Made by a program: the position numbers and the translations under genes | Source: an unidentified bacterial endosymbiont | Lineage (GTDB): Bacteria > Pseudomonadota > Gammaproteobacteria > Enterobacterales > Enterobacteriaceae | Direction: 5' to 3' | Assembly: GCF_918797525.1 (NCBI RefSeq) | Contig: NZ_OU963893.1 | Coordinates: forward strand, 2,728,001-2,792,000 | DNA: 64,000 nt | The notes under the pieces: generated by a model | Told to the model about the DNA's origin: nothing | The model's database searches: none | The model's input: only the letters and a program-made list of their open reading frames with translations | Part shown: piece after piece, positions 1-64,000 of the stretch | How the letters are laid out: every line of letters begins with the position of its first letter | Numbering within the stretch: the stretch's first letter is position 1

Positions 1-287
1 GCGCAAACTGGGGGGCTTATGCCGTCTCGAAATTTGCCACCGAAGGAATGATGCAGGTACTGGCGGACGAATATCAACACCGTCACCTGCGCGTAAACTG
101 CATTAACCCGGGCGGAACGCGCACTAAAATGCGCGCCAGCGCCTTTCCGACAGAAGACCCGGATAAGCTAAAAACACCGGCAGACATCATGCCGCTCTAT
201 CTTTGGCTGATGGGCGACGACAGTCGTCGTAAGACAGGGATGACCTTTGATGCCCAGCCGGGGCGCAAGCCGGGGATTTCTCAATGA
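1..287 (+). CDS. yciK: YciK, short-chain dehydrogenase/reductase (C-terminal part)
   Basis: Partial gene; the start lies before the window and the frame begins at base 3. The visible 95 residues open with the SDR active-site pattern YxxxK (GAYAVSKFATEG), followed by the NCINPGGTRT segment that follows beta-6 in classical SDR enzymes, and match the C-terminus of enterobacterial YciK, an oxidoreductase of unsettled substrate. The stop codon overlaps the btuR start (ATGA), so the two are translationally coupled, as in E. coli. Identification is firm; the physiological reaction is not known from sequence. Confidence 0.93.
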   Translation, partial: ANWGAYAVSKFATEGMMQVLADEYQHRHLRVNCINPGGTRTKMRASAFPTEDPDKLKTPADIMPLYLWLMGDDSRRKTGMTFDAQPGRKPGISQ

Positions 288-874
288 GTGAAGAACGTCA
301 CCAACAACGCCAGCAGCGTCTGAAAGAACAGGTTGCCGCCCGCGTAGCGGCAGCTCAGGACGAACGCGGGATCCTCATCGTGTTTACCGGCAACGGCAAA
401 GGCAAAACCACTGCCGCATTTGGTACTGCCACCCGTGCCGTGGGCCACGGGCAGAAAGTGGGAGTTATTCAGTTTATCAAAGGTGAATGGCCGAACGGCG
501 AACGTAATTTACTGGAGCCGCATGGCGTTGAGTTTCAGGTGATGGCTACCGGGTTTACGTGGGACACTCAGAACCGGGAAACGGATACCGCGGCGTGCAT
601 GGCCGTCTGGGAACATGCCCGGCGCATGCTGACTGACCCAACGCTGTCGATGGTGCTGCTGGATGAGATAACCTATATGGTGGCCTATGACTATCTGCCA
701 CTTGCAGCGGTACTGGAGGCGTTAAAAAACCGTCCTTCGCATCAGACGGTGATTGTCACCGGGCGCAGCTGCCATCGGGATATTCTGGCGTTTGCAGATA
801 CCGTCAGCGAACTGCGTCCGGTTAAACATGCCTTTGATGCCGGGATAAAAGCGCAAATCGGCATTGATTACTGA
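284..874 (+). CDS. btuR: Cob(I)yrinic acid a,c-diamide adenosyltransferase
   Basis: This 196-residue protein is the CobA/BtuR type ATP:corrinoid adenosyltransferase, which transfers the 5'-deoxyadenosyl group of ATP to reduced corrinoid in adenosylcobalamin synthesis or salvage, in the cytoplasm. A P-loop GNGKGKTT lies at residues 36-43 and the conserved LLDEITYMV strand follows in the middle of the protein. Length and order yciK-btuR match E. coli. The ATG overlaps the yciK stop. A terminator follows directly and is shared with the convergent rluB. Confidence 0.96.
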   Translation: MSEERHQQRQQRLKEQVAARVAAAQDERGILIVFTGNGKGKTTAAFGTATRAVGHGQKVGVIQFIKGEWPNGERNLLEPHGVEFQVMATGFTWDTQNRETDTAACMAVWEHARRMLTDPTLSMVLLDEITYMVAYDYLPLAAVLEALKNRPSHQTVIVTGRSCHRDILAFADTVSELRPVKHAFDAGIKAQIGIDY

Positions 875-876
875 CA

Positions 877-912
877 TAAAAGCCCGGATTTAGGTACCGG
901 GCTATTATTTTT
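877..912. terminator. Terminator between convergent btuR and rluB
   Basis: The stem AGCCCGG (881-887) pairs with CCGGGCT (897-903), followed on the plus strand by ATTATTTTT. It lies between two converging genes and its 3' side touches the rluB stop region. Confidence 0.8.
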
Positions 913-1786
913 AACCGTTGTTATTACGGTTGCCCGAGCGGCGATTGCCGCTCACTTGGCTGTGACGCTTCACGGCACGGCGGATCTGGTTGGCCTTCAT
1001 GCGACGTCTGTCTTTCTCAACCGCAACTTTGGAGGAGGTTTCTGGTTTCAGTTCAACCAGCTCGCGAAGATAGTTGGTCTGTGTCAGATCCAGCTCGGTA
1101 TAACCGCCGCGCGGCAAACCTTTTGGCAGCAGGATATCACCATAACGCACACGGATCAGGCGGCTTACCTGTACGCCAACCGCTTCCCACAGACGGCGTA
1201 CTTCACGGTTGCGGCCTTCGGTCAACGTAACGTTATACCACTGGTTGATCCCTTCGCCACCGGTAAATTTGATGGTTTTGAACGCCGCAGGGCCGTCTTC
1301 CAGCTGAACGCCACGCGACAAATCACGCAGCTTTTTCTCATCAACTTCGCCAAACACGCGCACGGCATATTCACGCTCGACTTCACGGCTTGGGTGCATC
1401 AGGCGGTTTGCCAGTTCACCGTCGGTGGTAAACAGCAGCAGACCGCAGGTATTCACATCCAGACGGCCTACGGCAATCCAGCGTGCGCCACGCAGCTTAG
1501 GCAGGCGGTCAAACACTGTCGGACGCCCTTCAGGGTCGTTGCGGGTGCAGAGCTCGCCTTCAGGCTTGTAATACGCCAGTACGCGGCAGATCTGCTCTGC
1601 AGATTCCTTAACCGAAATAAGGTGTCCGTCGATACGGATCTTCAATCCCGGAACAATTTCAACGCGATCGCCCAACGTGGAGACTTTGCCGTCCACACTC
1701 ACGCGACCCGCTTCAATAATGGCTTCGATTTCACGACGTGAACCGTGGCCAGCTCGCGCCAGCACTTTTTGTAACTTCTCGCTCAT
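911..1786 (-). CDS. rluB: 23S rRNA pseudouridine(2605) synthase RluB
   Basis: A 291-residue RsuA-family pseudouridine synthase that modifies U2605 of 23S rRNA. An S4 RNA-binding domain occupies about residues 3-50. The catalytic motif [13 protein letters not shown] places the nucleophilic aspartate at residue 110. The last 35 residues form a basic Arg/Lys/Asn-rich tail, typical of RluB. It is transcribed towards btuR. The DNA upstream of its start (beyond about 1990) is accessory, so the E. coli neighbour yciQ is missing here. Confidence 0.95.
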
Positions 1787-1994
1787 TGAGCTTCCTCAGG
1801 TGTCGCCTTCACAGGCGTCTGGTATACTTTCTAAAACAACGAGTTAGCTAAGATTAAAACCTAACTCACTGATCTGTAATAATTTCATGGTACACAGCAT
1901 GGCAAACAACGTGTCACACACAATGATTCGTGGGGGCACATACTACACTAACTTTAGACTAAATGATTCAACAAGTTTTGTGCCCTTAAGTCTC

Positions 1995-2131
1995 TGAACC
2001 GCTCCGGTTTTCCTGGAGAGTTTTTGCCTGAGTGATCAGGCTGCCACCTCCCGCTCATTCAATGAAGCGTAAGACGCTTTTTCTGTCTTCGCTGGCGGAT
2101 ATATCTGTAAGGTCTTGTTGCTGATACTGCT
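1995..2131. mobile_element. Probable terminal fragment of an IS3-family (IS51-group-like) element
   Basis: From 1995 the sequence TGAACCGCTCCGG, then a TCCTGGAGAG box and GGCTGCCACCTCCCGC, resembles the ends of IS3-family elements of the IS629/IS3411 type, recalled from memory. No transposase frame follows. Bases 1787-1994, upstream of rluB, hold its promoter region and no gene I can support. Confidence 0.4.
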
Positions 2132-2371
2132 ATGCGAACAGCTCAGTTTATGGGTTTTAAGGCTGAGGTCGGATTAGCTTTTTATAACACAGTAACATTA
2201 AGCGCAAGCGTCTACAGTATCCTTGGCCTCACACAAAAAACAGGAGCGTGGAGGCTTTATAAATGGCTTCCGCAGGACTATTATCGTAAGGGCATTACAG
2301 TGGGGACGCCTAAGCTAACAATAAAGATCGCTGGTTATGGTATCAAAGCAAAAGTAATTTCGATCTTCTGA
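2132..2371 (+). pseudogene. C-terminal fragment resembling DUF4225 proteins
   Basis: An open frame of 79 codons begins just after an in-frame TGA. Its product has a hydrophobic start (GLAFYNTVTLSASVY), then WRLYKWLPQDYYRK and PKLTIKIAGYGIKAKV, which I associate with the C-terminus of DUF4225 domain proteins of enterobacteria. Those are membrane proteins of unknown function, much longer than this. The missing N-terminal part and the IS-like end upstream suggest a truncated gene. The family call is from memory. Confidence 0.35.
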
Positions 2372-2390
2372 CAACAGATAGTGGAACCAG

Positions 2391-2704
2391 TTAATCTTTG
2401 TTAGATTTTCGGTAACGCCAGGATTCATATGAAAGGATTGGTGGCTGTGCAAAATACATGATAGTAACCCCAACTATAATCGCCAGCCCCCAAGCCAATG
2501 CTTTGACAGATGTACTGAAAAGACAAGTAACAGTAAGACAAAAATAAATACACCTGTAACCCAGAGTAGTGTTCTGAATCGGCGTGCAAGATTATTAATA
2601 GCTTCTTCAAGGGTTCCTCCATGGCTTTCAACATTATTCTTTATTTTCTACAAATCCGATGGCGTAAATCCTGACCGTAACAGAGCATCTTCTGTAACAT
2701 CCAT
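2391..2704 (-). pseudogene. Decayed small membrane protein gene
   Basis: Reading from an ATG at 2704 behind a GAGAGGAC ribosome site gives MDVTEDALLRSGFTPSDL, then an in-frame TAG, then KIKNNVESHGGTLEEAINNLARRF and a membrane segment (LLWVTGVFIFVLLLVLF). After VHLS the frame shifts by one base and continues as a second membrane segment (ALAWGLAIIVGVTIMYF), ending YRKSNKD and TAA at 2391. The intact product would have been about 104 residues with two helices. One nonsense mutation and one frameshift mark it as dead. I do not recognise the family. Confidence 0.55.
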
Positions 2705-2814
2705 ATTGTCCTCTCTGCATTTCTCAACTGGTGATGGTATAGACAATCATACTGATGAACTTTACAGCACTCCAGCCGTATGCGTACAGCGAGAGCCGTA
2801 TTGACGGGGATGTA

Positions 2815-3097
2815 TTATTCAGTTGGCAGTGTGACCCGCTACGGCAGCAGCTCACTCACCCGGGTCTCCGGCCTAGTCGGTTATGACGTCAAGCACATAG
2901 CTGAGGTAGCTTTCTGGATCCACATCGTTCAGTTTGCACGTTTCGATCAGGCTGTACAGCAGCGCTCCCCGCTCGCCACGGTGGTCAGAGCCGAAGAACA
3001 GGAAGGTTTTACGACCCAGGCTAACCATCCGCAGAGCATACTCCGCGATGCTGTTATCCACTTCAGCCCAGCCGTCGTCTGCACAGTACGTCAGTGC
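2815..3097 (-). pseudogene. IS66-family transposase (TnpC) C-terminal remnant
   Basis: The minus strand encodes ALTYCADDGWAEVDNSIAEY, then SLGRKTFLFFGSDHRGERGA and KLNDVDPESYL, the typical C-terminal region of IS66 TnpC. The frame then meets a TAG where a Trp is expected and a one-base shift, and continues as ETRVSELLP, a stop, and RVTLPTE before TAA at 2815. The upstream end breaks off at a TAG at 3098-3100. Only about 95 codons of a transposase of roughly 520 residues remain. Confidence 0.8.
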
Positions 3098-3125
3098 CTA
3101 ACCCTTGGCTACGGAATTACGATGC

Positions 3126-3197
3126 ATGGGCACTTCCACCGGTGCCACTCCTGCTTATCTTCTGGCTTCCGAAGTGAGCGCCCTTCTCTACTATATG
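3126..3197 (+). pseudogene. Possible N-terminal fragment of a plasmid-type tyrosine recombinase
   Basis: An ATG at 3126 opens [20 protein letters not shown] and continues LYYM, at which point a Tn3-family inverted repeat begins (3199). The segment resembles the N-terminal part of ResD-like tyrosine recombinases that resolve multimers of F-type plasmids. Only about 24 codons remain before the transposon end, though the frame stays open a little into the repeat. The assignment rests on recalled similarity. If right, part of the island came from a plasmid. Confidence 0.35.
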
Positions 3198-3198
3198 C

Positions 3199-3236
3199 AG
3201 GATTTGAGGGCCAATGAAACGAAAATATACGTTAAG
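3199..3236 (+). repeat. Tn3-family 38-bp terminal inverted repeat (left-end orientation)
   Basis: The inner half reads AACGAAAATATACGTTAAG, close to the Tn3 terminus, and the total length is 38 bases. The tnpA remnant next to it ends inside this repeat (stop codon complement at 3232-3234), the arrangement seen in Tn3 elements. Confidence 0.65.
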
Positions 3237-3417
3237 GAGATAACGCCTTGTTTAAATTGAAATTTAACACTCTCATTTCTTCCTTCAGCATATCATCCGG
3301 TAGCGTGAACGTATAATGCCCCAACATATTGATATGCCCGTGCATCAGTTGGAATAACCGGGCGATATCTTCTTCCCCGTATCCGCCGGAACGATTTCTA
3401 TCCCGGCATCGGTTAGT
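3232..3417 (-). pseudogene. Tn3-family transposase C-terminal remnant, frameshifted
   Basis: The minus strand reads DELTDAGIEIVPADTGKK in one frame and EEDIARLFQLMHGHINMLGH, YTFTLPDDMLKEEMRVLN in another. The second is the conserved end of Tn3-family TnpA (cf. HINMLGHYTF). The frame change and the missing bulk of the gene (about 1000 residues in full elements) show it is inactive. It abuts an IS6-family remnant at about 3418. Confidence 0.65.
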
Positions 3418-3625
3418 TCGTCTTTTGATATTTCGGTGGTCCTGCTCAAACAGATTGTTCAGATATTTACTCTGCCTGATGGCAATGTTTACCTCATCTG
3501 CTTTACCGACGTTGAGCGTGGTCAGCACCGCGGTACTGGCACCACTTTGATCTATGGTCACCACCTTCGGTTCGCCGTGGTGGCGAATGGTTTTTCGAAA
3601 GAAAAAACCTGGCGGCTGCGGTATC
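3418..3625 (-). pseudogene. IS6-family transposase remnant
   Basis: The minus strand encodes FFRKTIRHHGEPKVVTIDQS, GASTAVLTTLNVGKADEVN, IRQSKYLNNLFEQDHRNIKR, the catalytic core of an IS6-family DDE transposase, here without start or end. The related but less decayed element at 9616-10414 has the same motifs (VTIDKSGANTAALATLNAGK). A one-base shift before FFRK separates it from further similarity (AAARF). Confidence 0.75.
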
Positions 3626-3631
3626 CCGCTC

Positions 3632-3762
3632 CACCGATTGATGAAACGTATGTGAAGTTCAATGGTCGCCGGTCAAGATGCGTCTGGATAAGCAGAGTCT
3701 TTGAAATGTGAGGCCTTTCAATAATACAACGGTTACCTCATCGCGAACTTTACAACAGAGCC
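3632..3762 (+). mobile_element. Internally deleted IS26-like element, right end
   Basis: The plus strand encodes IDETYVKFNGR (compare MDETYVKVNGR of IS26 TnpA), then, after a large internal deletion and a frame change, SRVFEM and TGA, the exact C-terminus of IS26-type transposase. The sequence after the stop (GGCCTTTCAATAAT, CCTCATCGCGAACTTTACAA) follows the IS26 3' end, and ACTTTACAACAGAGCC at 3747-3762 is its terminal repeat. Only about 130 of 820 bases remain. Confidence 0.7.
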
Positions 3763-3763
3763 A

Positions 3764-3792
3764 TGTATCCTCCGGCAAAGCTGGAGGATACA
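3764..3792. other. Palindrome of unknown role
   Basis: TGTATCCTCC (3764-3773) and GGAGGATACA (3783-3792) form a perfect 10-bp stem with a 9-base loop directly after the IS26-like terminus. There is no T-run on either side, so it is not an obvious terminator. Bases 3793-3857 hold nothing I can name. Confidence 0.4.
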
Positions 3793-3857
3793 TTACTAAT
3801 GTGAGACCTCGGTGGATGTTTGCGAGCAGAGTCCCTTATGTTGGCAACCCACTACAG

Positions 3858-4217
3858 CTACCATTGCGGCCAATAGTGGGTTCTTTCATGCCAGCCTTTG
3901 GCATACATGCAGGCATCAATGGTTGCGTTTCGGGCGGATTTGTTGCGATCTGTCTGCACCGTTTTAAATGACGGTTTCTTGTCATAATGGTAGCCCGATG
4001 TGCAATCCCTCTCATTCTTCTCACAAGGCATGTATTTATTTTCATAGCTGAATTCCACGTCTCTCACCACATCGGGCGGAAAACGATCATAACCGTGGCT
4101 GCGGCATTCGGCATATTCTGCTTCCCGGGTACTGTCGACCGCTCCTGGTCTTTCCCACTGGGTACAGGCTGTTACCATCAATAACGGCAATATAATCAAA
4201 CTACGGCAATTTTTCAT
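3858..4217 (-). CDS. Predicted lipoprotein, unknown function
   Basis: About 119 residues from the ATG at 4217. The start MKNCRSLIILPLLMVTAC is a lipoprotein signal with lipobox VTA-C, so the mature protein begins with a lipidated cysteine, followed by TQWERPGA. The mature part is polar, has four further cysteines (ECRSHGY, MPCEKNERDC, DACMYAKGW) and ends in HYWPQW. The ATG at 4253 would put 12 polar residues before the signal, so the inner start was chosen. It is the last gene of a minus-strand group with 4321-4764 and 4789-5589, all apparently exported. I do not recognise the family. Confidence 0.7.
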   Translation of the reverse strand: MKNCRSLIILPLLMVTACTQWERPGAVDSTREAEYAECRSHGYDRFPPDVVRDVEFSYENKYMPCEKNERDCTSGYHYDKKPSFKTVQTDRNKSARNATIDACMYAKGWHERTHYWPQW

Positions 4218-4320
4218 AGGTATTCCAAACTCTTGATCTTTTCCAGGCACCATTGACTGGAATCATTCCTGGCCAATGAGACCCAATGTGATTGAATGCG
4301 AAATGTCACGATATTTACTG

Positions 4321-4764
4321 TTATCCGAAAACCGGGTCATCGGTCGGGAGCCCCCTGAAGTTCCCGCCCCAGGCAACACTTTGCTTCCCCAGATACTTTC
4401 TGATGCTGGTGTCACTGGCAGCTTCAGCCTCTTTACTCAGGACTGATGAGATGTAAGAAAGGGTCCAGGGAGACTTTTCGCCGGCACCCATACCAAAATA
4501 ACGGGATTTCAGGTCAGAAAAGTGGCGCTGTTGTGCAGCGGTATCCATAACGGAAACATGCCTTTCCGGGCCGGGAGGGAGCCATTTATCGACGGAGTGC
4601 GGGGAGTTTCCCTGCGGGAACAGCGATTTAGACGGGTCAATATAGTCTGCTGGCATATGGGCGGTAATCTCCATGTCATTTAACCCCGGCCTGTGCGGGG
4701 ATAACTGCAGGGGAATAATCAGGCAAAAAAGCTTTATGCCTTCCGGTATCTGGATTCTTTTCAT
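4321..4764 (-). CDS. Hypothetical exported protein, possibly related to the N-terminal region of NlpC/P60-SH3 hydrolases
   Basis: A 147-residue protein with a short hydrophobic start (IKLFCLIIPLQLS). The motifs MPADYIDPSKSLFPQG, QQRHFSDLKSRYFGMG and SPWTLSYISS recall the N-terminal stabilising region of enterobacterial NlpC/P60 proteins that carry SH3 domains, but no SH3 or catalytic part follows: the frame stops after PTDDPVFG. It may be a stand-alone homologue or a truncated hydrolase. It starts 24 bases after the DUF1460 gene, so the two are probably co-transcribed. The family link is weak. Confidence 0.55.
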   Translation of the reverse strand: MKRIQIPEGIKLFCLIIPLQLSPHRPGLNDMEITAHMPADYIDPSKSLFPQGNSPHSVDKWLPPGPERHVSVMDTAAQQRHFSDLKSRYFGMGAGEKSPWTLSYISSVLSKEAEAASDTSIRKYLGKQSVAWGGNFRGLPTDDPVFG

Positions 4765-4788
4765 ACAGCGGCTCCGGTAATGAGATGG

Positions 4789-5589
4789 TCACCCGGCCCG
4801 CAGCACGACGATGCCCGGTTTCGCGCGCATGTATTCCAGAAACGGCGAATCCACCACTTTTCTATTGGCGGTCAGCGAGGAGGCATTCCTGAACCATACC
4901 CGCCCCTCGTGGTGGACCACGATACCGACATGCGAAACGTCCAGACCGTCAAGCGGAGAGTAGACGCCGACATAATCCCCGGTTTTCAGATGGTCCAGCA
5001 CCTGCGGACTGATGGCTTTTCCGGGAATGTAATTAATTTTCCGGGAATGAATGCCCAGACCTGGAATGTACTCCCCCCCGTCCGGTTTACGGTTAAGCTG
5101 TTTGTACACAGTGGCATAGTCAGGGCTTATATCTGGCGTGACGTCCCGGGCATTGCGTGGTGTGATGGAGAACCAGTCGGAGAAGAAGTGCCGGCGGCTG
5201 AGGTAGTCAACGTTTCCCCCGATGTAACGAACCTCTGTAAGATTATGCAGGAACGATTTCTGGTCATGGCTGCGGGTCAGGGCTTCTACGTAATCTGCCA
5301 GGGTAAAGCAGTCCACACCGTTGAAATTCACGACAAGCGCTTCGGGGGTTCCGGGCCCGCCGATGAGCGTATCAGCCTGATAAGGTGTACCGAGAAAAGC
5401 AGATGACACGCGGCTGATAACTTCCCCGTGATTTTCACCTGAAGCGTGGATGACATTCGAGCGGATGATCCGGTTTATTTTTTCTGCCGTGACGCTGTCC
5501 ATGATGGTCTGAAATTTTTCTGTCCCGGGTGCGGCACAGGCCGTCAGATAGGCCGATATCAGTAAAAATGTCCATGCTTTTACTTTCAC
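4789..5589 (-). CDS. DUF1460 lipoprotein, NlpC/P60-like amidase
   Basis: The start chosen is the GTG at 5589, behind GGGAG at six bases' spacing. It gives a lipoprotein signal MKVKAWTFLLISAYLTAC, lipidated at Cys18; the longer frame to 5727 puts 46 residues before it. The 266-residue product has the DUF1460 signature GVDCFTLADYVEALTR, with the presumed catalytic cysteine at 94, and a DVSHVGIVVHHEG segment with the partner histidine. Members of this family are cysteine amidases acting on cell-wall peptides. It leads an operon with 4321-4764 and 3858-4217. Lipid anchoring suggests a periplasmic, membrane-tethered wall enzyme; its substrate cannot be read from sequence. Confidence 0.8.
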   Translation of the reverse strand: MKVKAWTFLLISAYLTACAAPGTEKFQTIMDSVTAEKINRIIRSNVIHASGENHGEVISRVSSAFLGTPYQADTLIGGPGTPEALVVNFNGVDCFTLADYVEALTRSHDQKSFLHNLTEVRYIGGNVDYLSRRHFFSDWFSITPRNARDVTPDISPDYATVYKQLNRKPDGGEYIPGLGIHSRKINYIPGKAISPQVLDHLKTGDYVGVYSPLDGLDVSHVGIVVHHEGRVWFRNASSLTANRKVVDSPFLEYMRAKPGIVVLRAG

Positions 5590-5723
5590 AATAATCTCCC
5601 TTAAAAGTAAAAATCCTACCTTGATCTTCCAGGAAGATGACAGTAATTGATACAAAAAAGCTCCATCGGTTGATTTCCGGTTGAAAAAAATCAGGCACCG
5701 GATGGTGCGGAATCTTAAGGCCG

Positions 5724-5943
5724 TCACGCGACCTGACTCTCTTTCGTTTTTGCTGGGTTATCCTGTGGGGGCTGGGTGCTCAGTGATGCCTGAATACAAG
5801 TGGGTGTCGGAAATTTAGACGGTTCCGGCGTAGAACCCCAAAAGCCTGTGCCTCTCTGCTGTTCTGATTTTTCTGGTTGTCCAGCTTCACTCTCCCGATA
5901 TTTTTCAGGACTGTCTGCCAGTGGTCGACTGCCTGCTGCCGGT
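5724..5943 (-). pseudogene. C-terminal gene fragment cut off by an IS3-like end
   Basis: The minus strand is open from the IS3 terminus at 5943 to a TGA at 5724-5726 (about 72 codons). It encodes a polar, Pro/Ser/Glu-rich tail: PLADSPEKYRESEAGQPEKS, GTGFWGSTPEPSKFPTPT, QPPQDNPAKTKESQVA. No start codon is present. It looks like the 3' end of a gene interrupted by the element and lies just upstream of the DUF1460 lipoprotein gene. I do not recognise the protein. Coding status is inferred only from the open frame and plausible composition. Confidence 0.4.
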
Positions 5944-6029
5944 TGATCTTACCCAGCAATAGTGGACACGCGACTAAGTGAGTAAACTCTCAACCAGAGG
6001 TGACTCACATGACAAAACCTGCATCAACC
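5944..6029 (+). mobile_element. IS3 left-end remnant
   Basis: TGATCTTACCCAGCAATAGT begins the IS3 terminal repeat, followed by the IS3 leader with GAGGTGACTCAC and the first seven codons of orfA (MTKPAST) at 6009-6029. Homology ends abruptly and AT-rich DNA begins. Only 86 of about 1250 bases remain. Confidence 0.8.
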
Positions 6030-6081
6030 CTTAACTCTTTATCTATAATTGTAATTGACAGCGTTGAGAGTGGGAGTAAGC

Positions 6082-7549
6082 ATGAATAATAAAGTTGTAC
6101 ATCTTGCAATTGTTGGCGGGGGGGGCTGCCGCCGTGGCAACATTTATTTCCGCTGTAAAGCAGCGGGCTGCCGATATTATTTATATTATTGAACCTAAAG
6201 TCATTGGCCCTGGCATAGCTTTTTCTTCTCTTGATGATGATATATTATGCAATACATCGGTTGGTATCATGTCAATAGTTTACGACCAGCAAAATGATTT
6301 CCTGGAATATTTAAAAGAATGTGGTATTGATGCCACGCGTGATTCTTATGTATCACGCTCATTAGTAGGAAAATATCTAAACAGAAAATTTTTGCATTAC
6401 AGAGACATTGCAAGAAAGAATGGAGTCAAAGTGTTTCAAATTCATGATGAATTTAAATCATTAAAAAGAATTGGGCATTGTAAATACATTATTAATTTTT
6501 GTAATCCACTCACTCAGAAGATTAATGTTACAGATGTTATTTTCTGTACTGGATACGGTAAACCCAAGCTACCTAATGTATTGATTCCGTATAGGGAAAT
6601 AGATACTCTTGTTTGCTGCCCTTATCCAGAGAAAGACATGCTGAAAAGAGTGAAATATCTTAGTCGAATCCTTGTTATTGGTAGCAAACTATCAGCAGTT
6701 GATAGCGCTATATTGCTCGGTCGGGAGGGGCATGAGGTTACAATGATATCACCATCCGGCGAATTAGCAAGTGTACGGAGCCGCTTTATACGAATAAATA
6801 AAAACATAGAATTTAAGAATCTAATGAAAATCATGACCGAATGGGATTTACGAGAGAAAAATTGTGTTTTTTGGACGCCAAAGCACGCATTTCTAAGATT
6901 TGTACTTCGAACACTTTCAACGGAAACATTGTCATCATGGAAATTACAATTTTCATTCCTAAATAATTATAAAGACATCTTAAAAGAAGAAATATTTATC
7001 GCTAAAAACGGAAATGCTTTATGGCAAGATCTCCTTGCTGATTTTGCATTTGCCATTAACGAATTTTATATAAATAATAACTCATCCGACTTACCGAAAG
7101 AAATAAAGGAGATCATTCATCGCTATATTACAGGATTAGCCTTACCTAACGCAAAAAAAATACTCATGCTTATTGATGCTAAAAAGTTGCATGTTCGAAA
7201 AGGAACGTTAAAGCATGTTCATTTAAATCCATCATGGAGTGTTGACTGGGGAGAGGGTGTTGAACAATTCGATGCAATTGTGCTAGCAACAGGCTTTTAC
7301 TTACCTTCTTTTATATTAAATCTCAATAATGAGTTAGAGATTGATACCGAAGAGAAAAATAAAACAAGCGCAATAAAAATAACAAATTTGTTATCAATAA
7401 AACATCCCGACTGGAATGAAAATGAGAGCATATGGTTTGTTGGTCCTCCAGCTCATACCAGAATTCCATTACCAAACGCAATGTTCATAATAGTTTCCAT
7501 TGCCGAGCAAGTTATTTCAGGTATAAAACGCCTTACAGCATTCCGATGA
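6082..7549 (+). pseudogene. FAD/NAD(P)-binding oxidoreductase, out of frame at a G8 tract
   Basis: The natural start is the ATG at 6082, behind GGGAG. It opens MNNKVVHLAIVGGGG and leaves frame in a run of eight G (6118-6125). With seven G the reading would be VGGGAAAVATF, the Rossmann motif of the FAD-NAD(P)-binding family, followed by GPGIAFSSLDDDILCNTSVG, a second nucleotide site (ILVIGSKLSAVDSAILLG) and VLATGFYLP, in all about 488 residues. The rest of the frame is intact. The gene is very AT-rich next to its flanks, suggesting foreign origin. Either it is a recent pseudogene, or it can be switched by slippage, or the base count is a sequencing error. Substrate unknown. Confidence 0.75.
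6118..6125 (+). repeat. Homopolymer tract G8 inside the flavoprotein gene
   Basis: Eight consecutive G at codons 13-15 of the gene starting at 6082. Losing one G (or gaining two) restores the 488-residue frame. Confidence 0.85.
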
Positions 7550-7666
7550 TAATTATTACCTTCATTTGAACGGTATCAACTGAAGGAGCTATCAGGCTTA
7601 AACATCGATTCTCCAGTTACACTACGCTGCTGCAAAGTTCGTGATGATAAAGACTTAAGAGTTATT

Positions 7667-7704
7667 GGGAGCCGCTTGGAAAACGGAAAACATCCTACAC
7701 CAAG
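7667..7704 (+). repeat. Tn3-family 38-bp inverted repeat, left end
   Basis: The 38 bases begin GGGAGCCGCTTGGAAAACGG and end CTACACCAAG, close to Tn21/Tn3-type termini, and match about 30 of 38 bases with the reversed copy at 8355-8392. The tnpA remnant stops two bases away, as in intact elements. Confidence 0.75.
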
Positions 7705-7705
7705 C

Positions 7706-8013
7706 CTATTTTTTGTACAGACTGCTATCTACTGAGCGTAACGAAAGGTATTTTGCCTGTCCCAGTTTGAGGTTTGTTCTCCAGACGTAATCCCCGCTCA
7801 GATTGATTTGTTCCCATCCCAGCGGTGACAGATGGGTAATCAGTTGCTCATTAATCGGGATCCCTTTCCGTCTCGATGAATTTATCGCTCTTTCTATATA
7901 TACCGTATTCCACAGCGAGATCGCCGCAGTCAGCAATGTCAGCCCACTGGCCCGGTAACTCTGGTTTTCCAGTCCCCGATCTCTGATTTCCCCCAGTAGG
8001 TGCACAAAGGAGT
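7706..8013 (-). pseudogene. Tn3-family transposase C-terminal remnant
   Basis: The minus strand encodes VHLLGEIRDRGLENQSYRAS, GLTLLTAAISLWNTVYIERA and LSPLGWEQINLSGDYVWRTN, the well-conserved C-terminal end of Tn3-family TnpA, ending SLYKK and TAG at 7706-7708 beside its inverted repeat. About 100 of roughly 1000 codons remain; the rest was lost at about 8013. A second copy of the last 28 codons lies in opposite orientation at 9515-9598. Confidence 0.85.
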
Positions 8014-8200
8014 CAGTTTGGATATCGGAAATTATTGTACATTAAGCCTATGTTTTGAACTGCTCTCAATGCAAAAATAAGAAAGCCGCCAGATGGCGGC
8101 TTTCACGCATAAACTCAAATGAGTTTTTGAGTTTACACTCAATTACTCATTTTCACTTAACCATGCGTCGGTTAACTGGGGTCAATTTGGAGATCGGAAA
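8012..8200. repeat. Direct repeats around a small palindromic segment
   Basis: GTCAGTTTGGATATCGGAAA (8012-8031) and GTCAATTTGGAGATCGGAAA (8181-8200) are 18/20 identical and flank about 150 bases that contain the hairpin at 8081-8104 and a second imperfect palindrome near 8112-8137. No gene is supported here; the origin is unknown. Bases 8201-8307 hold nothing I can name. Confidence 0.5.
8081..8104. terminator. Strong hairpin, possible terminator
   Basis: GAAAGCCGCC (8081-8090) and GGCGGCTTTC (8095-8104) form a perfect 10-bp stem with loop AGAT. There is no clear T-run and no gene ends nearby, so a terminator role is only possible. Confidence 0.4.
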
Positions 8201-8307
8201 ATCGGTTTATAGACAGCAGTGTCTATTAAAGCCATTTAGCGATAACAAAACACTATTTTGAGTTTATTTTCCAGTGTCCACAATGTTTTGATTTATCCGA
8301 AAAATAA

Positions 8308-8345
8308 CTTAACGTGAGAAACCGTTCCGATGGGCGCCGAACCCC
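8308..8345 (-). repeat. Tn3-type 38-bp inverted repeat, right-end orientation
   Basis: The plus strand reads CTTAACGTGAG at 8308 and ends GCGCCGAACCCC at 8345. The outermost bases and the CTTAACGTGAG and CGTTCC blocks agree with the Tn3 terminus, and the length is exactly 38. It is of a different type from its neighbour at 8355-8392. Confidence 0.7.
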
Positions 8346-8354
8346 AAAAACATC

Positions 8355-8392
8355 CTTAGCGTAGGATATTTTCGTTTTCCAAGCTGCCCCCC
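8355..8392 (-). repeat. Tn21/Tn3-like 38-bp inverted repeat, right end
   Basis: CTTAGCGTAGGATATTTTCG at 8355 through the C-run at 8387-8392 is the reverse complement of a terminus matching the copy at 7667-7704. Together they bound a deleted transposon of 726 bases. It ends 11 bases from the stop of the repeat-protein gene. Confidence 0.75.
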
Positions 8393-8403
8393 AGAATGCA
8401 TGT

Positions 8404-8661
8404 TCATCTGCCTTCATGTTCGCCACCTTCGTGTTCACCGCCTTCGTGTTCACCGCCTTCGTGTTCCCCGCCTTCGTATTCACCGCCTTCGTGTTCACCA
8501 CCTTCGTGTTCCCCGCCTTCGTATTCACCGCCTTCGTACTCACCATGCAGGTCACTAATCGGGTGGACTCCGGTTCGGCTATCTTGGGTAGCAGCAAGAG
8601 CAGCCTGTCCCGACTGCGCCATGACAAAAATACCCACGCCAATCCATAATTTCATACGCAT
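8404..8661 (-). CDS. Secreted pentapeptide-repeat protein (GE[H/Y]EG)9
   Basis: An 85-residue protein from the ATG at 8661, with AAGGGA nine bases upstream. A Sec signal (MRMKLWIGVGIFVMAQSGQA, then ALA) is probably cut after residue 23. A short linker (ATQDSRTGVHPISDLH) is followed at residues 40-84 by nine tandem GExEG units with x = Y,Y,H,H,Y,H,H,H,H, and a final Arg. The mature chain is very acidic and Gly/His-rich, without Cys or Lys, and could bind metal ions. Other frames across the repeats lack a signal peptide. It is divergent from the Fe/2OG hydroxylase gene at 8725, with 63 bases between starts, which suggests that the peptide is its partner or substrate. I know no characterised family for it. 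Confidence 0.75.
   Translation of the reverse strand: MRMKLWIGVGIFVMAQSGQAALAATQDSRTGVHPISDLHGEYEGGEYEGGEHEGGEHEGGEYEGGEHEGGEHEGGEHEGGEHEGR
8410..8544 (-). repeat. Nine 15-bp tandem repeats within the secreted-protein gene
   Basis: The unit is approximately GGTGAACACGAAGGC. Units 2-4 and 5-7 form two 45-bp blocks (pattern Tyr-His-His) that differ at a single base, so the array grew partly by duplication of a three-unit block. Confidence 0.9.
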
Positions 8662-8724
8662 ACTGAATGTCCCTTCAATGTTATCATTACCATCCCTAAG
8701 GATTGCTTCGGAAAAGGATTATAC

Positions 8725-9387
8725 ATGCTGGTTATGATAGCCGATTTACTAAGCGCAAATGAAGTGAGCCATCTTTGCGAGAAAATGCGTCATGTTAATT
8801 ATGTTGATGGTCGTACGACTGCCGGACGTGAGGCACGGCCTGTGAAACAGAACAAGCAGGTTTCCCGTACCGATCCGCAGCTGGTAGAAATGCAAAAACT
8901 CATCCGGGATCGGCTGATGGGTAATGACCTGTTCCGTATGGCTGTCCGGCCAAAAACCATAGTCCCCCCCCTTTTCAGCAGCTATGAACAGGGCATGGCA
9001 TATGGAAGCCATGTTGATAACTCGATTATGAAAGGGGTGCGTACTGACGTTTCTGTGACCATTTTCCTTTCTGAACCTGACCAGTATGAAGGCGGTGAGC
9101 TGGTGATCGAGTCCACTGCCGGTGAGCAGGAGATAAAGCTGGCTGCAGGTTCTGCTGTAACTTATCCCACGACGGCCCTGCACCGGGTTGCGCCTGTCGT
9201 GTCAGGTGAGCGTTTAGCTGCAGTCACCTGGGTTCGTAGCTTTGTGCGGGACGCTGCTCAGCGCGAAATACTTTTCGATCTGGACACCGCCCGCCACAGA
9301 TTATTTGCTCAGTTAGGAAAAACATCAGAGATGGATCTGCTGGCAAAAACGCAGTCAAACCTACTTCGACGTTGGGTTGAGGATTAA
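8725..9387 (+). CDS. PKHD-type Fe(II)/2-oxoglutarate dioxygenase (PiuC/YbiX family)
   Basis: A 220-residue cytoplasmic enzyme from the ATG at 8725, with AAAAGGA seven bases upstream. The iron ligands are His96 and Asp98 (YGSHVDN) and His153 (TALHRVAP); Arg163 in GERLAAVTW should bind 2-oxoglutarate. Family members (E. coli YbiX, Pseudomonas PiuC) usually sit beside TonB-dependent iron receptors and their hydroxylation substrate is not established. Here the partner is instead the divergent gene for a secreted GE(H/Y)EG repeat protein. A C8 tract at 8964-8971 lies inside the frame, which is intact. The gene ends 90 bases before a Tn3-type inverted repeat. Confidence 0.9.
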   Translation: MLVMIADLLSANEVSHLCEKMRHVNYVDGRTTAGREARPVKQNKQVSRTDPQLVEMQKLIRDRLMGNDLFRMAVRPKTIVPPLFSSYEQGMAYGSHVDNSIMKGVRTDVSVTIFLSEPDQYEGGELVIESTAGEQEIKLAAGSAVTYPTTALHRVAPVVSGERLAAVTWVRSFVRDAAQREILFDLDTARHRLFAQLGKTSEMDLLAKTQSNLLRRWVED

Positions 9388-9477
9388 GTTAAATATCATT
9401 CATACTCGAAATTCCGAAAGGTTTGAAGGGCATTAAGGGGGCAGTGACGAACTGTACTGATGGCCAATGCAGTGATA

Positions 9478-9515
9478 GGGTTTTGATGCTCAGTGGAACG
9501 AAAACTCTCGTTATT
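9478..9515 (+). repeat. Tn3-type 38-bp inverted repeat, left-end orientation
   Basis: The block GCTCAGTGGAACGAAAACTC at 9488-9507 is identical to the core of the Tn3 terminus, with a G-rich outer end (GGGTTTTGAT) at 9478. It lies between the hydroxylase gene and a tnpA remnant. Bases 9388-9477 contain no gene. Confidence 0.75.
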
Positions 9516-9598
9516 ACGTCTGGCGAACAAACCTCAAACTGGGACAGGCAAAATACCTTTCGTTACGCTCAGCAGATAACAGTCTGTACAAAAAACAG
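9515..9598 (+). pseudogene. Second Tn3-family transposase C-terminal remnant
   Basis: The plus strand encodes YVWRTNLKLGQAKYLSLRSA, DNSLYKK, nearly identical to the minus-strand remnant at 7706-8013, so the two form an inverted pair. Only the last 28 or so codons are present. The TAG of the other copy is CAG here, so the frame runs on through the partial terminal repeat into the IS6 element. Confidence 0.8.
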
Positions 9599-9615
9599 GT
9601 TTGCGTAGGATATTT
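9599..9615 (-). repeat. Tn3-family inverted repeat truncated by the IS6 element
   Basis: TGCGTAGGATATTT is the inner part of the terminus seen whole at 8355-8392. After 17 of 38 bases it is replaced by the left end of the IS6-family element. Confidence 0.7.
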
Positions 9616-10414
9616 GGTTCTGTCGAATTAAGAAAAGGTCAGGTAACATGCTGTTTTTTCTTACGATACTGCCTGAGCATACCTCTGATACGAAGATCCT
9701 TCAAATGCCTGCATTATCCCACCGGGATCATTGCTCAGTGTGTCCGCTGGTATCTGGCTTATGCCCTGAGCCTGCGCAATCTTGAGAAGATGATGGCTGA
9801 GCGGGGTATCACCGTCGATCACTCCACGCTTCACCGGTGGATTATCCGGCTGGTACCTCTGCTGGATAAAGCGTTCCGCCGGTATAAAGGTTCTGTGGCA
9901 CGCCGGTGGCGAATGGATGAAACTCACATAAAAGTCAGGGGGAAGTGGAAATATCTGTACCGGGCCGTCGATACCTCAGGCCAGACTGTCGACTTTTTGC
10001 TGACCGCTAAACGGGTTGCGGCCGCCGCGCTATGCTTCTTTCGCAAGGCCATTCGTAATCACGGCGAACCTGAGAGGGTGACCATCGACAAAAGCGGCGC
10101 CAATACGGCAGCGCTGGCCACACTTAATGCCGGTAAACCTGATAAAGAAACTATCACCATCAGACAGAGTAAATACCTTAACAACTTGGTTGAGAAATAT
10201 CCAACGACGAATATGGCTGATGTTGGGGTTTAAAACGTTTCGGTGTGCGCAGACAATATTGGCAGGCATTGAGCTGATTAATATCATACGCAAAGGGCAA
10301 CTTCAGCATCCGGACGGAGATGGATTGTCTCCTGCAGACCAGTTTTACCTGCTGACTGCCTGAAAAAGTGGCAACGTACTTTCGACAGCACGCTGGTCTT
10401 AGTGCGACAGAACC
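9616..10414 (+). mobile_element. IS6-family insertion sequence, complete ends, inactive transposase
   Basis: Terminal repeats GGTTCTGTCG at 9616 and CGACAGAACC ending at 10414 bound 799 bases, the normal size for IS6 elements. The eight bases outside the ends (GGATATTT and AGACCCTC) do not match, so there is no target duplication: it was not left here by one simple insertion, or the region recombined afterwards. It forms the right edge of the island; yciO ends 30 bases further. Confidence 0.85.
9673..10363 (+). pseudogene. IS6-family transposase, frameshifted
   Basis: The frame encodes IPLIRRSFKCLHYPTGIIAQ, ALSLRNLEKMMAERGITVDH, WRMDETHIKVRGKWKYLYRA and VTIDKSGANTAALATLNAGK, with the DDE residues D (MDET), D (TIDKSG) and the E region of NNLVE. 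Directly after NNLVE about 11 bases (codons for QDHR) are missing, and the chain continues in another frame as RNIQRRIWLMLGFKTFRCAQ to FYLLTA and a stop at 10363. The start codon is also unclear: a CTG stands where the ATG is expected. Transposition therefore needs an enzyme from elsewhere. Confidence 0.85.
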
Positions 10415-10444
10415 AGACCCTCTCCCCTTACTTATCATTACCCT

Positions 10445-11065
10445 TTACAGGAAAGGCTTGACATCACCCGCACCTTCACGGATCACTTCTGGCGCATCTT
10501 CGGTTAAATCAATCACGGTGGTGGGCTGCTGACCGAGGTAACCGCCGTGGATAATCAGCTCAACCACCTTCTCCAGACGATCTTTGATCTCTTCCGGGTC
10601 AGACTCGGTAAATTCGCTCCCGGGCAGCATCAACGAGGTAGACAGCATCGGTTCACCGAGGATTTCCAGCAACGCCTGGGCAATCGGATTAGACGGTACG
10701 CGCATCCCGATGGTCTTGCGTTTTTCCTGCAGCAGACGGCGCGGCACCTCTTTCGTCCCTTTCAGGATGAAGGTGTAATTACCGGGTGTGTTATTTTTGA
10801 TCAGCCGAAACGCCACGTTATCAACATAGGCATAGGTCGACAGCTCGGACAGATCCCGGCACATCAGCGTAAAGTTATGCCCGTCTGGCAGTTGACGGAT
10901 GCGGCAAATACGTTCCATCGCCCCTTTGTCTTCAATTTTACAGCCCAGCGCATAGCCGGAATCGGTCGGATAGACGATAACGCCACCTTTTCGCACGATC
11001 TCCACGGCCTGGTTAATCAAACGCGGCTGCGGGTTATCCGGATGGATATAAAAAAACTGGCTCAT
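10445..11065 (-). CDS. yciO: YciO, Sua5/YrdC-family protein
   Basis: A 206-residue protein of the YrdC fold that binds nucleotides and double-stranded RNA. Relatives TsaC and Sua5 make threonylcarbamoyl-AMP for tRNA t6A; YciO itself is a paralogue with a poorly known role. The KxR-S/T-x-N core appears as KRKTIGMRVPSNPIAQALL and the N-terminal PTDSGYALGC pocket is present. Its ATG overlaps the rnm stop, so the two are coupled. The 3' end borders the island's IS6 element. Confidence 0.94.
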   Translation of the reverse strand: MSQFFYIHPDNPQPRLINQAVEIVRKGGVIVYPTDSGYALGCKIEDKGAMERICRIRQLPDGHNFTLMCRDLSELSTYAYVDNVAFRLIKNNTPGNYTFILKGTKEVPRRLLQEKRKTIGMRVPSNPIAQALLEILGEPMLSTSLMLPGSEFTESDPEEIKDRLEKVVELIIHGGYLGQQPTTVIDLTEDAPEVIREGAGDVKPFL

Positions 11066-11943
11066 ACTTCCCTCTCTTCAATTTGCTGCGGCTGTTCCCA
11101 GAGCTGCCAGACAGGCTCAACGCCAGCCGGTAACCAAAGCTTACGCCCCAGTTCGATCCACGCGCAGGGCTGATGAAAATCAGAGCCCTGCGATCCCAGC
11201 AAGCCATAATGACGGGCGTAAGCTGCGAGCTGCGAGCGCTCATTGGGAGCCTGCTGACACTGGGCGACCTCCATCGCTTCACCGCCGCATTCGGCAAAGT
11301 GCGCAAGCAATCTTTTCAGCCATTTAGCCGAAAGGTTATACCGCCCGGGATGCGCCAGCACCGCCTTTCCGCCAGAATGATGAATCACATCAATAGCTTG
11401 TTTTATTGTACACCACTGTGGCGGAACGTATCCGGTTTTCCCGCGCGCAAGATACCGTTTAAAAACGTCCGCCATCGTGGTCGCCTTGCCCGCCGCCACC
11501 AGAAAACGGGCAAAATGGCCTCGCGTGACCGCCCCACCCTGCGCCAGCTTGCGTGCGCCTTCCAGCGCGCCAGGGATCTGTGCCTTTTCCAGACGTTCGC
11601 CAATCTGCTCGGCACGCTGGTTGCGACGCATTTTTTGTTCTTGCAAAAATGCGAGCATTGCCGGATGGTCTATATCAATATTCAGGCCAACAATATGAAT
11701 TTCATGGTTTTCCCAAAGCGTTGAGATCTCGACGCCGGAAATCAGATCCAGCGCCAGCCCGCTACGGGCAATCTCGGCGCGCGCGGCAGGAATGGCGTCT
11801 GTCGTATCGTGATCGGTTATCGCCAGCGTGCCGACTCGCATTTCAACGGCGCGATGCACTAACGCTTCAGGCGTCAGCAGACCATCAGAAGCCTGAGTGT
11901 GGCTGTGTAAATCATAAATTATGGCGTAGGTGGTTTCGCTCAA
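11062..11943 (-). CDS. rnm: RNase AM, 5'-3' exoribonuclease of the PHP family (YciV/TrpH)
   Basis: The PHP-domain metal motifs DLHSHTQASDG near the start and TLAITDHDTTDAIPA mark this as the Rnm/YciV enzyme, which trims 5' ends of 5S, 16S and 23S rRNA precursors and hydrolyses 3',5'-bisphosphonucleotides. The TTG at 11943 is preferred: it has GGGAAG five bases upstream and gives the N-terminus known from E. coli (MSxTxYAxIYDLHSH). A GTG at 11958 would add five residues without a ribosome site. It is divergent from the trp promoter and overlaps yciO by four bases. Confidence 0.92.
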   Translation of the reverse strand: MSETTYAIIYDLHSHTQASDGLLTPEALVHRAVEMRVGTLAITDHDTTDAIPAARAEIARSGLALDLISGVEISTLWENHEIHIVGLNIDIDHPAMLAFLQEQKMRRNQRAEQIGERLEKAQIPGALEGARKLAQGGAVTRGHFARFLVAAGKATTMADVFKRYLARGKTGYVPPQWCTIKQAIDVIHHSGGKAVLAHPGRYNLSAKWLKRLLAHFAECGGEAMEVAQCQQAPNERSQLAAYARHYGLLGSQGSDFHQPCAWIELGRKLWLPAGVEPVWQLWEQPQQIEEREV

Positions 11944-12019
11944 AGCACTTCCCGTCACAGACTGGAGACGTCAAAAAAACCCATGATACCTTTCTGGAAT
12001 GAAATTATGAAATCAAGGG

Positions 12020-12053
12020 TTGACAATCGGCGAACGAACCAGTTAACTAGTAC
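12020..12053 (+). promoter_or_regulatory. trp promoter and TrpR operator
   Basis: The -35 TTGACA (12020-12025) and -10 TTAACT (12043-12048) are separated by 17 bases. The operator GAACCAGTTAACTAGTACAT overlaps the -10 box, as in E. coli, so tryptophan-bound TrpR would block polymerase. Confidence 0.93.
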
Positions 12054-12082
12054 ATAAGTTCACACGAGAAAGGTATCTGGAA

Positions 12083-12127
12083 ATGACGACATATTTTGCT
12101 CTGCACGGTGGGTGGCGCACGTCCTGA
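12083..12127 (+). CDS. trpL: trp operon leader peptide
   Basis: A 14-residue leader, MTTYFALHGGWRTS, translated from ATG 12083. Ribosome stalling at its Trp codons senses charged tRNA-Trp and decides between terminator and antiterminator. In E. coli and most relatives two Trp codons are adjacent (GWWRTS); here the first is GGG (12110-12112), leaving one TGG at 12113-12115. The rest of the leader transcript is conserved. Confidence 0.92.
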   Translation: MTTYFALHGGWRTS

Positions 12128-12130
12128 TTA

Positions 12131-12198
12131 ACGGGCAGTGTCACGCGTCTGCGAAATGCAACCAGATACCCGGCCCGCTCCCAAGCGGGCTTTTTTTT
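12131..12198 (+). terminator. trp attenuator
   Basis: Segment 2 (ACGGGCAG at 12130-12137) can pair with segment 3 (GCCCGCT, 12173-12179), or segment 3 with segment 4 (AGCGGGC, 12184-12190), the latter followed by eight T (12191-12198). This is the standard antiterminator/terminator choice before trpE. Confidence 0.92.
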
Positions 12199-12221
12199 GA
12201 ACAGAATACGAGAACACTCTA

Positions 12222-13784
12222 ATGCAAACCGCCAAGCCACACCTTGAACTGCTGGCCCGTGAGGCCGCCTACCGTCACAACCCAACCGCGCTGTTTCATC
12301 AGCTCTGCGGCGCCCGACCGGCCACGTTGTTACTGGAATCTGCCGATATTGACAGCAAGGACGATCTGAAAAGCCTCCTGTTAGTCGATAGCGCACTGCG
12401 CATTACCGCACTGGGAGACACCGTTACCATCAAGGCATTATCTGCAAACGGGGCGTCACTGCTGCCACTGCTGGATACCGCGCTGCCTGCTGGCGTCGGG
12501 AATGACCATCACCCACAGATGCGCGTCCTGCATTTTCCGCCGGTCAGCCAACTGCTTGATGAAGACGCCCGCCTTTGTTCTCTCTCCGTATTCGATGCCT
12601 TCCGCCTGCTGCAAAACCTGGTGACTGTGCCTGAAGACGAACGCGAAGCGATGTTCTTCGGCGGGCTGTTTGCCTACGACCTGGTTGCCGGGTTTGAAGA
12701 ATTGCCGGAAACCGAACAGGGCAACCGCTGTCCGGATTACTGCTTTTATCTGGCGGAAACCCTGCTGGTTATCGACCATCAGAAAAAATACACCCGCATT
12801 CAGGCAAGCCTGTTCACACCGTCTGCACCTGAAAAAGATCGCCTCGAAAACCGCATCGCTCAACTGCAGCAACAGATGACCGAAGTGCCGCCCGCACTGC
12901 CGGTGCAGCGTGTTGAAGAGATGACGTGCGACGTTAATCAGAGTGATGATCGGTTCGGCGCCGTCGTTCGTCAGATGCAAAAAGCGATTCGCGCCGGAGA
13001 AATTTTCCAGGTTGTTCCATCTCGTCGCTTCTCGCTGCCATGCCCGTCGCCGCTGGCCGCGTATGACGTTCTGAAAAAGAGCAACCCAAGCCCGTACATG
13101 TTCTTTATGCAGGACAACGATTTCACCCTGTTTGGCGCATCACCGGAAAGTTCGCTGAAATACGATGCTACCAACCGCCAGATTGAGATCTACCCGATTG
13201 CCGGAACGCGCCCGCGCGGGCGTCGTGCCGATGGAACGCTGGATCGCGACCTTGACAGCCGTATCGAACTGGAAATGCGTACTGACCACAAAGAGTTGTC
13301 CGAGCATCTGATGCTGGTCGATCTGGCGCGTAACGATCTGGCCCGCATTTGTACTCCAGGCAGCCGCTACGTGGCGGATTTGACCAAAGTGGATCGCTAC
13401 TCTTTTGTGATGCACCTGGTCTCGCGCGTGGTGGGTGAACTACGCAGCGATCTCGACGTACTGCACGCCTACCGCGCCTGCATGAACATGGGCACCCTGA
13501 GCGGTGCGCCAAAAGTCCGCGCGATGCAGTTGATCGCCGCTGCTGAAGGACAGCGTCGCGGTAGCTACGGCGGCGCGGTAGGTTATTTCACCGCTCACGG
13601 CGACCTTGATACCTGCATCGTGATCCGCTCCGCCTACGTAGAAGACGGAATTGCCACCGTCCAGGCGGGCGCAGGAATTGTTCTTGATTCTGTTCCGCAG
13701 TCCGAGGCTGACGAAACGCGCAGTAAAGCCCGCGCGGTATTACGCGCCATCGCTAGCGCACACCATGCACAGGAGATTTTCTGA
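12222..13784 (+). CDS. trpE: Anthranilate synthase component I
   Basis: A 520-residue subunit converting chorismate to anthranilate with ammonia supplied by TrpD. The tryptophan feedback site LLES lies at residues 37-40 ([10 protein letters not shown]). The chorismate-binding core is present ([50 protein letters not shown]). The stop overlaps the trpD ATG, giving coupled synthesis of the two subunits. Length equals that of E. coli. Confidence 0.98.
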
Positions 13785-15379
13785 TGGCTGACATTCTGCT
13801 GCTCGATAATATCGACTCCTTTACCTATAACCTGGCAGATCAGCTGCGTGCGAACGGCCACGATGTCGTCATTTACCGCAACCATGTTCCGGCCCAGACG
13901 CTGATTGACCGTCTGGCTACCATGCAAAACCCGGTATTAATGCTCTCCCCAGGGCCGGGCGCGCCAGGTGAAGCGGGCTGTATGCCTGAATTGCTGACCC
14001 GCATACGCGGCAAGCTGCCTGTCATCGGCATCTGTCTTGGACATCAGGCGATCGTCGAAGCTTACGGTGGCTACGTTGGTCAGGCGGGAGAAATTCTGCA
14101 CGGTAAAGCCTCCAGCATTGAACATGACGGCCAGGCGATGTTTGCCGGGCTGCCTAACCCGCTCCCGGTGGCGCGTTATCATTCGCTGGTCGGGAGCAAT
14201 ATTCCGGCCGGGTTGACCATTAACGCCTCGTTTGAAGGCATGGTGATGGCGGTACGTCATGATACGGATCGCGTATGCGGTCTGCAGTTCCACCCGGAAT
14301 CTATTTTAACGTCCAACGGTGCCCGTCTGCTGGAGCAAACCCTCGACTGGGCGTTACAGAAACTGGAGCAGACTAACACCCTGCAGCCAATTCTGGAAAA
14401 ACTGTATCAGGCACAAACCCTGAGCCAGCAGGAGAGCCACCAGCTCTTCTGTGCCGTGGTGCGCGGCGAACTGAAACCTGAGCAACTGGCTGCCGCACTG
14501 GTGAGCATGAAAGTGCGTGGCGAAAGTCCGCAGGAGATTGCCGGCGCCGCTACCGCCCTGCTGGAAAACGCCGCGCCCTTCCCGCGTCCGGAGTATCGGT
14601 TTGCCGATATCGTGGGTACCGGCGGTGACGGCAGCAACAGCATTAATATTTCAACCGCCAGCGCGTTCGTGGCGGCAGCATGTGGAATGAAGGTGGCAAA
14701 ACACGGCAACCGCAGCGTCTCCAGCCGTTCCGGATCGTCCGATCTGCTGGCCGCCTTTGGTATTAATCTGGATATGAATGCCGAACGTTCCCGGGAAGCG
14801 CTGGATGACCTGGGCGTATGTTTCCTGTTCGCGCCGAAATATCACACCGGTTTTCGGCACGCGATGCCGGTTCGCCAGCAGCTAAAAACCCGCACGCTGT
14901 TTAACGTCCTCGGCCCGTTGATTAACCCGGCGCATCCGCCGCTGGCGCTGATCGGCGTGTATAGCCCGGAACTGGTGCTGCCGATTGCAGAAACGCTGCG
15001 CGTACTGGGTTACACGCGCGCCGCCGTAGTACACAGCGGCGGCATGGATGAAGTGTCCCTTCACGCGCCCACGCTGGTTGCCGAGCTGAACAAGGGGGAA
15101 ATTCTGAGTTACCAGCTCGACGCCTCCGACTTCGGGTTGACCCCTTATCACCAGGACGCGCTGGCAGGCGGTACGCCTGAAGAAAACCGTGACATTCTCA
15201 CGCGCTTATTACAAGGTAAAGGTGAGGCCGCACATGAGGCCGCCGTTGCGGCTAACGTCTCTATGTTAATGCGTTTACACGGCGAGGAAGACCTCAAGGC
15301 CAACGCACAAAAAGTTCTGGACGTACTGCGCTCTGGCGCAGCTTACGATCGCGTTACCGCACTTGCGGCAAGAGGGTAA
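13784..15379 (+). CDS. trpD: Bifunctional anthranilate synthase glutamine amidotransferase / anthranilate phosphoribosyltransferase
   Basis: A 531-residue fusion. Residues 1 to about 195 are a class I glutamine amidotransferase with Cys84 in GICLGHQ and the LQFHPES histidine/glutamate pair; it feeds ammonia to TrpE. From about 200 the phosphoribosyltransferase attaches PRPP to anthranilate, with the [14 protein letters not shown] phosphate-binding motif and [15 protein letters not shown]. This is the usual enteric fusion. It overlaps trpE and trpC starts four bases downstream. Confidence 0.98.
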
Positions 15380-15382
15380 ACA

Positions 15383-16741
15383 ATGCAGACCGTTTTAGCG
15401 AAAATCATTGCCGATAAGGCCATCTGGGTGGAAGCCCGCAAGCAGCAACAGCCGCTGGCCAGTTTCCAGAACGAGGTGGTCCCGAGTACACGCCGTTTCT
15501 ATGATGCCCTGCAGGGCGCGCGCACCGCGTTTATTCTTGAGTGCAAAAAAGCCTCCCCGTCCAAAGGCGTGATCCGCGACGATTTCGACCCGGCGAGAAT
15601 TGCCGGTATCTACAAGCACCATGCGTCAGCCATTTCAGTGCTCACGGATGAGAAATATTTCCAGGGCAGCTTCGATTTTCTGCCCATCGTCAGCGGCATC
15701 GCCCCACAGCCAATATTGTGTAAAGACTTTATTATCGACGCCTATCAGATTTGGCTGGCACGTTTTTACCAGGCCGATGCCTGCCTGCTGATGCTCTCGG
15801 TGCTCAATGACGAACAGTATCGCCAGCTCGCTGCCGTGGCCCACAGCCTGAATATGGGCGTGTTAACCGAGGTCAGCAACGAAGAGGAGCTGGCGCGCGC
15901 CATCGGGCTGCAGGCCAAAGTGGTCGGCATTAACAACCGCGACCTGCGCGATCTGTCGATTGACCTCAACCGCACGCGCCAGCTTGCGCCGCGTCTGGGC
16001 GCGAGCGTCACGGTGATCAGCGAATCCGGGATTAACCGCTACGCTCAGGTGCGCGAGCTTAGCCACTTTGCTAACGGTTTCCTGATCGGTTCCGCGATGA
16101 TGGAACACGACGATCTTAATGCGGCCGTGCGCCGCGTGCTGTTAGGTGAGAACAAAGTCTGCGGCTTGACCCGTGAAAAGGATGCGCAGGCCGCGTATGA
16201 AGCGGGCGCAATCTATGGCGGTCTGATCTTTGTTGATTCATCTCCTCGTGCAGTTAATGAGGAACAGGCGCGAAAGGTGATCGCGGCTGCCCCACTCAGC
16301 TATGTGGGCGTGTTTCGCAATGCGGAAATCAACGACATTGCGGCAAAAGTGGACGTGTTATCCCTGAGCGCAGTTCAACTGCATGGCGATGAAGATCAAG
16401 CGTATATCGATGCTCTGCGAAATGTTCTGGCGCCTCAGATTCAGATCTGGAAAGCGCAAAGCGTCGGTGACACCCTCCCCGCGCGTAATCTGGACCACGT
16501 TGATAAATACGTACTCGACAATGGCCAGGGCGGCACAGGCCAGCGTTTTGACTGGTCGCAGCTCAAGGGTGAAGCGCTGGACAACGTCCTGCTGGCGGGC
16601 GGATTAAGCCCGGATAACTGTGTAGAAGCCGCCAAAGCTGGCTGCGCAGGCCTCGATTTCAATTCAGGCGTAGAGTCTCAACCGGGTATCAAAGATGCCA
16701 GCAAGCTGGCCTCGGTATTTAAAACTCTGCGTGCATATTAA
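15383..16741 (+). CDS. trpC: Bifunctional indole-3-glycerol phosphate synthase / phosphoribosylanthranilate isomerase
   Basis: A 452-residue fusion of two TIM barrels: IGPS (about 1-255, with [15 protein letters not shown] and SESGI) and PRAI (about 256-452, with [22 protein letters not shown] and LDFNSGVE). They catalyse consecutive steps from phosphoribosylanthranilate to indoleglycerol phosphate. Size and order are those of E. coli. The stop is ten bases before trpB. Confidence 0.98.
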
Positions 16742-16751
16742 GGAACAGAAG

Positions 16752-17945
16752 ATGACGACATTACTAAATCCGTATTTTGGTGAGTTCGGCGGTATGTACG
16801 TACCGCAAATCCTGATGCCCGCCCTGCGCCAGCTGGAAGAAGCCTTTGTAAGCGCACAGAAGGATCCGGCGTTTCAGGCTGAATTTACCGACCTGCTTAA
16901 AAACTACGCGGGCCGTCCCACGGCGTTAACTAAATGCCGTAACCTGACTGAGGGCAGCAAAACCACGCTGTATCTGAAGCGTGAAGACCTGCTGCACGGT
17001 GGCGCGCACAAAACCAACCAGGTATTGGGCCAGGCGCTGCTCGCTAAACGCATGGGCAAAACCGAAATCATCGCCGAAACCGGCGCGGGTCAGCACGGTG
17101 TGGCGTCGGCCCTCGCCAGCGCCCTGCTGGGGCTAAAATGCCGCATCTATATGGGGGCCAAAGACGTTGAACGTCAGTCACCAAACGTGTTCCGCATGCG
17201 TCTGATGGGTGCAGAGGTGATCCCGGTGCACAGCGGTTCCGCAACGCTTAAAGATGCCTGTAACGAAGCACTGCGTGACTGGTCCGGAAGCTACGACTCC
17301 GCACACTACATGCTCGGAACTGCCGCAGGGCCGCACCCGTTCCCGACCATCGTGCGTGAATTCCAGCGTATGATCGGAGAAGAGACCAAAGCGCAGATCC
17401 TTGAAAAAGAGGGGCGCCTGCCGGATGCGGTTATCGCCTGTGTGGGCGGGGGATCTAACGCAATTGGCATGTTTGCCGACTTTATTGAGGACACCCAGGT
17501 TGGCCTGATTGGCGTGGAGCCTGCCGGGCACGGAATTGAATCCGGTGAACACGGCGCGCCGCTAAAGCATGGTCGCGTGGGTATTTACTTCGGCATGAAG
17601 TCGCCAATGATGCAGACAGATGAAGGTCAGATTGAGGAGTCCTACTCAATTTCTGCCGGCCTGGATTTCCCGTCAGTCGGCCCACAACACGCCCATCTCA
17701 ACAGCACCGGCCGGGCAGAATATGTCTCCATTACCGATGACGAAGCGCTGGACGCGTTTAAGACGCTGTGCCGTCACGAAGGGATTATTCCGGCGCTGGA
17801 GTCATCGCATGCCCTGGCGCATGCGCTGAAAATGATTAAAGAAAATCCGGAAAAAGAGCAACTGCTGGTGGTTAATCTTTCCGGTCGCGGTGATAAAGAT
17901 ATCTTCACCGTTCATGACATTCTGAAAGCACGAGGGGAAATCTGA
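16752..17945 (+). CDS. trpB: Tryptophan synthase beta subunit
   Basis: A 397-residue PLP enzyme that joins indole and serine. Lys87 in GGAHKTNQ is the Schiff-base lysine, and [10 protein letters not shown] binds the cofactor phosphate. The ATG at 16752, behind AGGAACAG, gives the E. coli length; the longer open frame back to 16695 overlaps trpC and is not used. The stop overlaps the trpA start (TGATGG), as expected for the equimolar alpha2-beta2 complex. Confidence 0.98.
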
Positions 17946-18754
17946 TGGAACGCTATGAAAACGCATTTGCACAATTGCACGCACGCCAGGAAGGCGCGTT
18001 TGTTCCCTTCGTAACCCTGGGCGATCCGGGCCCGGAGCAGTCACTGAAAATCATCGACACCCTGATTGAAGCCGGGGCTGATGCGCTGGAGTTAGGTATT
18101 CCGTTCTCTGACCCGCTGGCGGACGGTCCTACCATTCAGAATGCCACCCTGCGCGCGTTTGCGGCGGGCGTGACGCCGACCCAGTGTTTCGAGATGCTGG
18201 CTGCGATCCGTCAGAAGCACCCGACCATTCCGATTGGCCTGCTGATGTACGCCAACCTGGTCTTCAGCCGGGGTATTGATGCGTTTTATGCCGAGTGTGC
18301 GCGTACAGGGGTTGATTCGGTGCTGGTGGCCGACGTGCCGGTTGAAGAGTCTGCCCCTTTCCGGCAGGCGGCAATGCGACACAACGTGGCGCCGATTTTT
18401 ATCTGCCCACCCAATGCGGATGATGCACTGCTGCGCCAGATTGCCTCCTACGGTCGAGGGTATACCTACCTTCTGTCTCGTGCGGGCGTGACGGGCGCGG
18501 AAAACAAAGCGGCGCTTCCGCTGCATCATTTGGTTGAGAAACTGGCCGAGTATCATGCCGCGCCTGCGCTGCAAGGCTTTGGCATCTCCTCTCCCGAGCA
18601 GGTCGCTGCGGCTATTGATGCGAAAGCGGCCGGTGCGATTTCCGGCTCGGCTATTGTCAATATCATTGAGAAGAACGTTGATAAACCTGCACAAATGCTG
18701 GCTGACCTGAGAGCGTTCGTGACCGTAATGAAAGCGGCGACGCGTAAAGCGTAA
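17945..18754 (+). CDS. trpA: Tryptophan synthase alpha subunit
   Basis: A 269-residue TIM barrel cleaving indoleglycerol phosphate. The catalytic residues Glu49 (ALELGIPF) and Asp60 (DPLADGPT) are present, as is the phosphate-binding GISSPEQV loop. Indole passes through a tunnel to TrpB. It is the last trp gene and a terminator follows nine bases on. Confidence 0.98.
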
Positions 18755-18762
18755 TCAATCTG

Positions 18763-18800
18763 ACCGTCTGGTACGCTCACCAGACGGTTCTTCCCCTTTT
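18763..18800 (+). terminator. trp operon terminator
   Basis: ACCGTCTGG (18763-18771) pairs with CCAGACGGT (18780-18788), followed by a T-rich run ending TTTT. Confidence 0.85.
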
Positions 18801-19202
18801 ACGCTGTCGGCGTATGCAATCTTCCCTAAAATAACCGTTTAAAAGGAGTAGCCTGACCTCGCGGATAATTCCAACTTTCCGCCGTCCAATGGCGACGAGG
18901 CCAGTGGCGCGGGATGATATAGATATCAGTGAGTTGGTAATTAGCTGTAAGTGCTTAATCAGGTTGTTCTTACAGGCCACTGTTGATCTGCGCTTTACCG
19001 CCAGATTTATGCCCCCCCCTTGCAGATGCAAATCAGTTCCGGGGCCGCGCTGGCGTTCGGCGAGCGGCACGGTTTAATGACAAAGGTCATAAAAAAGGGA
19101 GGTATTGTGCAGAAATGTTTGGCAAAGGTTTTGGAGTAACAAAAAAAATTATATATTCCTGGCCGTTAAATTCACACACCTTCTGAGTTCAGAGGCATCG
19201 TC
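18801..19202. other. Intergenic region trpA-yedE
   Basis: About 400 bases without a recognisable gene. A ten-codon reading frame (MQKCLAKVLE, GTG at 19106) has a strong AGGGAGGT site in front and ends at 19138. It could be a leader peptide or chance. A C-run occurs near 19012. The E. coli genes yciE, yciF and yciG are absent. Confidence 0.5.
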
Positions 19203-20414
19203 ATGACATGGCACCCTTTCAAGCAGACTTACCTGATTAAGTTCTGGTCACCCGTTCCGGCAGTCATCGCTACGGGGATCCTGTCCACTTACTATTTTGG
19301 CATTACCGGCACCTTCTGGGCCGTCACCGGCGAATTCACCCGCTGGGGTGGTCAGCTTTTGCAGCTGGCAGGCGTGCATACTGAAGAGTGGGGTTATTTT
19401 AAGCTTATTCATTTAGACGGCACGCCGCTGACCCGCATCGACGGGATGATGATTATCGGTATGTTCGGCGGTTGTTTCGCTGCCGCGCTGTGGGCGAACA
19501 ACGTTAAGCTGAGAATGCCCAAAAGCCGTATACGCATTATCCAGGCCGTGGCGGGCGGCATCATAGCCGGGTTTGGCGCGCGCCTGGCGATGGGCTGTAA
19601 CCTTGCCGCTTTCTTTACCGGCATTCCGCAGTTTTCGTTGCACGCATGGTTCTTTGCCGTCGCCACCGCCATTGGCTCTTACTTTGGCGCCAGATTCACG
19701 CTGCTGCCGCTGTTCCGGATTCCGGTTAAGGTGGTTAAAGTTAGCGCGGCATCACCACTGACACAAAAACCGGCCCAGGCTCGTCGCCGTTTTCGCTTGG
19801 GTATGCTGGTCTTTTTCGCCATGATCGCGTGGGCGATTTGTACCGCGCTGAACCAGCCCAAACTGGGGTTAGCAATGTTGTTTGGCGTCGGCTTTGGCCT
19901 GCTTATCGAACGCGCGCAAATCTGCTTTACCTCTGCGTTTCGCGATATGTGGATAACCGGGCGTACCATGATGGCAAAAGCCATTATCGCGGGCATGGCC
20001 GCCAGTGCGATCGGCATCTTTAGCTACGTGCAGCTTGGCGTTGAGCCAAAAATCATGTGGGCGGGCCCGAATGCGGTGATTGGCGGGCTGCTGTTTGGTT
20101 TCGGCATTGTGCTGGCGGGTGGTTGCGAAACGGGCTGGATGTATCGCGCCGTGGAAGGACAGGTACATTACTGGTGGGTCGGGCTCGGGAACGTGATTGG
20201 CTCGACGATCCTTGCGTACTACTGGGACGATTTATCTCCCGCACTGGCTACCAACTGGGACAAGATCAACCTGCTGAACAGCTTCGGTCCGCTCGGAGGT
20301 CTGCTGGTTACCTACGCCCTGCTATTGGTCGCATTTTTACTGGTTATAGCACAAGAGAAACGTTTCTTTCGCCGTGCCGCTGTCAAATCTGAACGCCAGG
20401 AGTATACCGCATGA
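19203..20414 (+). CDS. yedE: YedE, YeeE/YedE-family sulfur-compound transporter
   Basis: A 403-residue inner-membrane protein with about ten helices and two internal sulf_transp repeats, each with a conserved cysteine motif (AMGCNLAAFF and AGGCETGWMY). It matches E. coli YedE nearly end to end. Relatives (TsuA) import thiosulfate and work with a TusA-like partner; others are linked to selenium. Its stop overlaps the start of such a partner, yedF. In E. coli yedEF lies elsewhere on the chromosome, near fli genes. Confidence 0.93.
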   Translation: MTWHPFKQTYLIKFWSPVPAVIATGILSTYYFGITGTFWAVTGEFTRWGGQLLQLAGVHTEEWGYFKLIHLDGTPLTRIDGMMIIGMFGGCFAAALWANNVKLRMPKSRIRIIQAVAGGIIAGFGARLAMGCNLAAFFTGIPQFSLHAWFFAVATAIGSYFGARFTLLPLFRIPVKVVKVSAASPLTQKPAQARRRFRLGMLVFFAMIAWAICTALNQPKLGLAMLFGVGFGLLIERAQICFTSAFRDMWITGRTMMAKAIIAGMAASAIGIFSYVQLGVEPKIMWAGPNAVIGGLLFGFGIVLAGGCETGWMYRAVEGQVHYWWVGLGNVIGSTILAYYWDDLSPALATNWDKINLLNSFGPLGGLLVTYALLLVAFLLVIAQEKRFFRRAAVKSERQEYTA

Positions 20415-20644
20415 AAGAGATTGTGCCTGACTATCGTCTTGATATGGTAGGCGAACCCTGCCCTTACCCGGCCGTTGCCACGCTTGAAGCGCTGCCTCAG
20501 CTCAAAAAAGGCGAGATTCTGGAAGTGGTGAGCGATTGCCCGCAGTCGATAAATACTATTCCGCTGGATGCGGAGAATCACGGGTATAGCGTACTGGATA
20601 TTCAGCAGGATGGGCCAACTATTCGCTATCTTATCCAGAAGTAA
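20411..20644 (+). CDS. yedF: YedF, TusA-family sulfur carrier
   Basis: A 77-residue protein with the TusA motif GEPCPYP near residue 15, whose cysteine carries persulfide sulfur. A second cysteine lies in VSDCPQS. It overlaps yedE by four bases and probably receives the sulfur that YedE brings in. A bidirectional terminator follows. Confidence 0.93.
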   Translation: MKEIVPDYRLDMVGEPCPYPAVATLEALPQLKKGEILEVVSDCPQSINTIPLDAENHGYSVLDIQQDGPTIRYLIQK

Positions 20645-20663
20645 CATTATCCCTTAAACACAA

Positions 20664-20694
20664 GAAAACTGGCCGTCGCGCGCGGCCAGTTTTC
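20664..20694. terminator. Terminator between yedF and ompW
   Basis: GAAAACTGGCCG (20664-20675) pairs with CGGCCAGTTTTC (20683-20694), a 12-bp stem with T-runs in both directions, serving two convergent genes. Confidence 0.85.
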
Positions 20695-20703
20695 CGGGCC
20701 CTG

Positions 20704-21336
20704 TCAGAAACGATAGCCCGCCGAGAACATAAATACCCACGGATCCAGACGGGTACTGATGCTCTGCTGCTCGCCGCCCGCCTTAAAGCGCACGTCGGTG
20801 TCAATATCCATATACCAGACCGAGGCGTTGATTAACCAGTCGCGGTTGATCAGATAATCCAGACCAACCTGCCCCGCCATCCCCCAGGAGTCTTTGAGAC
20901 TGAGATCGGATAACCCTGCCGCTTTACCGGTATCATTAAATTTCTCATCGAAGAACGTGGTGTAGTTTACGCCAGCACCGATATAGGGGCGTACCTTGCT
21001 GCTGGAATCACCAAAGTACCATTGAGCCATCAGCGTTGGCGGTAAATGGTGTACCGTGGCGATATCCCCGGTCGGCCCCAGGCCAACGCGATGACGGAAA
21101 GGCGTCGCCGCCAGAAGCTCAATACCCAGATTGTCCGTCGCCATGTAACTAAACGTTAACCCAAGCTGGGTATTGTTACTGACGTTAAAACCGCCCATTC
21201 CCAGCACGCTATCGGAGCCTTCAGTAGGTCGAACCGTTGCCGTACCGGCACGAATAAAGAACTCCCCTGCTTCATGCGCGTAAGCGCCACCAGAAATACT
21301 GCTCAAGATAAGGGCTGCCACCGCTAATTTTTTCAT
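20704..21336 (-). CDS. ompW: Outer membrane protein OmpW
   Basis: A 210-residue eight-stranded beta-barrel with signal MKKLAVAALILSSISGGAYA, then HEAGEFFIRAG. It ends in the C-terminal SAGYRF signature for outer-membrane assembly. OmpW forms a narrow hydrophobic channel and is the colicin S4 receptor in E. coli. It is divergent from yciC across about 300 bases, which hold the two promoters and no gene. Confidence 0.96.
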   Translation of the reverse strand: MKKLAVAALILSSISGGAYAHEAGEFFIRAGTATVRPTEGSDSVLGMGGFNVSNNTQLGLTFSYMATDNLGIELLAATPFRHRVGLGPTGDIATVHHLPPTLMAQWYFGDSSSKVRPYIGAGVNYTTFFDEKFNDTGKAAGLSDLSLKDSWGMAGQVGLDYLINRDWLINASVWYMDIDTDVRFKAGGEQQSISTRLDPWVFMFSAGYRF

Positions 21337-21632
21337 ATCCGCTCCATCGTTGTGGTTTTGATAGCGGGGGCAATATACTCACAAATGGGCAATAAGTGAT
21401 CTAACAGAGATCACATAAAAACCAGTAAGTTAACATTCATTGATCTGGGTTAATTTTTGTAAGCGAAACACAGGACATCAGCTTGTATCTGGATCAATTT
21501 CTCAATCGCGCGGACGATCAACCCGGCTTTACAAAGATATGCTTTTCCATACAAGCCTTGATGCTGCCACGGCAGCGTTATCCGGTGTACAATTACCGGC
21601 TTATTAACACCTGCAATACTCAAGGAGAGTGC

Positions 21633-22376
21633 ATGTCTATCACGGCGAAGTCTGTCTACCGTGACACGGGAAATTTTTTCCGCAATCAGTTCATTACCTT
21701 TTTACTGATCGCGTTGCTATGCGCCTTCATCACGGTGGTGCTAGGTCATGCCTTCTCACCCAATGAAGAGCAGATTGCCACCCTGAGCCAGGGCGACCAC
21801 CTTGCAGGTAGCGCCGGGTTATTTGAACTGGTGCAGAACATGACGCCGGAGCAGCAACAGATTCTGCTGCGAGCCTCTGCGGCATCGACCTTTTCAGGCC
21901 TGATCGGTAATGCTGTTCTGGCAGGCGGCATTCTGCTGATGATCCAGCTCATTTCTGCTGGTCATCGTGTGAGTGCCTTACGTGCCATCGGGGCCAGCGC
22001 TCCCGTACTGCCAAAGCTGTTTATCCTCATCTTTTTAACCACTTTGCTGGTACAAATGGGGATTATGCTGGTTGTGGTGCCGGGTGTATTACTGGCTATC
22101 GTGCTCTCCTTCGCCCCGATCATGGTTGTTCAGGACAAAATGGGCATTTTCACCGCGATGCGCAGCAGTATGCGACTGGCGTGGGCGAATATGCGCCTGG
22201 TCGCCCCCGCCGTGATTGGCTGGCTGCTTGCTAAAACGCTCCTGCTGCTGTTTGCGCCAAACTTTGCCGTGTTGACGCCGAATGTCGGCGCGGTGGTGGC
22301 CAATACGCTGAGCAACCTGATTTCAGCGGTTCTGCTGGTTTATCTGTTCCGCCTGTACATGCTAATTCGTCAGTAA
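21633..22376 (+). CDS. yciC: YciC, UPF0259 inner-membrane protein
   Basis: A 247-residue protein with about six membrane segments. The ATG at 21633, behind AAGGAGAG, gives the E. coli length; the longer frame from 21483 lacks a site. YciC is of unknown function and is followed by yciB, as in E. coli. Confidence 0.93.
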
Positions 22377-22430
22377 TCCTGCAGGTGGGGGCATCGCTGC
22401 GCCCATCCGCACTCAAAATGGAATCACAGA

Positions 22431-22970
22431 ATGAAGCAGTTTCTTGATTTTTTACCGCTCGTGGTCTTTTTTGCGTTTTATAAGCTGTATGACATTTATG
22501 CCGCCACGATGGCGTTAATCGTCGCGACGGCCATCGTGCTGATCTACAGCTGGGTCCGCTATCGTAAAGTCGAAAAAATGGCGCTGATTACGTTCGCCCT
22601 GGTGGCGGTATTCGGTGGGTTGACCCTGTTCTTCCACAATGATGAATTCATCAAGTGGAAGGTCACCGTGATTTACGGTCTGTTTGCTGGTGCATTGCTT
22701 ATTAGCCAGTGGGTGATGAAAAAACCGCTGATCCAGCGCATGTTGGGCAAAGAGCTGACGCTGCCGCAGGCGGTGTGGTCTCGCCTGAATATCGCCTGGG
22801 CCGTGTTCTTTATCCTGTGTGGCCTGGCGAACATCTATATTGCGTTCTGGCTACCGCAGAATATCTGGGTCAACTTTAAAGTTTTCGGCCTGACGGCGCT
22901 GACCCTGATCTTCACGCTGTTGAGCGGCGTGTATATCTATCGACACATGCCGCAGGATGAAAAACAGTAA
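22431..22970 (+). CDS. yciB: YciB, intracellular septation protein A
   Basis: A 179-residue inner-membrane protein with five membrane helices, starting [21 protein letters not shown]. YciB (IspZ) interacts with cell-elongation and division proteins and affects envelope integrity. It is followed by a terminator (GGCCAGA 22979-22985, TCTGGCC 22997-23003, TTTT). Confidence 0.95.
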
Positions 22971-22978
22971 GCCTTTCC

Positions 22979-23007
22979 GGCCAGATCGCCCTGCGTTCTG
23001 GCCTTTT
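22979..23007 (+). terminator. yciB terminator
   Basis: GGCCAGA pairs with TCTGGCC around an 11-base loop, followed by TTTT. Confidence 0.75.
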
Positions 23008-23090
23008 CACCTCTTTTCACATTTTCCCATCGTCTCTGCAAAAATGTCTGAATCATGAAGATTTTGTGAAGATTGCCTTCACTTTATTGT

Positions 23091-23109
23091 AATGAGAATC
23101 ACTATCATT
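23091..23109. promoter_or_regulatory. Fur box upstream of the siderophore receptor
   Basis: AATGAGAATCACTATCATT closely follows the 19-bp Fur consensus. It lies 40 bases before the receptor start, so repression by iron-loaded Fur is likely. Confidence 0.8.
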
Positions 23110-23148
23110 AATATTCTTCATCGCATTTTAACAAATGGAAATGAGTTG

Positions 23149-25335
23149 ATGAATAACATAATAAGATTCGCCCCCGCTTCACTTACGTTGGCCATTCTTG
23201 CGGCATTAAGCCACAGCACGCACGCAGCGGAAGAAACGCTTGCTGATGGCGAAACCATGGTTGTTCAGGCAACGGCCGAAGAGGCCCTTAAACAGCAGCC
23301 TGGCGTATCCGTCATTACGGCTAAAGACATCGAAAAAGATCCCCCGGTTAACGATCTTTCCGACATCATTCGCAAAATGCCTGGCGTAAACCTGACCGGT
23401 AACAGCGCAACCGGTAACCGGGGCAATAATCGCCAGATCGACATTCGTGGCATGGGCCCGGAAAATACCCTTATTTTGATTGATGGCGTTCCGGTGACAT
23501 CCCGCAACGCGGTCCGCTATAGCTGGCGTGGCGAGCGTGATACCCGTGGTGATAGCAACTGGGTCCCGCCTGAGATGGTCGAGCGTATTGAGGTTCTTCG
23601 TGGCCCTGCGGCGGCACGATATGGTTCCGGCGCGGCGGGTGGTGTCGTCAACATCATCACCAAACGTCCCACCAATGAGTGGCACGGCTCACTTTCGCTG
23701 TACACTAATCAGCCCGAAAACGATAAAGAGGGTGCGACCAACCGTGCCAACTTTGATATTAATGGCCCACTGGCGGGCGACGCGCTGACCATGCGTCTTT
23801 ACGGAAATATCAACAAAACCGATGCCGATGCGCAGGACATTAACACGGCGCAAAACGGCTCTTACGCCGCAGGTCGTGAGGGCGTACGTAATAAAGATAT
23901 TAATACCCTGCTCTCGTGGAAGCTCACGCCGCAGCAAATTGTCGATTTTGATTATGCCTACAGCCGTCAGGGTAATATCTACGCAGGCGATACCCAGTAC
24001 AGCAATAGTAACGTCAGTCCTGACGGGCTGGTCTCATCACTCTACGGCCATGAAACGAACCGTATGTACCGTCAGTCTTACGGTTTGACGCACAACGGCA
24101 TCTGGGACTGGGGACAATCCAAATTCGGCGTCTATTACGAAAAAACCAACAACACCCGTCTGGAGGAAGGCTCCACAGGGAGAGTTGAGGGGATGATTAA
24201 CAGCGACAAGTATGACACCAGCCGGCTCCACTCTTACCGGAGTACGGGAGAGCTGAATATTCCGCTGTTCTGGCTGGTTGATCAGACCCTCACGCTTGGC
24301 GCGGAGTGGAATCGCGACGAGTTAAACGATCCGGCCTCAATGCAGGCAACCAATGCGTCAGGCGACATCATAAACGGGGTTTCCGGCACTGCGTCCGAGC
24401 GGAACAGCAAAAATAGCGCAGACCTCACCGGTATCTATCTTGAAGATAATATTGAAGCCCGTCAGGGCACTAACCTCATCCCGGGGATCCGTTTCGACTA
24501 CCATAATCAGTTTGGCAGTAACTGGAGCCCAAGCCTTAACGTCTCTCAGGATCTTGGGGAGATGTTCAAGGTTAAAGCCGGTATCGCGCGGGTGTTTAAA
24601 GCGCCAAACCTGTACCAGTCCAGCGAGGGTTATCTGCTTTCAACCCGTGGCAATGGCTGCCCAAACACCATCGCTACCGGCAGTTGCTATTTGCTGGGTA
24701 ATCCGGATCTTGACCCGGAAGTGAGCGTCAATAAAGAGATCGGCCTGGCGTTTGCGCTTGATGGCTATGAGGCGGGAATAACGTGGTTCCGCAATGATTA
24801 CAAAAATAAGATCGTCGCGGGCACCAATGTGTTGGGCAACACCAGCAGCGGCGCGAACATCCTGCAGTGGGAAAATGGCGGAAAAGCCGTGGTTGAAGGG
24901 CTGGAAGGTAACCTGACCGTACCGGTTATCCGCGATACCCTGACCTGGCGCACCAACGCAACCTATATGATCCAGTCGGAGAATAAAGACACCGGTAATC
25001 CGTTGTCCATTATCCCGAAATACACCGTGAATACGATGCTCGACTGGGAGGTCAACAGCAAGTTTTCTGCCAACGTAAACTGGACGCTGTATGGCCGTCA
25101 GAAGCCGCGAGAATATTCGGAAACGCGTAACGAAACAGGTGTGATGTCAGAGCGAGAAGTGGGTGCGTATTCCATCGTCGGCATTGGCAGCAACTATCAA
25201 CTGACGAAGAGCCTGCGCCTCAATGCCGGTATCAGCAACCTCTTTGATAAGCAGATTTACCGTGAAAACGACGGCGCCTCGACCTATAACGAACCGGGCC
25301 GGGCCTATTACGCTGGCGTAACGCTCTCCTTTTGA
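23149..25335 (+). CDS. TonB-dependent siderophore receptor, FepA/PfeA/IroN type
   Basis: A 728-residue outer-membrane receptor. The start at 23149 is followed by a signal ending THAAEE; the ATG at 23092 falls inside the Fur box. A TonB box-like ETMVVQAT, a plug domain (SDIIRKMPGVNLTGNSATGN, RQIDIRGMGPENTLILIDGV, SWRGERDTRGDSNWVPPEMV) and a 22-strand barrel ending in YYAGVTLSF follow. The plug sequence is typical of catecholate receptors of the FepA group. It is not part of this region in E. coli, and lies near tonB. It most likely imports enterobactin or a relative; the exact ligand is not determined. Confidence 0.88.
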   Translation: MNNIIRFAPASLTLAILAALSHSTHAAEETLADGETMVVQATAEEALKQQPGVSVITAKDIEKDPPVNDLSDIIRKMPGVNLTGNSATGNRGNNRQIDIRGMGPENTLILIDGVPVTSRNAVRYSWRGERDTRGDSNWVPPEMVERIEVLRGPAAARYGSGAAGGVVNIITKRPTNEWHGSLSLYTNQPENDKEGATNRANFDINGPLAGDALTMRLYGNINKTDADAQDINTAQNGSYAAGREGVRNKDINTLLSWKLTPQQIVDFDYAYSRQGNIYAGDTQYSNSNVSPDGLVSSLYGHETNRMYRQSYGLTHNGIWDWGQSKFGVYYEKTNNTRLEEGSTGRVEGMINSDKYDTSRLHSYRSTGELNIPLFWLVDQTLTLGAEWNRDELNDPASMQATNASGDIINGVSGTASERNSKNSADLTGIYLEDNIEARQGTNLIPGIRFDYHNQFGSNWSPSLNVSQDLGEMFKVKAGIARVFKAPNLYQSSEGYLLSTRGNGCPNTIATGSCYLLGNPDLDPEVSVNKEIGLAFALDGYEAGITWFRNDYKNKIVAGTNVLGNTSSGANILQWENGGKAVVEGLEGNLTVPVIRDTLTWRTNATYMIQSENKDTGNPLSIIPKYTVNTMLDWEVNSKFSANVNWTLYGRQKPREYSETRNETGVMSEREVGAYSIVGIGSNYQLTKSLRLNAGISNLFDKQIYRENDGASTYNEPGRAYYAGVTLSF

Positions 25336-25431
25336 GCCTAAGTGCCCGCTATGCGGGCGCTTTCCACTATTCTCACCGGCTGAAAATCATAGTAGCATCC
25401 CGCCTGAAGTCTTCAGTTACGAGTTAAAATA

Positions 25432-25827
25432 ATGACAACAAACGACGCCCCTCAGGGCGAACTGGTATTACGCACACTGGCAATGCCCGCTGACACCAAT
25501 GCCAATGGCGATATTTTTGGCGGCTGGTTGATGTCGCAGATGGATATGGGCGGTGCCATTCTGGCGAAAGAGATAGCACATGGCCGCGTGGTAACCGTCC
25601 GGGTAGATGGAATGACCTTCCTGCGTCCGGTAGCGGTGGGTGATGTGGTCTGCTGCTATGCGCGCTGTGTCAAACGCGGCAATACGTCGATTTCCATCAA
25701 TATTGAAGTGTGGGTGAAGAAGGTCTCTTCTGAACCCATCGGCCAGCGTTATAAAGCCACGGAAGCGTTGTTCATCTATGTGGCGGTCGATAACGTGGGT
25801 AAGCCGCGTCAGCTTCCTGAGACGTGA
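25432..25827 (+). CDS. yciA: Acyl-CoA thioesterase YciA
   Basis: A 131-residue hotdog-fold thioesterase that hydrolyses short and medium acyl-CoAs in the cytoplasm. The conserved NANGDIFGGWLMSQMD segment contains the catalytic Asp of the family and the active-site helix. It is convergent with tonB and shares its terminator. Confidence 0.95.
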   Translation: MTTNDAPQGELVLRTLAMPADTNANGDIFGGWLMSQMDMGGAILAKEIAHGRVVTVRVDGMTFLRPVAVGDVVCCYARCVKRGNTSISINIEVWVKKVSSEPIGQRYKATEALFIYVAVDNVGKPRQLPET

Positions 25828-25842
25828 TCCTCTGTCGTAAAA

Positions 25843-25862
25843 AAGCCTCCATGCGGAGGCTT
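25843..25862. terminator. Terminator between yciA and tonB
   Basis: AAGCCTCC (25843-25850) pairs with GGAGGCTT (25855-25862). On the minus strand it is followed by a T-run, as for tonB. Confidence 0.8.
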
Positions 25863-25865
25863 CAT

Positions 25866-26582
25866 TCATTCCATCTGTGCCCCGCCGTTGAGGCGGAAAA
25901 CAATATTCACTATCAGCCCGTTGCCTGGCTTACCGGCTTCATAACGCCATTTGCGCATCGCAGATTTCACCTCGCGCTCGAACATATTTGAAGGCTGAGC
26001 CGATAGCACTTCAACGTTTTCCACGCGTCCCTCCGACGTGACGTCAAATTTCACCCGTACGCGGCCTTCAATACGTAGCGCCTGAGCACGCGCCGGATAG
26101 ATTGGTTGGTTACGGCTGAGCGCACGTGGCCCAGCAGGCGCGGTAACTGTCGGCTTCGCGACCGTCGCCGCGTTATTCATTAACGGGCGAGAAGGCGCTG
26201 CGTTGTCAGCAGTTTGCATGGCGCGTGGTTCAACCGGACGCGTTTCACGTTTCGGACGCTCCTCGACTTTTTTCACCGGTTTTGGCTTAGGCTTAGGTTT
26301 AGGCTTAGGTTTGTGGATCACCACCGGGGCCTCTTTGGGAGATTCCGGAATCGGCTCGGGTTCTGGCTCAGGCTCAGCAACTGGCTGTGGCGGCGGAGGT
26401 GCAACCTGCGGCGGCTCAAGATCCGATGGCGATACCATGGTCACAGAAATTGGCTGCGCGGGCGCGGGCGTTTCAATAACCTGATGAACCGAGGTATAGA
26501 GCAAACCCGCCACAACAGCACCGTGAATAACGACAGAAAGCAGCGTCGGCCAGGGAAAGCGGCGAGGAAAATCAAGGGTCAT
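25866..26582 (-). CDS. tonB: TonB, energy transducer
   Basis: A 238-residue protein coupling the proton-motive force (with ExbBD) to outer-membrane receptors. The start at 26582 gives MTLDFPRRFPWPTLLSVVIH as in E. coli; earlier in-frame ATGs lack support. It has one N-terminal membrane anchor, a periplasmic Pro-rich spacer with EPEPEPEPIPE and KPKPKPKPKPKP runs, and a C-terminal domain with QPIYPARAQALRIEGRVRV. The neighbouring receptor at 23149 is a natural client. Confidence 0.97.
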   Translation of the reverse strand: MTLDFPRRFPWPTLLSVVIHGAVVAGLLYTSVHQVIETPAPAQPISVTMVSPSDLEPPQVAPPPPQPVAEPEPEPEPIPESPKEAPVVIHKPKPKPKPKPKPVKKVEERPKRETRPVEPRAMQTADNAAPSRPLMNNAATVAKPTVTAPAGPRALSRNQPIYPARAQALRIEGRVRVKFDVTSEGRVENVEVLSAQPSNMFEREVKSAMRKWRYEAGKPGNGLIVNIVFRLNGGAQME

Positions 26583-26631
26583 CGAAGTCATAATCATCAA
26601 CGTTAAAAAACCGAGCCCTGATTTTAAATGC

Positions 26632-26650
26632 AAATAGCAATCATAATCAA
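26632..26650. promoter_or_regulatory. Probable Fur site upstream of tonB
   Basis: The AATAGCAATCATAATCAATA region resembles the Fur consensus on the minus strand and lies 50-70 bases before the tonB start, matching the known iron control of E. coli tonB. Confidence 0.5.
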
Positions 26651-26803
26651 TAAGACACTTTGTTCTGACGCAATTAAAGCGCAAGAGAGACCAAAAAAGT
26701 GGCTGTCAGATCAGGGTTTTAACAATGATTATATCTTTACATTGCAGTCATTTCTGCTTTCACATAACGTAAATGACACTTTTAACGGTTAAGGAGCTTC
26801 ACC

Positions 26804-27100
26804 GTGCTTTACGTGATTTATTCTGAAGATAACGCCGATTCCCTTGATAAACGCCTTTCAGTTCGGGCTGCCCATCTGGCCCGCCTGCAGTTGTTGCAGG
26901 ATGAAGGCCGACTGCTGACGGCTGGCCCCATGCCTGCGGTAGACAGTAACGATCCGGGCGCTGCAGGTTTTTCTGGCTCCACGGTAATTGCAGAATTTGA
27001 ATCTCTGGAAACGGCGCAGTCGTGGGCCGACGCGGACCCCTACGTTGCGGCAGGCGTGTACGCAACAGTGACTGTTCGTCCGTATAAAAAAGTATTTTGA
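26804..27100 (+). CDS. yciI: YciI family protein
   Basis: A 98-residue ferredoxin-like fold protein (YCII family) with the conserved histidine in RAAHLARLQ and Asp in [11 protein letters not shown]. Members may be enzymes, but the role in E. coli is unknown. It is followed by a hairpin (GGCTCC/GGAGCC, 27109-27124). In E. coli kch is next; here it is absent and about 250 bases without a gene follow. Confidence 0.94.
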
Positions 27101-27104
27101 GGCA

Positions 27105-27130
27105 CAATGGCTCCGCAAGGAGCCTCTTTG
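27105..27130 (+). terminator. yciI terminator
   Basis: GGCTCC (27109-27114) and GGAGCC (27119-27124) pair around GCAA, followed by TCTTTG. Flanking GAGGC and GCCTC may extend the stem. Confidence 0.6.
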
Positions 27131-27353
27131 ACAGGGCAATCACGTAGGCCTGAGGCGGGTAAACTGCTGCTCTGTAAGTAGACGCTCACGCCCTGAGCTA
27201 AATTCTCAGCATCGATCGCCAACTACCTACGATCCTGTTGTTCATCGCCACTGTTTTTACGGCCCTGATAAAGGGCTTACTAACCTGACGGTTAGTGTTA
27301 ATTTCATGCAGGATGAATGTCAACCGACCGAAACGCTGAATAAATCGCCGTTA

Positions 27354-28403
27354 CTATTTTCCCGCTTTTCGAAACATAGCAGGCAGCGTTCTCACGATGC
27401 TACGGCTGAGACTGGTGTCTGATTTTGCCTTCTCCAGCTCTACCGTCGTTTGGCCTTTTTCGAGGATAAAGTTTCTTTCCGTTTTCGATAACGCGTCAAT
27501 GGATAATTTTAAGCCTTCGGGGTTGTTGGTGATAAATGAAAACTCTACGGCTGCGAGCTTTGACTCTACGTTAGTGAGTTCATTTTGAAAATATTTTATC
27601 TCTGACAAACCATCCCGATAGAGGCGTAAGAAGAAATAGGCAAAAACTTCAATAAATAAAACCAGCGAAACCCGGGGAACAACGGGAAGAATTAAATTTT
27701 TTAAGAATTTACCATTTGAGCACTCCTGACAGGCGAGTTGCTTTAATAAATCTGATGTTGTCACCATCGACACGGTTGACCACAATAAATATAACCCTCC
27801 TGCAGTAATCGACATGCCGATAAGGAGATTGATATTTGATCGAAGTCTTAGATCGGCAATTTCCCTTCTTAACCTCATGACGATATCTTTCGATGACTGG
27901 ACTAATTTTTCAAAGCCCAGGCTCTCTTTGATATTTTCCCGAAGCGTGTGCGCCTGGTGCTCGAAAATGGTTTTGATGGCCTCTTCGCTGGTCTGAGCTA
28001 CGGCACCCTCTATAATCGCCTTTCGCTCTTCCTCGCTGAGTCCTTTATTTGATTGTTCAACTTCAACCTTTCTTTTCAATTCTGCAATTAATGCTGTATT
28101 GAACTGCCGCTGTAACGCCAACTCCCGGATAGTTTTCTCTAATTCAGGTGAGTCGTATCTTTCCGGAGCCTCTTTGGCTCCGGACTGTAAATATATAAAT
28201 GAGAAAGAAACCACGGATATAAAGAGAAACAGGATGGGCAAAGAGGATCTCGCCAGGTTTACGCTCAGAACATAACTAAAATAATAATTAAATGTTTCTG
28301 AAGCAAATGAGAGTAGCGCAAACAGACCACTCAAAAACCCAAAGATCATTAATAAACGTTTATTTAAAAAAATCCGGCAATATAATTTTAAGAGTTTATG
28401 CAT
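27354..28403 (-). CDS. Unrecognised membrane protein with coiled coils
   Basis: A 349-residue protein. Predicted membrane segments lie at about residues 17-35, 53-72, 191-213 and 240-260. Between the second and third is a charged, helical, probably coiled-coil stretch (about 85-185), and the last 90 residues are again charged and helical. The loop before the fourth segment has CQEC (225-228). I do not recognise the family. It stands alone between yciI and leuE, where E. coli has kch, and lacks any ion-channel signature. The body is clearly coding (long frame, coherent segments), but the function is unknown. Confidence 0.75.
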   Translation of the reverse strand: MHKLLKLYCRIFLNKRLLMIFGFLSGLFALLSFASETFNYYFSYVLSVNLARSSLPILFLFISVVSFSFIYLQSGAKEAPERYDSPELEKTIRELALQRQFNTALIAELKRKVEVEQSNKGLSEEERKAIIEGAVAQTSEEAIKTIFEHQAHTLRENIKESLGFEKLVQSSKDIVMRLRREIADLRLRSNINLLIGMSITAGGLYLLWSTVSMVTTSDLLKQLACQECSNGKFLKNLILPVVPRVSLVLFIEVFAYFFLRLYRDGLSEIKYFQNELTNVESKLAAVEFSFITNNPEGLKLSIDALSKTERNFILEKGQTTVELEKAKSDTSLSRSIVRTLPAMFRKAGK

Positions 28404-28944
28404 AAGACCATCGCTTATGTGAAATTAACAGGGCAAAAACATCCTACTCGCAGATGGAAATAGATGATATTTTATCTTATATTTTACCGAACCTGTAGTT
28501 ATTAAACAAAGAAATAAAGGGAATTTTGCTGTCCCATTATATACCCATAAGACACATATTTAGACTCATGCGACGTAAGGGCCTGGTTGCGTCACTGCCA
28601 CCGTTGGCGAACGTTGAATACTGATTAATGCAGAAAGCCCGTCGTTTACTCGCCGCACCTGAGAGCGCCTTTATGACTCATCCTGCTTCAGGCGCGACTC
28701 ATAACGCGGAACACGTGGTCGATTCAGTAAATCATTTGCTTAAAGAACGACGACACGACGCCGCAAGGCTTTACCCGCCACGCTAGCCCTGGCTGGCAAT
28801 GAATAAAAACATCGCAGAAGTAACATAAAAAACCGACAATCTTTGATGCCGGTTTCGTGGCCGCTCAGTCTGAGCTGATATAGCGAAAATGTGACAACTC
28901 GGAGTCATGAAGCTTATCAGCCGAACAACACCGCTGCCCCTTGC
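28404..28944. other. Intergenic region without a supported gene
   Basis: About 540 bases upstream of the coiled-coil membrane gene and downstream of leuE. A 37-codon frame at 28673-28786 (MTHPASGATHNAEHVVDSVN, ending RLYPPR) has no ribosome site; it may be a gene remnant. A hairpin (AAACCGGCATC with CCGACAATCTTTGATGCCGGTTT, about 28832-28856) lies downstream of leuE and could end its transcript. Confidence 0.4.
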
Positions 28945-29580
28945 TCAATGCAGCGATGCCAGTCTCGCCGCAAACCCTACAAAAAGCAGCCCTATCAACC
29001 CATTACCCAGTGTTGCCAGTTTCTTTTTGGTTTTCAGGTAACGCGTAACAAATGCCCCAGAGAAAATCAGGAAGCTCATATACATAAAGCTAATTAGCTC
29101 AAGCGTGGTGGCGAGGATCAGAAAAGAGGTGCCGGTATTTTCCGCGCGCACATCAATAAACTGTACGAAGAACGAAACGTAAAACAGGATCGCTTTTGGG
29201 TTCGTCAGGCTCAACACCAGTGAACGCTTCATGATCATGCTGGCCGGTTCGGTTCCGTTCGCGTGCGCGCTACTCTGGCGAGTGATAACCGACCACAGCA
29301 TTTTCCCGCCCAGCCATAGCAGATAGAATGCCCCTAAATAGCGGACGATATTAAATAAGACAGGCGTAGTCTGGATTAACGCGGCTACACCCGCCCAGGC
29401 CAGGAACATGAGTACCGCATCACCGATGAACACACCACTCGCGGCCAGGTAGCCTTTTTTAACACCATGGCCAATCCCGGTTTTTAGCACAAACAGGGTA
29501 TTTGGCCCAGGCACCAGTACGATAAAAAACGCGCCGACAACATAGGTCCAAAAATTCAGTACACCAAATTCCGCAAACAC
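28945..29580 (-). CDS. leuE: Leucine efflux protein LeuE
   Basis: A 211-residue LysE-family exporter with six membrane helices. It carries the family motif [11 protein letters not shown] near residue 24 and [20 protein letters not shown] in the middle, and aligns along its length with E. coli LeuE (YeaS), which exports leucine and some other neutral amino acids. It starts with GTG at 29580 behind AAGGAGGAG. In E. coli leuE is elsewhere on the chromosome. Confidence 0.9.
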
Positions 29581-29591
29581 GTCTCCTCCTT

Positions 29592-29720
29592 TTAGTGAAA
29601 TAACTGCAGTAGCCCTTTAACGAGGTCACCCGCCAATGTGGATAAAGAGGACAGCCCTAAGTTTTCCCTAAGCGCATCCACTGTTAATAGCACAATAAAT
29701 ATCCAAAGGTATGGATTCAT
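29592..29720 (-). CDS. Possible 42-residue small membrane protein
   Basis: From ATG 29720: [20 protein letters not shown], then [20 protein letters not shown] and FH, stop TAA at 29592-29594. A hydrophobic N-terminal helix and an amphipathic second half resemble small membrane proteins. Its stop lies just before the AAGGAGGAG site of leuE, so it could be its upstream partner. No good ribosome site is seen for it, which lowers confidence. Confidence 0.35.
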
Positions 29721-29840
29721 TTTCGGTAAAATTCATATCATCAGGAGGCGACATTCTAGCGCGGAATCAGTGTGGGGGAGAGTGCGAAAGTTGATAGCCT
29801 TAAAATATACAATGGGCACCTTACGGTGCCCTAATGTTTT

Positions 29841-30014
29841 TCAGAAGTCCTGGACCGCGAACAACAACGCGTTACGGTGTCTGTTAAGGCTACACTTTCT
29901 GATGGCGTGTATACGCATATTGCGGCGGGATTGTGCTTCCAGCCAACGAGCCTTACGACGGCTCACCTGTCGCAACATGCGCCAGCGCCCTACTTCTGTT
30001 CTACTGCGCTTCAT
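29841..30014 (-). CDS. yciY: YciY, small basic protein
   Basis: Minus-strand frame of 57 residues, MKRSRTEVGRWRMLRQVSRR, then KARWLEAQSRRNMRIHAIRK and CSLNRHRNALLFAVQDF. It aligns with E. coli YciY (57 residues), also found divergent from clsA. The protein is very Arg-rich and of unknown function. Confidence 0.8.
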   Translation of the reverse strand: MKRSRTEVGRWRMLRQVSRRKARWLEAQSRRNMRIHAIRKCSLNRHRNALLFAVQDF

Positions 30015-30157
30015 GTTTACAACTCATTCTCTGACAGAGCCCTCATTATAAACCCAACCCAGCGGCACACCAGCGCTTTTATCTGGCGTTTTTATTTGCC
30101 AGATGATTCCTGATGCGTACACTCTTAACAATACGCTTTCAAAAGGATTTTTTAACC

Positions 30158-31618
30158 ATGACAACCTTCTACACCGTGGTGAGTTGGCTGGTCATTCTGG
30201 GATACTGGCTAATCATCGCAGGTGTGACATTACGTATTCTGATGAAGCGCAGAGCTGTTCCCTCTGCCATGGCCTGGCTGCTCATTATCTACATCCTGCC
30301 GCTGGTGGGTATTATTGCCTATCTCTCTTTCGGTGAACTTCACCTGGGTAAGCGACGCGCCGAACGCGCCCGCGCCATGTGGCCATCGACGGCCAAATGG
30401 CTAAATGACCTTAAAGCCTGCAACCATATCTTTGCCGAGGAAAACAGTAGCGTCGCCTCTTCGCTCTTTAAGCTCTGCGAGCGTCGCCAGGGCATTGGCG
30501 GAGTGAAAGGCAACCAGCTTCAGTTACTGACCTCAACCGATGATGTTATGCAGGCGCTCATCCGCGATATTCAACTGGCACGCCATAATATCGAGATGGT
30601 GTTCTATATCTGGCAGCCCGGCGGGATGGCAGACCAGGTGGCAGAGTCGCTGATGGCCGCCGCGCGCCGCGGCATTCATTGCCGCCTGATGCTGGACTCC
30701 GCTGGCAGCGTCGCCTTTTTCCGCAGCCCCTGGGCGGGTATGATGCGCAATGCCGGTATCGAAGTGGTCGAGGCGCTAAAGGTTAATCTGCTGCGCGTAT
30801 TTCTGCGACGCATGGACCTGCGTCAGCATCGTAAAATGATCTTGATTGACAACTATATTGCCTATACCGGCAGTATGAATATGGTGGATCCTCGCTTTTT
30901 TAAACAGGATTCCGGTGTTGGACAATGGGTTGATCTGATGGCGAGGATGGAAGGCCCCATCGCCACCTCTATGGGGATCGTCTACTCCTGCGACTGGGAA
31001 ATAGAAACCGGTAAGCGGATCCTCCCGCCACCGCCTGATGGCAACATCATGCCGTTTGAAGAGGCCAGCGGTCATACCATCCACACTATCGCTTCAGGTC
31101 CGGGCTTTCCGGAAGATTTGATTCATCAGGCATTGCTCACCGCCGCCTACTCGGCGCGTGAATATCTAATAATGACCACGCCCTACTTCGTGCCAAGCGA
31201 CGACCTGCTTCATGCTATCTGCACCGCCGCACAGCGTGGCGTGGATGTCAGCATCATTATGCCGCGCAAAAATGACTCGCTGTTGGTGGGATGGGCCAGC
31301 CGCGCGTTCTTTAGCGAACTGCTGGCGGCCGGGGTGAAAATTTACCAGTTTGAGGGCGGCCTGTTGCATACCAAGAGCGTGCTGGTCGACGGCGAGCTGA
31401 GCCTTGTCGGAACCGTTAACCTCGATATGCGCAGCCTGTGGCTTAATTTTGAAATCACGCTGGTCATTGACGACGCCGGATTCGGCGGCGATCTGGCGGC
31501 GGTACAGGACGATTATATCTCCCGCTCGCGTCTGCTTGACGCCCGGCTGTGGATGAAACGCCCTCTGTGGCAGAGAATTACCGAACGACTGTTTTACTTC
31601 TTTAGTCCGTTGCTGTAA
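30158..31618 (+). CDS. clsA: Cardiolipin synthase A
   Basis: A 486-residue inner-membrane enzyme condensing two phosphatidylglycerols to cardiolipin. Two N-terminal membrane helices are followed by two phospholipase-D (HKD) motifs, [18 protein letters not shown] and [18 protein letters not shown]. The ATG at 30158 follows AAAAGGATTT; it gives the E. coli length, and the frame from 30113 is longer without support. Confidence 0.97.
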
Positions 31619-31981
<363 letters not shown>

Positions 31982-31987
31982 TACTGA

Positions 31988-32026
31988 AGGCTGCGCATGC
32001 AGCCTCAGTCTGCTGACATCATGTCA
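31988..32026. terminator. Hairpins between yciU and oppF
   Basis: AGGCTGC/GCAGCCT (31988-32005) and CTGACAT/ATGTCAG (32012-32026) separate the two convergent genes. T-runs are weak, so termination may be partial or rho-assisted. Confidence 0.5.
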
Positions 32027-32036
32027 GCCCTTGCGA

Positions 32037-33041
32037 TTATAACGGGTCTACCTTCAGGCAGGAAACCGCATGGCGGAAACTGCCTTCCAGAACCGGTCGT
32101 GTTTTCGCGCACTCCGGTCCAGCCAGGGGACACCGCGTGCGGAATACGCAACCGGAAGGCGGGTTAATCGGCGACGGTAATTCCCCTTCCAGCAGTTGGA
32201 TAGTTTTATTTTTCTCCAGATCGGGATCCGGAATGGGCACCGCGGACATCAGCGCTTTGGTATACGGGTGCAACGGATTGTGGTACACCTCATCATAGGT
32301 GCCCAGCTCAACGGCATGGCCCAGATACATGACCAGTACGCGGTCAGAGATGTGTTTAACCACCGCCAAATCGTGCGCGATGAAGATAAGTGACAGTCCC
32401 ATCTCGCGCTGTAGTTTCTGCAGCAGGTTTACCACCTGCGCCTGAATTGAGACGTCCAGGGCCGATACCGGCTCATCACAGATGATCAGCTTCGGCTCCA
32501 GGATCAGCGCGCGCGCAATGCCAATACGCTGACACTGACCGCCGGAAAATTCGTGCGGATAACGGTTGATGAGGTTAGGCAGTAACCCCACTTTTAACAT
32601 CATCGCCTTCACACGATCGCGCATTTCCTGACGCTTCATCTTCGGATGATACGTGCGCAACGGTTCGGCAATGATCTCACCAATAGTCATGCGCGGGTTC
32701 AACGACGCCAGCGGATCCTGGAAAATCATCTGGATATCGCTGCGTACGGCCCGCCACTCGTCTGGCTTCATGCCGAGTAAATCTCTCCCCAGCCACGCCA
32801 CTTTTCCGTCGGTGGCTTTAACCAGACCAATAATGGCACGGGCAAAGGTCGATTTGCCACAGCCGGACTCACCCACCACGCCGAGCGTCTCCCCTTCATA
32901 CAGACGCAGCGTGACGCCATCTACCGCCTTCAGCGTTTTCGGCGGCTGCCAGAACCACTGTTTACCGTCCTTAATATCAAAATGTACCTTCAGGTCGGCT
33001 ATCTCAAGCAGCACATTTCTTTTTTCATCAGTCACGTTCAT
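32037..33041 (-). CDS. oppF: Oligopeptide ABC transporter ATP-binding protein OppF
   Basis: A 334-residue ABC ATPase with Walker A GESGCGKS, signature FSGGQCQR and Walker [13 protein letters not shown], plus the C-terminal oligopeptide domain with four cysteines ([14 protein letters not shown] and C). It pairs with OppD to power peptide import. Its start overlaps the oppD stop. Confidence 0.97.
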
Positions 33042-34051
33042 ACCAGCGCCTCCAGCGGCTTAAAGCAGGCGCGCAGGCGGCCTGGAGCAAACGCCTCTAG
33101 CGGGGGAGCGCTATTACAGATGTCCATCGCATGCGGGCAGCGCGGCTGGAAAGGACAGCCTTTCGGCAGACGCAGCAGGTTTGGCGGGTTGCCTGGAATG
33201 GTTAACAGGGCTTCACCTTCTGCATCCAGACGCGGTACCGCATTAAGCAGGCCAATCGCGTATGGATGCGCAGGCTGGTAGAACACATCGCGCGCTTTAC
33301 CGTATTCCATCGTACGGCCTGCATACATCACCAGCACTTTGTCACAGATACCGGCAACCACGCCGAGGTCATGGGTGATCATGATTATCGCCGTATTGAA
33401 CTCACGTTTGAGCTCGTTCAGCAGGGTCATGATTTGCGCCTGTACGGTGACGTCCAGCGCGGTGGTCGGCTCATCCGCTATCAGCAATTTTGGCCGACAC
33501 AGCAACGCCATGGCAATCATCACACGCTGACGCATGCCGCCGGAGAACTCGTGCGGGTACATGCGCATGCGCTTACGCGCTTCCGGCATTTTCACCGCAT
33601 CCAGCATTTTAACCGACTCGTCAAAGGCTTCGGCTTTACCTAATCTTTTGTGCAGCATCAGCACTTCCATCAGCTGTTCGCCGACGCGCATGTATGGGTT
33701 TAGCGAGGTCATTGGATCCTGGAAAATCATCGAAATCTGCTCGGCGCGCAGCTTATTCAGCTCGTGCTCCGGCAGGTTGAGGATCTCGCGACCATTGAAT
33801 TTCGCTGAGCCGCCGATCGTGCCGTTCGATGCCAGCAGGCCCATCAGCGCAAATGCCGTCTGGGATTTACCCGAGCCAGATTCACCGACAATCCCCAGCG
33901 TTTCCCCTGCGCGCAGGTTGAAGTTAAGATCGTTGACAGCGGTAACGCCCCCGTCTGGCGTGTTAAACGTCACGCGGAGGTCTTTAACATCCAGCAGAAT
34001 ATCGCCCTGCTGTTGCGCCTGTGGCGCAGTTGCCGTTTCAATAATGGTCAT
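33038..34051 (-). CDS. oppD: Oligopeptide ABC transporter ATP-binding protein OppD
   Basis: A 337-residue ABC ATPase with Walker A GESGSGKS, signature FSGGMRQR and Walker [13 protein letters not shown]. The cysteine-containing C-terminal domain of oligopeptide importers is present ([14 protein letters not shown]). It lies between oppC and oppF, with a four-base overlap to oppF. Confidence 0.97.
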
Positions 34052-34062
34052 GGCGGCGCTCC

Positions 34063-34971
34063 TTAACGGTCTTTCGGGTCGAGGGCATCACGCAGGCCAT
34101 CGCCGATAAAGTTGAAACAAAACAGGGTAACCACCAGGAAGCCCGCCGGATACAGCAGTAACCACGGGGAGACTTCCATCGAGTTTGCGCCATCGCTCAG
34201 CAATGCGCCCCAACTGCTCAGCGGCTCTTGTGTGCCCAGCCCCAGGAAGCTCAGGAAAGACTCAAACAAGATCATGCTCGGCACCAGCAGCGAGGCATAC
34301 ACCACCACCACGCCCAACACGTTCGGCACAATGTGGCGAACGACGATATTGCCGGTGGACACACCGCCAACCTGTGCCGCTTCGATAAACTCTTTACGTT
34401 TAAGACTTAGCGTTTGCCCGCGCACGATACGCGCCATATCCAGCCAGGAGACCATCCCGATGGCCACGAATATCAGCAGGATATTCTGACCAAAGAAGGT
34501 CACCAGCAGGATCACGAAGAACATGAACGGGAAAGAGTTGAGGATCTCCAGTAGTCGCATCATCACGGAGTCGACTTTGCCGCCCAGGTAACCAGAAAGT
34601 GAGCCGTAAAGCGTGCCGAGGATCACCGCCACCAGCGCGGCAGCAATGCCCACCATTAGCGAGATACGGCCACCAATCGCCACGCGAACTAACAGATCTC
34701 GCCCGGAGGAGTCGGTGCCAAAATAGTGTCCGGAGGCCATATCCGGCGCACTGGACATCATGCCCCAATCGGTATCAAAATAGGTGAACTGCGACAGCAT
34801 CGGCGCCAGGGTCACAAACAGGGCGATAATCACCAGCACAATCAGGCTGGCGACGGCCGCTCGGTTGTGCATAAAGCGACGACGGGCGTCCTGCCAGAGG
34901 CTACGACCTTCGACTTCCAGTTTTTCACTGAAGTTTTCCAGCGCCTCGCTGTTTTTCTTACTCAACATCAT
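34063..34971 (-). CDS. oppC: Oligopeptide ABC transporter permease OppC
   Basis: A 302-residue inner-membrane permease with six helices. The EAA loop that contacts the ATPases reads [20 protein letters not shown]. It starts 14 bases after oppB. Confidence 0.97.
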
Positions 34972-34985
34972 GGCGTGCTCCAGCG

Positions 34986-35906
34986 TTAGTAACGGATTTT
35001 CGGGTCGATAACGGCATACAGCACATCGACCACGGCGTTAAAGAGAATGGTCAACGCACCGACCAGGATCGTCAGGCTCAGTACCAGCGAATAATCCCGG
35101 TTAAGGGCGCCGTTAACAAACAGTTGACCAATCCCCGGCAGGCCGTAAATCGTTTCAATAACCATAGAACCGGTAATGATGCCGACAAAGGCCGGGCCAA
35201 GGTAAGACAATACGGGCAACAGCGCGGGTTTCAATGCATGGCGGAGAATAATCCGGCGCATCGGCAGACCTTTAGCGCGCGCGGTACGGATAAAGTTGGA
35301 GTGCAGGACTTCAATCATCGAACCACGGGTGATACGCGCAATACTGGCGATATAGGCTAAAGATAAGGCCACCATTGGCAAAATCATGAACTTTAGTGCC
35401 CCACCGTTCCACCCGCCGCCGGGCAGCCATTTCAGCGTGATAGCAAATATCATCACCAGTAACGGCGCGACAACAAAACTGGGTATTACTACCCCGGTCA
35501 TGGCCACCCCCATTACCGCATAATCCCATTTGGTATTTTGTTTCAAGGCGGCAATCACGCCAGCCGTGACGCCGAGAATGACGGCAAGGAAGAATGCCGC
35601 AGCACCTAATTTCGCCGAGACCGGAAAGCTGGATGCCAGCAGGTCATTAACTGAATAGTCTTTATATTTGAATGACGGTCCAAAGTCTCCGTGCGCCAGC
35701 TGCTTCAGATAACTGAAATATTGCGTGGAGATAGGATCGTTTAAGTGGTATTTCGCTTCGATATTGGCCATGACTTCTGGCGGCAGCGTACGTTCACCGG
35801 TAAATGGACTTCCCGGCGCAAGACGCATCATGAAGAATGAAATCGTTATAAGAATAAATAGCGTTGGAATCGCTTCGAGACAGCGACGCAGGATAAATTT
35901 CAACAT
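34986..35906 (-). CDS. oppB: Oligopeptide ABC transporter permease OppB
   Basis: A 306-residue permease with six helices and EAA loop FIRTARAKGLPMRRIILRHA. It forms the channel with OppC and lies downstream of oppA, separated by a hairpin. Confidence 0.97.
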   Translation of the reverse strand: MLKFILRRCLEAIPTLFILITISFFMMRLAPGSPFTGERTLPPEVMANIEAKYHLNDPISTQYFSYLKQLAHGDFGPSFKYKDYSVNDLLASSFPVSAKLGAAAFFLAVILGVTAGVIAALKQNTKWDYAVMGVAMTGVVIPSFVVAPLLVMIFAITLKWLPGGGWNGGALKFMILPMVALSLAYIASIARITRGSMIEVLHSNFIRTARAKGLPMRRIILRHALKPALLPVLSYLGPAFVGIITGSMVIETIYGLPGIGQLFVNGALNRDYSLVLSLTILVGALTILFNAVVDVLYAVIDPKIRY

Positions 35907-35955
35907 TGCCCGTACCTTCTGGCGTGTGCCTGATGAATGTTACAAAATAGACACA

Positions 35956-35979
35956 GTGGGGCAAGCTGGCTTGCCCCAC
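35956..35979 (-). terminator. Hairpin between oppA and oppB
   Basis: GTGGGGCAAG (35956-35965) pairs perfectly with CTTGCCCCAC (35970-35979). Without a long T-run it probably ends or protects part of the transcripts, leaving oppA mRNA in excess over oppBCDF. Confidence 0.65.
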
Positions 35980-35988
35980 GTATTGCCA

Positions 35989-37620
35989 TTAATGCTTGAT
36001 AATATAAAGATTCTTAACGGAAATATTATCCAGTGGGTCTTTACCGGTATAGCCTCCTACCCACGGTTTCACCAGTCGGGCGTTGACGTAGTAGTAGACC
36101 GGGACAATCGCAGAGTCTTTATCGAGCTGCTGTTCTGATTTCGCGTACAGTTCGGCGCGCTGAGCGTCATCTGCCACTTTCAGGGTTTCGCCAATCAGCT
36201 TATCGAACGCCGGGCTTTTATAGTGAGCAGTGTTGTTTGAACTGTCACTGAGCATGGTGTTCAGGAAGGAGGTTGGTTCATTATAGTCCGCACACCAGCC
36301 AGCACGCGCCACGTCGAAGGTGCCCTGATGGCGTGTATCGAGGAAGGTTTTCCACTCCTGATTTTCCAGTTTCACGTTCGCGCCCAGGTTTTTCTTCCAG
36401 ATTGACGCCACAGCGATTGCCAGTTTTTTATGCAGATCTGAGGTGTTGTACAGCAGGTTAAACGTCAGCGGCTTATCGGCGGTATATCCTGCTTCGGCCA
36501 GCAGTTTTTTTGCTTCCTGATTACGTTTTTCCTGGCTCCATTTGAACCACTCAGGTTCAACCAGTTTCATACCGTCGGTATAAGGCGGAGTGTAGCTGTA
36601 AGCCGGCAGGTCGCCCTGATTTTTGACTTTATTGACGATAATGTCACGATCCAGAGCCAGCTTCAGCGCGGTACGAACACGGACATCGTTGAACGGTGCT
36701 TTCTGGTTGTTAATTTCGTAATAGTAAGTGCATAAATACGGATCGACGTGAACTTCGTTCGGGATCTCTTTTTTCAGCTTCTGGAACAGTTCAATCGGCA
36801 TGTTGTTATAGGTCATGTCGATTTCACCGCTGCGGTAGCGGTTGACGTCCGTCACTTCCGACGAAATTGGCAGGTAGGTCACCTGGTTAATCACGGTTTT
36901 CGCGTTATCCCAGTACTGCGGGTTACGCTCCAGAACCATACGTTCGTTGACCACCCAGCTTTTCAGCTTATAGGCGCCATTGGTTACGATATTGGCAGGC
37001 TGGGTCCATTTCTCACCAAATTTCTCAATCGCGGCTTTTGGAACTGGCGACACTGACTGGTGCACCAGGAGTTTATAGAAGTACGGAACGGGCTCGCTCA
37101 ACGTAACTTCAAAGGTATTGGCATCAATGGCTTTAACACCGAGATCGGTGACAGGCTTTTTACCTGCGATGATGTCATCAATATTGGCAATATGCCCGTA
37201 CTGCAAATAGCTCGCGTAGGGAGAGGCGGTATTGGGATCCGCCAGGCGCTGCCAGCTATAGACGAAATCTTCGGCGGTAACCGGAGTACCGTCAGACCAT
37301 TTCGCATCTTTACGCAGATGGAAGGTCCAGACTTTGAAATCCTTGTTGTCCCATTTTTCTGCCACGCCCGGTGCCGGATGGCCGTCTACGTCAGTCACCA
37401 GCAAACCTTCGAACAGGTCACGGCTCACGTTAGACTCAGGAACACCTTCAATTTTATGCGGGTCGAGAGACTGCACTTCCGCGCCGTTATTACGTACTAG
37501 CGTTTGTTTTTCAGCCAGCTGAACCCCTGCCGGAACGTCTGCCGCCATTGCAACGTTGCCCGCGATTAGCGCAGTTAAAATCCCCGCCGCTACCAGACTT
37601 TTTTTGGTGATGATGGACAT
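35989..37620 (-). CDS. oppA: Periplasmic oligopeptide-binding protein OppA
   Basis: A 543-residue SBP_bac_5 protein with signal MSIITKKSLVAAGILTALIA to AMA and mature start ADVPAGVQLAEKQ. It binds peptides of two to five residues almost regardless of side chains and passes them to OppBC. First gene of the operon, with GGAG upstream of the ATG. In relatives its mRNA is repressed by the small RNA GcvB. Confidence 0.97.
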   Translation of the reverse strand: MSIITKKSLVAAGILTALIAGNVAMAADVPAGVQLAEKQTLVRNNGAEVQSLDPHKIEGVPESNVSRDLFEGLLVTDVDGHPAPGVAEKWDNKDFKVWTFHLRKDAKWSDGTPVTAEDFVYSWQRLADPNTASPYASYLQYGHIANIDDIIAGKKPVTDLGVKAIDANTFEVTLSEPVPYFYKLLVHQSVSPVPKAAIEKFGEKWTQPANIVTNGAYKLKSWVVNERMVLERNPQYWDNAKTVINQVTYLPISSEVTDVNRYRSGEIDMTYNNMPIELFQKLKKEIPNEVHVDPYLCTYYYEINNQKAPFNDVRVRTALKLALDRDIIVNKVKNQGDLPAYSYTPPYTDGMKLVEPEWFKWSQEKRNQEAKKLLAEAGYTADKPLTFNLLYNTSDLHKKLAIAVASIWKKNLGANVKLENQEWKTFLDTRHQGTFDVARAGWCADYNEPTSFLNTMLSDSSNNTAHYKSPAFDKLIGETLKVADDAQRAELYAKSEQQLDKDSAIVPVYYYVNARLVKPWVGGYTGKDPLDNISVKNLYIIKH

Positions 37621-38346
37621 TGTGTTGATACTCCACTCATTATAATTACTGGCCTTCGCCAGTTGTGTAATCCCCTGTTAGGGCCTGTACAGCGCAGGAG
37701 TTTTTTTTGCTGCTGTCAGGTTCTTTTTTACTTCTTGCTATCACCGACTTCATTATTACTGACTGCTCGTTTGGCCGTCTTGCGTCGATTCTTTACGCAC
37801 CACCCCTGTCTTAGGCGCGCATTTGATATCCGGGAAGAGAGCCACATGAAAATAATTCTCATCTTCTTGGTTTCTGCTGCAAAATATAAGGCCGGAAAGT
37901 ACCAAATGGCGGTTTCGTGCGCCAATACATTTTGCAAATTTGTTAAGTAATTCTCTTTTATGGTGGGTGAAATTTCTCTGGAAGACACCCTGCCTGACAT
38001 CAAAACCCAGATAAAACCCTTTAATTCAATACGATAGAGAAAAGCATCTCTATAAGCGCGTCGCTACGCTCTCGTCGACTGGTTTTGTACGAAAATTTAA
38101 CATGTGATTATTATTTAGCACATTATTCTGGGGGAACGTTGAAATTACTAATAACATTTCAGTTATCTCTCAGCAAGCCCCAGTGTATCATGTGATTAAA
38201 ATAACAGTGCGATTGCAGGATTTGTGTGCAGGTAAGATGCAATGAATTAACTAAATAGTTGAAATTTCAGATAAGAATATTATTAGAAGAATTTATTATG
38301 CCATGTGTGCATTTCAACTTTATTTATATGATTTGCTGATAATTAC
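37621..38346. other. Intergenic region oppA-ychE
   Basis: About 725 bases with no supported gene; open frames here are short and unlike proteins. The part close to oppA contains its leader and promoter. The stretch 38081-38340 is AT-rich, as expected for a region bound by Lrp or H-NS. I could not locate individual sites with confidence. Confidence 0.5.
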
Positions 38347-38372
38347 GTAAAAAAACGGAGCCGCTGGCTCCG
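38347..38372 (-). terminator. ychE terminator
   Basis: CGGAGCC (38356-38362) pairs with GGCTCCG (38366-38372), and on the minus strand TTTTTTT follows. Confidence 0.85.
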
Positions 38373-38390
38373 CTCTTTCATATGAAACAA

Positions 38391-39038
38391 TTAGTGCAAT
38401 AGCCCGGGGAAAATGCTTTTAATGCCGGTCACAATAAATTCAATTCCCAGCGCCATTAAGAGCAGACCCATGATACGCGTGATGACGTTGATGCCCGTCT
38501 GCCCGAGTAAACGCACCAGCCAGGGAGCCATGCGAAATACACCCCAGCAGCAGAGCGCAAAAAGCGCGATGGCTACGGAGAAGCCAATCAGGTGCATCAG
38601 GCTATGGTAGCGCGTACCCCATACAATTGTGGAACTGATTGCACCCGGCCCGGCCATCAGCGGTAAAGCCAGTGGTACTACGCCAATGCTCTCCCGGACT
38701 GAGGTCTCTGACTTCTCCTGCTTGTTCTGTTTATCTTCACCTAATTTTCCGCTGATCATCGACATGGCAATAGTGACGACCAGGATCCCCCCCGCAATAC
38801 GGAATGAATCGATAGAAATCCCAAATATCTGCAGGATGCCATCGCCTAAATACAAGGAGGTCAGCAAAATGATGGCCACAGAGAGGTTAGCCGTCAGATT
38901 GGTTTTATTCCTTGCCGCTGCTGTCTGGTAGCTGGTCATACTAATGAAGACAGGAATAATCCCTACCGGGTTAACCAGGGCAAACAGTCCGATAAAAAAC
39001 TTAAAATATGTAGGGAAATCAAAAAGCGTTTGAATCAC
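38391..39038 (-). CDS. ychE: YchE, MarC-family inner-membrane protein
   Basis: A 215-residue MarC/UPF0056 protein with six helices. The GTG at 39038, behind GGAGCG, gives the E. coli N-terminus (IQTLFDFPTYFKFFIGLFAL); the longer frame from 39119 is not supported. Some relatives were proposed as amino acid or antibiotic efflux proteins; the role is unsettled. Confidence 0.93.
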   Translation of the reverse strand: MIQTLFDFPTYFKFFIGLFALVNPVGIIPVFISMTSYQTAAARNKTNLTANLSVAIILLTSLYLGDGILQIFGISIDSFRIAGGILVVTIAMSMISGKLGEDKQNKQEKSETSVRESIGVVPLALPLMAGPGAISSTIVWGTRYHSLMHLIGFSVAIALFALCCWGVFRMAPWLVRLLGQTGINVITRIMGLLLMALGIEFIVTGIKSIFPGLLH

Positions 39039-39513
39039 ATTTCGCTCCGCGAATGAGCATGGGCCGGGAAAACAGTTATTATGATAAAACCGCGCTGAAG
39101 ATACGCTTTTTGGCAGCATTCTTCACCAGAAATTTGCGCGAAATCGTATCAATATAAGATGTTAACCATTTGTAAGTTCCATAACAGCATCGCTTGCAAT
39201 AGTTACGTAATTATTTAACAGTGGAATAATCTCTCTGAAATAACCCTGCTGAAAGGTATCAGCTTATGAGAAAATTGACGCAGATCATAATTTTCGTACT
39301 CAGAAGTGAGTAATCTTGATGACGCCCCCACAGGAAACCTATCAAAAAGGTATGATGCTAAGGTAAGGCTCTTTTAGTAAATTAGTGCGTTAGAGTACCC
39401 AGTAACCCTCTGTTTTATTGTGTGTTACGCAAGGACTAGTGGCTCTGACTATACTGACTCTCGTATCGAGCGCTGGTTTACTAATAGAGTTTAAACATTA
39501 TCAGGAGAGCATT
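39039..39513 (+). other. adhE upstream region
   Basis: About 475 bases with no gene, containing the ychE and adhE promoters. E. coli adhE has a long leader controlled by Cra, Fis, NarL and RNase III; I did not identify these sites one by one. Confidence 0.5.
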
Positions 39514-42192
39514 ATGGCTGTTACCAACATCGCTGAACTGAACGCACTCGTCGAGCGCGTAAAAAAAGCCCAGCGTGAATATGCCAATTTCACCCAAGAA
39601 CAGGTTGATAAAATCTTCCGCGCAGCCGCTCTGGCTGCTGCAGATGCTCGAATTCCTCTCGCTAAAATGGCCGTTGCCGAATCTGGTATGGGTATCATTG
39701 AAGATAAAGTGATTAAAAACCACTTCGCTTCAGAGTATATCTACAACGCCTATAAAGATGAGAAAACCTGTGGCGTGTTGTCTGAAGACCACACTTTCGG
39801 GACTATCACCATCGCAGAACCCATTGGCATCATTTGCGGTATTGTTCCGACCACTAACCCAACGTCAACGGCTATCTTCAAATCGCTCATCAGCCTGAAG
39901 ACCCGTAACGCAATTATCTTCTCTCCGCATCCACGTGCGAAAGACGCAACCAATAAAGCGGCAGACATCGTGCTGCAGGCAGCTATCGCTGCGGGTGCGC
40001 CTAAAGATCTTATCGGCTGGATCGATCAACCTTCTGTAGAACTGTCCAACGCGCTGATGCACCATCCGGATATTAACCTTATTCTGGCAACCGGCGGTCC
40101 AGGTATGGTTAAAGCAGCATATAGCTCCGGTAAACCGGCAATCGGCGTAGGCGCTGGTAACACCCCTGTCGTGATTGATGAAACCGCAGATATCAAACGC
40201 GCTGTTGCTTCCGTACTGATGTCCAAGACCTTTGATAACGGCGTAATCTGTGCGTCTGAACAATCCGTTGTGGTTGTTGATTCCGTTTATGATGCGGTTC
40301 GCGAGCGTTTCGCCAACCACGGTGGCTACCTGCTGCAGGGCCAGGAACTGAAAGCCGTTCAGGATATCATCCTGAAGAATGGCGGGCTTAATGCCGCTAT
40401 CGTTGGCCAGCCTGCCTATAAGATTGCTGAGCTTGCAGGCTTTACCGTTCCAGTAAGCACCAAAATCCTCATCGGCGAAGTTAACGTTGTCGATGAAAGC
40501 GAACCGTTTGCTCACGAAAAACTGTCTCCAACTCTGGCGATGTACCGTGCGAAAGATTTCAATGACGCGGTAGAAAAAGCCGAGAAACTGGTGGCTATGG
40601 GCGGTATCGGTCATACCTCTTGCCTGTACACTGACCAGGACAACCAGCCAGAACGTGTTGCTCACTTTGGTCAGATGATGAAAACAGCGCGTATCCTGAT
40701 CAACACCCCGGCGTCTCAGGGGGGTATCGGTGACCTCTACAACTTTAAACTCGCGCCATCCCTGACTCTGGGTTGTGGTTCATGGGGTGGTAACTCCATC
40801 TCTGAAAACGTTGGTCCAAAACACCTGATCAACAAGAAAACCGTTGCTAAGCGAGCTGAAAACATGTTGTGGCACAAACTTCCGAAATCTATCTACTTCC
40901 GCCGTGGCTCTCTGCCAATCGCGCTGGATGAAGTGATTACCGACGGTCACAAACGTGCGCTCATCGTGACTGACCGTTTCCTGTTCAACAACGGCTATGC
41001 AGACCAGATCACTTCTGTTCTTAAAGCGGCTGGTGTAGAAACTGATGTCTTCTTCGAGGTTGAAGCTGACCCAACCCTGAGCGTTGTTCGCAAAGGCGCT
41101 GAACTGGCGAACGCCTTCAAACCAGACGTGATCATCGCCCTGGGCGGCGGTTCCCCAATGGATGCCGCTAAAATCATGTGGGTTATGTACGAGCATCCGG
41201 AAACGCACTTTGAAGAACTGGCGCTGCGCTTTATGGACATCCGTAAGCGTATCTATAAGTTCCCGAAAATGGGTGTGAAAGCAAAAATGGTTGCGATCAC
41301 CACCACTTCCGGTACCGGTTCCGAAGTCACGCCGTTTGCGGTTGTTACCGATGATGCTACAGGTCAGAAATATCCACTGGCAGACTATGCGCTGACCCCA
41401 GACATGGCTGTGGTTGACGCTAACCTCGTGATGGACATGCCGAAGTCCCTGTGTGCTTTCGGTGGTCTGGATGCTGTAACGCACGCCCTGGAAGCCTACG
41501 TTTCTGTACTGGCTTCTGAGTTCTCCGACGGTCAGGCTCTGCAGGCACTGAAACTGCTGAAAGAAAACCTGCCAGCGTCCTACAATGAAGGGTCTAAAAA
41601 CCCTGTAGCCCGTGAGCGTGTGCACAGTGCGGCAACTATCGCCGGTATCGCGTTTGCTAACGCCTTCCTGGGCGTTTGCCACTCTATGGCGCACAAACTG
41701 GGCTCTCAGTTCCACATTCCACACGGTCTGGCGAACGCCCTGTTGATCAGCAACGTTATCCGTTATAACGCTAACGATAACCCAACTAAACAGACTGCCT
41801 TCAGCCAGTACGACCGCCCTCAGGCACGTCGTCGTTACGCTGAAATTGCAGACCATCTGGGTCTGAGCGCGGCGGGTGATCGTACTGCGGCCAAGATTGA
41901 GAAACTGCTGGCATGGCTTGATAGCATCAAAGCTGAGCTGGGCATTCCTAAATCCATCCGCGAAGCAGGCGTTCAGGAAGCAGATTTCCTCGCCCACGTT
42001 GATAAGCTGTCTGAAGATGCATTCGATGACCAGTGTACAGGTGCTAACCCGCGCTATCCGCTGATCTCCGAGCTGAAACAGATCCTGCTGGATACCTACT
42101 ACGGCCGCGAGTTTAAAGAAGGTGACGTTGCTGCCGTTAAAGTAGACGTACCGTTAACAAAAGCTGATAAAAAAGCGAAGAAAAGCGCTTAA
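39514..42192 (+). CDS. adhE: Bifunctional aldehyde-alcohol dehydrogenase AdhE
   Basis: An 892-residue fermentation enzyme reducing acetyl-CoA to acetaldehyde and then ethanol, regenerating two NAD+. The N-terminal acylating aldehyde dehydrogenase has its cysteine in [12 protein letters not shown]. The C-terminal iron-dependent alcohol dehydrogenase (from about 450) has [10 protein letters not shown] and metal-binding histidines in [20 protein letters not shown]. The protein assembles into spirosomes. ATG 39514 follows CAGGAGAG. Confidence 0.98.
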
Positions 42193-42205
42193 TTGACAGC
42201 CTGTT

Positions 42206-42233
42206 AAAAAACCCGCCATTGGCGGGTTTTTTT
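42206..42233 (+). terminator. adhE terminator
   Basis: AAACCCGCC and GGCGGGTTT flank ATT, followed by a T-run. It is a strong intrinsic terminator 15 bases after the stop. Confidence 0.92.
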
Positions 42234-42271
42234 ATATCATTACGTGTGAGTTGAGGAGATTCTGAAGGGCA

Positions 42272-42886
42272 TTATTTACGGTTGTCATGTTGAATGCCCG
42301 CCAGTGAACCGACAACCAATGCTTCTTTATAGTGTTTGCGACAAACCGATACATAACGTTCATTCCCTCCTATTACCACCTGCTCGCCATCAGCGTAGGG
42401 TTTTCCGGACTGATCGAGGCGAAGCACCATACTGGCTTTACGGCCGCAGAAACAGATGGTTTTCAGTTCCACGAGCTTATCGGACCAGGCAAGCAAATAC
42501 TGACTCCCGGCAAATAATTCCCCGCGAAAATCCGTGCGCAGTCCGTAGCACAGCACGGGAATATCAAGCTCATCCACAACCTCAGAAAGCGCATGAACCT
42601 GCTCACGGGTGAGGAACTGGCTCTCATCAACCAGGACGCAATGAACAGGCTGTGAAGCGTGTGTATCGCGCAGATCGCGCAACAGGTCGGTTTGCGGATT
42701 AAACAGCCGGGCTGGCGACGAGAGGCCTATCCGCGAGCTTACCTTACCGGCGCCATAGCGATCGTCAATTTCTGCCGTGTAAACCACGGTACGCATACCG
42801 CGCTCCTGGTAATTGTATGAGGATTGCAGCAACGCCGTGGATTTACCGGCATTCATTGCCGAGTAGTAGAAATAAAGTTGTGCCAT
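42272..42886 (-). CDS. tdk: Thymidine kinase
   Basis: A 204-residue type II thymidine kinase phosphorylating thymidine and deoxyuridine. P-loop at [12 protein letters not shown], catalytic Glu in VDESQFL and zinc-binding cysteines in ICFCGRKA and VCRKH. The ATG at 42886 gives the E. coli start ([15 protein letters not shown]) rather than the longer frame from 42931. It is divergent from hns. Confidence 0.96.
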
Positions 42887-43436
42887 TGGCCGTAAAACCC
42901 TAATCAATGTGTAATATTCCCAATGATTCATTGTACCATATTTTGTCTCGTCTTCAGCGACATACCGTACAGATTGTGTGGTTTAGAGAGTGGAACTCCC
43001 CCTTCCGGCTCACAAAAATAATCCGTTAAAACAGGGAGTAAACGCTTTCAGCGCCTCTTATAAGTTAAGCATTTCCTGAAACATAACACTTCTTTTTATA
43101 CTGGAATCAGCGCTGATTAAAATTCACTATTTATTAACTATTACCGTCGGAGCCAGGGCTTTTATGGAGTAATACAAAAGGCTGATATTTGTCCTGCGCA
43201 ACTATAATTCCTGCGCTAAATGTCACAAAAGAACATGTCACCAACGCGCCTAAGACCGGATGGGTGATAACAAGCGAGCCAGAAACAGGGTAAATTCTAA
43301 GAGAGCGTAATTAATAATAGTGGCCATTATTTGGTATTTTTTGAATTCCTTACATTCACACCTATTGCACAACTCAAATTATCGCTCTATTATTAGGACA
43401 ACAAACCACCCCCATTATAAGTTTGAGATTACTACA
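42887..43436 (+). other. tdk-hns intergenic region
   Basis: About 550 bases, AT-rich in the half near hns, with no gene. This is the hns promoter region, bound in E. coli by H-NS itself, Fis and CspA. Individual sites were not resolved. Confidence 0.5.
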
Positions 43437-43850
43437 ATGAGCGAAGCACTTAAAATTCTGAACAATATCCGTACTCTTCGTGCGCAAGCGAGAGAATGCA
43501 CCCTCGAAACGCTTGAAGAAATGCTGGAAAAATTAGAAGTTGTCGTTAATGAACGTCGCGAAGAAGAAAGCGCGGCGGCGGCTGAGGTTGAAGAACGTAC
43601 TCGCAAACTACAGCAATATCGTGAAATGCTGATTGCGGACGGTATCGATCCTAACGAATTGCTGAACAGCATGGCTGCAGCTAAAACCGGCACCAAAGCT
43701 AAACGCGCTGCTCGTCCTGCTAAATATAGCTATGTTGACGAGAACGGCGAAACTAAAACCTGGACTGGCCAGGGTCGTACTCCTGCTGTTATCAAGAAAG
43801 CAATGGATGAGCAAGGCAAAAAGCTGGAAGATTTCCTGATTAAGGATTAA
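43437..43850 (+). CDS. hns: Nucleoid-associated protein H-NS
   Basis: A 137-residue global silencer of AT-rich and foreign DNA. The N-terminal helical oligomerisation domain is about residues 1-65 and the C-terminal DNA-binding domain carries the hook [16 protein letters not shown]. The ATG at 43437 gives the known N-terminus ([20 protein letters not shown]). The AT-rich flavoprotein gene at 6082 is the kind of DNA it silences. A terminator follows. Confidence 0.98.
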
Positions 43851-43867
43851 TCCGAATCTATTTTCTA

Positions 43868-43893
43868 AAATCCCGCTTAATGCGGGATTTTTT
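43868..43893 (+). terminator. hns terminator
   Basis: AAATCCCGC and GCGGGATTT flank TTAAT, followed by T-rich sequence. Confidence 0.9.
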
Positions 43894-43999
43894 ATACCTG
43901 CAATTCACGCTAAACATCCACTTACACTTTGTCATGCTCCGACAATAACCTCTTTATGTTCCCTGACATTGCGAAGCCACGGTAGCATGCCAGGGACAT

Positions 44000-44032
44000 A
44001 AAAAAACCGGTCAGCATACGCCGCACCGGTCT
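44000..44032 (-). terminator. galU terminator
   Basis: On the minus strand ACCGG pairs with CCGGT around a GC-rich loop, followed by TTTTTTT (44000-44005 on the plus strand is the A-run). Confidence 0.7.
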
Positions 44033-44051
44033 TGTTCAATTGACGCTCAGG

Positions 44052-44960
44052 TTATTTATTAATACCCATGCTGTCTTTAAGCCAGTCTTTAAATTCTTCA
44101 CCCAGCGTGTTGTGGCGGATGCCATATTCCACAAATGCCTGCATATAACCCAATTTATTCCCGCAGTCATGGCTCTTGCCCTTCATATGGTAAGCCTCAA
44201 CGGTTTCTTTCTCGATCAGCATATCAATGGCATCCGTCAACTGGATTTCATCGCCCGCGCCTGGAGGGGTCTTCGCCAACAATGGCCAGATTTCCGCGCT
44301 CAGGACATAACGACCGACAACCGCAAGGTTAGACGGCGCTACGTCGGCCTTAGGCTTCTCAACCACGCCAATCATCGGCACGCTCTCACCCGCTTGCAGC
44401 TTCACGCCTTTGCAGTCAACCACACCGTAGGCGGTCACGTCTGCAACCGGCTCAACCATAATCTGACTGCTGCCGGTATCGTCGAAGCGTTTAATCATCT
44501 CAGCCAGGTTATCCTGAGAGAGGTCGGATTCGAATTCGTCCAAAATAACGTCTGGCAGAATAACCGCGACAGGCTCGTCACCCACAACAGGATGTGCGCA
44601 CAGCACAGCATGACCCAGGCCTTTTGCCAGACCCTGACGAACTTGCATAATAGTGACGTGCGGTGGACATATAGACTGAACTTCAGCTAAGAGCTGACGT
44701 TTAACACGCTTTTCCAGCATCGCTTCGAGTTCAAAACTGGTATCGAAATGGTTTTCGATTGAGTTTTTAGATGAATGCGTAACCAGCACAATTTCAGTAA
44801 TGCCTGCAGCAATACATTCGTTAACGACGTACTGGATTAATGGCTTATCAACCAGAGGCAACATCTCTTTAGGGATTGCCTTAGTTGCGGGTAACATCCT
44901 GGTCCCCAATCCCGCTACCGGGATAACGGCCTTTCTGACTTTCGAATTTAGGGCAGCCAT
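44052..44960 (-). CDS. galU: UTP-glucose-1-phosphate uridylyltransferase GalU
   Basis: A 302-residue enzyme making UDP-glucose for LPS core, capsule, trehalose and galactose metabolism. The nucleotide-binding motif [19 protein letters not shown] lies near the N-terminus. The start at 44960 gives [17 protein letters not shown], equal in length to E. coli; the frame from 45002 is longer and unsupported. Confidence 0.97.
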
Positions 44961-45160
44961 TGAAATTCTCCTGAGCTGTTCAAGTTTTGAACTTTTATGC
45001 ATTTAATAACGCGTTAAGTATATCAGCCTTCCCCAACAGTCCGGGTCTGAAAAGAACGCGTTACCGATCAATTAAGACAAATACGCATGAATCTGGACCG
45101 GGATACTAGCATTCCAGGCAAAACACAGGAAAAGCATTCTCTCGAATAAAAGTTAACTGC

Positions 45161-46174
45161 TTATTCCGTAGTCAACATTAAGCGTAACCGCCCACCGCCG
45201 CCCCAAATTTGGCACTGCCAGGAGGAACAACGGTGGCTTATTTGATTAACATAAGCTGTTCCCAATGTGCCAAGCGGTACACCGTTGCTCACCTGAATAT
45301 TATGTTCTCCAGTATTCAGGGTGGCATTCAGGCCTGCCGAAACGAGGATAAGATTTTTCAAATCACTATGGTAATAACCGACCAACAGCGGAAATTGCCC
45401 CGGTAAATTGGCCTGACGGAAAAGTTGGTTTACTTGCTTAAGTAACGTTCCTAACTCCGGCAATCTTTGTCCCTGGTGCGATAACTGTTCCTGCAACAGA
45501 CCATTAAATAGCGCCCGAAGTAACAACGCGGCTAATACGCCGTTATCTCCTGCCCGAGTGACATCAAGACAATAAAAGGCCAGATCCGCATCAGACAATG
45601 GCGCTATATCGAGCACCAGTCCGGGCTGATCGGCTGCAACCAGCTGTCGATAATTTACTCGACACTGAGAAATATTTTGCTGAACCGGCGGCTGAAGCTC
45701 CTGTAACAACTTCGCCGCCGCGAAAGGATCGCTGACTAATGCATCCCAATCCTGGAAAAGACGTTCTTCTTCCTCGACGCGAGAATTAAACATATTAGGG
45801 TACAGGCAAGCTAATACTGTTTCGCGTAAACGGGTCAAATCTTTAACCGGCTTCAATAGAATATCCTGTACCCCCAGGCGCAAGGCTTTGGCAATATCCG
45901 CCATATGCTCTGTCGCGGAAATGACCAGAATGGGTAGCGGGTCACCTTCATTGCGCAAATGCTCCACAAGCTTGAGGCCATTCATCCTCGGCATCTCAAG
46001 ATCGCAGATCATCAGATCGGGGGTAAAAACGGTCATTTTTTCCAGCGCGTCGATACCATCCACAGCGAGCGTTGTCATTGCGCCAAGTGAGGATAACCAC
46101 GATTCCAGCAGCGAGCGGAAAACGGGCTCGTCTTCAACAATCAGTATGTGTTTTCCGGTCAATGGCTGCGTCAT
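45161..46174 (-). CDS. rssB: RssB, adaptor for RpoS proteolysis
   Basis: A 337-residue response regulator. The receiver has Asp58 (MICDLEMPRMNGL), and the C-terminal part is a degenerate PP2C-like domain. RssB delivers sigma-S to ClpXP. It lies downstream of rssA in the same direction, as in E. coli. Confidence 0.95.
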   Translation of the reverse strand: MTQPLTGKHILIVEDEPVFRSLLESWLSSLGAMTTLAVDGIDALEKMTVFTPDLMICDLEMPRMNGLKLVEHLRNEGDPLPILVISATEHMADIAKALRLGVQDILLKPVKDLTRLRETVLACLYPNMFNSRVEEEERLFQDWDALVSDPFAAAKLLQELQPPVQQNISQCRVNYRQLVAADQPGLVLDIAPLSDADLAFYCLDVTRAGDNGVLAALLLRALFNGLLQEQLSHQGQRLPELGTLLKQVNQLFRQANLPGQFPLLVGYYHSDLKNLILVSAGLNATLNTGEHNIQVSNGVPLGTLGTAYVNQISHRCSSWQCQIWGGGGRLRLMLTTE

Positions 46175-46264
46175 GGTTCCTCCTGTGGCTTACAGTTACT
46201 CAATAGTGGCATGCTATTGGTACTATCGCCTGTCAGATTTTGCTGAAGTAATCAAAAAGGATGC

Positions 46265-47155
46265 TCAACGTGCTGTTCGCACCAAGGGTAACAACTCGTC
46301 CATTTTCTTTTCGACGGCCAGAGAGCCTGCTGCGATGGCGGCCTCAGCCCGGTGGAAATCAAGGGTAGAAATTTGTGGACAATAGGGTTGAATAAGAATA
46401 TCTGGCGGGTCACCCGCCATACGGTTGCGCTTAAGTCGGTTTTCAAGCACCTGAATGGAGGTGGTCATAATTTCCATTGCCGTAGGCGCACTCACCGAGC
46501 GACGCCCCATGCGTACGCGTAAACGTTCGTGCCAGGCCAGTTTCTCCCGCCCGGCATCGTCAGCATGCAGATTGACCGGCATAAGATCTTGTTGCATCAG
46601 GTGCGCATCATGTTGCAAATCGACGGCAATTACGATCTCTGCTCCCAACGCACGCGTCAGGGAGATAGGGACCGGATTGACCACTCCGCCATCAACAAGC
46701 CAGTAGCCGTTATGCGGGACAGGCGCCATTAACCCCGGTATGCTGCAGGAAGCGCGAACGGCAAGATGCAAATCGCCTTCGGTAAGCCAGAGTTCGCGTC
46801 CCGTACTGAGGTTGGTCGCGACGGCACCAAACGGCAACCGGCAATGGCTAAAATCGTTGAGAGGCATAATCTTGCTGAACTGATTGAAGACGCGTTCGCC
46901 ACGCAGTAATCCTCCGCGCTGCCAGGAGAGATCCATCAACCGCAGGACATCCCAGTAGCTAAAGGAACGCACCCAGCCTTCAAGTTCCGCAAGCTTACCG
47001 CATGCGTAGGCAGACCCGACCAGCGAACCGATAGAACAGCCCGCAACAATATCAACGCTAATACCCATCTTATTCAAGGCATTAATCACGCCAATATGCG
47101 ACCACCCCCGGGCTGAACCTGAGCCCAGCGCCAGTCCAATTTTCACTTTTCTCAT
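46265..47155 (-). CDS. rssA: RssA, patatin-like phospholipase family protein
   Basis: A 296-residue patatin-family protein. It has the oxyanion motif GSGSARGWSH, the nucleophile elbow GCSIGS and the DGG aspartate (LVDGGVV), so it is a predicted serine hydrolase. The start at 47155 gives the E. coli N-terminus (MRKVKIGLALG). It forms an operon with rssB, but its substrate is unknown. Confidence 0.93.
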   Translation of the reverse strand: MRKVKIGLALGSGSARGWSHIGVINALNKMGISVDIVAGCSIGSLVGSAYACGKLAELEGWVRSFSYWDVLRLMDLSWQRGGLLRGERVFNQFSKIMPLNDFSHCRLPFGAVATNLSTGRELWLTEGDLHLAVRASCSIPGLMAPVPHNGYWLVDGGVVNPVPISLTRALGAEIVIAVDLQHDAHLMQQDLMPVNLHADDAGREKLAWHERLRVRMGRRSVSAPTAMEIMTTSIQVLENRLKRNRMAGDPPDILIQPYCPQISTLDFHRAEAAIAAGSLAVEKKMDELLPLVRTAR

Positions 47156-47268
47156 TAGCCCTGCTTTACGTCCCCTGGATCCCGGCATAGCGTCAACGCA
47201 ACGGCTCAGTTAACATAGTGCTACCCGAAGCGTTTTACGCCTTTATTTTTTGTTACAGGAAGAGAATC

Positions 47269-47727
47269 GTGTCTCAACTCTGCCCCTGTGGTAGCGCTCT
47301 GGAGTATAGCTTATGTTGCCAGCGATATCTCACTGGAGAACAGGTTGCACCAGACCCGTCACACCTTATGCATTCGCGGTATGCTGCTTTTGTGATCAAA
47401 GACGCAGACTACCTGATCAAAACCTGGCATCCATCCTGTCAGGCGGCCCAATTCAGGCAGGATATCGTCAGCGGATTCGCTAACACCGAGTGGCTCGGCC
47501 TCAGGGTCTATGACTCTGCACCAGGCAGTAGCGCTGATGAAGGTTACGTGAGCTTTGTTGCCCGATTTACAGACAACAATAAGCCCGGCGTGATTATCGA
47601 ACGTTCCCGGTTCTTAAAGGAAAGTGGGCAGTGGTATTATATAGACGGTACGCGTCCTCAGTTTGGTCGTAACGATCCCTGCCCCTGTGGCTCAGGTAAA
47701 AAATTTAAAAAGTGTTGCGGGCAGTAA
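47269..47727 (+). CDS. ychJ: YchJ, SEC-C motif protein
   Basis: A 152-residue protein with cysteine-rich zinc motifs at both ends: [14 protein letters not shown] at the N-terminus and the SEC-C motif [18 protein letters not shown] at the C-terminus. The GTG at 47269, behind AGGAAGAG, is the E. coli start. Function unknown. Confidence 0.93.
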
Positions 47728-47775
47728 TGCCTGATAACCCAGACTTCGCAAATACAAAAACAGGATTTCCCGGCG

Positions 47776-48618
47776 ATGCAATCACTACAACGTAAAGTTC
47801 TGCGCACTATCTGTCCCGACCAGAAAGGGCTGATCGCACGAATTACCAACATTTGTTATAAGCATGAGCTGAATATCGTGCAGAACAACGAATTCGTTGA
47901 CCACCGTACCGGCCGCTTTTTTATGCGTACCGAGCTGGAAGGCATTTTCAACGACAACACTCTGCTTGCCGATTTGGATAGTGCCTTGCCGGAAGGCTCA
48001 ATTCGCGAACTGACACCCGCAGGCCGTCGTCGGGTGGTGATTCTTGTCACCAAGGAGGCACACTGCCTGGGCGATCTGTTAATGAAAGCCAACTACGGTG
48101 GGCTGGATGTTGAAATCGCCGCCGTTATTGGCAACCACGACACGCTGCGTAGCCTGGTCGAGCGTTTTGATATTCCCTTTGAACTGGTCAGCCACGAAGG
48201 CTATACCCGTGAAGAGCACGACGATATGATGGCGCAGGCCATTGAAGCGCACAGCCCGGACTACGTGGTTCTGGCGAAGTACATGCGCGTTTTGACGCCG
48301 TCCTTTGTGTCGCGTTTCCCTAATAAGATAATCAACATTCACCACTCCTTCCTGCCGGCCTTTATTGGCGCACGCCCTTATCATCAGGCGTATGAGCGTG
48401 GCGTTAAAATCATTGGCGCAACCGCGCACTATGTGAATGACAATCTGGATGAAGGCCCAATCATCATGCAGGACGTAATTCATGTGGATCACACCTACAC
48501 GGCAGAAGATATGATGCGAGCCGGACGAGACGTTGAGAAAAACGTGCTTAGCCGGGCGCTGTATCAAGTGCTGGGACAGCGCGTGTTTGTCTACGGTAAC
48601 AGAACGATTATTCTTTAA
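47776..48618 (+). CDS. purU: Formyltetrahydrofolate deformylase
   Basis: A 280-residue enzyme releasing formate from 10-formyl-THF, supplying PurT and balancing one-carbon pools. An N-terminal ACT domain (TICPDQKGLIARITNICY) is followed by the formyltransferase-like catalytic domain with HHSFLPAFIGARPYHQAYER. It starts 48 bases after ychJ. Confidence 0.97.
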   Translation: MQSLQRKVLRTICPDQKGLIARITNICYKHELNIVQNNEFVDHRTGRFFMRTELEGIFNDNTLLADLDSALPEGSIRELTPAGRRRVVILVTKEAHCLGDLLMKANYGGLDVEIAAVIGNHDTLRSLVERFDIPFELVSHEGYTREEHDDMMAQAIEAHSPDYVVLAKYMRVLTPSFVSRFPNKIINIHHSFLPAFIGARPYHQAYERGVKIIGATAHYVNDNLDEGPIIMQDVIHVDHTYTAEDMMRAGRDVEKNVLSRALYQVLGQRVFVYGNRTIIL

Positions 48619-48698
48619 TCGCCTGAAAATGCATTGGTTAGCTTTACGGCTTTACGCGTAAAAATCAGGCAACCAGTTTATTTTTAGTGTGGTAACGC

Positions 48699-48726
48699 TT
48701 TACAGGGGCGTGTCATTTGATATGAT
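48699..48726 (+). promoter_or_regulatory. tyrT-type stable RNA promoter
   Basis: The -35 TTTACA (48699-48704), a 16-base spacer and -10 TATGAT (48721-48726) are followed by a GC-rich discriminator (GCGCCCCGC), as in E. coli tyrT. Such promoters are growth-rate and ppGpp controlled. Confidence 0.9.
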
Positions 48727-48773
48727 GCGCCCCGCTTCCAGCAGGAAGCAGGCCAGTAAAAGTATTACCCCGT

Positions 48774-48858
<85 letters not shown>

Positions 48859-48893
48859 TCTCCAAGTTGTACCTCAAAATAAGCATTACCCCT

Positions 48894-48978
<85 letters not shown>

Positions 48979-49273
48979 TCACTTCTCTGTTGCTTAAAAT
49001 CCAGTTCCAGCACACTGCGTTCTTATCCTCCGGCATGGCGGCAGGATCCGGAATGAAACGCAAAAAAAACCCGCCACTACGCTGAGTCATCCCCAGTAAT
49101 GTTTAAACAGAAGCAATAACGTTGTTTCGAAACGATTGAAGGCTTTCAGCGATGAGAGCCGGGGTCGTATGTCCCCCTCACCCCAGCCCTTTCGGGAGAG
49201 GGGGGCATCCGTGCAGGCATTATTTTGTGAAGATCCCTCAGCGCAAATGCGGGGCTTGAATCACAACACTACA
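48979..49273. other. Intergenic region tRNA-Tyr to narI
   Basis: Just under 300 bases with no gene. A hairpin-like ATCCTCCGGCATGGCGGCAG occurs near 49025. A palindromic CCCTCACCCCAGCCCTTTCG with GAGAGGGGG (about 49174-49206) resembles short repeats common in enterobacterial intergenic DNA. E. coli has tyrV-linked repeats and tpr here, which I do not see. Confidence 0.45.
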
Positions 49274-49951
49274 TTAGCGACGAGCGCGAACAATCTGGTA
49301 TTTGCGCGTTAGATACTCCACCGGCGCGCTCCAGATGTGCACCAGACGGGAGAACGGGAACAGCACAAACAGGGTCATACCCAGCACCAGGTGCACCCGG
49401 TAGATGAATGCTACGCCGTCCAGATGCGCGGAGGCTCCGCCGTGGAAGGTCACGACAGACTGCGCCCACCCCACCAGCTTCATCATTTCGCTACCGTCCA
49501 TATGCTGCGCAGAGAACGGAATAGTTAACAGGCCCAGCGCGCACTGCACCATGAGCAGAGAGAGGATCAGGATATCCGCACCGGTAGTCGTGGCACGCAC
49601 CCGCGGACTAAACAGGCGACGTTTCAGCAGCAGTAACCCGCCAACCAGGCACAATACGCCGCTGGCGCCGCCCGCATACATCGCCATCTTCTGTTTCACT
49701 TCGATGGGCAGCCAGGCTTCGTACATCCAGTGCGGCGTAAGCATCCCGAGGAAATGCCCGGCAAAAATCCCCAGGATCCCGATGTGGAACAGGTTAGACG
49801 CCAGGTTCATCCCTTTGCGATCCAGCATCTGGCTGGAGGCAGCACGCCAGCTGTACTGACCATAGTCATAACGCAGCCAGCTTCCCACCAGGAACACGGC
49901 GCCCGCGATATACGGGTAGATGTCAAAGAAGAACATATTCAGGAAGTGCAT
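49274..49951 (-). CDS. narI: Respiratory nitrate reductase gamma subunit, cytochrome b
   Basis: A 225-residue membrane subunit with five helices and two b hemes that oxidises quinol on the periplasmic side and passes electrons to NarH. Haem-ligand histidines occur in [14 protein letters not shown] and in [14 protein letters not shown] and YRVHLVLG. It overlaps narJ by one base. Confidence 0.97.
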
Positions 49952-50661
49952 TATTGCCGTCCTCCGTTGGAAATATTCAAATATTGCGGCGCAACGGCGC
50001 CGGCAAAACGACGCTTGTGTGCTGAGATTGCCGATTCGCCGCAGCTCTGGTCAGCAAAGAATTTCACCTGCTCTTCTTCCCAAACCGCATCCAGTGCCTG
50101 CGGGGTATCGTCCCGGGCTTCATCTGCAATCTTTTCCGCCACTTTTTCACTGTCGATGGCGGCTTTCGCCAGCTTGACCAGCAGATCGAACAGCACCGCG
50201 TAGCGGCTCTCGCGTTGCTGAAGACGTGCGCTGAGCAACGCCAGAATTGGCGCGATGTCCTGCAAACCACCCAGCGCCTCTTCTTTCGGCAACTGCGCCA
50301 GATACTCCAGATACAGCGGCAGGTGATCCGGCAGTTCGCGACTGTCGAGCTGTAAACCGTGCTGCTCGTACTGGGCCATCAGGTCGACCATCGCCTGACC
50401 ACGATCGCGCGATTCACCGTGAACGTGTTCAAACAACAGCAGCGACGTCGCACGACCGCGATCAAAAAGCTGGCTGTAGTCTGACTGCACATCAAGCAGA
50501 TCCCGCGCTAACAGCTCGCGCAGGAAAACGCTCAATGTCCGGGCATCGTCTTTATCCAGGTTTTCAGATGAGGCGAGTGCCTCAAAGAGCTCCTGTTGAT
50601 GCTGCGCAAGCGCAGCATCCGGATACTCGAGCAGACGCGAAACAATGACGAGTTCAATCAT
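49951..50661 (-). CDS. narJ: Nitrate reductase assembly chaperone NarJ
   Basis: A 236-residue cytoplasmic TorD/NarJ-family chaperone that inserts molybdenum cofactor into NarG before membrane docking. It is all-helical and acidic, with the family segment [16 protein letters not shown]. The start at 50661 overlaps the narH stop and gives [15 protein letters not shown] as in E. coli. Confidence 0.96.
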
Positions 50662-52193
50662 TGGTGCGGCTCCGTTTTGCTGGTCACATCCATCGCATCG
50701 ATGCGGCGGCTGTTGAACAGGTTGAATTTCGTGTCTGAACCCTGGCAACCGTCGCCAAAGGTAAAACCACATCCATTTTTTTCCGGGAAGGCATCACGCG
50801 CCTGCTCGCGGTGGCTACCCGGCACCACGAAACGGTCTTCGTAGTTAGCGATCGCCAGATAGCGGTACATTTCCTGCGCCTGCGCTTCAGTTAGCCCCAC
50901 TTCTTCCAGCGCACGGGTATCTATCACCCCCTCGACGGTTTCAGTACGTTTGAAGTGGCGCATCGCCAGCATTCGTTTTAACGCCAGCAGTACCGGCTGG
51001 GTATCCCCTGCAGTCAGCAGATTCGCCAGATACTGAACCGGGATACGCAGGCTTTCCACGTCTGGCAAAATACCGTTGCTGCCGAGCTCGCCCGCATCAG
51101 CGGCAGACTGAATCGGAGACAGAGGCGGCACGTACCAGACCATCGGCAACGTGCGGTATTCCGGATGCAACGGCAGCGCCAGCTTCCAGTCCATCGCCAT
51201 TTTATATACCGGAGACTGCTGTGCCGCGTCGATCACGCTCTGCGGTACACCGTCTTTCAGCGCCTGCTCAATCACGTTCGGATCGTTCGGATCGAGGAAC
51301 ACGTCAAGCTGACGCTGGTAGAGATCTTTTTCGTTCTCGGTGCTCGCTGCGGTTTCAATCGCATCCGCGTCGTACAGCAGCACGCCGAGGTAACGAATAC
51401 GGCCTACGCAACTCTCGGAACAGACGGTTGGCATCCCGGCTTCGATACGCGGATAGCAGAAAATGCACTTCTCTGACTTACCGCTCTTCCAGTTGAAGTA
51501 GATTTTTTTGTATGGACAACCGGTAATGCACATCCGCCAGCCGCGGCACTTGTCCTGGTCGATCAGGACAATGCCATCTTCTTCCCGCTTGTAAATGGCG
51601 CCGCTCGGACAGGTCGCCACGCATGCCGGGTTGAGACAGTGTTCGCACAGGCGCGGCAGATACATCATGAAGGTATTTTCGAACTGGCCGTACATCGCCT
51701 TCTGCATATTGTCGAAGTTCTTGTCCTTCGACAGCTTTTCAAACTCGCCGCCCAAATCGTCTTCCCAGTTCGGGCCTTTCTCGATTTTGTCCATACGCTG
51801 CCCGGTGATCAGCGAGCGAGGCCGTGCAATTGGCTGATGCTTACCTTCCGGCGCGCTATGCAAGTTCTGGTAGTCGAAATCAAACGGCTCGTAGTAATCG
51901 TCGATGCCCGGCAAGTGCGGGTTGGCAAAGATTTTACCCAGCAGCATGGCGCGGTTACCCATGCGCGGCTGGAGTTTGCCGTTAATTTTGCGGATCCAGC
52001 CGCCCTTGTACTTCTCCTGGTCTTCCCAGTGGGTCGGGAAACCGGTGCCCGGCTTGGTTTCAACGTTATTGAACCACGCGTACTCCGTCCCTTCCCGGCT
52101 GGTCCAGACGTTTTTACAGGTGACTGAGCAGGTATGACAGCCGATGCACTTATCCAGATTCAGCACCATGCCGACTTGTGAACGAATTTTCAT
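50658..52193 (-). CDS. narH: Respiratory nitrate reductase beta subunit
   Basis: A 511-residue iron-sulfur subunit with four cysteine groups: CIGCHTCSVTCKNVW near residue 16, CEHCLNPACVATCPSGAIY, CRGWRMCITGCPYKK (Trp in place of a Cys gives the 3Fe-4S cluster) and CIFCYPRIEAGMPTVCSESC. It relays electrons from NarI to NarG. The start overlaps the narG stop. Confidence 0.98.
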   Translation of the reverse strand: MKIRSQVGMVLNLDKCIGCHTCSVTCKNVWTSREGTEYAWFNNVETKPGTGFPTHWEDQEKYKGGWIRKINGKLQPRMGNRAMLLGKIFANPHLPGIDDYYEPFDFDYQNLHSAPEGKHQPIARPRSLITGQRMDKIEKGPNWEDDLGGEFEKLSKDKNFDNMQKAMYGQFENTFMMYLPRLCEHCLNPACVATCPSGAIYKREEDGIVLIDQDKCRGWRMCITGCPYKKIYFNWKSGKSEKCIFCYPRIEAGMPTVCSESCVGRIRYLGVLLYDADAIETAASTENEKDLYQRQLDVFLDPNDPNVIEQALKDGVPQSVIDAAQQSPVYKMAMDWKLALPLHPEYRTLPMVWYVPPLSPIQSAADAGELGSNGILPDVESLRIPVQYLANLLTAGDTQPVLLALKRMLAMRHFKRTETVEGVIDTRALEEVGLTEAQAQEMYRYLAIANYEDRFVVPGSHREQARDAFPEKNGCGFTFGDGCQGSDTKFNLFNSRRIDAMDVTSKTEPHQ

Positions 52194-55100
52194 TTTACGC
52201 TCTCCTGTACCTGGTCATTACCTTCGCCGTCTAACCAGTTAATATTCTTCATCTTACGAACCACCACAAACTCATCGCGGTTTGAACCCACCGTGCCGTA
52301 GTAGTTAAAGCCGTAGGCCAACTGCGCATAGCCGCCGATCATGTGGGTTGGCTTCGGCGTAATCCGGGTGACCGAGTTGTGAATACCGCCGCGCTGTTCG
52401 GTGATTTCCGATCCCGGAATGTTCACGATACGCTCCTGGGCGTGGTACATCATGGTCATCCCTGCCGGAACGCGCTGGCTCACCACCGCACGCGCGGTTA
52501 ACGAACCGTTGCTGTTGAACACTTCAATCCAGTCGTTATCGACAATTCCCAGATCGTTGGCATCCGCTTCGCTCATCCACACAATTGGCCCCCCACGTCC
52601 TAGTGTCAGCATCAGCAGGTTGTCGCTATAAGTAGAGTGGATCCCCCATTTCTGGTGCGGCGTGAGGAAATTCAGCGCCTTCTCTGGATTGCCGTTTGAC
52701 TTCTCACCCATCACTTCTTTTACCGAGCGGGTGTCGATTGGCGGACGGTAGACCAGCAGGCTCTCACCGAAGTCGCGCATCCACTGATGATCCTGGTAGA
52801 GTGACTGTCGCCCGGTCAGGGTGCGCCATGGGATCAGCTCGTGAACGTTGGTATAACCGGCGTTGTAGGAGACGTGTTCGTCTTCGAGTCCTGACCAGGT
52901 CGGGCTGGAGATAATCTTGCGCGGCTGGGCCTGAATATCGCGGAAGCGAATTTTCTCGTCTTCTTTATTCAACGCCAGATGCTTATGGTTGCGTCCGGTA
53001 ATTTCGCCCAGCGCTTTCCAGGCTTTCACCGCCACCTGGCCATTGGTCTCCGGCGCAAGCGTCAGGATCATCTCTGCCGCATCAATGGCCGTATTCAGCA
53101 TTGGCTGACCTTTGGCCGGGCCATCCGCTTTGGTGTAATTAAGTTTACGCAGCAGGTCCATTTCGCTCTGAGTATTCCAGGAAATGCCTTTCCCGCCGTT
53201 ACCGATTTTCTCCATCAGCGGCCCGATAGAGGTGAAGCGCTCGTAGGTCGCCGGGTAATCACGTTCAACCGGGATGATGTGCGGCGCGGTGACGCCGGGG
53301 ATTAAGTCGCATTCGCCTTTCTTCCAGTCCTTCACATCCAGTGGCTGCGCCAGTTCGGCGGCGGAGTCGTGCTGGATTGGCAGCGTAACCACGTCGGTCT
53401 CTTTACCCAGGTGCCCCACACACACTTCGGAGAATTTCTCGGCGATGCCTTTGTAGATTTCCCAGTCGCTTTTAGATTCCCAGGCCGGGTCAACGGCAGC
53501 AGACAGCGGATGAATAAACGGATGCATATCCGAGGTATTCATGTCGTCTTTTTCATACCAGGTCGCGGTTGGCAGCACGATGTCGGAGTACAAACAGGTG
53601 CTGGAGAGACGGAAGTCCAGCGTCACGACCAGATCCAGCTTGCCGTCCAGACCGTTATCTTTCCACTCCACCTCTTCAGGCTTCACGCCGCCCTGCTTGC
53701 CGAGATCTTTGCCCTGGATCCCGTGATCGGTGCCGAGCAGGTATTTCAGCATGTATTCATGGCCCTTACCGGAAGAGCCGAGCAGGTTAGAGCGCCAGAT
53801 GAACAGGTTACGCGGATGGTTTTTACCGTTCTCAGGCTGTTCAGCCGCAAAATGAATAGACCCCTCCTTCAGGGATTTCACGGTGTAGTCCACCGGCGAC
53901 ATCCCTGCTTTCTTCGCCTCTTCGGCGATGCGTAGCGGGTTAGTCCCCAGTTGAGGCGCAGACGGCAGCCAGCCCATTCGTTCGGCGCGCACGTTGAAGT
54001 CAATCAGATGGCCGCTATAGCGGGATTTATCCGCCATCGGTGACAGCAGTTCCTGCGCGGTTACGGTCTCGTAGCGCCACTGGCTGGAGTGGTTGTAGAA
54101 GTAAGAGGTGCTATTCATGTGACGCGCCGGACGTTGCCAGTCAAGGGCAAACGCCAGCGGCTGCCAGCCGGTTTGCGGACGGAGTTTTTCCTGGCCGACA
54201 TAGTGCGCCCAGCCGCCGCCGCTCTGCCCCACGCAGCCGCAGAAAATCAGCATGTTGATCAGGCCGCGATAGTTCATATCGAGGTGGTACCAGTGGTTCA
54301 GCCCCGCGCCGACGATAATCATCGAACGACCATGGGTTTTGTCGGCGTTTTCTGCAAACTCGCGGGCGATACGGGTGATCTGCGCGGCGGGAACGCCGGT
54401 GATCTGCTCCGCCCAGGCCGGGGTGTACGCTTTGACGTCGTCATAGCCGGTAGCACAGTTCTCATCATTCAGACCACGTTCCAGGCCGTAGTTCGCCATG
54501 GTCAGATCGTAAACGGTGGTCACCAGCGCCGTTGAGCCGTCTGCCAGCTGCAGGCGTTTTACCGGTAGTTTGTGCATCAAAACATTTTGCAGCTCAACCT
54601 TTTTGAAATGCTCGGTACCGTCGCCGCCGAAGTACGGGAAGCCAACGTCGGCGATCTCGTCCTGGCTGCCCAGCATGCTGAGGCGCAGTTCGGTTTCTTC
54701 ACCGGACGCCCCGTCGCGCTGCTCAAGGTTCCATTTACCCTTCTCGCCCCAGCGAAAACCGATAGAGCCGTTAGGGGCGATCAATTCCCCATCGCTGTTA
54801 CAGGCTACGGTTTTCCACTGCGGATTATTTTCCTGGCCGAGCGCGTCAACAAGGTCGGCGGCGCGCAGCATACGGCCGGCGGCGTAGTAGCCGTCACGCG
54901 CGTCGAGCATGACCAGCATTGGCATATCGGTGTAGCGACGCACGTAGTCGGTGAAGTACTGGCTCGGTTTATCGAGGTGGAACTCGCGCAGCATCACGTG
55001 GCCCATCGCCATCGCCATCGCCGCATCGGTTCCTTGCTTCGGTGCCAGCCATAGATCGCACAGCTTTGCGATTTCCGCGTAGTCCGGGGTGATGGCAACA

Positions 55101-55933
55101 GTTTTGGTGCCTTTGTAGCGTACTTCGGTGAAGAAGTGGGCATCCGGCGTACGGGTCTGTGGAACGTTTGAGCCCCAGGCAAGGATGTAGCTGGAGTTAT
55201 ACCAGTCAGCGGATTCCGGCACGTCAGTTTGTTCGCCCCAGGTCTGCTGAGAGGCAGGGGGGAGGTCGCAGTACCAGTCGTAGAAGCTCAGACAGGTTCC
55301 GCCGATCAGTGAAAGATAGCGCGCGCCGGACGCGTAAGAAACCATCGACATCGCCGGGATGGGCGAGAAGCCCGCCACGCGGTCCGGGCCGTAGGTTTTC
55401 ACGGTGTAGACATTCGAGGCGGCAATCAGTTCGTTCACCTCTTTCCAGGAAGAACGCACGAAGCCGCCGCGTCCGCGCGCCTGCTTAAAGCTTTTGGCTT
55501 TGTCCGCGTCTTCAATAATGGAGGCCCAGGCATCGACCGGATCGCTGTGATGAACTTTTGCTTCACGCCACATTTTCATCAGACGCTTGCGCATTAGCGG
55601 GTATTTGAGACGGTTAGCGCTGTACAGATACCAGGAGTAACTTGCGCCACGTGGGCAGCCGCGCGGTTCGTGGTTCGGCAAATCCGGGCGGGTGCGCGGA
55701 TAGTCAGTCTGTTGGACTTCCCAGGTAACCAGACCGTTCTTAACGAAAATCTTCCAGCTGCATGAACCTGTACAGTTCACGCCATGGGTAGAGCGGACAA
55801 CTTTATCGTGCTGCCAGCGCTGACGGTAACCATCTTCCCAGTCCCGGTTGGTGTCCATAACCTGGCCGTGCCCATCGGCAAAGGTTTCGCCCTTCTGCCT
55901 GAAGTAGCGAAACCGGTCCAAAAATTTGCTCAT
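52190..55933 (-). CDS. narG: Respiratory nitrate reductase alpha subunit
   Basis: A 1247-residue bis-MGD molybdoenzyme reducing nitrate to nitrite on the cytoplasmic face. The FS0 cluster motif HGVNCTGSCSWKIFVKNG has the characteristic His ligand, and the Mo-ligand Asp lies in the WYNSSYILAWGSNVPQ region. The start at 55933 (MSKFLDRFRYFRQKGE) gives the E. coli length; the open frame back to 56083 has no site. First gene of narGHJI. Confidence 0.98.
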   Translation of the reverse strand: MSKFLDRFRYFRQKGETFADGHGQVMDTNRDWEDGYRQRWQHDKVVRSTHGVNCTGSCSWKIFVKNGLVTWEVQQTDYPRTRPDLPNHEPRGCPRGASYSWYLYSANRLKYPLMRKRLMKMWREAKVHHSDPVDAWASIIEDADKAKSFKQARGRGGFVRSSWKEVNELIAASNVYTVKTYGPDRVAGFSPIPAMSMVSYASGARYLSLIGGTCLSFYDWYCDLPPASQQTWGEQTDVPESADWYNSSYILAWGSNVPQTRTPDAHFFTEVRYKGTKTVAITPDYAEIAKLCDLWLAPKQGTDAAMAMAMGHVMLREFHLDKPSQYFTDYVRRYTDMPMLVMLDARDGYYAAGRMLRAADLVDALGQENNPQWKTVACNSDGELIAPNGSIGFRWGEKGKWNLEQRDGASGEETELRLSMLGSQDEIADVGFPYFGGDGTEHFKKVELQNVLMHKLPVKRLQLADGSTALVTTVYDLTMANYGLERGLNDENCATGYDDVKAYTPAWAEQITGVPAAQITRIAREFAENADKTHGRSMIIVGAGLNHWYHLDMNYRGLINMLIFCGCVGQSGGGWAHYVGQEKLRPQTGWQPLAFALDWQRPARHMNSTSYFYNHSSQWRYETVTAQELLSPMADKSRYSGHLIDFNVRAERMGWLPSAPQLGTNPLRIAEEAKKAGMSPVDYTVKSLKEGSIHFAAEQPENGKNHPRNLFIWRSNLLGSSGKGHEYMLKYLLGTDHGIQGKDLGKQGGVKPEEVEWKDNGLDGKLDLVVTLDFRLSSTCLYSDIVLPTATWYEKDDMNTSDMHPFIHPLSAAVDPAWESKSDWEIYKGIAEKFSEVCVGHLGKETDVVTLPIQHDSAAELAQPLDVKDWKKGECDLIPGVTAPHIIPVERDYPATYERFTSIGPLMEKIGNGGKGISWNTQSEMDLLRKLNYTKADGPAKGQPMLNTAIDAAEMILTLAPETNGQVAVKAWKALGEITGRNHKHLALNKEDEKIRFRDIQAQPRKIISSPTWSGLEDEHVSYNAGYTNVHELIPWRTLTGRQSLYQDHQWMRDFGESLLVYRPPIDTRSVKEVMGEKSNGNPEKALNFLTPHQKWGIHSTYSDNLLMLTLGRGGPIVWMSEADANDLGIVDNDWIEVFNSNGSLTARAVVSQRVPAGMTMMYHAQERIVNIPGSEITEQRGGIHNSVTRITPKPTHMIGGYAQLAYGFNYYGTVGSNRDEFVVVRKMKNINWLDGEGNDQVQESVK

Positions 55934-56023
55934 CGGGTATCTCCTGTGTGGAGCCTGTGGCTCTCTCTCTAAATCGACATTGCTGATTTGCAGCGAAGGT
56001 AACGCCATGATTGACGGCGAGAA

Positions 56024-56037
56024 TTGATAACGATCAA
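56024..56037. promoter_or_regulatory. FNR box upstream of narG
   Basis: TTGATAACGATCAA is a perfect match to the FNR consensus, 91 bases before the narG start. It activates narG without oxygen. An AGGGGTA NarL heptamer (56181-56187) lies farther upstream, as expected for nitrate control. The rest of 55934-56269 is promoter DNA without a gene. Confidence 0.92.
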
Positions 56038-56269
56038 GGCGGGTGGGGTGATAACAGGGGGGTATTAGTTCTCCTACTCCCAAAGCGGTAGAAATAGCAT
56101 TTCACTATATTGTTGATATATGGTGTTATTTTTTTATTTATCATACTAATACGACGCCATTTTTAACATCTTAGGTATTAAGGGGTAGACCCCACGACAA
56201 CGCGATGTCGATCACAGTGTTACCCGCCGTCGGGCGCTTCAGTATGTTGTAACTAATATCAGTTAAAAA

Positions 56270-56292
56270 AAGCGCGGCACTCAGGCCGCGCA
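56270..56292 (-). terminator. narK terminator
   Basis: On the minus strand GCGCGGC and GCCGCGC flank CTGAGT and are followed by TTTTTTT. Confidence 0.88.
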
Positions 56293-56311
56293 AACGGATA
56301 ATCAGACAGAC

Positions 56312-57706
56312 TTATTTTTTAGGGGTATTACGGCCATAGACCAGCCACGTGATGACCACGCAGGCGATATAGAACACGAGGAACACTTTCATTGCCCCGG
56401 CCGGTGAACCGCTCAGGTCAAGTGAGATACCGAATGCTTTCGGGATAAAGAAGCCGCCAATGGCGCCAATCGCCGAAATAAAGCCCAGCGCGGCGGCGGT
56501 ATCGGTGGCCGCTTCACGCATTGCCTGCGCATCATCTCCGCCCTGCGCTTTCACGCGGTCCATGGTCAGCTTGCGGAAGATCACAGAGATCATCTGGAAG
56601 GTGGAGGCACTCCCCAGTCCGGCCGTCAGGAACAGCACCATAAACACGCCGAAGAAGGCGGTGAAGTTACCTCCCTGGCCGTCGACGGGCAGCGTCAGGA
56701 ACAGCAGGGCACAGAAAAGGGCCATCACCACGAAGTTCACCAGCGTCACCCGGGTCCCGCCCAGACGGTCAGAGATCATCCCGCCGACAGAACGGGCCAG
56801 TGCGCCAATAAAGGGGCCAAAGAAGGCAAAGTGCAGGATCTGAATGTCCGGGAACTGGGTTTTGGACAGCATAGCGAAGCCTGCGGAGAAGCCTATAAAT
56901 GAGCCAAACGTGGCCAGATACAGCAGCGCCATCACCCACAGATGTCCGCGTTTCAGCACCGGCAGTTGCTCGCTTAAGGACGCCTTAGATGCCGACAGGT
57001 CGTTCATGAAGAACCACGCCGCCAGGGTGAATACCACCAGGAACGGCACCCAAATCCAGGCCGCATTCTGCAGGAAAAGCGCTGAACCGTCGGGCTGTGT
57101 CACGCCACCGCCGCCGAAGGCCGCGAAAATAGAGACCGAGATCGCCAGCGGCGCAATCAGTTGCATCACGCTCACGCCCATATTTCCCAGCCCGCCGTTG
57201 ATGCCCAGCGCCCCGCCCTGCTTCGCTTTCGGGAAGAAGAAGCTGATGTTTGCCATGCTGGAGGCGAAGTTTGCCCCGGCAAAACCGCACAGCAAAGAGA
57301 TAGTCACAAACACGCTAAACGGCGTGGAGGTATCCTGCACGGCTAAACCGAGCCACACGCAAGGCACGATCATGATGCCGGTACTGAACGCCGTCCAGCG
57401 TCGGCCGCCGAAAACAGGTACCATAAACGCATAAGGCACGCGCAGCAGCGCGCCCGATAACGACGGCAGCGCGGTTAACAAAAAAAGCTGATCGGTGGTA
57501 AAGGTGAACCCCACTTTTGGCAGATTAACCGCCACTGCGCTAAACAACATCCATACGCAAAACGCTAACAGCAAACACGGAACGGAAATCCACAAATTAC
57601 GACTGGCTACACGATGGCCGCGCTCTTGCCAAAACGCCGGATCTTCCGGACGCCATTCTGTAATAATGGAACCACTTTCCCTTTCGGGAGTGGATGAGTG
57701 ACTCAT
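56312..57706 (-). CDS. narK: Nitrate/nitrite antiporter NarK
   Basis: A 464-residue MFS protein with 12 helices and the nitrate signatures GFAGANFASSMANISFFFP and GINGGLGNMGV, plus the second repeat signature near the C-terminus. It exchanges nitrate for nitrite. The ATG at 57706 follows AGAGGTG; the GTG at 57712 lies in that ribosome site. Confidence 0.97.
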   Translation of the reverse strand: MSHSSTPERESGSIITEWRPEDPAFWQERGHRVASRNLWISVPCLLLAFCVWMLFSAVAVNLPKVGFTFTTDQLFLLTALPSLSGALLRVPYAFMVPVFGGRRWTAFSTGIMIVPCVWLGLAVQDTSTPFSVFVTISLLCGFAGANFASSMANISFFFPKAKQGGALGINGGLGNMGVSVMQLIAPLAISVSIFAAFGGGGVTQPDGSALFLQNAAWIWVPFLVVFTLAAWFFMNDLSASKASLSEQLPVLKRGHLWVMALLYLATFGSFIGFSAGFAMLSKTQFPDIQILHFAFFGPFIGALARSVGGMISDRLGGTRVTLVNFVVMALFCALLFLTLPVDGQGGNFTAFFGVFMVLFLTAGLGSASTFQMISVIFRKLTMDRVKAQGGDDAQAMREAATDTAAALGFISAIGAIGGFFIPKAFGISLDLSGSPAGAMKVFLVFYIACVVITWLVYGRNTPKK

Positions 57707-57764
57707 AGACACCTCTGATTCTCGAATGATGCTGCAAACATTAGGGTTTTAGGCCGGCGGTAAG

Positions 57765-57778
57765 TTGATATAAATCAA
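57765..57778. promoter_or_regulatory. FNR box between narK and narX
   Basis: TTGATATAAATCAA is a perfect FNR site, 59 bases before narK. Several TAGGG/TAGTG elements around it may bind NarL. The remaining 57707-58015 is the divergent narK-narX promoter region without a gene. Confidence 0.92.
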
Positions 57779-58015
57779 AGGAAAAGGGGGAGGATTTGCG
57801 GCGAAAAAAAAGTCATCCCCCTTAGTGAGTAGGGTTTTATGCTTAAAAAAATGTGGTTTTTCACGGTGCTGAAGCGTCCCTTTCATTGCCATCCCCCTCC
57901 CCTTACTCCGCAGGCAATTAAGAGGTAATCCTTTATGGGTATGGGTATACTCCAGGGTATGCCTGAGAATAACGCGATTCCTGCAAGCAGGCCACGCCAG
58001 GAGCCCGGCACCCCA

Positions 58016-59812
58016 ATGTTAAAAAGATGTTTATCACCGCTAACGCTAGTGAATCAGCTGGCGCTTATCGTTCTGCTGTCCACCGCGATTGGTGTGACCG
58101 GCATGGCTATCTCTGGCTGGCTGGTACAGGGCGTACAGGGTAATGCGCATGCCATCAACGAGGCAGGTTCGCTACGTATGCAGAGTTACCGCCTGCTGGC
58201 GTCGGTGCCGTTAACGCCGGATGACCAGTCCCTTATCGATGATATGGAGCGCACCGCGTTCAGCCCGGAGCTGGAAAGCGCCGCGCACCGAGCCGGACAA
58301 GTTCCGCAGCTTAAAGCCTTACAGCGCTACTGGCACACACAGTTGAAACCGGGTTTACGCCAGGCGCAGCATGCCGATACGGTTGCGCAGGACGTTGCCA
58401 GGTTCGTTACGCGCATTGATGCGCTGGTCTCCTCTTTCGATCATGCCACCGAGTTACGTATTGACCGCGTGGTTCTGGTCCACCAGGCAATGGCCCTTTT
58501 TATGGCCCTGCTGCTGATCTTCACTATCATCTGGCTGCGCGTACGGCTGCTAAATCCGTGGAAACAGCTACTGGCGATGGCCCGCGCGGTCACGGATCGC
58601 GATTTTACCCAGCGGGCGCACATCAGCGGGCGCAATGAAATGGCGATGCTGGGCCAGGCACTGAATACCATGTCAGAGGAGTTATCTGAAAGCTACGCGG
58701 TGCTGGAAAAACGGGTGCAGGAGAAAACCGCCGGGCTTGAGCAGAAAAACGAAATTCTCTCCTTCTTGTGGCAAGCCAACCGACGCTTGCATCTGCAGGC
58801 GCCGCTATGCGAACGGCTCTCTCCGGTGCTCAATGGTCTGCAAAATCTGACAATGCTGCACGATCTGGAACTGCGGGTCTACGACGTTGAAGATGAAGAT
58901 AACCATCAGGAATTTACCTGTCAGTCAGATATCTCCTGCGATGACAGAGGCTGCCACCTCTGCCCACGCGATCTTCCCCCGCGCAGTAACGGCGGCACGA
59001 CGCTTAAATGGCGACTGACCGATACCCACACCCAGTACGGTATTCTGCTGGCTACCCTGCCCATAGGGCGTCACCTGAGTCACGATCAGCAGCAACTGGT
59101 CGATACCCTGGTAGAACAGCTCACCGCCACTCTGGCCCTCGACCGCCATCAGGAAAAACAGCAGCAGTTGATCGTTATGGAAGAGCGCGCGACCATCGCC
59201 CGCGAGCTGCATGATTCCATCGCCCAGTCGCTCTCCTGTATGAAAATGCAGGTTAGCTGTCTGCAGATGCAGGACGCACAGATGCCGGAAAGCAGTAAAC
59301 AGCTGTTGAGCCAGATCCGCAACGAGCTAAATACCTCCTGGGTACAGCTTCGCGAGTTACTGACCACCTTCCGTCTGCAACTCACCGAGCCAGGCCTGCG
59401 CCCCGCGCTGGAGTCCAGTTGCCACGAATTTAGCGCCCGACTGGGGTTTCCGGTGAAGCTGGATTACCAGTTGCCGCCGCGGTTTGTCCCTTCCCATCAG
59501 GCCATTCATTTACTGCAGATTGCCCGTGAAGCCCTGAGTAACGTGCTCAAACATGCCGGCGCGACGGCGGTAACCGTTACCGTTAGCCAGCACGGTGACC
59601 AGGTGAAGCTGAGCGTGCAGGACGACGGCTGCGGCGTGCCGGAAAATGCCGAACGCACTAACCACTATGGTTTAATTATCATGCGCGACCGCGCGCAAAG
59701 TCTGCGCGGTGATTGCCAGGTTCGCAGGAGAGAGACAGGGGGCACTGAAGTTGTGGTCACCTTTATTCCCGAAAAACCGCTTATAACCTCTCAAGGAGAA
59801 AACCATGACTAA
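58016..59812 (+). CDS. narX: Nitrate/nitrite sensor histidine kinase NarX
   Basis: A 598-residue inner-membrane sensor. After [20 protein letters not shown] (first helix), the periplasmic P-box reads [15 protein letters not shown] and binds nitrate. HAMP, a Cys-containing central module ([15 protein letters not shown]) and a HisKA_3 kinase with [17 protein letters not shown] follow. Phosphate goes to NarL, whose gene overlaps by eight bases. ATG 58016 gives the E. coli length; the frame opens at 57935. Confidence 0.96.
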
Positions 59813-60455
59813 TCAGGAACCGGCGTCCATCCTGTTAATCGACGACCATCCGATGCTGCGTACCGGCGTCAAACAACTGGTCAGCATGGCAGCCGATATC
59901 ACCGTCGTTGGGGAGGCCAGCAATGGCGAACAGGGAATTGAGCTTGCCGAATCCCTCGATCCTGATTTGATCCTGCTCGATCTCAACATGCCGGGCATGA
60001 ACGGGCTGGAAACGCTCGACAAGCTGCGTGAAAAATCGCTCTCAGGCCGCGTGGTGGTCTTTAGCGTTTCAAATCATGAAGAAGATGTGGTCACAGCGCT
60101 GAAACGCGGCGCGGACGGTTATCTGTTAAAAGATATGGAGCCGGAAGATCTGCTTAAGGCGCTGCAACAGGCCGCAGCCGGTGAAATGGTCTTGAGCGAA
60201 GCATTAACGCCAGTACTGGCCGCCAGCCTGCGCGCCAACCGCGCCACCTCCGACCGTGACGTTTCGCAATTAACGCCGCGGGAGCGCGATATCCTCAAGC
60301 TGATAGCCCAGGGGCTGCCGAATAAAATGATCGCCCGCCGCCTGGATATCACCGAAAGCACGGTAAAAGTGCATGTGAAACACATGCTGAAGAAGATGAA
60401 GTTAAAATCCCGCGTTGAAGCAGCCGTGTGGGTACACCAGGAACGTATTTTCTAA
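59805..60455 (+). CDS. narL: Nitrate/nitrite response regulator NarL
   Basis: A 216-residue regulator with receiver Asp59 ([13 protein letters not shown]) and a LuxR-type helix-turn-helix ([20 protein letters not shown]). It activates narGHJI and narK and represses alternative anaerobic genes. It is convergent with ychO, two bases away. Confidence 0.97.
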
Positions 60456-60457
60456 CG

Positions 60458-61864
60458 TCATTCCTCCGGTAGCAGTTTCCAGCGTAGGTCGTCGTCAGGT
60501 ATTGCTACCAGCGGCTGAACCACCGTAAGCGTGATCTCATTGGACGAGACGCGCTGCCCGTTTTCATCCTCCGCCACCACCGACAGCCGCCAGCGGTTAT
60601 CTGCTCCCTCGCGTTCATCCCAGGCTGGCAGAATAATGCTCCAGCCATCGCTACTGGCACGATTCGCCGGTGACGTGAGGCTCAGCGCCTGCGTATCTCC
60701 CTGCCAGTGCAGCTCACGGATACCGTGAGTGCTGCGGATCTGCAGCTTCAGCATGACCGTTTCCCCTCCTTTTAAATCCCACGGCGGGGTCGCCAGGTAC
60801 ACCGACAGCGTTTTACGCTGACGAAACTCCATGGTCGGCATATTATCCCGCTCCGGTGAAGCATAGCGGCTGCCGCGCAGCGAACGCGTGGCGGCGACCT
60901 CCCCGGCGGAAAGCTGTTTAACCAACGGTACGCCAAAGCGATAGTTAAGCTTAAGCCCGAGATTATTCTGGCTCACGCCGCTCTCGCCCTGCTTATGGGC
61001 CGCCGTCAGGGTGACGAGCGGCACGGGGGTATAATTAAGCCCGAGGTTAACCGCCATCGGGTTGTGATAACCTGTCCCGGTGTTGAACAGATCGACGTTA
61101 TCGCCAAAATACTGTTCAAAGCTGACGCTGGTGTTCAGATGATGAAACCAGGGCAGCCAGGCTTTGGCGGTAATATCATATCCTGGGGCCATCCGCTGTT
61201 CCCGGGTACTGGAACTGTCGCGCCAGCTGGCGAACGGTTGATAATAATTCGCCGACAGCCGCAGGTTCTCGCCCCAGGCTTCAGCCCCCAGCCCGCCGCG
61301 CTGCAGGTTCTCGTCCAGCAGGTTGTCATAAAAGGTGTTGTACCCCAGCAACCAGCTTCCGGCGATCCAGCGCTGTCCAACACCCGCATTGCTGACCAGA
61401 CCGTCGGATTGTTGCGTCAGCCCAAGCTGACTCCAGCTCAGATAACGGTTGTTATCGTTCCAGGGGATAAACCAGTTCCCGCTGCTGCCATTGAAGTTTC
61501 CCTCATCATCCACCAGCACATTCACGCTGGCGTTACCCCAGGGCGAGAGCCAGGATTCAATGTGCTGGTTCACCTCGCCGCTGACCACTTCACGCACCTG
61601 ACCAAACGCGAACTGGCGCGCCTGCTCTCCCGTGGTGAGGCCATTATTGGTCATACTGGCCTCACCGAACGCTTTCGCCATCTCCGCCAGATGCTTCTCG
61701 TTTTGCGACGACGGCGTTGCCAGACCGAGGTCCGGTAGCCCGTCACCGTTGTTATCAAAAGGGTTTTGCGCCTGGTGAATAAAGGAATTTGGCTCAGCGT
61801 AAACGGCTCCAGCCGTAAAGAGGCAGAGCAAAGGCAACAGACGAAGAGGCGTTGAAACAATCAT
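60458..61864 (-). CDS. ychO: YchO, inverse autotransporter / invasin-like protein
   Basis: A 468-residue exported protein with a signal (LLPLLCLFTAGAVYA), an intimin/invasin-type beta-barrel (about 80-330; SWLSPWGNASVNVLVDDEGN, WIAGSWLLGYNTFYDNLLDE) and an Ig-like C-terminal domain (WRLSVVAEDENGQRVSSNEI). It is close to E. coli YchO over its length and lacks the long passenger of true invasins. Role unknown. Confidence 0.92.
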   Translation of the reverse strand: MIVSTPLRLLPLLCLFTAGAVYAEPNSFIHQAQNPFDNNGDGLPDLGLATPSSQNEKHLAEMAKAFGEASMTNNGLTTGEQARQFAFGQVREVVSGEVNQHIESWLSPWGNASVNVLVDDEGNFNGSSGNWFIPWNDNNRYLSWSQLGLTQQSDGLVSNAGVGQRWIAGSWLLGYNTFYDNLLDENLQRGGLGAEAWGENLRLSANYYQPFASWRDSSSTREQRMAPGYDITAKAWLPWFHHLNTSVSFEQYFGDNVDLFNTGTGYHNPMAVNLGLNYTPVPLVTLTAAHKQGESGVSQNNLGLKLNYRFGVPLVKQLSAGEVAATRSLRGSRYASPERDNMPTMEFRQRKTLSVYLATPPWDLKGGETVMLKLQIRSTHGIRELHWQGDTQALSLTSPANRASSDGWSIILPAWDEREGADNRWRLSVVAEDENGQRVSSNEITLTVVQPLVAIPDDDLRWKLLPEE

Positions 61865-61921
61865 TAACGTCGTGAGAAATATCCGATGCTTACCTGATAA
61901 GACTGAGTACCTTAACGTTGT

Positions 61922-64000
61922 TCATCCCTTTTTGCAGCCCTGACCGAAATTTTCCGGAATAAACTGAAACAGGTTTTTTAACTCCGGAACGCAGGATCCG
62001 CAGTGGGTACCACAGCGCAGCGTCGCCCCCAACGCCTCGGGGGAATCACAGCCTGCGGCAATGGCCTCGCGTATCGCGTTTTCACCAATGCTAAAGCAGC
62101 TACAGAGTATCCGCCCCGGGTCGACGTGCCTGCCCGGCGGCTGTCCGTTCAGCAGTGCATGGCGTTCGGCGGGCAACTCCGGCGCGGTTCGCAGGGCCTC
62201 TTCAATAAACGTATGCGCCAGCACCGGCAATGCAGTGCCTTCCCAGAAGCCGAGCATCAGTTCGCCATTATGCCAGGCCAGCACGCTGCTGCGCTCGCCG
62301 GTTTGGGCTATTTGCATCTGCCAGCCGTGTTCATTGCACAGCGCCATGATCCACCCCAGCATCGGTTTCTCACTCGCCAGGGTGATGCGCGAGGCTTTGC
62401 GCCATCCGTAGACGGCAGCCGGTAGTTCAGGCAACTGGCGCGCGTAAAGCTCCCCTTGCCAGCCCGGCTGCCACGGCATGATCCTGACGGCAGTTTGTTT
62501 ACTCTCGGGCTGGCCTGAGAGCGGGTCGCGGCGCCCTTCCGTCAGCGCGTTAACCTTCCCCTGGCGGGCAAACTGGGTGTTCCAGTGCATTGGCGCAAAC
62601 GCCTCGCCTGCCCGCTGAGCATCGGTGATGCGCACTCTGGCAACCATCACCCCGCGCGGGGAATGGATCCGCGCCAGCTGTCCGTCACGCAGGTCAAACC
62701 GCGCGGCGTCGGCGGGGCAGACCTCAACGCGCGGTTCGTCGATATGCTGCATCAGCCGCGGGACATAGCCCGTGCGGGTCATGGTGTGCCATTGATCGCG
62801 GATCCGCCCGCTGTTTAGTAGCAGCGGGTAGAGGGTATCGACCGTCGCACCATGCCGCTGCGGTTCGACGGGCACAATCTGCCTGCACGGAAAATTCCCC
62901 GTCGCCCACTGATAAGGCTCGAGCGCGTCCCACGCCTCTGGGGTGAGCGTAGCCAGTTCATGAAGATTAAGCGCCCGTTCACCATTATTTTCAAACGCCG
63001 TCAGCCGGGCATGTTCACAAAATATCGCCTGAGGATCTTCCCAGGCGAACGCCTCGCCGTAGCCGAGCCGCTCCGCCACCCGGGCGATGATCCACCAGTC
63101 CGCTTTTGCCTCCCCCGGGGCGGGCAAAAAGGCGCGCTGGCGCGAGATGCGGCGCTCGGAGTTGGTGACGGTGCCGTTTTTCTCCCCCCAGCCCAGGGCC
63201 GGAAAACGAATATGGGCATACCGGCTGGTGTCGGTCTCCCGCATCACCTCAGAGACAATCACCAGCGGGCAATTTGCCAGCGCCTGACACACGGCATGGC
63301 TGTCCGGCATCGACACCGCCGGGTTGGTGCCCATGATCCACACCGCTTTCACCTCGCCGCGGGCAATGGCGTCAAACAGCTCCACGGCCATCAGCCCCGG
63401 CGTTTGCGCCAGCCGCTCCGTTCCCCAGAAGCGGGCAACGCGCGCGAGATCGTCCGGTTCAAAATTCATGTGCGCCGCCAGCTGATTCGCCAGCCCACCG
63501 ACTTCACGTCCCCCCATTGCATTAGGCTGTCCGGTGAGCGAAAACGGGCCACAGCCCTGACGATTGAATTTCCCGCTGGCAAGATGGACGTTGATAATGG
63601 CATTACACTTGTCGCTACCGCTGGAAGACTGATTGACGCCCATGGTGTAGAGCGTGATGGCGCGCGGTGCCGAGCTAAACCAGTCGTAAAAGCTGAGGAT
63701 CGCTTCCGGCGCCAGGTCGCAGAAGGCTGCCACGCGGCTGACCGGCCACGCCTCCGTGCCCTGAATCCGGTTGAGTAAACCGACAAACAGCCCGGCGTCA
63801 CTGCCGGGGGCTAACGCCAGGTGCAGGTCAGCGATATCACAGGTGGCGGTTTTACGTGGGTCGATGACCACCACTTTCATCTGCGGGTTGCGGTTGCGCG
63901 CCTGAACCAGCCGCTGATACAGAACCGGGTGGGTCCATGCCGCATTCGAGCCAACCAGCACCACCAGATCGCTGTTTTCCACATCCTCATAGCTGCACGG
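61922..64000 (-). CDS. nasA: Assimilatory nitrate reductase catalytic subunit NasA (N-terminus outside window)
   Basis: The frame is open to the window edge, giving 692 C-terminal residues (the full protein is about 870). It has molybdopterin-oxidoreductase motifs (MGVNQSSSGSDKCNAIINVH, GTNPAVSMPDS, FPALGWGEKNGTVTNSERRI) and a C-terminal BFD-like [2Fe-2S] domain with CSCFSIGEN and CGTHCGSCVPEL, as in Klebsiella NasA. It reduces nitrate for nitrogen assimilation. In Klebsiella it is the last gene of nasFEDCBA; the rest should lie beyond 64000. Confidence 0.95.
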   Translation of the reverse strand, partial: PCSYEDVENSDLVVLVGSNAAWTHPVLYQRLVQARNRNPQMKVVVIDPRKTATCDIADLHLALAPGSDAGLFVGLLNRIQGTEAWPVSRVAAFCDLAPEAILSFYDWFSSAPRAITLYTMGVNQSSSGSDKCNAIINVHLASGKFNRQGCGPFSLTGQPNAMGGREVGGLANQLAAHMNFEPDDLARVARFWGTERLAQTPGLMAVELFDAIARGEVKAVWIMGTNPAVSMPDSHAVCQALANCPLVIVSEVMRETDTSRYAHIRFPALGWGEKNGTVTNSERRISRQRAFLPAPGEAKADWWIIARVAERLGYGEAFAWEDPQAIFCEHARLTAFENNGERALNLHELATLTPEAWDALEPYQWATGNFPCRQIVPVEPQRHGATVDTLYPLLLNSGRIRDQWHTMTRTGYVPRLMQHIDEPRVEVCPADAARFDLRDGQLARIHSPRGVMVARVRITDAQRAGEAFAPMHWNTQFARQGKVNALTEGRRDPLSGQPESKQTAVRIMPWQPGWQGELYARQLPELPAAVYGWRKASRITLASEKPMLGWIMALCNEHGWQMQIAQTGERSSVLAWHNGELMLGFWEGTALPVLAHTFIEEALRTAPELPAERHALLNGQPPGRHVDPGRILCSCFSIGENAIREAIAAGCDSPEALGATLRCGTHCGSCVPELKNLFQFIPENFGQGCKKG

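Follow-up and report, generated by a model that had tools for sequence, protein, structure and literature searches.

Two reports tie the Fe(II)/2OG dioxygenases PiuC, YbiX and CciO to iron uptake and propose a siderophore-type substrate for these canonical enzymes (PMC12004947, PMC12004943); the actual substrate is given as unknown in the first of them (PMC12004947). Mutations in PiuC are linked to resistance to the siderophore antibiotic cefiderocol in a third report (PMC11878004), and imelysins are reported to be iron-uptake proteins of Fur-regulated, peroxidase-linked operons (PMC3143127). The locus analyzed here, in a 64,000-nucleotide stretch of DNA from an endosymbiont of the Enterobacteriaceae (the window), combines a gene for an oxygenase of the PiuC/YbiX superfamily with a divergent gene for a small repeat protein (Table 1). 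We propose that the two genes form a functional unit, in which oxygenases of the group to which the window enzyme belongs would hydroxylate the Gly-Glu tract of an exported partner protein, for iron handling; we see about as much prospect of this being right as of its being wrong.

Table 1. Features of the divergent pair and its immediate surroundings, in window positions.
Feature	Positions	Strand	Basis
Fe(II)/2OG dioxygenase gene, PiuC/YbiX superfamily, 220-aa short-loop form	8725..9387	+	domain matches, tree, alignment
Repeat gene, 85 aa: K-L-W-x-G-V-G leader and nine GE(H/Y)EG pentapeptides	8404..8661	-	sequence; homologues L015, L016, L048/L125, L062/L124
Repeat tract, residues 40-84, nine 15-base units	8410..8544	-	sequence, 15-nt spacing, codons
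Leader, residues 1-24, hydrophobic in its core; putative Sec signal	8590..8661	-	conservation in 33 sequences; export by eye
Intergenic region, 63 bases, with both presumed ribosome-binding sites and the ATCCCTAAGGAT element	8662..8724	.	sequence comparison
Inverted repeat, 91 nt, left arm, within Tn3 transposase 3' end	7701..7791	.	95% complementary to 9513-9603
Inverted repeat, 91 nt, right arm	9513..9603	.	complementarity to left arm

Both open reading frames and the gap between them are as the sequence-only reading had given them: a repeat protein with nine His/Tyr pentapeptides, and an intact Fe/2OG enzyme facing away from it. The enzyme matches the Pfam domains PF13640 (2OG-FeII_Oxy_3, 55.5 bits) and PF18331 (PKHD_C, 30.9 bits), both above cut-off, and the NCBIfam model NF003974 for Fe2+-dependent dioxygenases (284 bits, cut-off 143); with the YbiX equivalog model NF003972 it reached 176.3 bits, below the cut-off of 399. 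Its PDB relatives are 3dkq (E 4.9e-57) and the PiuC entries 9ghl and 9qn0-9qn4 (about 5e-45). Residues H96, D98, H153 and R163, which would be the iron and cofactor residues of the family's HxD...H...R arrangement, with R163 as the 2OG-binding Arg, are invariant in 14 aligned sequences. Judged from its sequence, the oxygenase gene is intact and has kept its catalytic residues.

The repeat gene encodes MRMKLWIGVGIFVMAQSGQAALAATQDSRTGVHPISDLH, followed by nine GE(H/Y)EG units (three with Tyr, six with His) and a final R. Its leader has the form K-L-W-x-G-V-G-x-F-V; across 33 sequences G10 and A15 are invariant, and R2, L5, W6, G8, V9, F12, V13 and Q16-Q19 are conserved at 90% or more. By eye, such a leader would probably direct Sec export. 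The peptide has no match to any Pfam family, the imelysin domain PF09375 (M75) included. Four Enterobacterales copies, i.e., that of the window, L015, L016 and L125, together hold 37 repeat units (9, 7, 11 and 10, respectively), in which the variable position is His 23 times and Tyr 14 times and never another residue, while the Gly and Glu positions vary only synonymously, at third bases (in both Gly codons and in the first of the two Glu codons). Since the Gly and Glu codons change only synonymously, and the frame is the sole Gly-Glu tract ORF within the 64-kb window, the gene is more than a chance reading frame; the codon pattern indicates that it is under constraint. Among the same four copies the enzyme has a dN/dS of 0.089-0.115. 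The source genome contains one match to the enzyme and one to the peptide. Comparison of the window with L015 showed, in addition, that over its first 84 nt (8578-8661) the peptide gene differs by 1 base, as against 112 of 660 in the enzyme gene; this near-identity could reflect recombination or a constraint at the DNA level.

Within the intergenic region, Shine-Dalgarno-like sequences were seen by eye 8 nt before the peptide ATG (AAGGGA) and 6 nt before the enzyme ATG (AAGGA). An element, ATCCCTAAGGATT, is common to the window, L015 and L016, and is found with one change, ATTCCTAAGGATT, in L125; it is a possible operator, though not a Fur-like one. The best Fur-box match in the window's own intergenic region covers 12 of 19 positions and was equalled in 125 of 500 shuffles; the best matches elsewhere (12/19 in L016; 11/19 in L015, L125 and L124) were equalled in 80 to 357 of 500.

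The location had been called cargo-like, and the surroundings bear this out: the pair lies inside the 91-nt inverted repeat, with a DDE_Tnp_Tn3 domain at 7706-8005 (-) and an IS6 transposase following. Lookalikes of Tn3-family terminal repeats were noted around the pair, mainly by eye, at 7662-7711, 8343-8390 and 9484-9615, one of them near the peptide stop codon. Also near the pair are genes for a FAD/NAD(P)-binding protein (PF13454; 6095-7549) and an AmiA-like protein (PF07313; 4789-5727, -).

The same divergent arrangement, with the leader, recurs in an Enterobacter MAG (L015), on a plasmid of Pantoea agglomerans HJS002 (L016/L002), in another Pantoea genome (G415; L048/L125) and in a genome of the Sphingomonadaceae (G568; L062/L124), with flanks that differ among the five genomes. 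All five loci read whose enzymes are at least 70% identical to the window's (its own, L015 at 87%, L016 at 85%, L125 at 80% and L124 at 70%) have a divergent gene for leader and tract. Among 61 Pantoea genomes, HJS002 included, an enzyme of at least 80% identity was found in two, and the peptide in both (loci were taken from 15 of the 20 matched genomes). Among 397 genomes of the Sphingomonadaceae, 233 had enzyme matches, and loci were taken for the best 30 matches; the enzyme of about 70% identity occurs in one genome only, and the same genome alone has the peptide at E<=1e-8. A search of 297 relatives of G568, partly overlapping with the 397, yielded nothing further; its genus was represented by 2 genomes. 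The pair had no match in E. coli genomes, and viral contigs gave only three partial, distant matches to the enzyme. Within the window's family (392 genomes searched with the peptide), matches in 10 further genomes, at 11 places, begin only at residue 35 or later and so leave the leader uncovered. Beside the Enterobacter copy, a partial omptin-family outer membrane protease was seen (L015, 283-927).

A profile search with the peptide returned 55 proteins (clusters), 48 of them new, and every match with a named organism was from Sphingomonas. Seven database peptides differ in their number of repeats; a few units of P0005 deviate from the pattern, and P0007 consists of the leader without repeats. 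Twenty-nine of the 48 new proteins were read: the leader is present in 28, though its first residues are missing in two, and most of these carry tracts such as GEGGENERGEGEGEGEG. The exception is P0175 (164 aa), which has a segment resembling a membrane span, a linker of Ala and Pro and the tail GGEHEGGEHEGGEYEGGEHEGGEHEGGEYDDDEGDDD, and whose N-terminal half is unlike the window peptide and looks actinobacterial by eye. With GGEHEGGEYEGG following so different an N-terminal half, P0175 is a hint of a wider distribution of the tract. Neither P0175 nor P0155 matched plasmids. For 8 of the 55 clusters, the longest contig had exactly the same size as for one of the 120 enzymes listed (out of 1968), which points indirectly to adjacency. 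These results, together with the pairs in other Alphaproteobacteria described below, give strong support to the claim that the two genes occur together outside the source strain.

To place the enzyme among its relatives, a tree of 71 sequences was drawn, in which a supported branch (98) separates 42 canonical PiuC/YbiX-like enzymes from 29 that include the window's (hereafter the group); it is a tree of a quick kind, with open forks and long branches, and the placement of L021 is the least sure. It leaves out 14 loci, L025-L038 (13 of which span only residues 106 to 170 or 172, while L029 is 27% identical over 1-172), three viral loci (L039-L041) and duplicate fetches, and its canonical sample is mostly from Sphingomonadaceae and Pantoea. 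The tract labels on the tree were set by eye for L017, L116 and L120; L063, L064, L069 and L110 are marked 'none', though the motif was found there later. The label 'PiuC-type' given by the sequence-only reading fits as to superfamily domains and catalytic residues, but the enzyme is not a canonical one: it falls in the separate group and has a shorter loop after HxD.

Thirteen enzymes of the group have 220 residues, and every one of them has a partner with leader and tract. Relative to the canonical enzymes, these 13 lack five to seven alignment columns directly after HxD and have R75 in place of L, M102 in place of mostly R, R190 in place of I or V, K199 in place of mostly D or G, and K208 in place of mostly N or G. 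All 29 group members have M102 and R190, whereas R75, K199 and K208 are not consistently present beyond the 13; the loop is intermediate in most other members and of canonical length in L119. These 13 have a mean net charge of about -1 (range -8 to +5), compared to -6.2 for the canonical enzymes. The differences in loop and charge would fit an acidic substrate, as circumstantial evidence.

A GEGGE-type core was found within 1.5 kb of the enzyme at 22 of 29 group loci and 0 of 42 canonical loci (Fisher 1e-12, which is not a clean probability because the rows are related). This core was defined with several examples already in view, which did not include L063, L064, L069 and L110. By a composition rule of at least 13 of 16 residues G/E/D, the counts are 14/29 versus 0/42, and with at least 12 of 16, 15/29 versus 1/42. 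As to background, core ORFs number 24 in 104 kb near group enzymes and 1 in 196 kb away from them; for canonical enzymes there are 0 in 154 kb near and 2 in 18 kb away, both at the same spot of the near-identical L023 and L024. The seven group loci in which the motif was not found within 1.5 kb are L108, where the contig ends with the enzyme, L117, L118, L121, L019, L020 and L022. The pairing of group oxygenases with GEGGE-type partners is well supported. The KxWxGxG leader lies within the same distance at 14 of the 29 group loci and at none of the 42 canonical loci, and at these 14 a conserved leader is joined to a variable core beside an oxygenase gene, i.e., the RiPP-like arrangement.

The body of the partner varies widely. 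In 385 alphaproteobacterial genomes, the enzyme profile (E<=1e-75) found 17 loci in 16 genomes, the centre L017 included, and a GEGGE-type motif lies no more than 1.5 kb from the enzyme in 13 of these 17. Leader, GEGGE tract and a helical domain make up the partner in L111-L115 and L119, a form that is broken in the L017/L126 record, while in L116 and L120 leader and tract are joined to an imelysin (PF09375). In L122 and L123 the enzyme is flanked on each side by a tract protein that has long GD/GE polymers and another leader; these exported-looking proteins (L122, 6043-8077; L123, 5998-8211) have a leader core of LALSPITVDF or alike. L109 has a GDE-rich protein as partner, L110 has GGEAGETG and GGEGGESG about 1 kb from the enzyme, and the Erythrobacter locus L021, found by other searches, has a lipoprotein-like form. 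In three loci of the Sphingomonadaceae (L063, L064 and L069) a single GEGGENG stands in a non-repetitive, exported-looking protein directly upstream of the enzyme, and its retention there is as expected of a site-specific motif. Across the relatives the tract thus takes forms such as GEGGENERGEGEG, GGEGGEGGEGG, GGDGDGDG and the single GEGGENG. The partners in L112, L111, L021 and the L017 piece have no Pfam match, and the latter two no NCBIfam match; the helical partners gave a best E of 0.25 against PDB sequences. A relation of the helical partners to imelysins was considered and rejected, with a profile comparison probability of 1.8% and no relation detectable. Folded alone, the L021 partner gave a mean pLDDT of 49. 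In seven sequences of the domain behind the GEGGE tract (L111-L115, L119 and L021), H79, H101 and E105 (L112 numbering) are invariant.

Several of these loci have iron-related neighbors. L117 reads imelysin, DHOR, imelysin, DUF1513 and then the enzyme, without a tract; in L116 a DHOR follows the imelysin partner, and in L126 a CCP/MauG gene adjoins the partner. L124 has a Fur-family gene, a KatG-like (catalase-peroxidase) ORF recognized by eye and, some 3 kb away from the pair, a TonB receptor, and L002 has a glutathione peroxidase neighbor. The source genome has one imelysin, located away from the pair. Since this sole imelysin lies elsewhere and no Fur box stands out, neither lends support to an iron role of the Enterobacterales copies.

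In the mechanism that we propose, the partner's Gly-Glu tract would be the cytoplasmic target of the oxygenase, either ahead of export or in its course. The chemistry would be a hydroxylation, most likely of acidic residues: side-chain hydroxylation is common among 2OG oxygenases, siderophores are known to bind iron through hydroxylated acidic residues, and such residues are predicted here because Gly and Glu/Asp are the constant letters of the tract. Once exported, presumably by Sec, the tract could then bind or carry iron in the periplasm or at the cell surface; in the window it would do so as a free peptide, and elsewhere as a segment of larger, partly iron-handling proteins. The sequence-only reading had likewise made the repeat protein and the enzyme work together, and on this the strong co-occurrence speaks in its favor; the His/Tyr position at which it placed the modification is not general, however. 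The relatives share only the Gly-Glu/Asp motif, so modification at each His/Tyr would be a special case at best, and His/Tyr may be an Enterobacterales extra. The motif is constant while the partner body changes, and it is absent beside the sampled canonical enzymes; this is most simply explained by an enzyme that acts on the motif. On these grounds, whether the tract is the enzyme's substrate stands close to an even call. Tentatively, and with a slight lean against it, the proposal may be extended to the whole PiuC/YbiX-like group as peptide hydroxylases that have a GEGGE-type recognition site behind K-x-W-x-G-x-G or other leaders. Their products would be a new class of ribosomal, oxygenase-modified iron ligands: free peptides in Enterobacterales and Sphingomonas, and segments of imelysin-type or other proteins in further alphaproteobacteria.

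The main alternative, to which we give a real if distinctly minor chance, is that the two genes share a function without being enzyme and substrate: the acidic tract would be a ligand for iron or another metal, and the oxygenase would act on a siderophore or chelate of the same system. Siderophore-type models are published for canonical members (PMC12004947, PMC12004943). The imelysin, DHOR and MauG neighbors and the TonB receptor of L124 point the same way, and L117, with its enzyme in an imelysin operon lacking the tract, agrees with a joint role in iron uptake that needs no peptide as substrate. What such an account leaves unexplained is the constancy of the motif amid changing partner bodies and the single GEGGENG of L063, L064 and L069; moreover, the 42 canonical enzymes would need the ligand equally, yet the motif is missing beside them.

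That the oxygenase regulates or modifies only the K-x-W-x-G-x-G leader, e.g., in export control, with the tract as a passive solubility or metal tail, would suit the conservation of this leader in imelysin, helical and short forms and its restriction to group loci in the counts given above. It is improbable, as the motif occurs without this leader in L122, L123, L021, L063, L064, L069, L109 and L110. Least probable is the absence of any functional link, with the two genes as passengers of mobile DNA and Gly-Glu tracts as common low-complexity ORFs. The Tn3 inverted repeat and IS6 that flank the pair, and the plasmid-borne copy of Pantoea HJS002, are what such passengers would show, but the idea is largely contradicted by the same divergent arrangement within different flanks in five genomes, the low background rate of tract ORFs, the purely synonymous change at Gly/Glu codons and the recurrence in distant alphaproteobacteria.

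The locus can be set beside several described systems. The window enzyme shares superfamily and catalytic residues with PiuC, YbiX and CciO (PKHD-type), but it has 220 aa as against 224-227, belongs to the other tree group and comes with a tract partner; a TonB-dependent receptor was absent among the nine window proteins scanned, the pair included. In the open-licence literature searched, we found no description of a Gly-Glu-tract partner of PiuC/YbiX. A linked, motif-defined partner is a concrete candidate substrate, at least for this enzyme group. The Sec-exported, bufferin-like peptides of MNIO (DUF692-type) systems (PMC13419390) would be alike, if the proposal is true, in that a cytosolic iron oxygenase modifies a leader-bearing peptide. 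They differ in their enzyme, which is of an unrelated family, whereas the window has a 2OG oxygenase and a Cys-free, acidic Gly-Glu tract. Collagen-type prolyl hydroxylases and FIH are 2OG hydroxylases that act on repetitive or motif-bearing proteins; the window tract has no Pro, and its role as substrate is putative. A search of the open-licence literature found no work joining imelysin, dioxygenase and iron, and the available part of the account of imelysin operons names neither a 2OG oxygenase nor a Gly-Glu tract (PMC3143127). Compared to the operons of imelysin (M75)/EfeO and DHOR (EfeB-like), the window partner lacks an imelysin domain, while the tract partner is itself an imelysin in L116 and L120, and a DHOR is present in L116 and L117; the pair may show what Gly-Glu tracts on imelysin-type iron proteins do.
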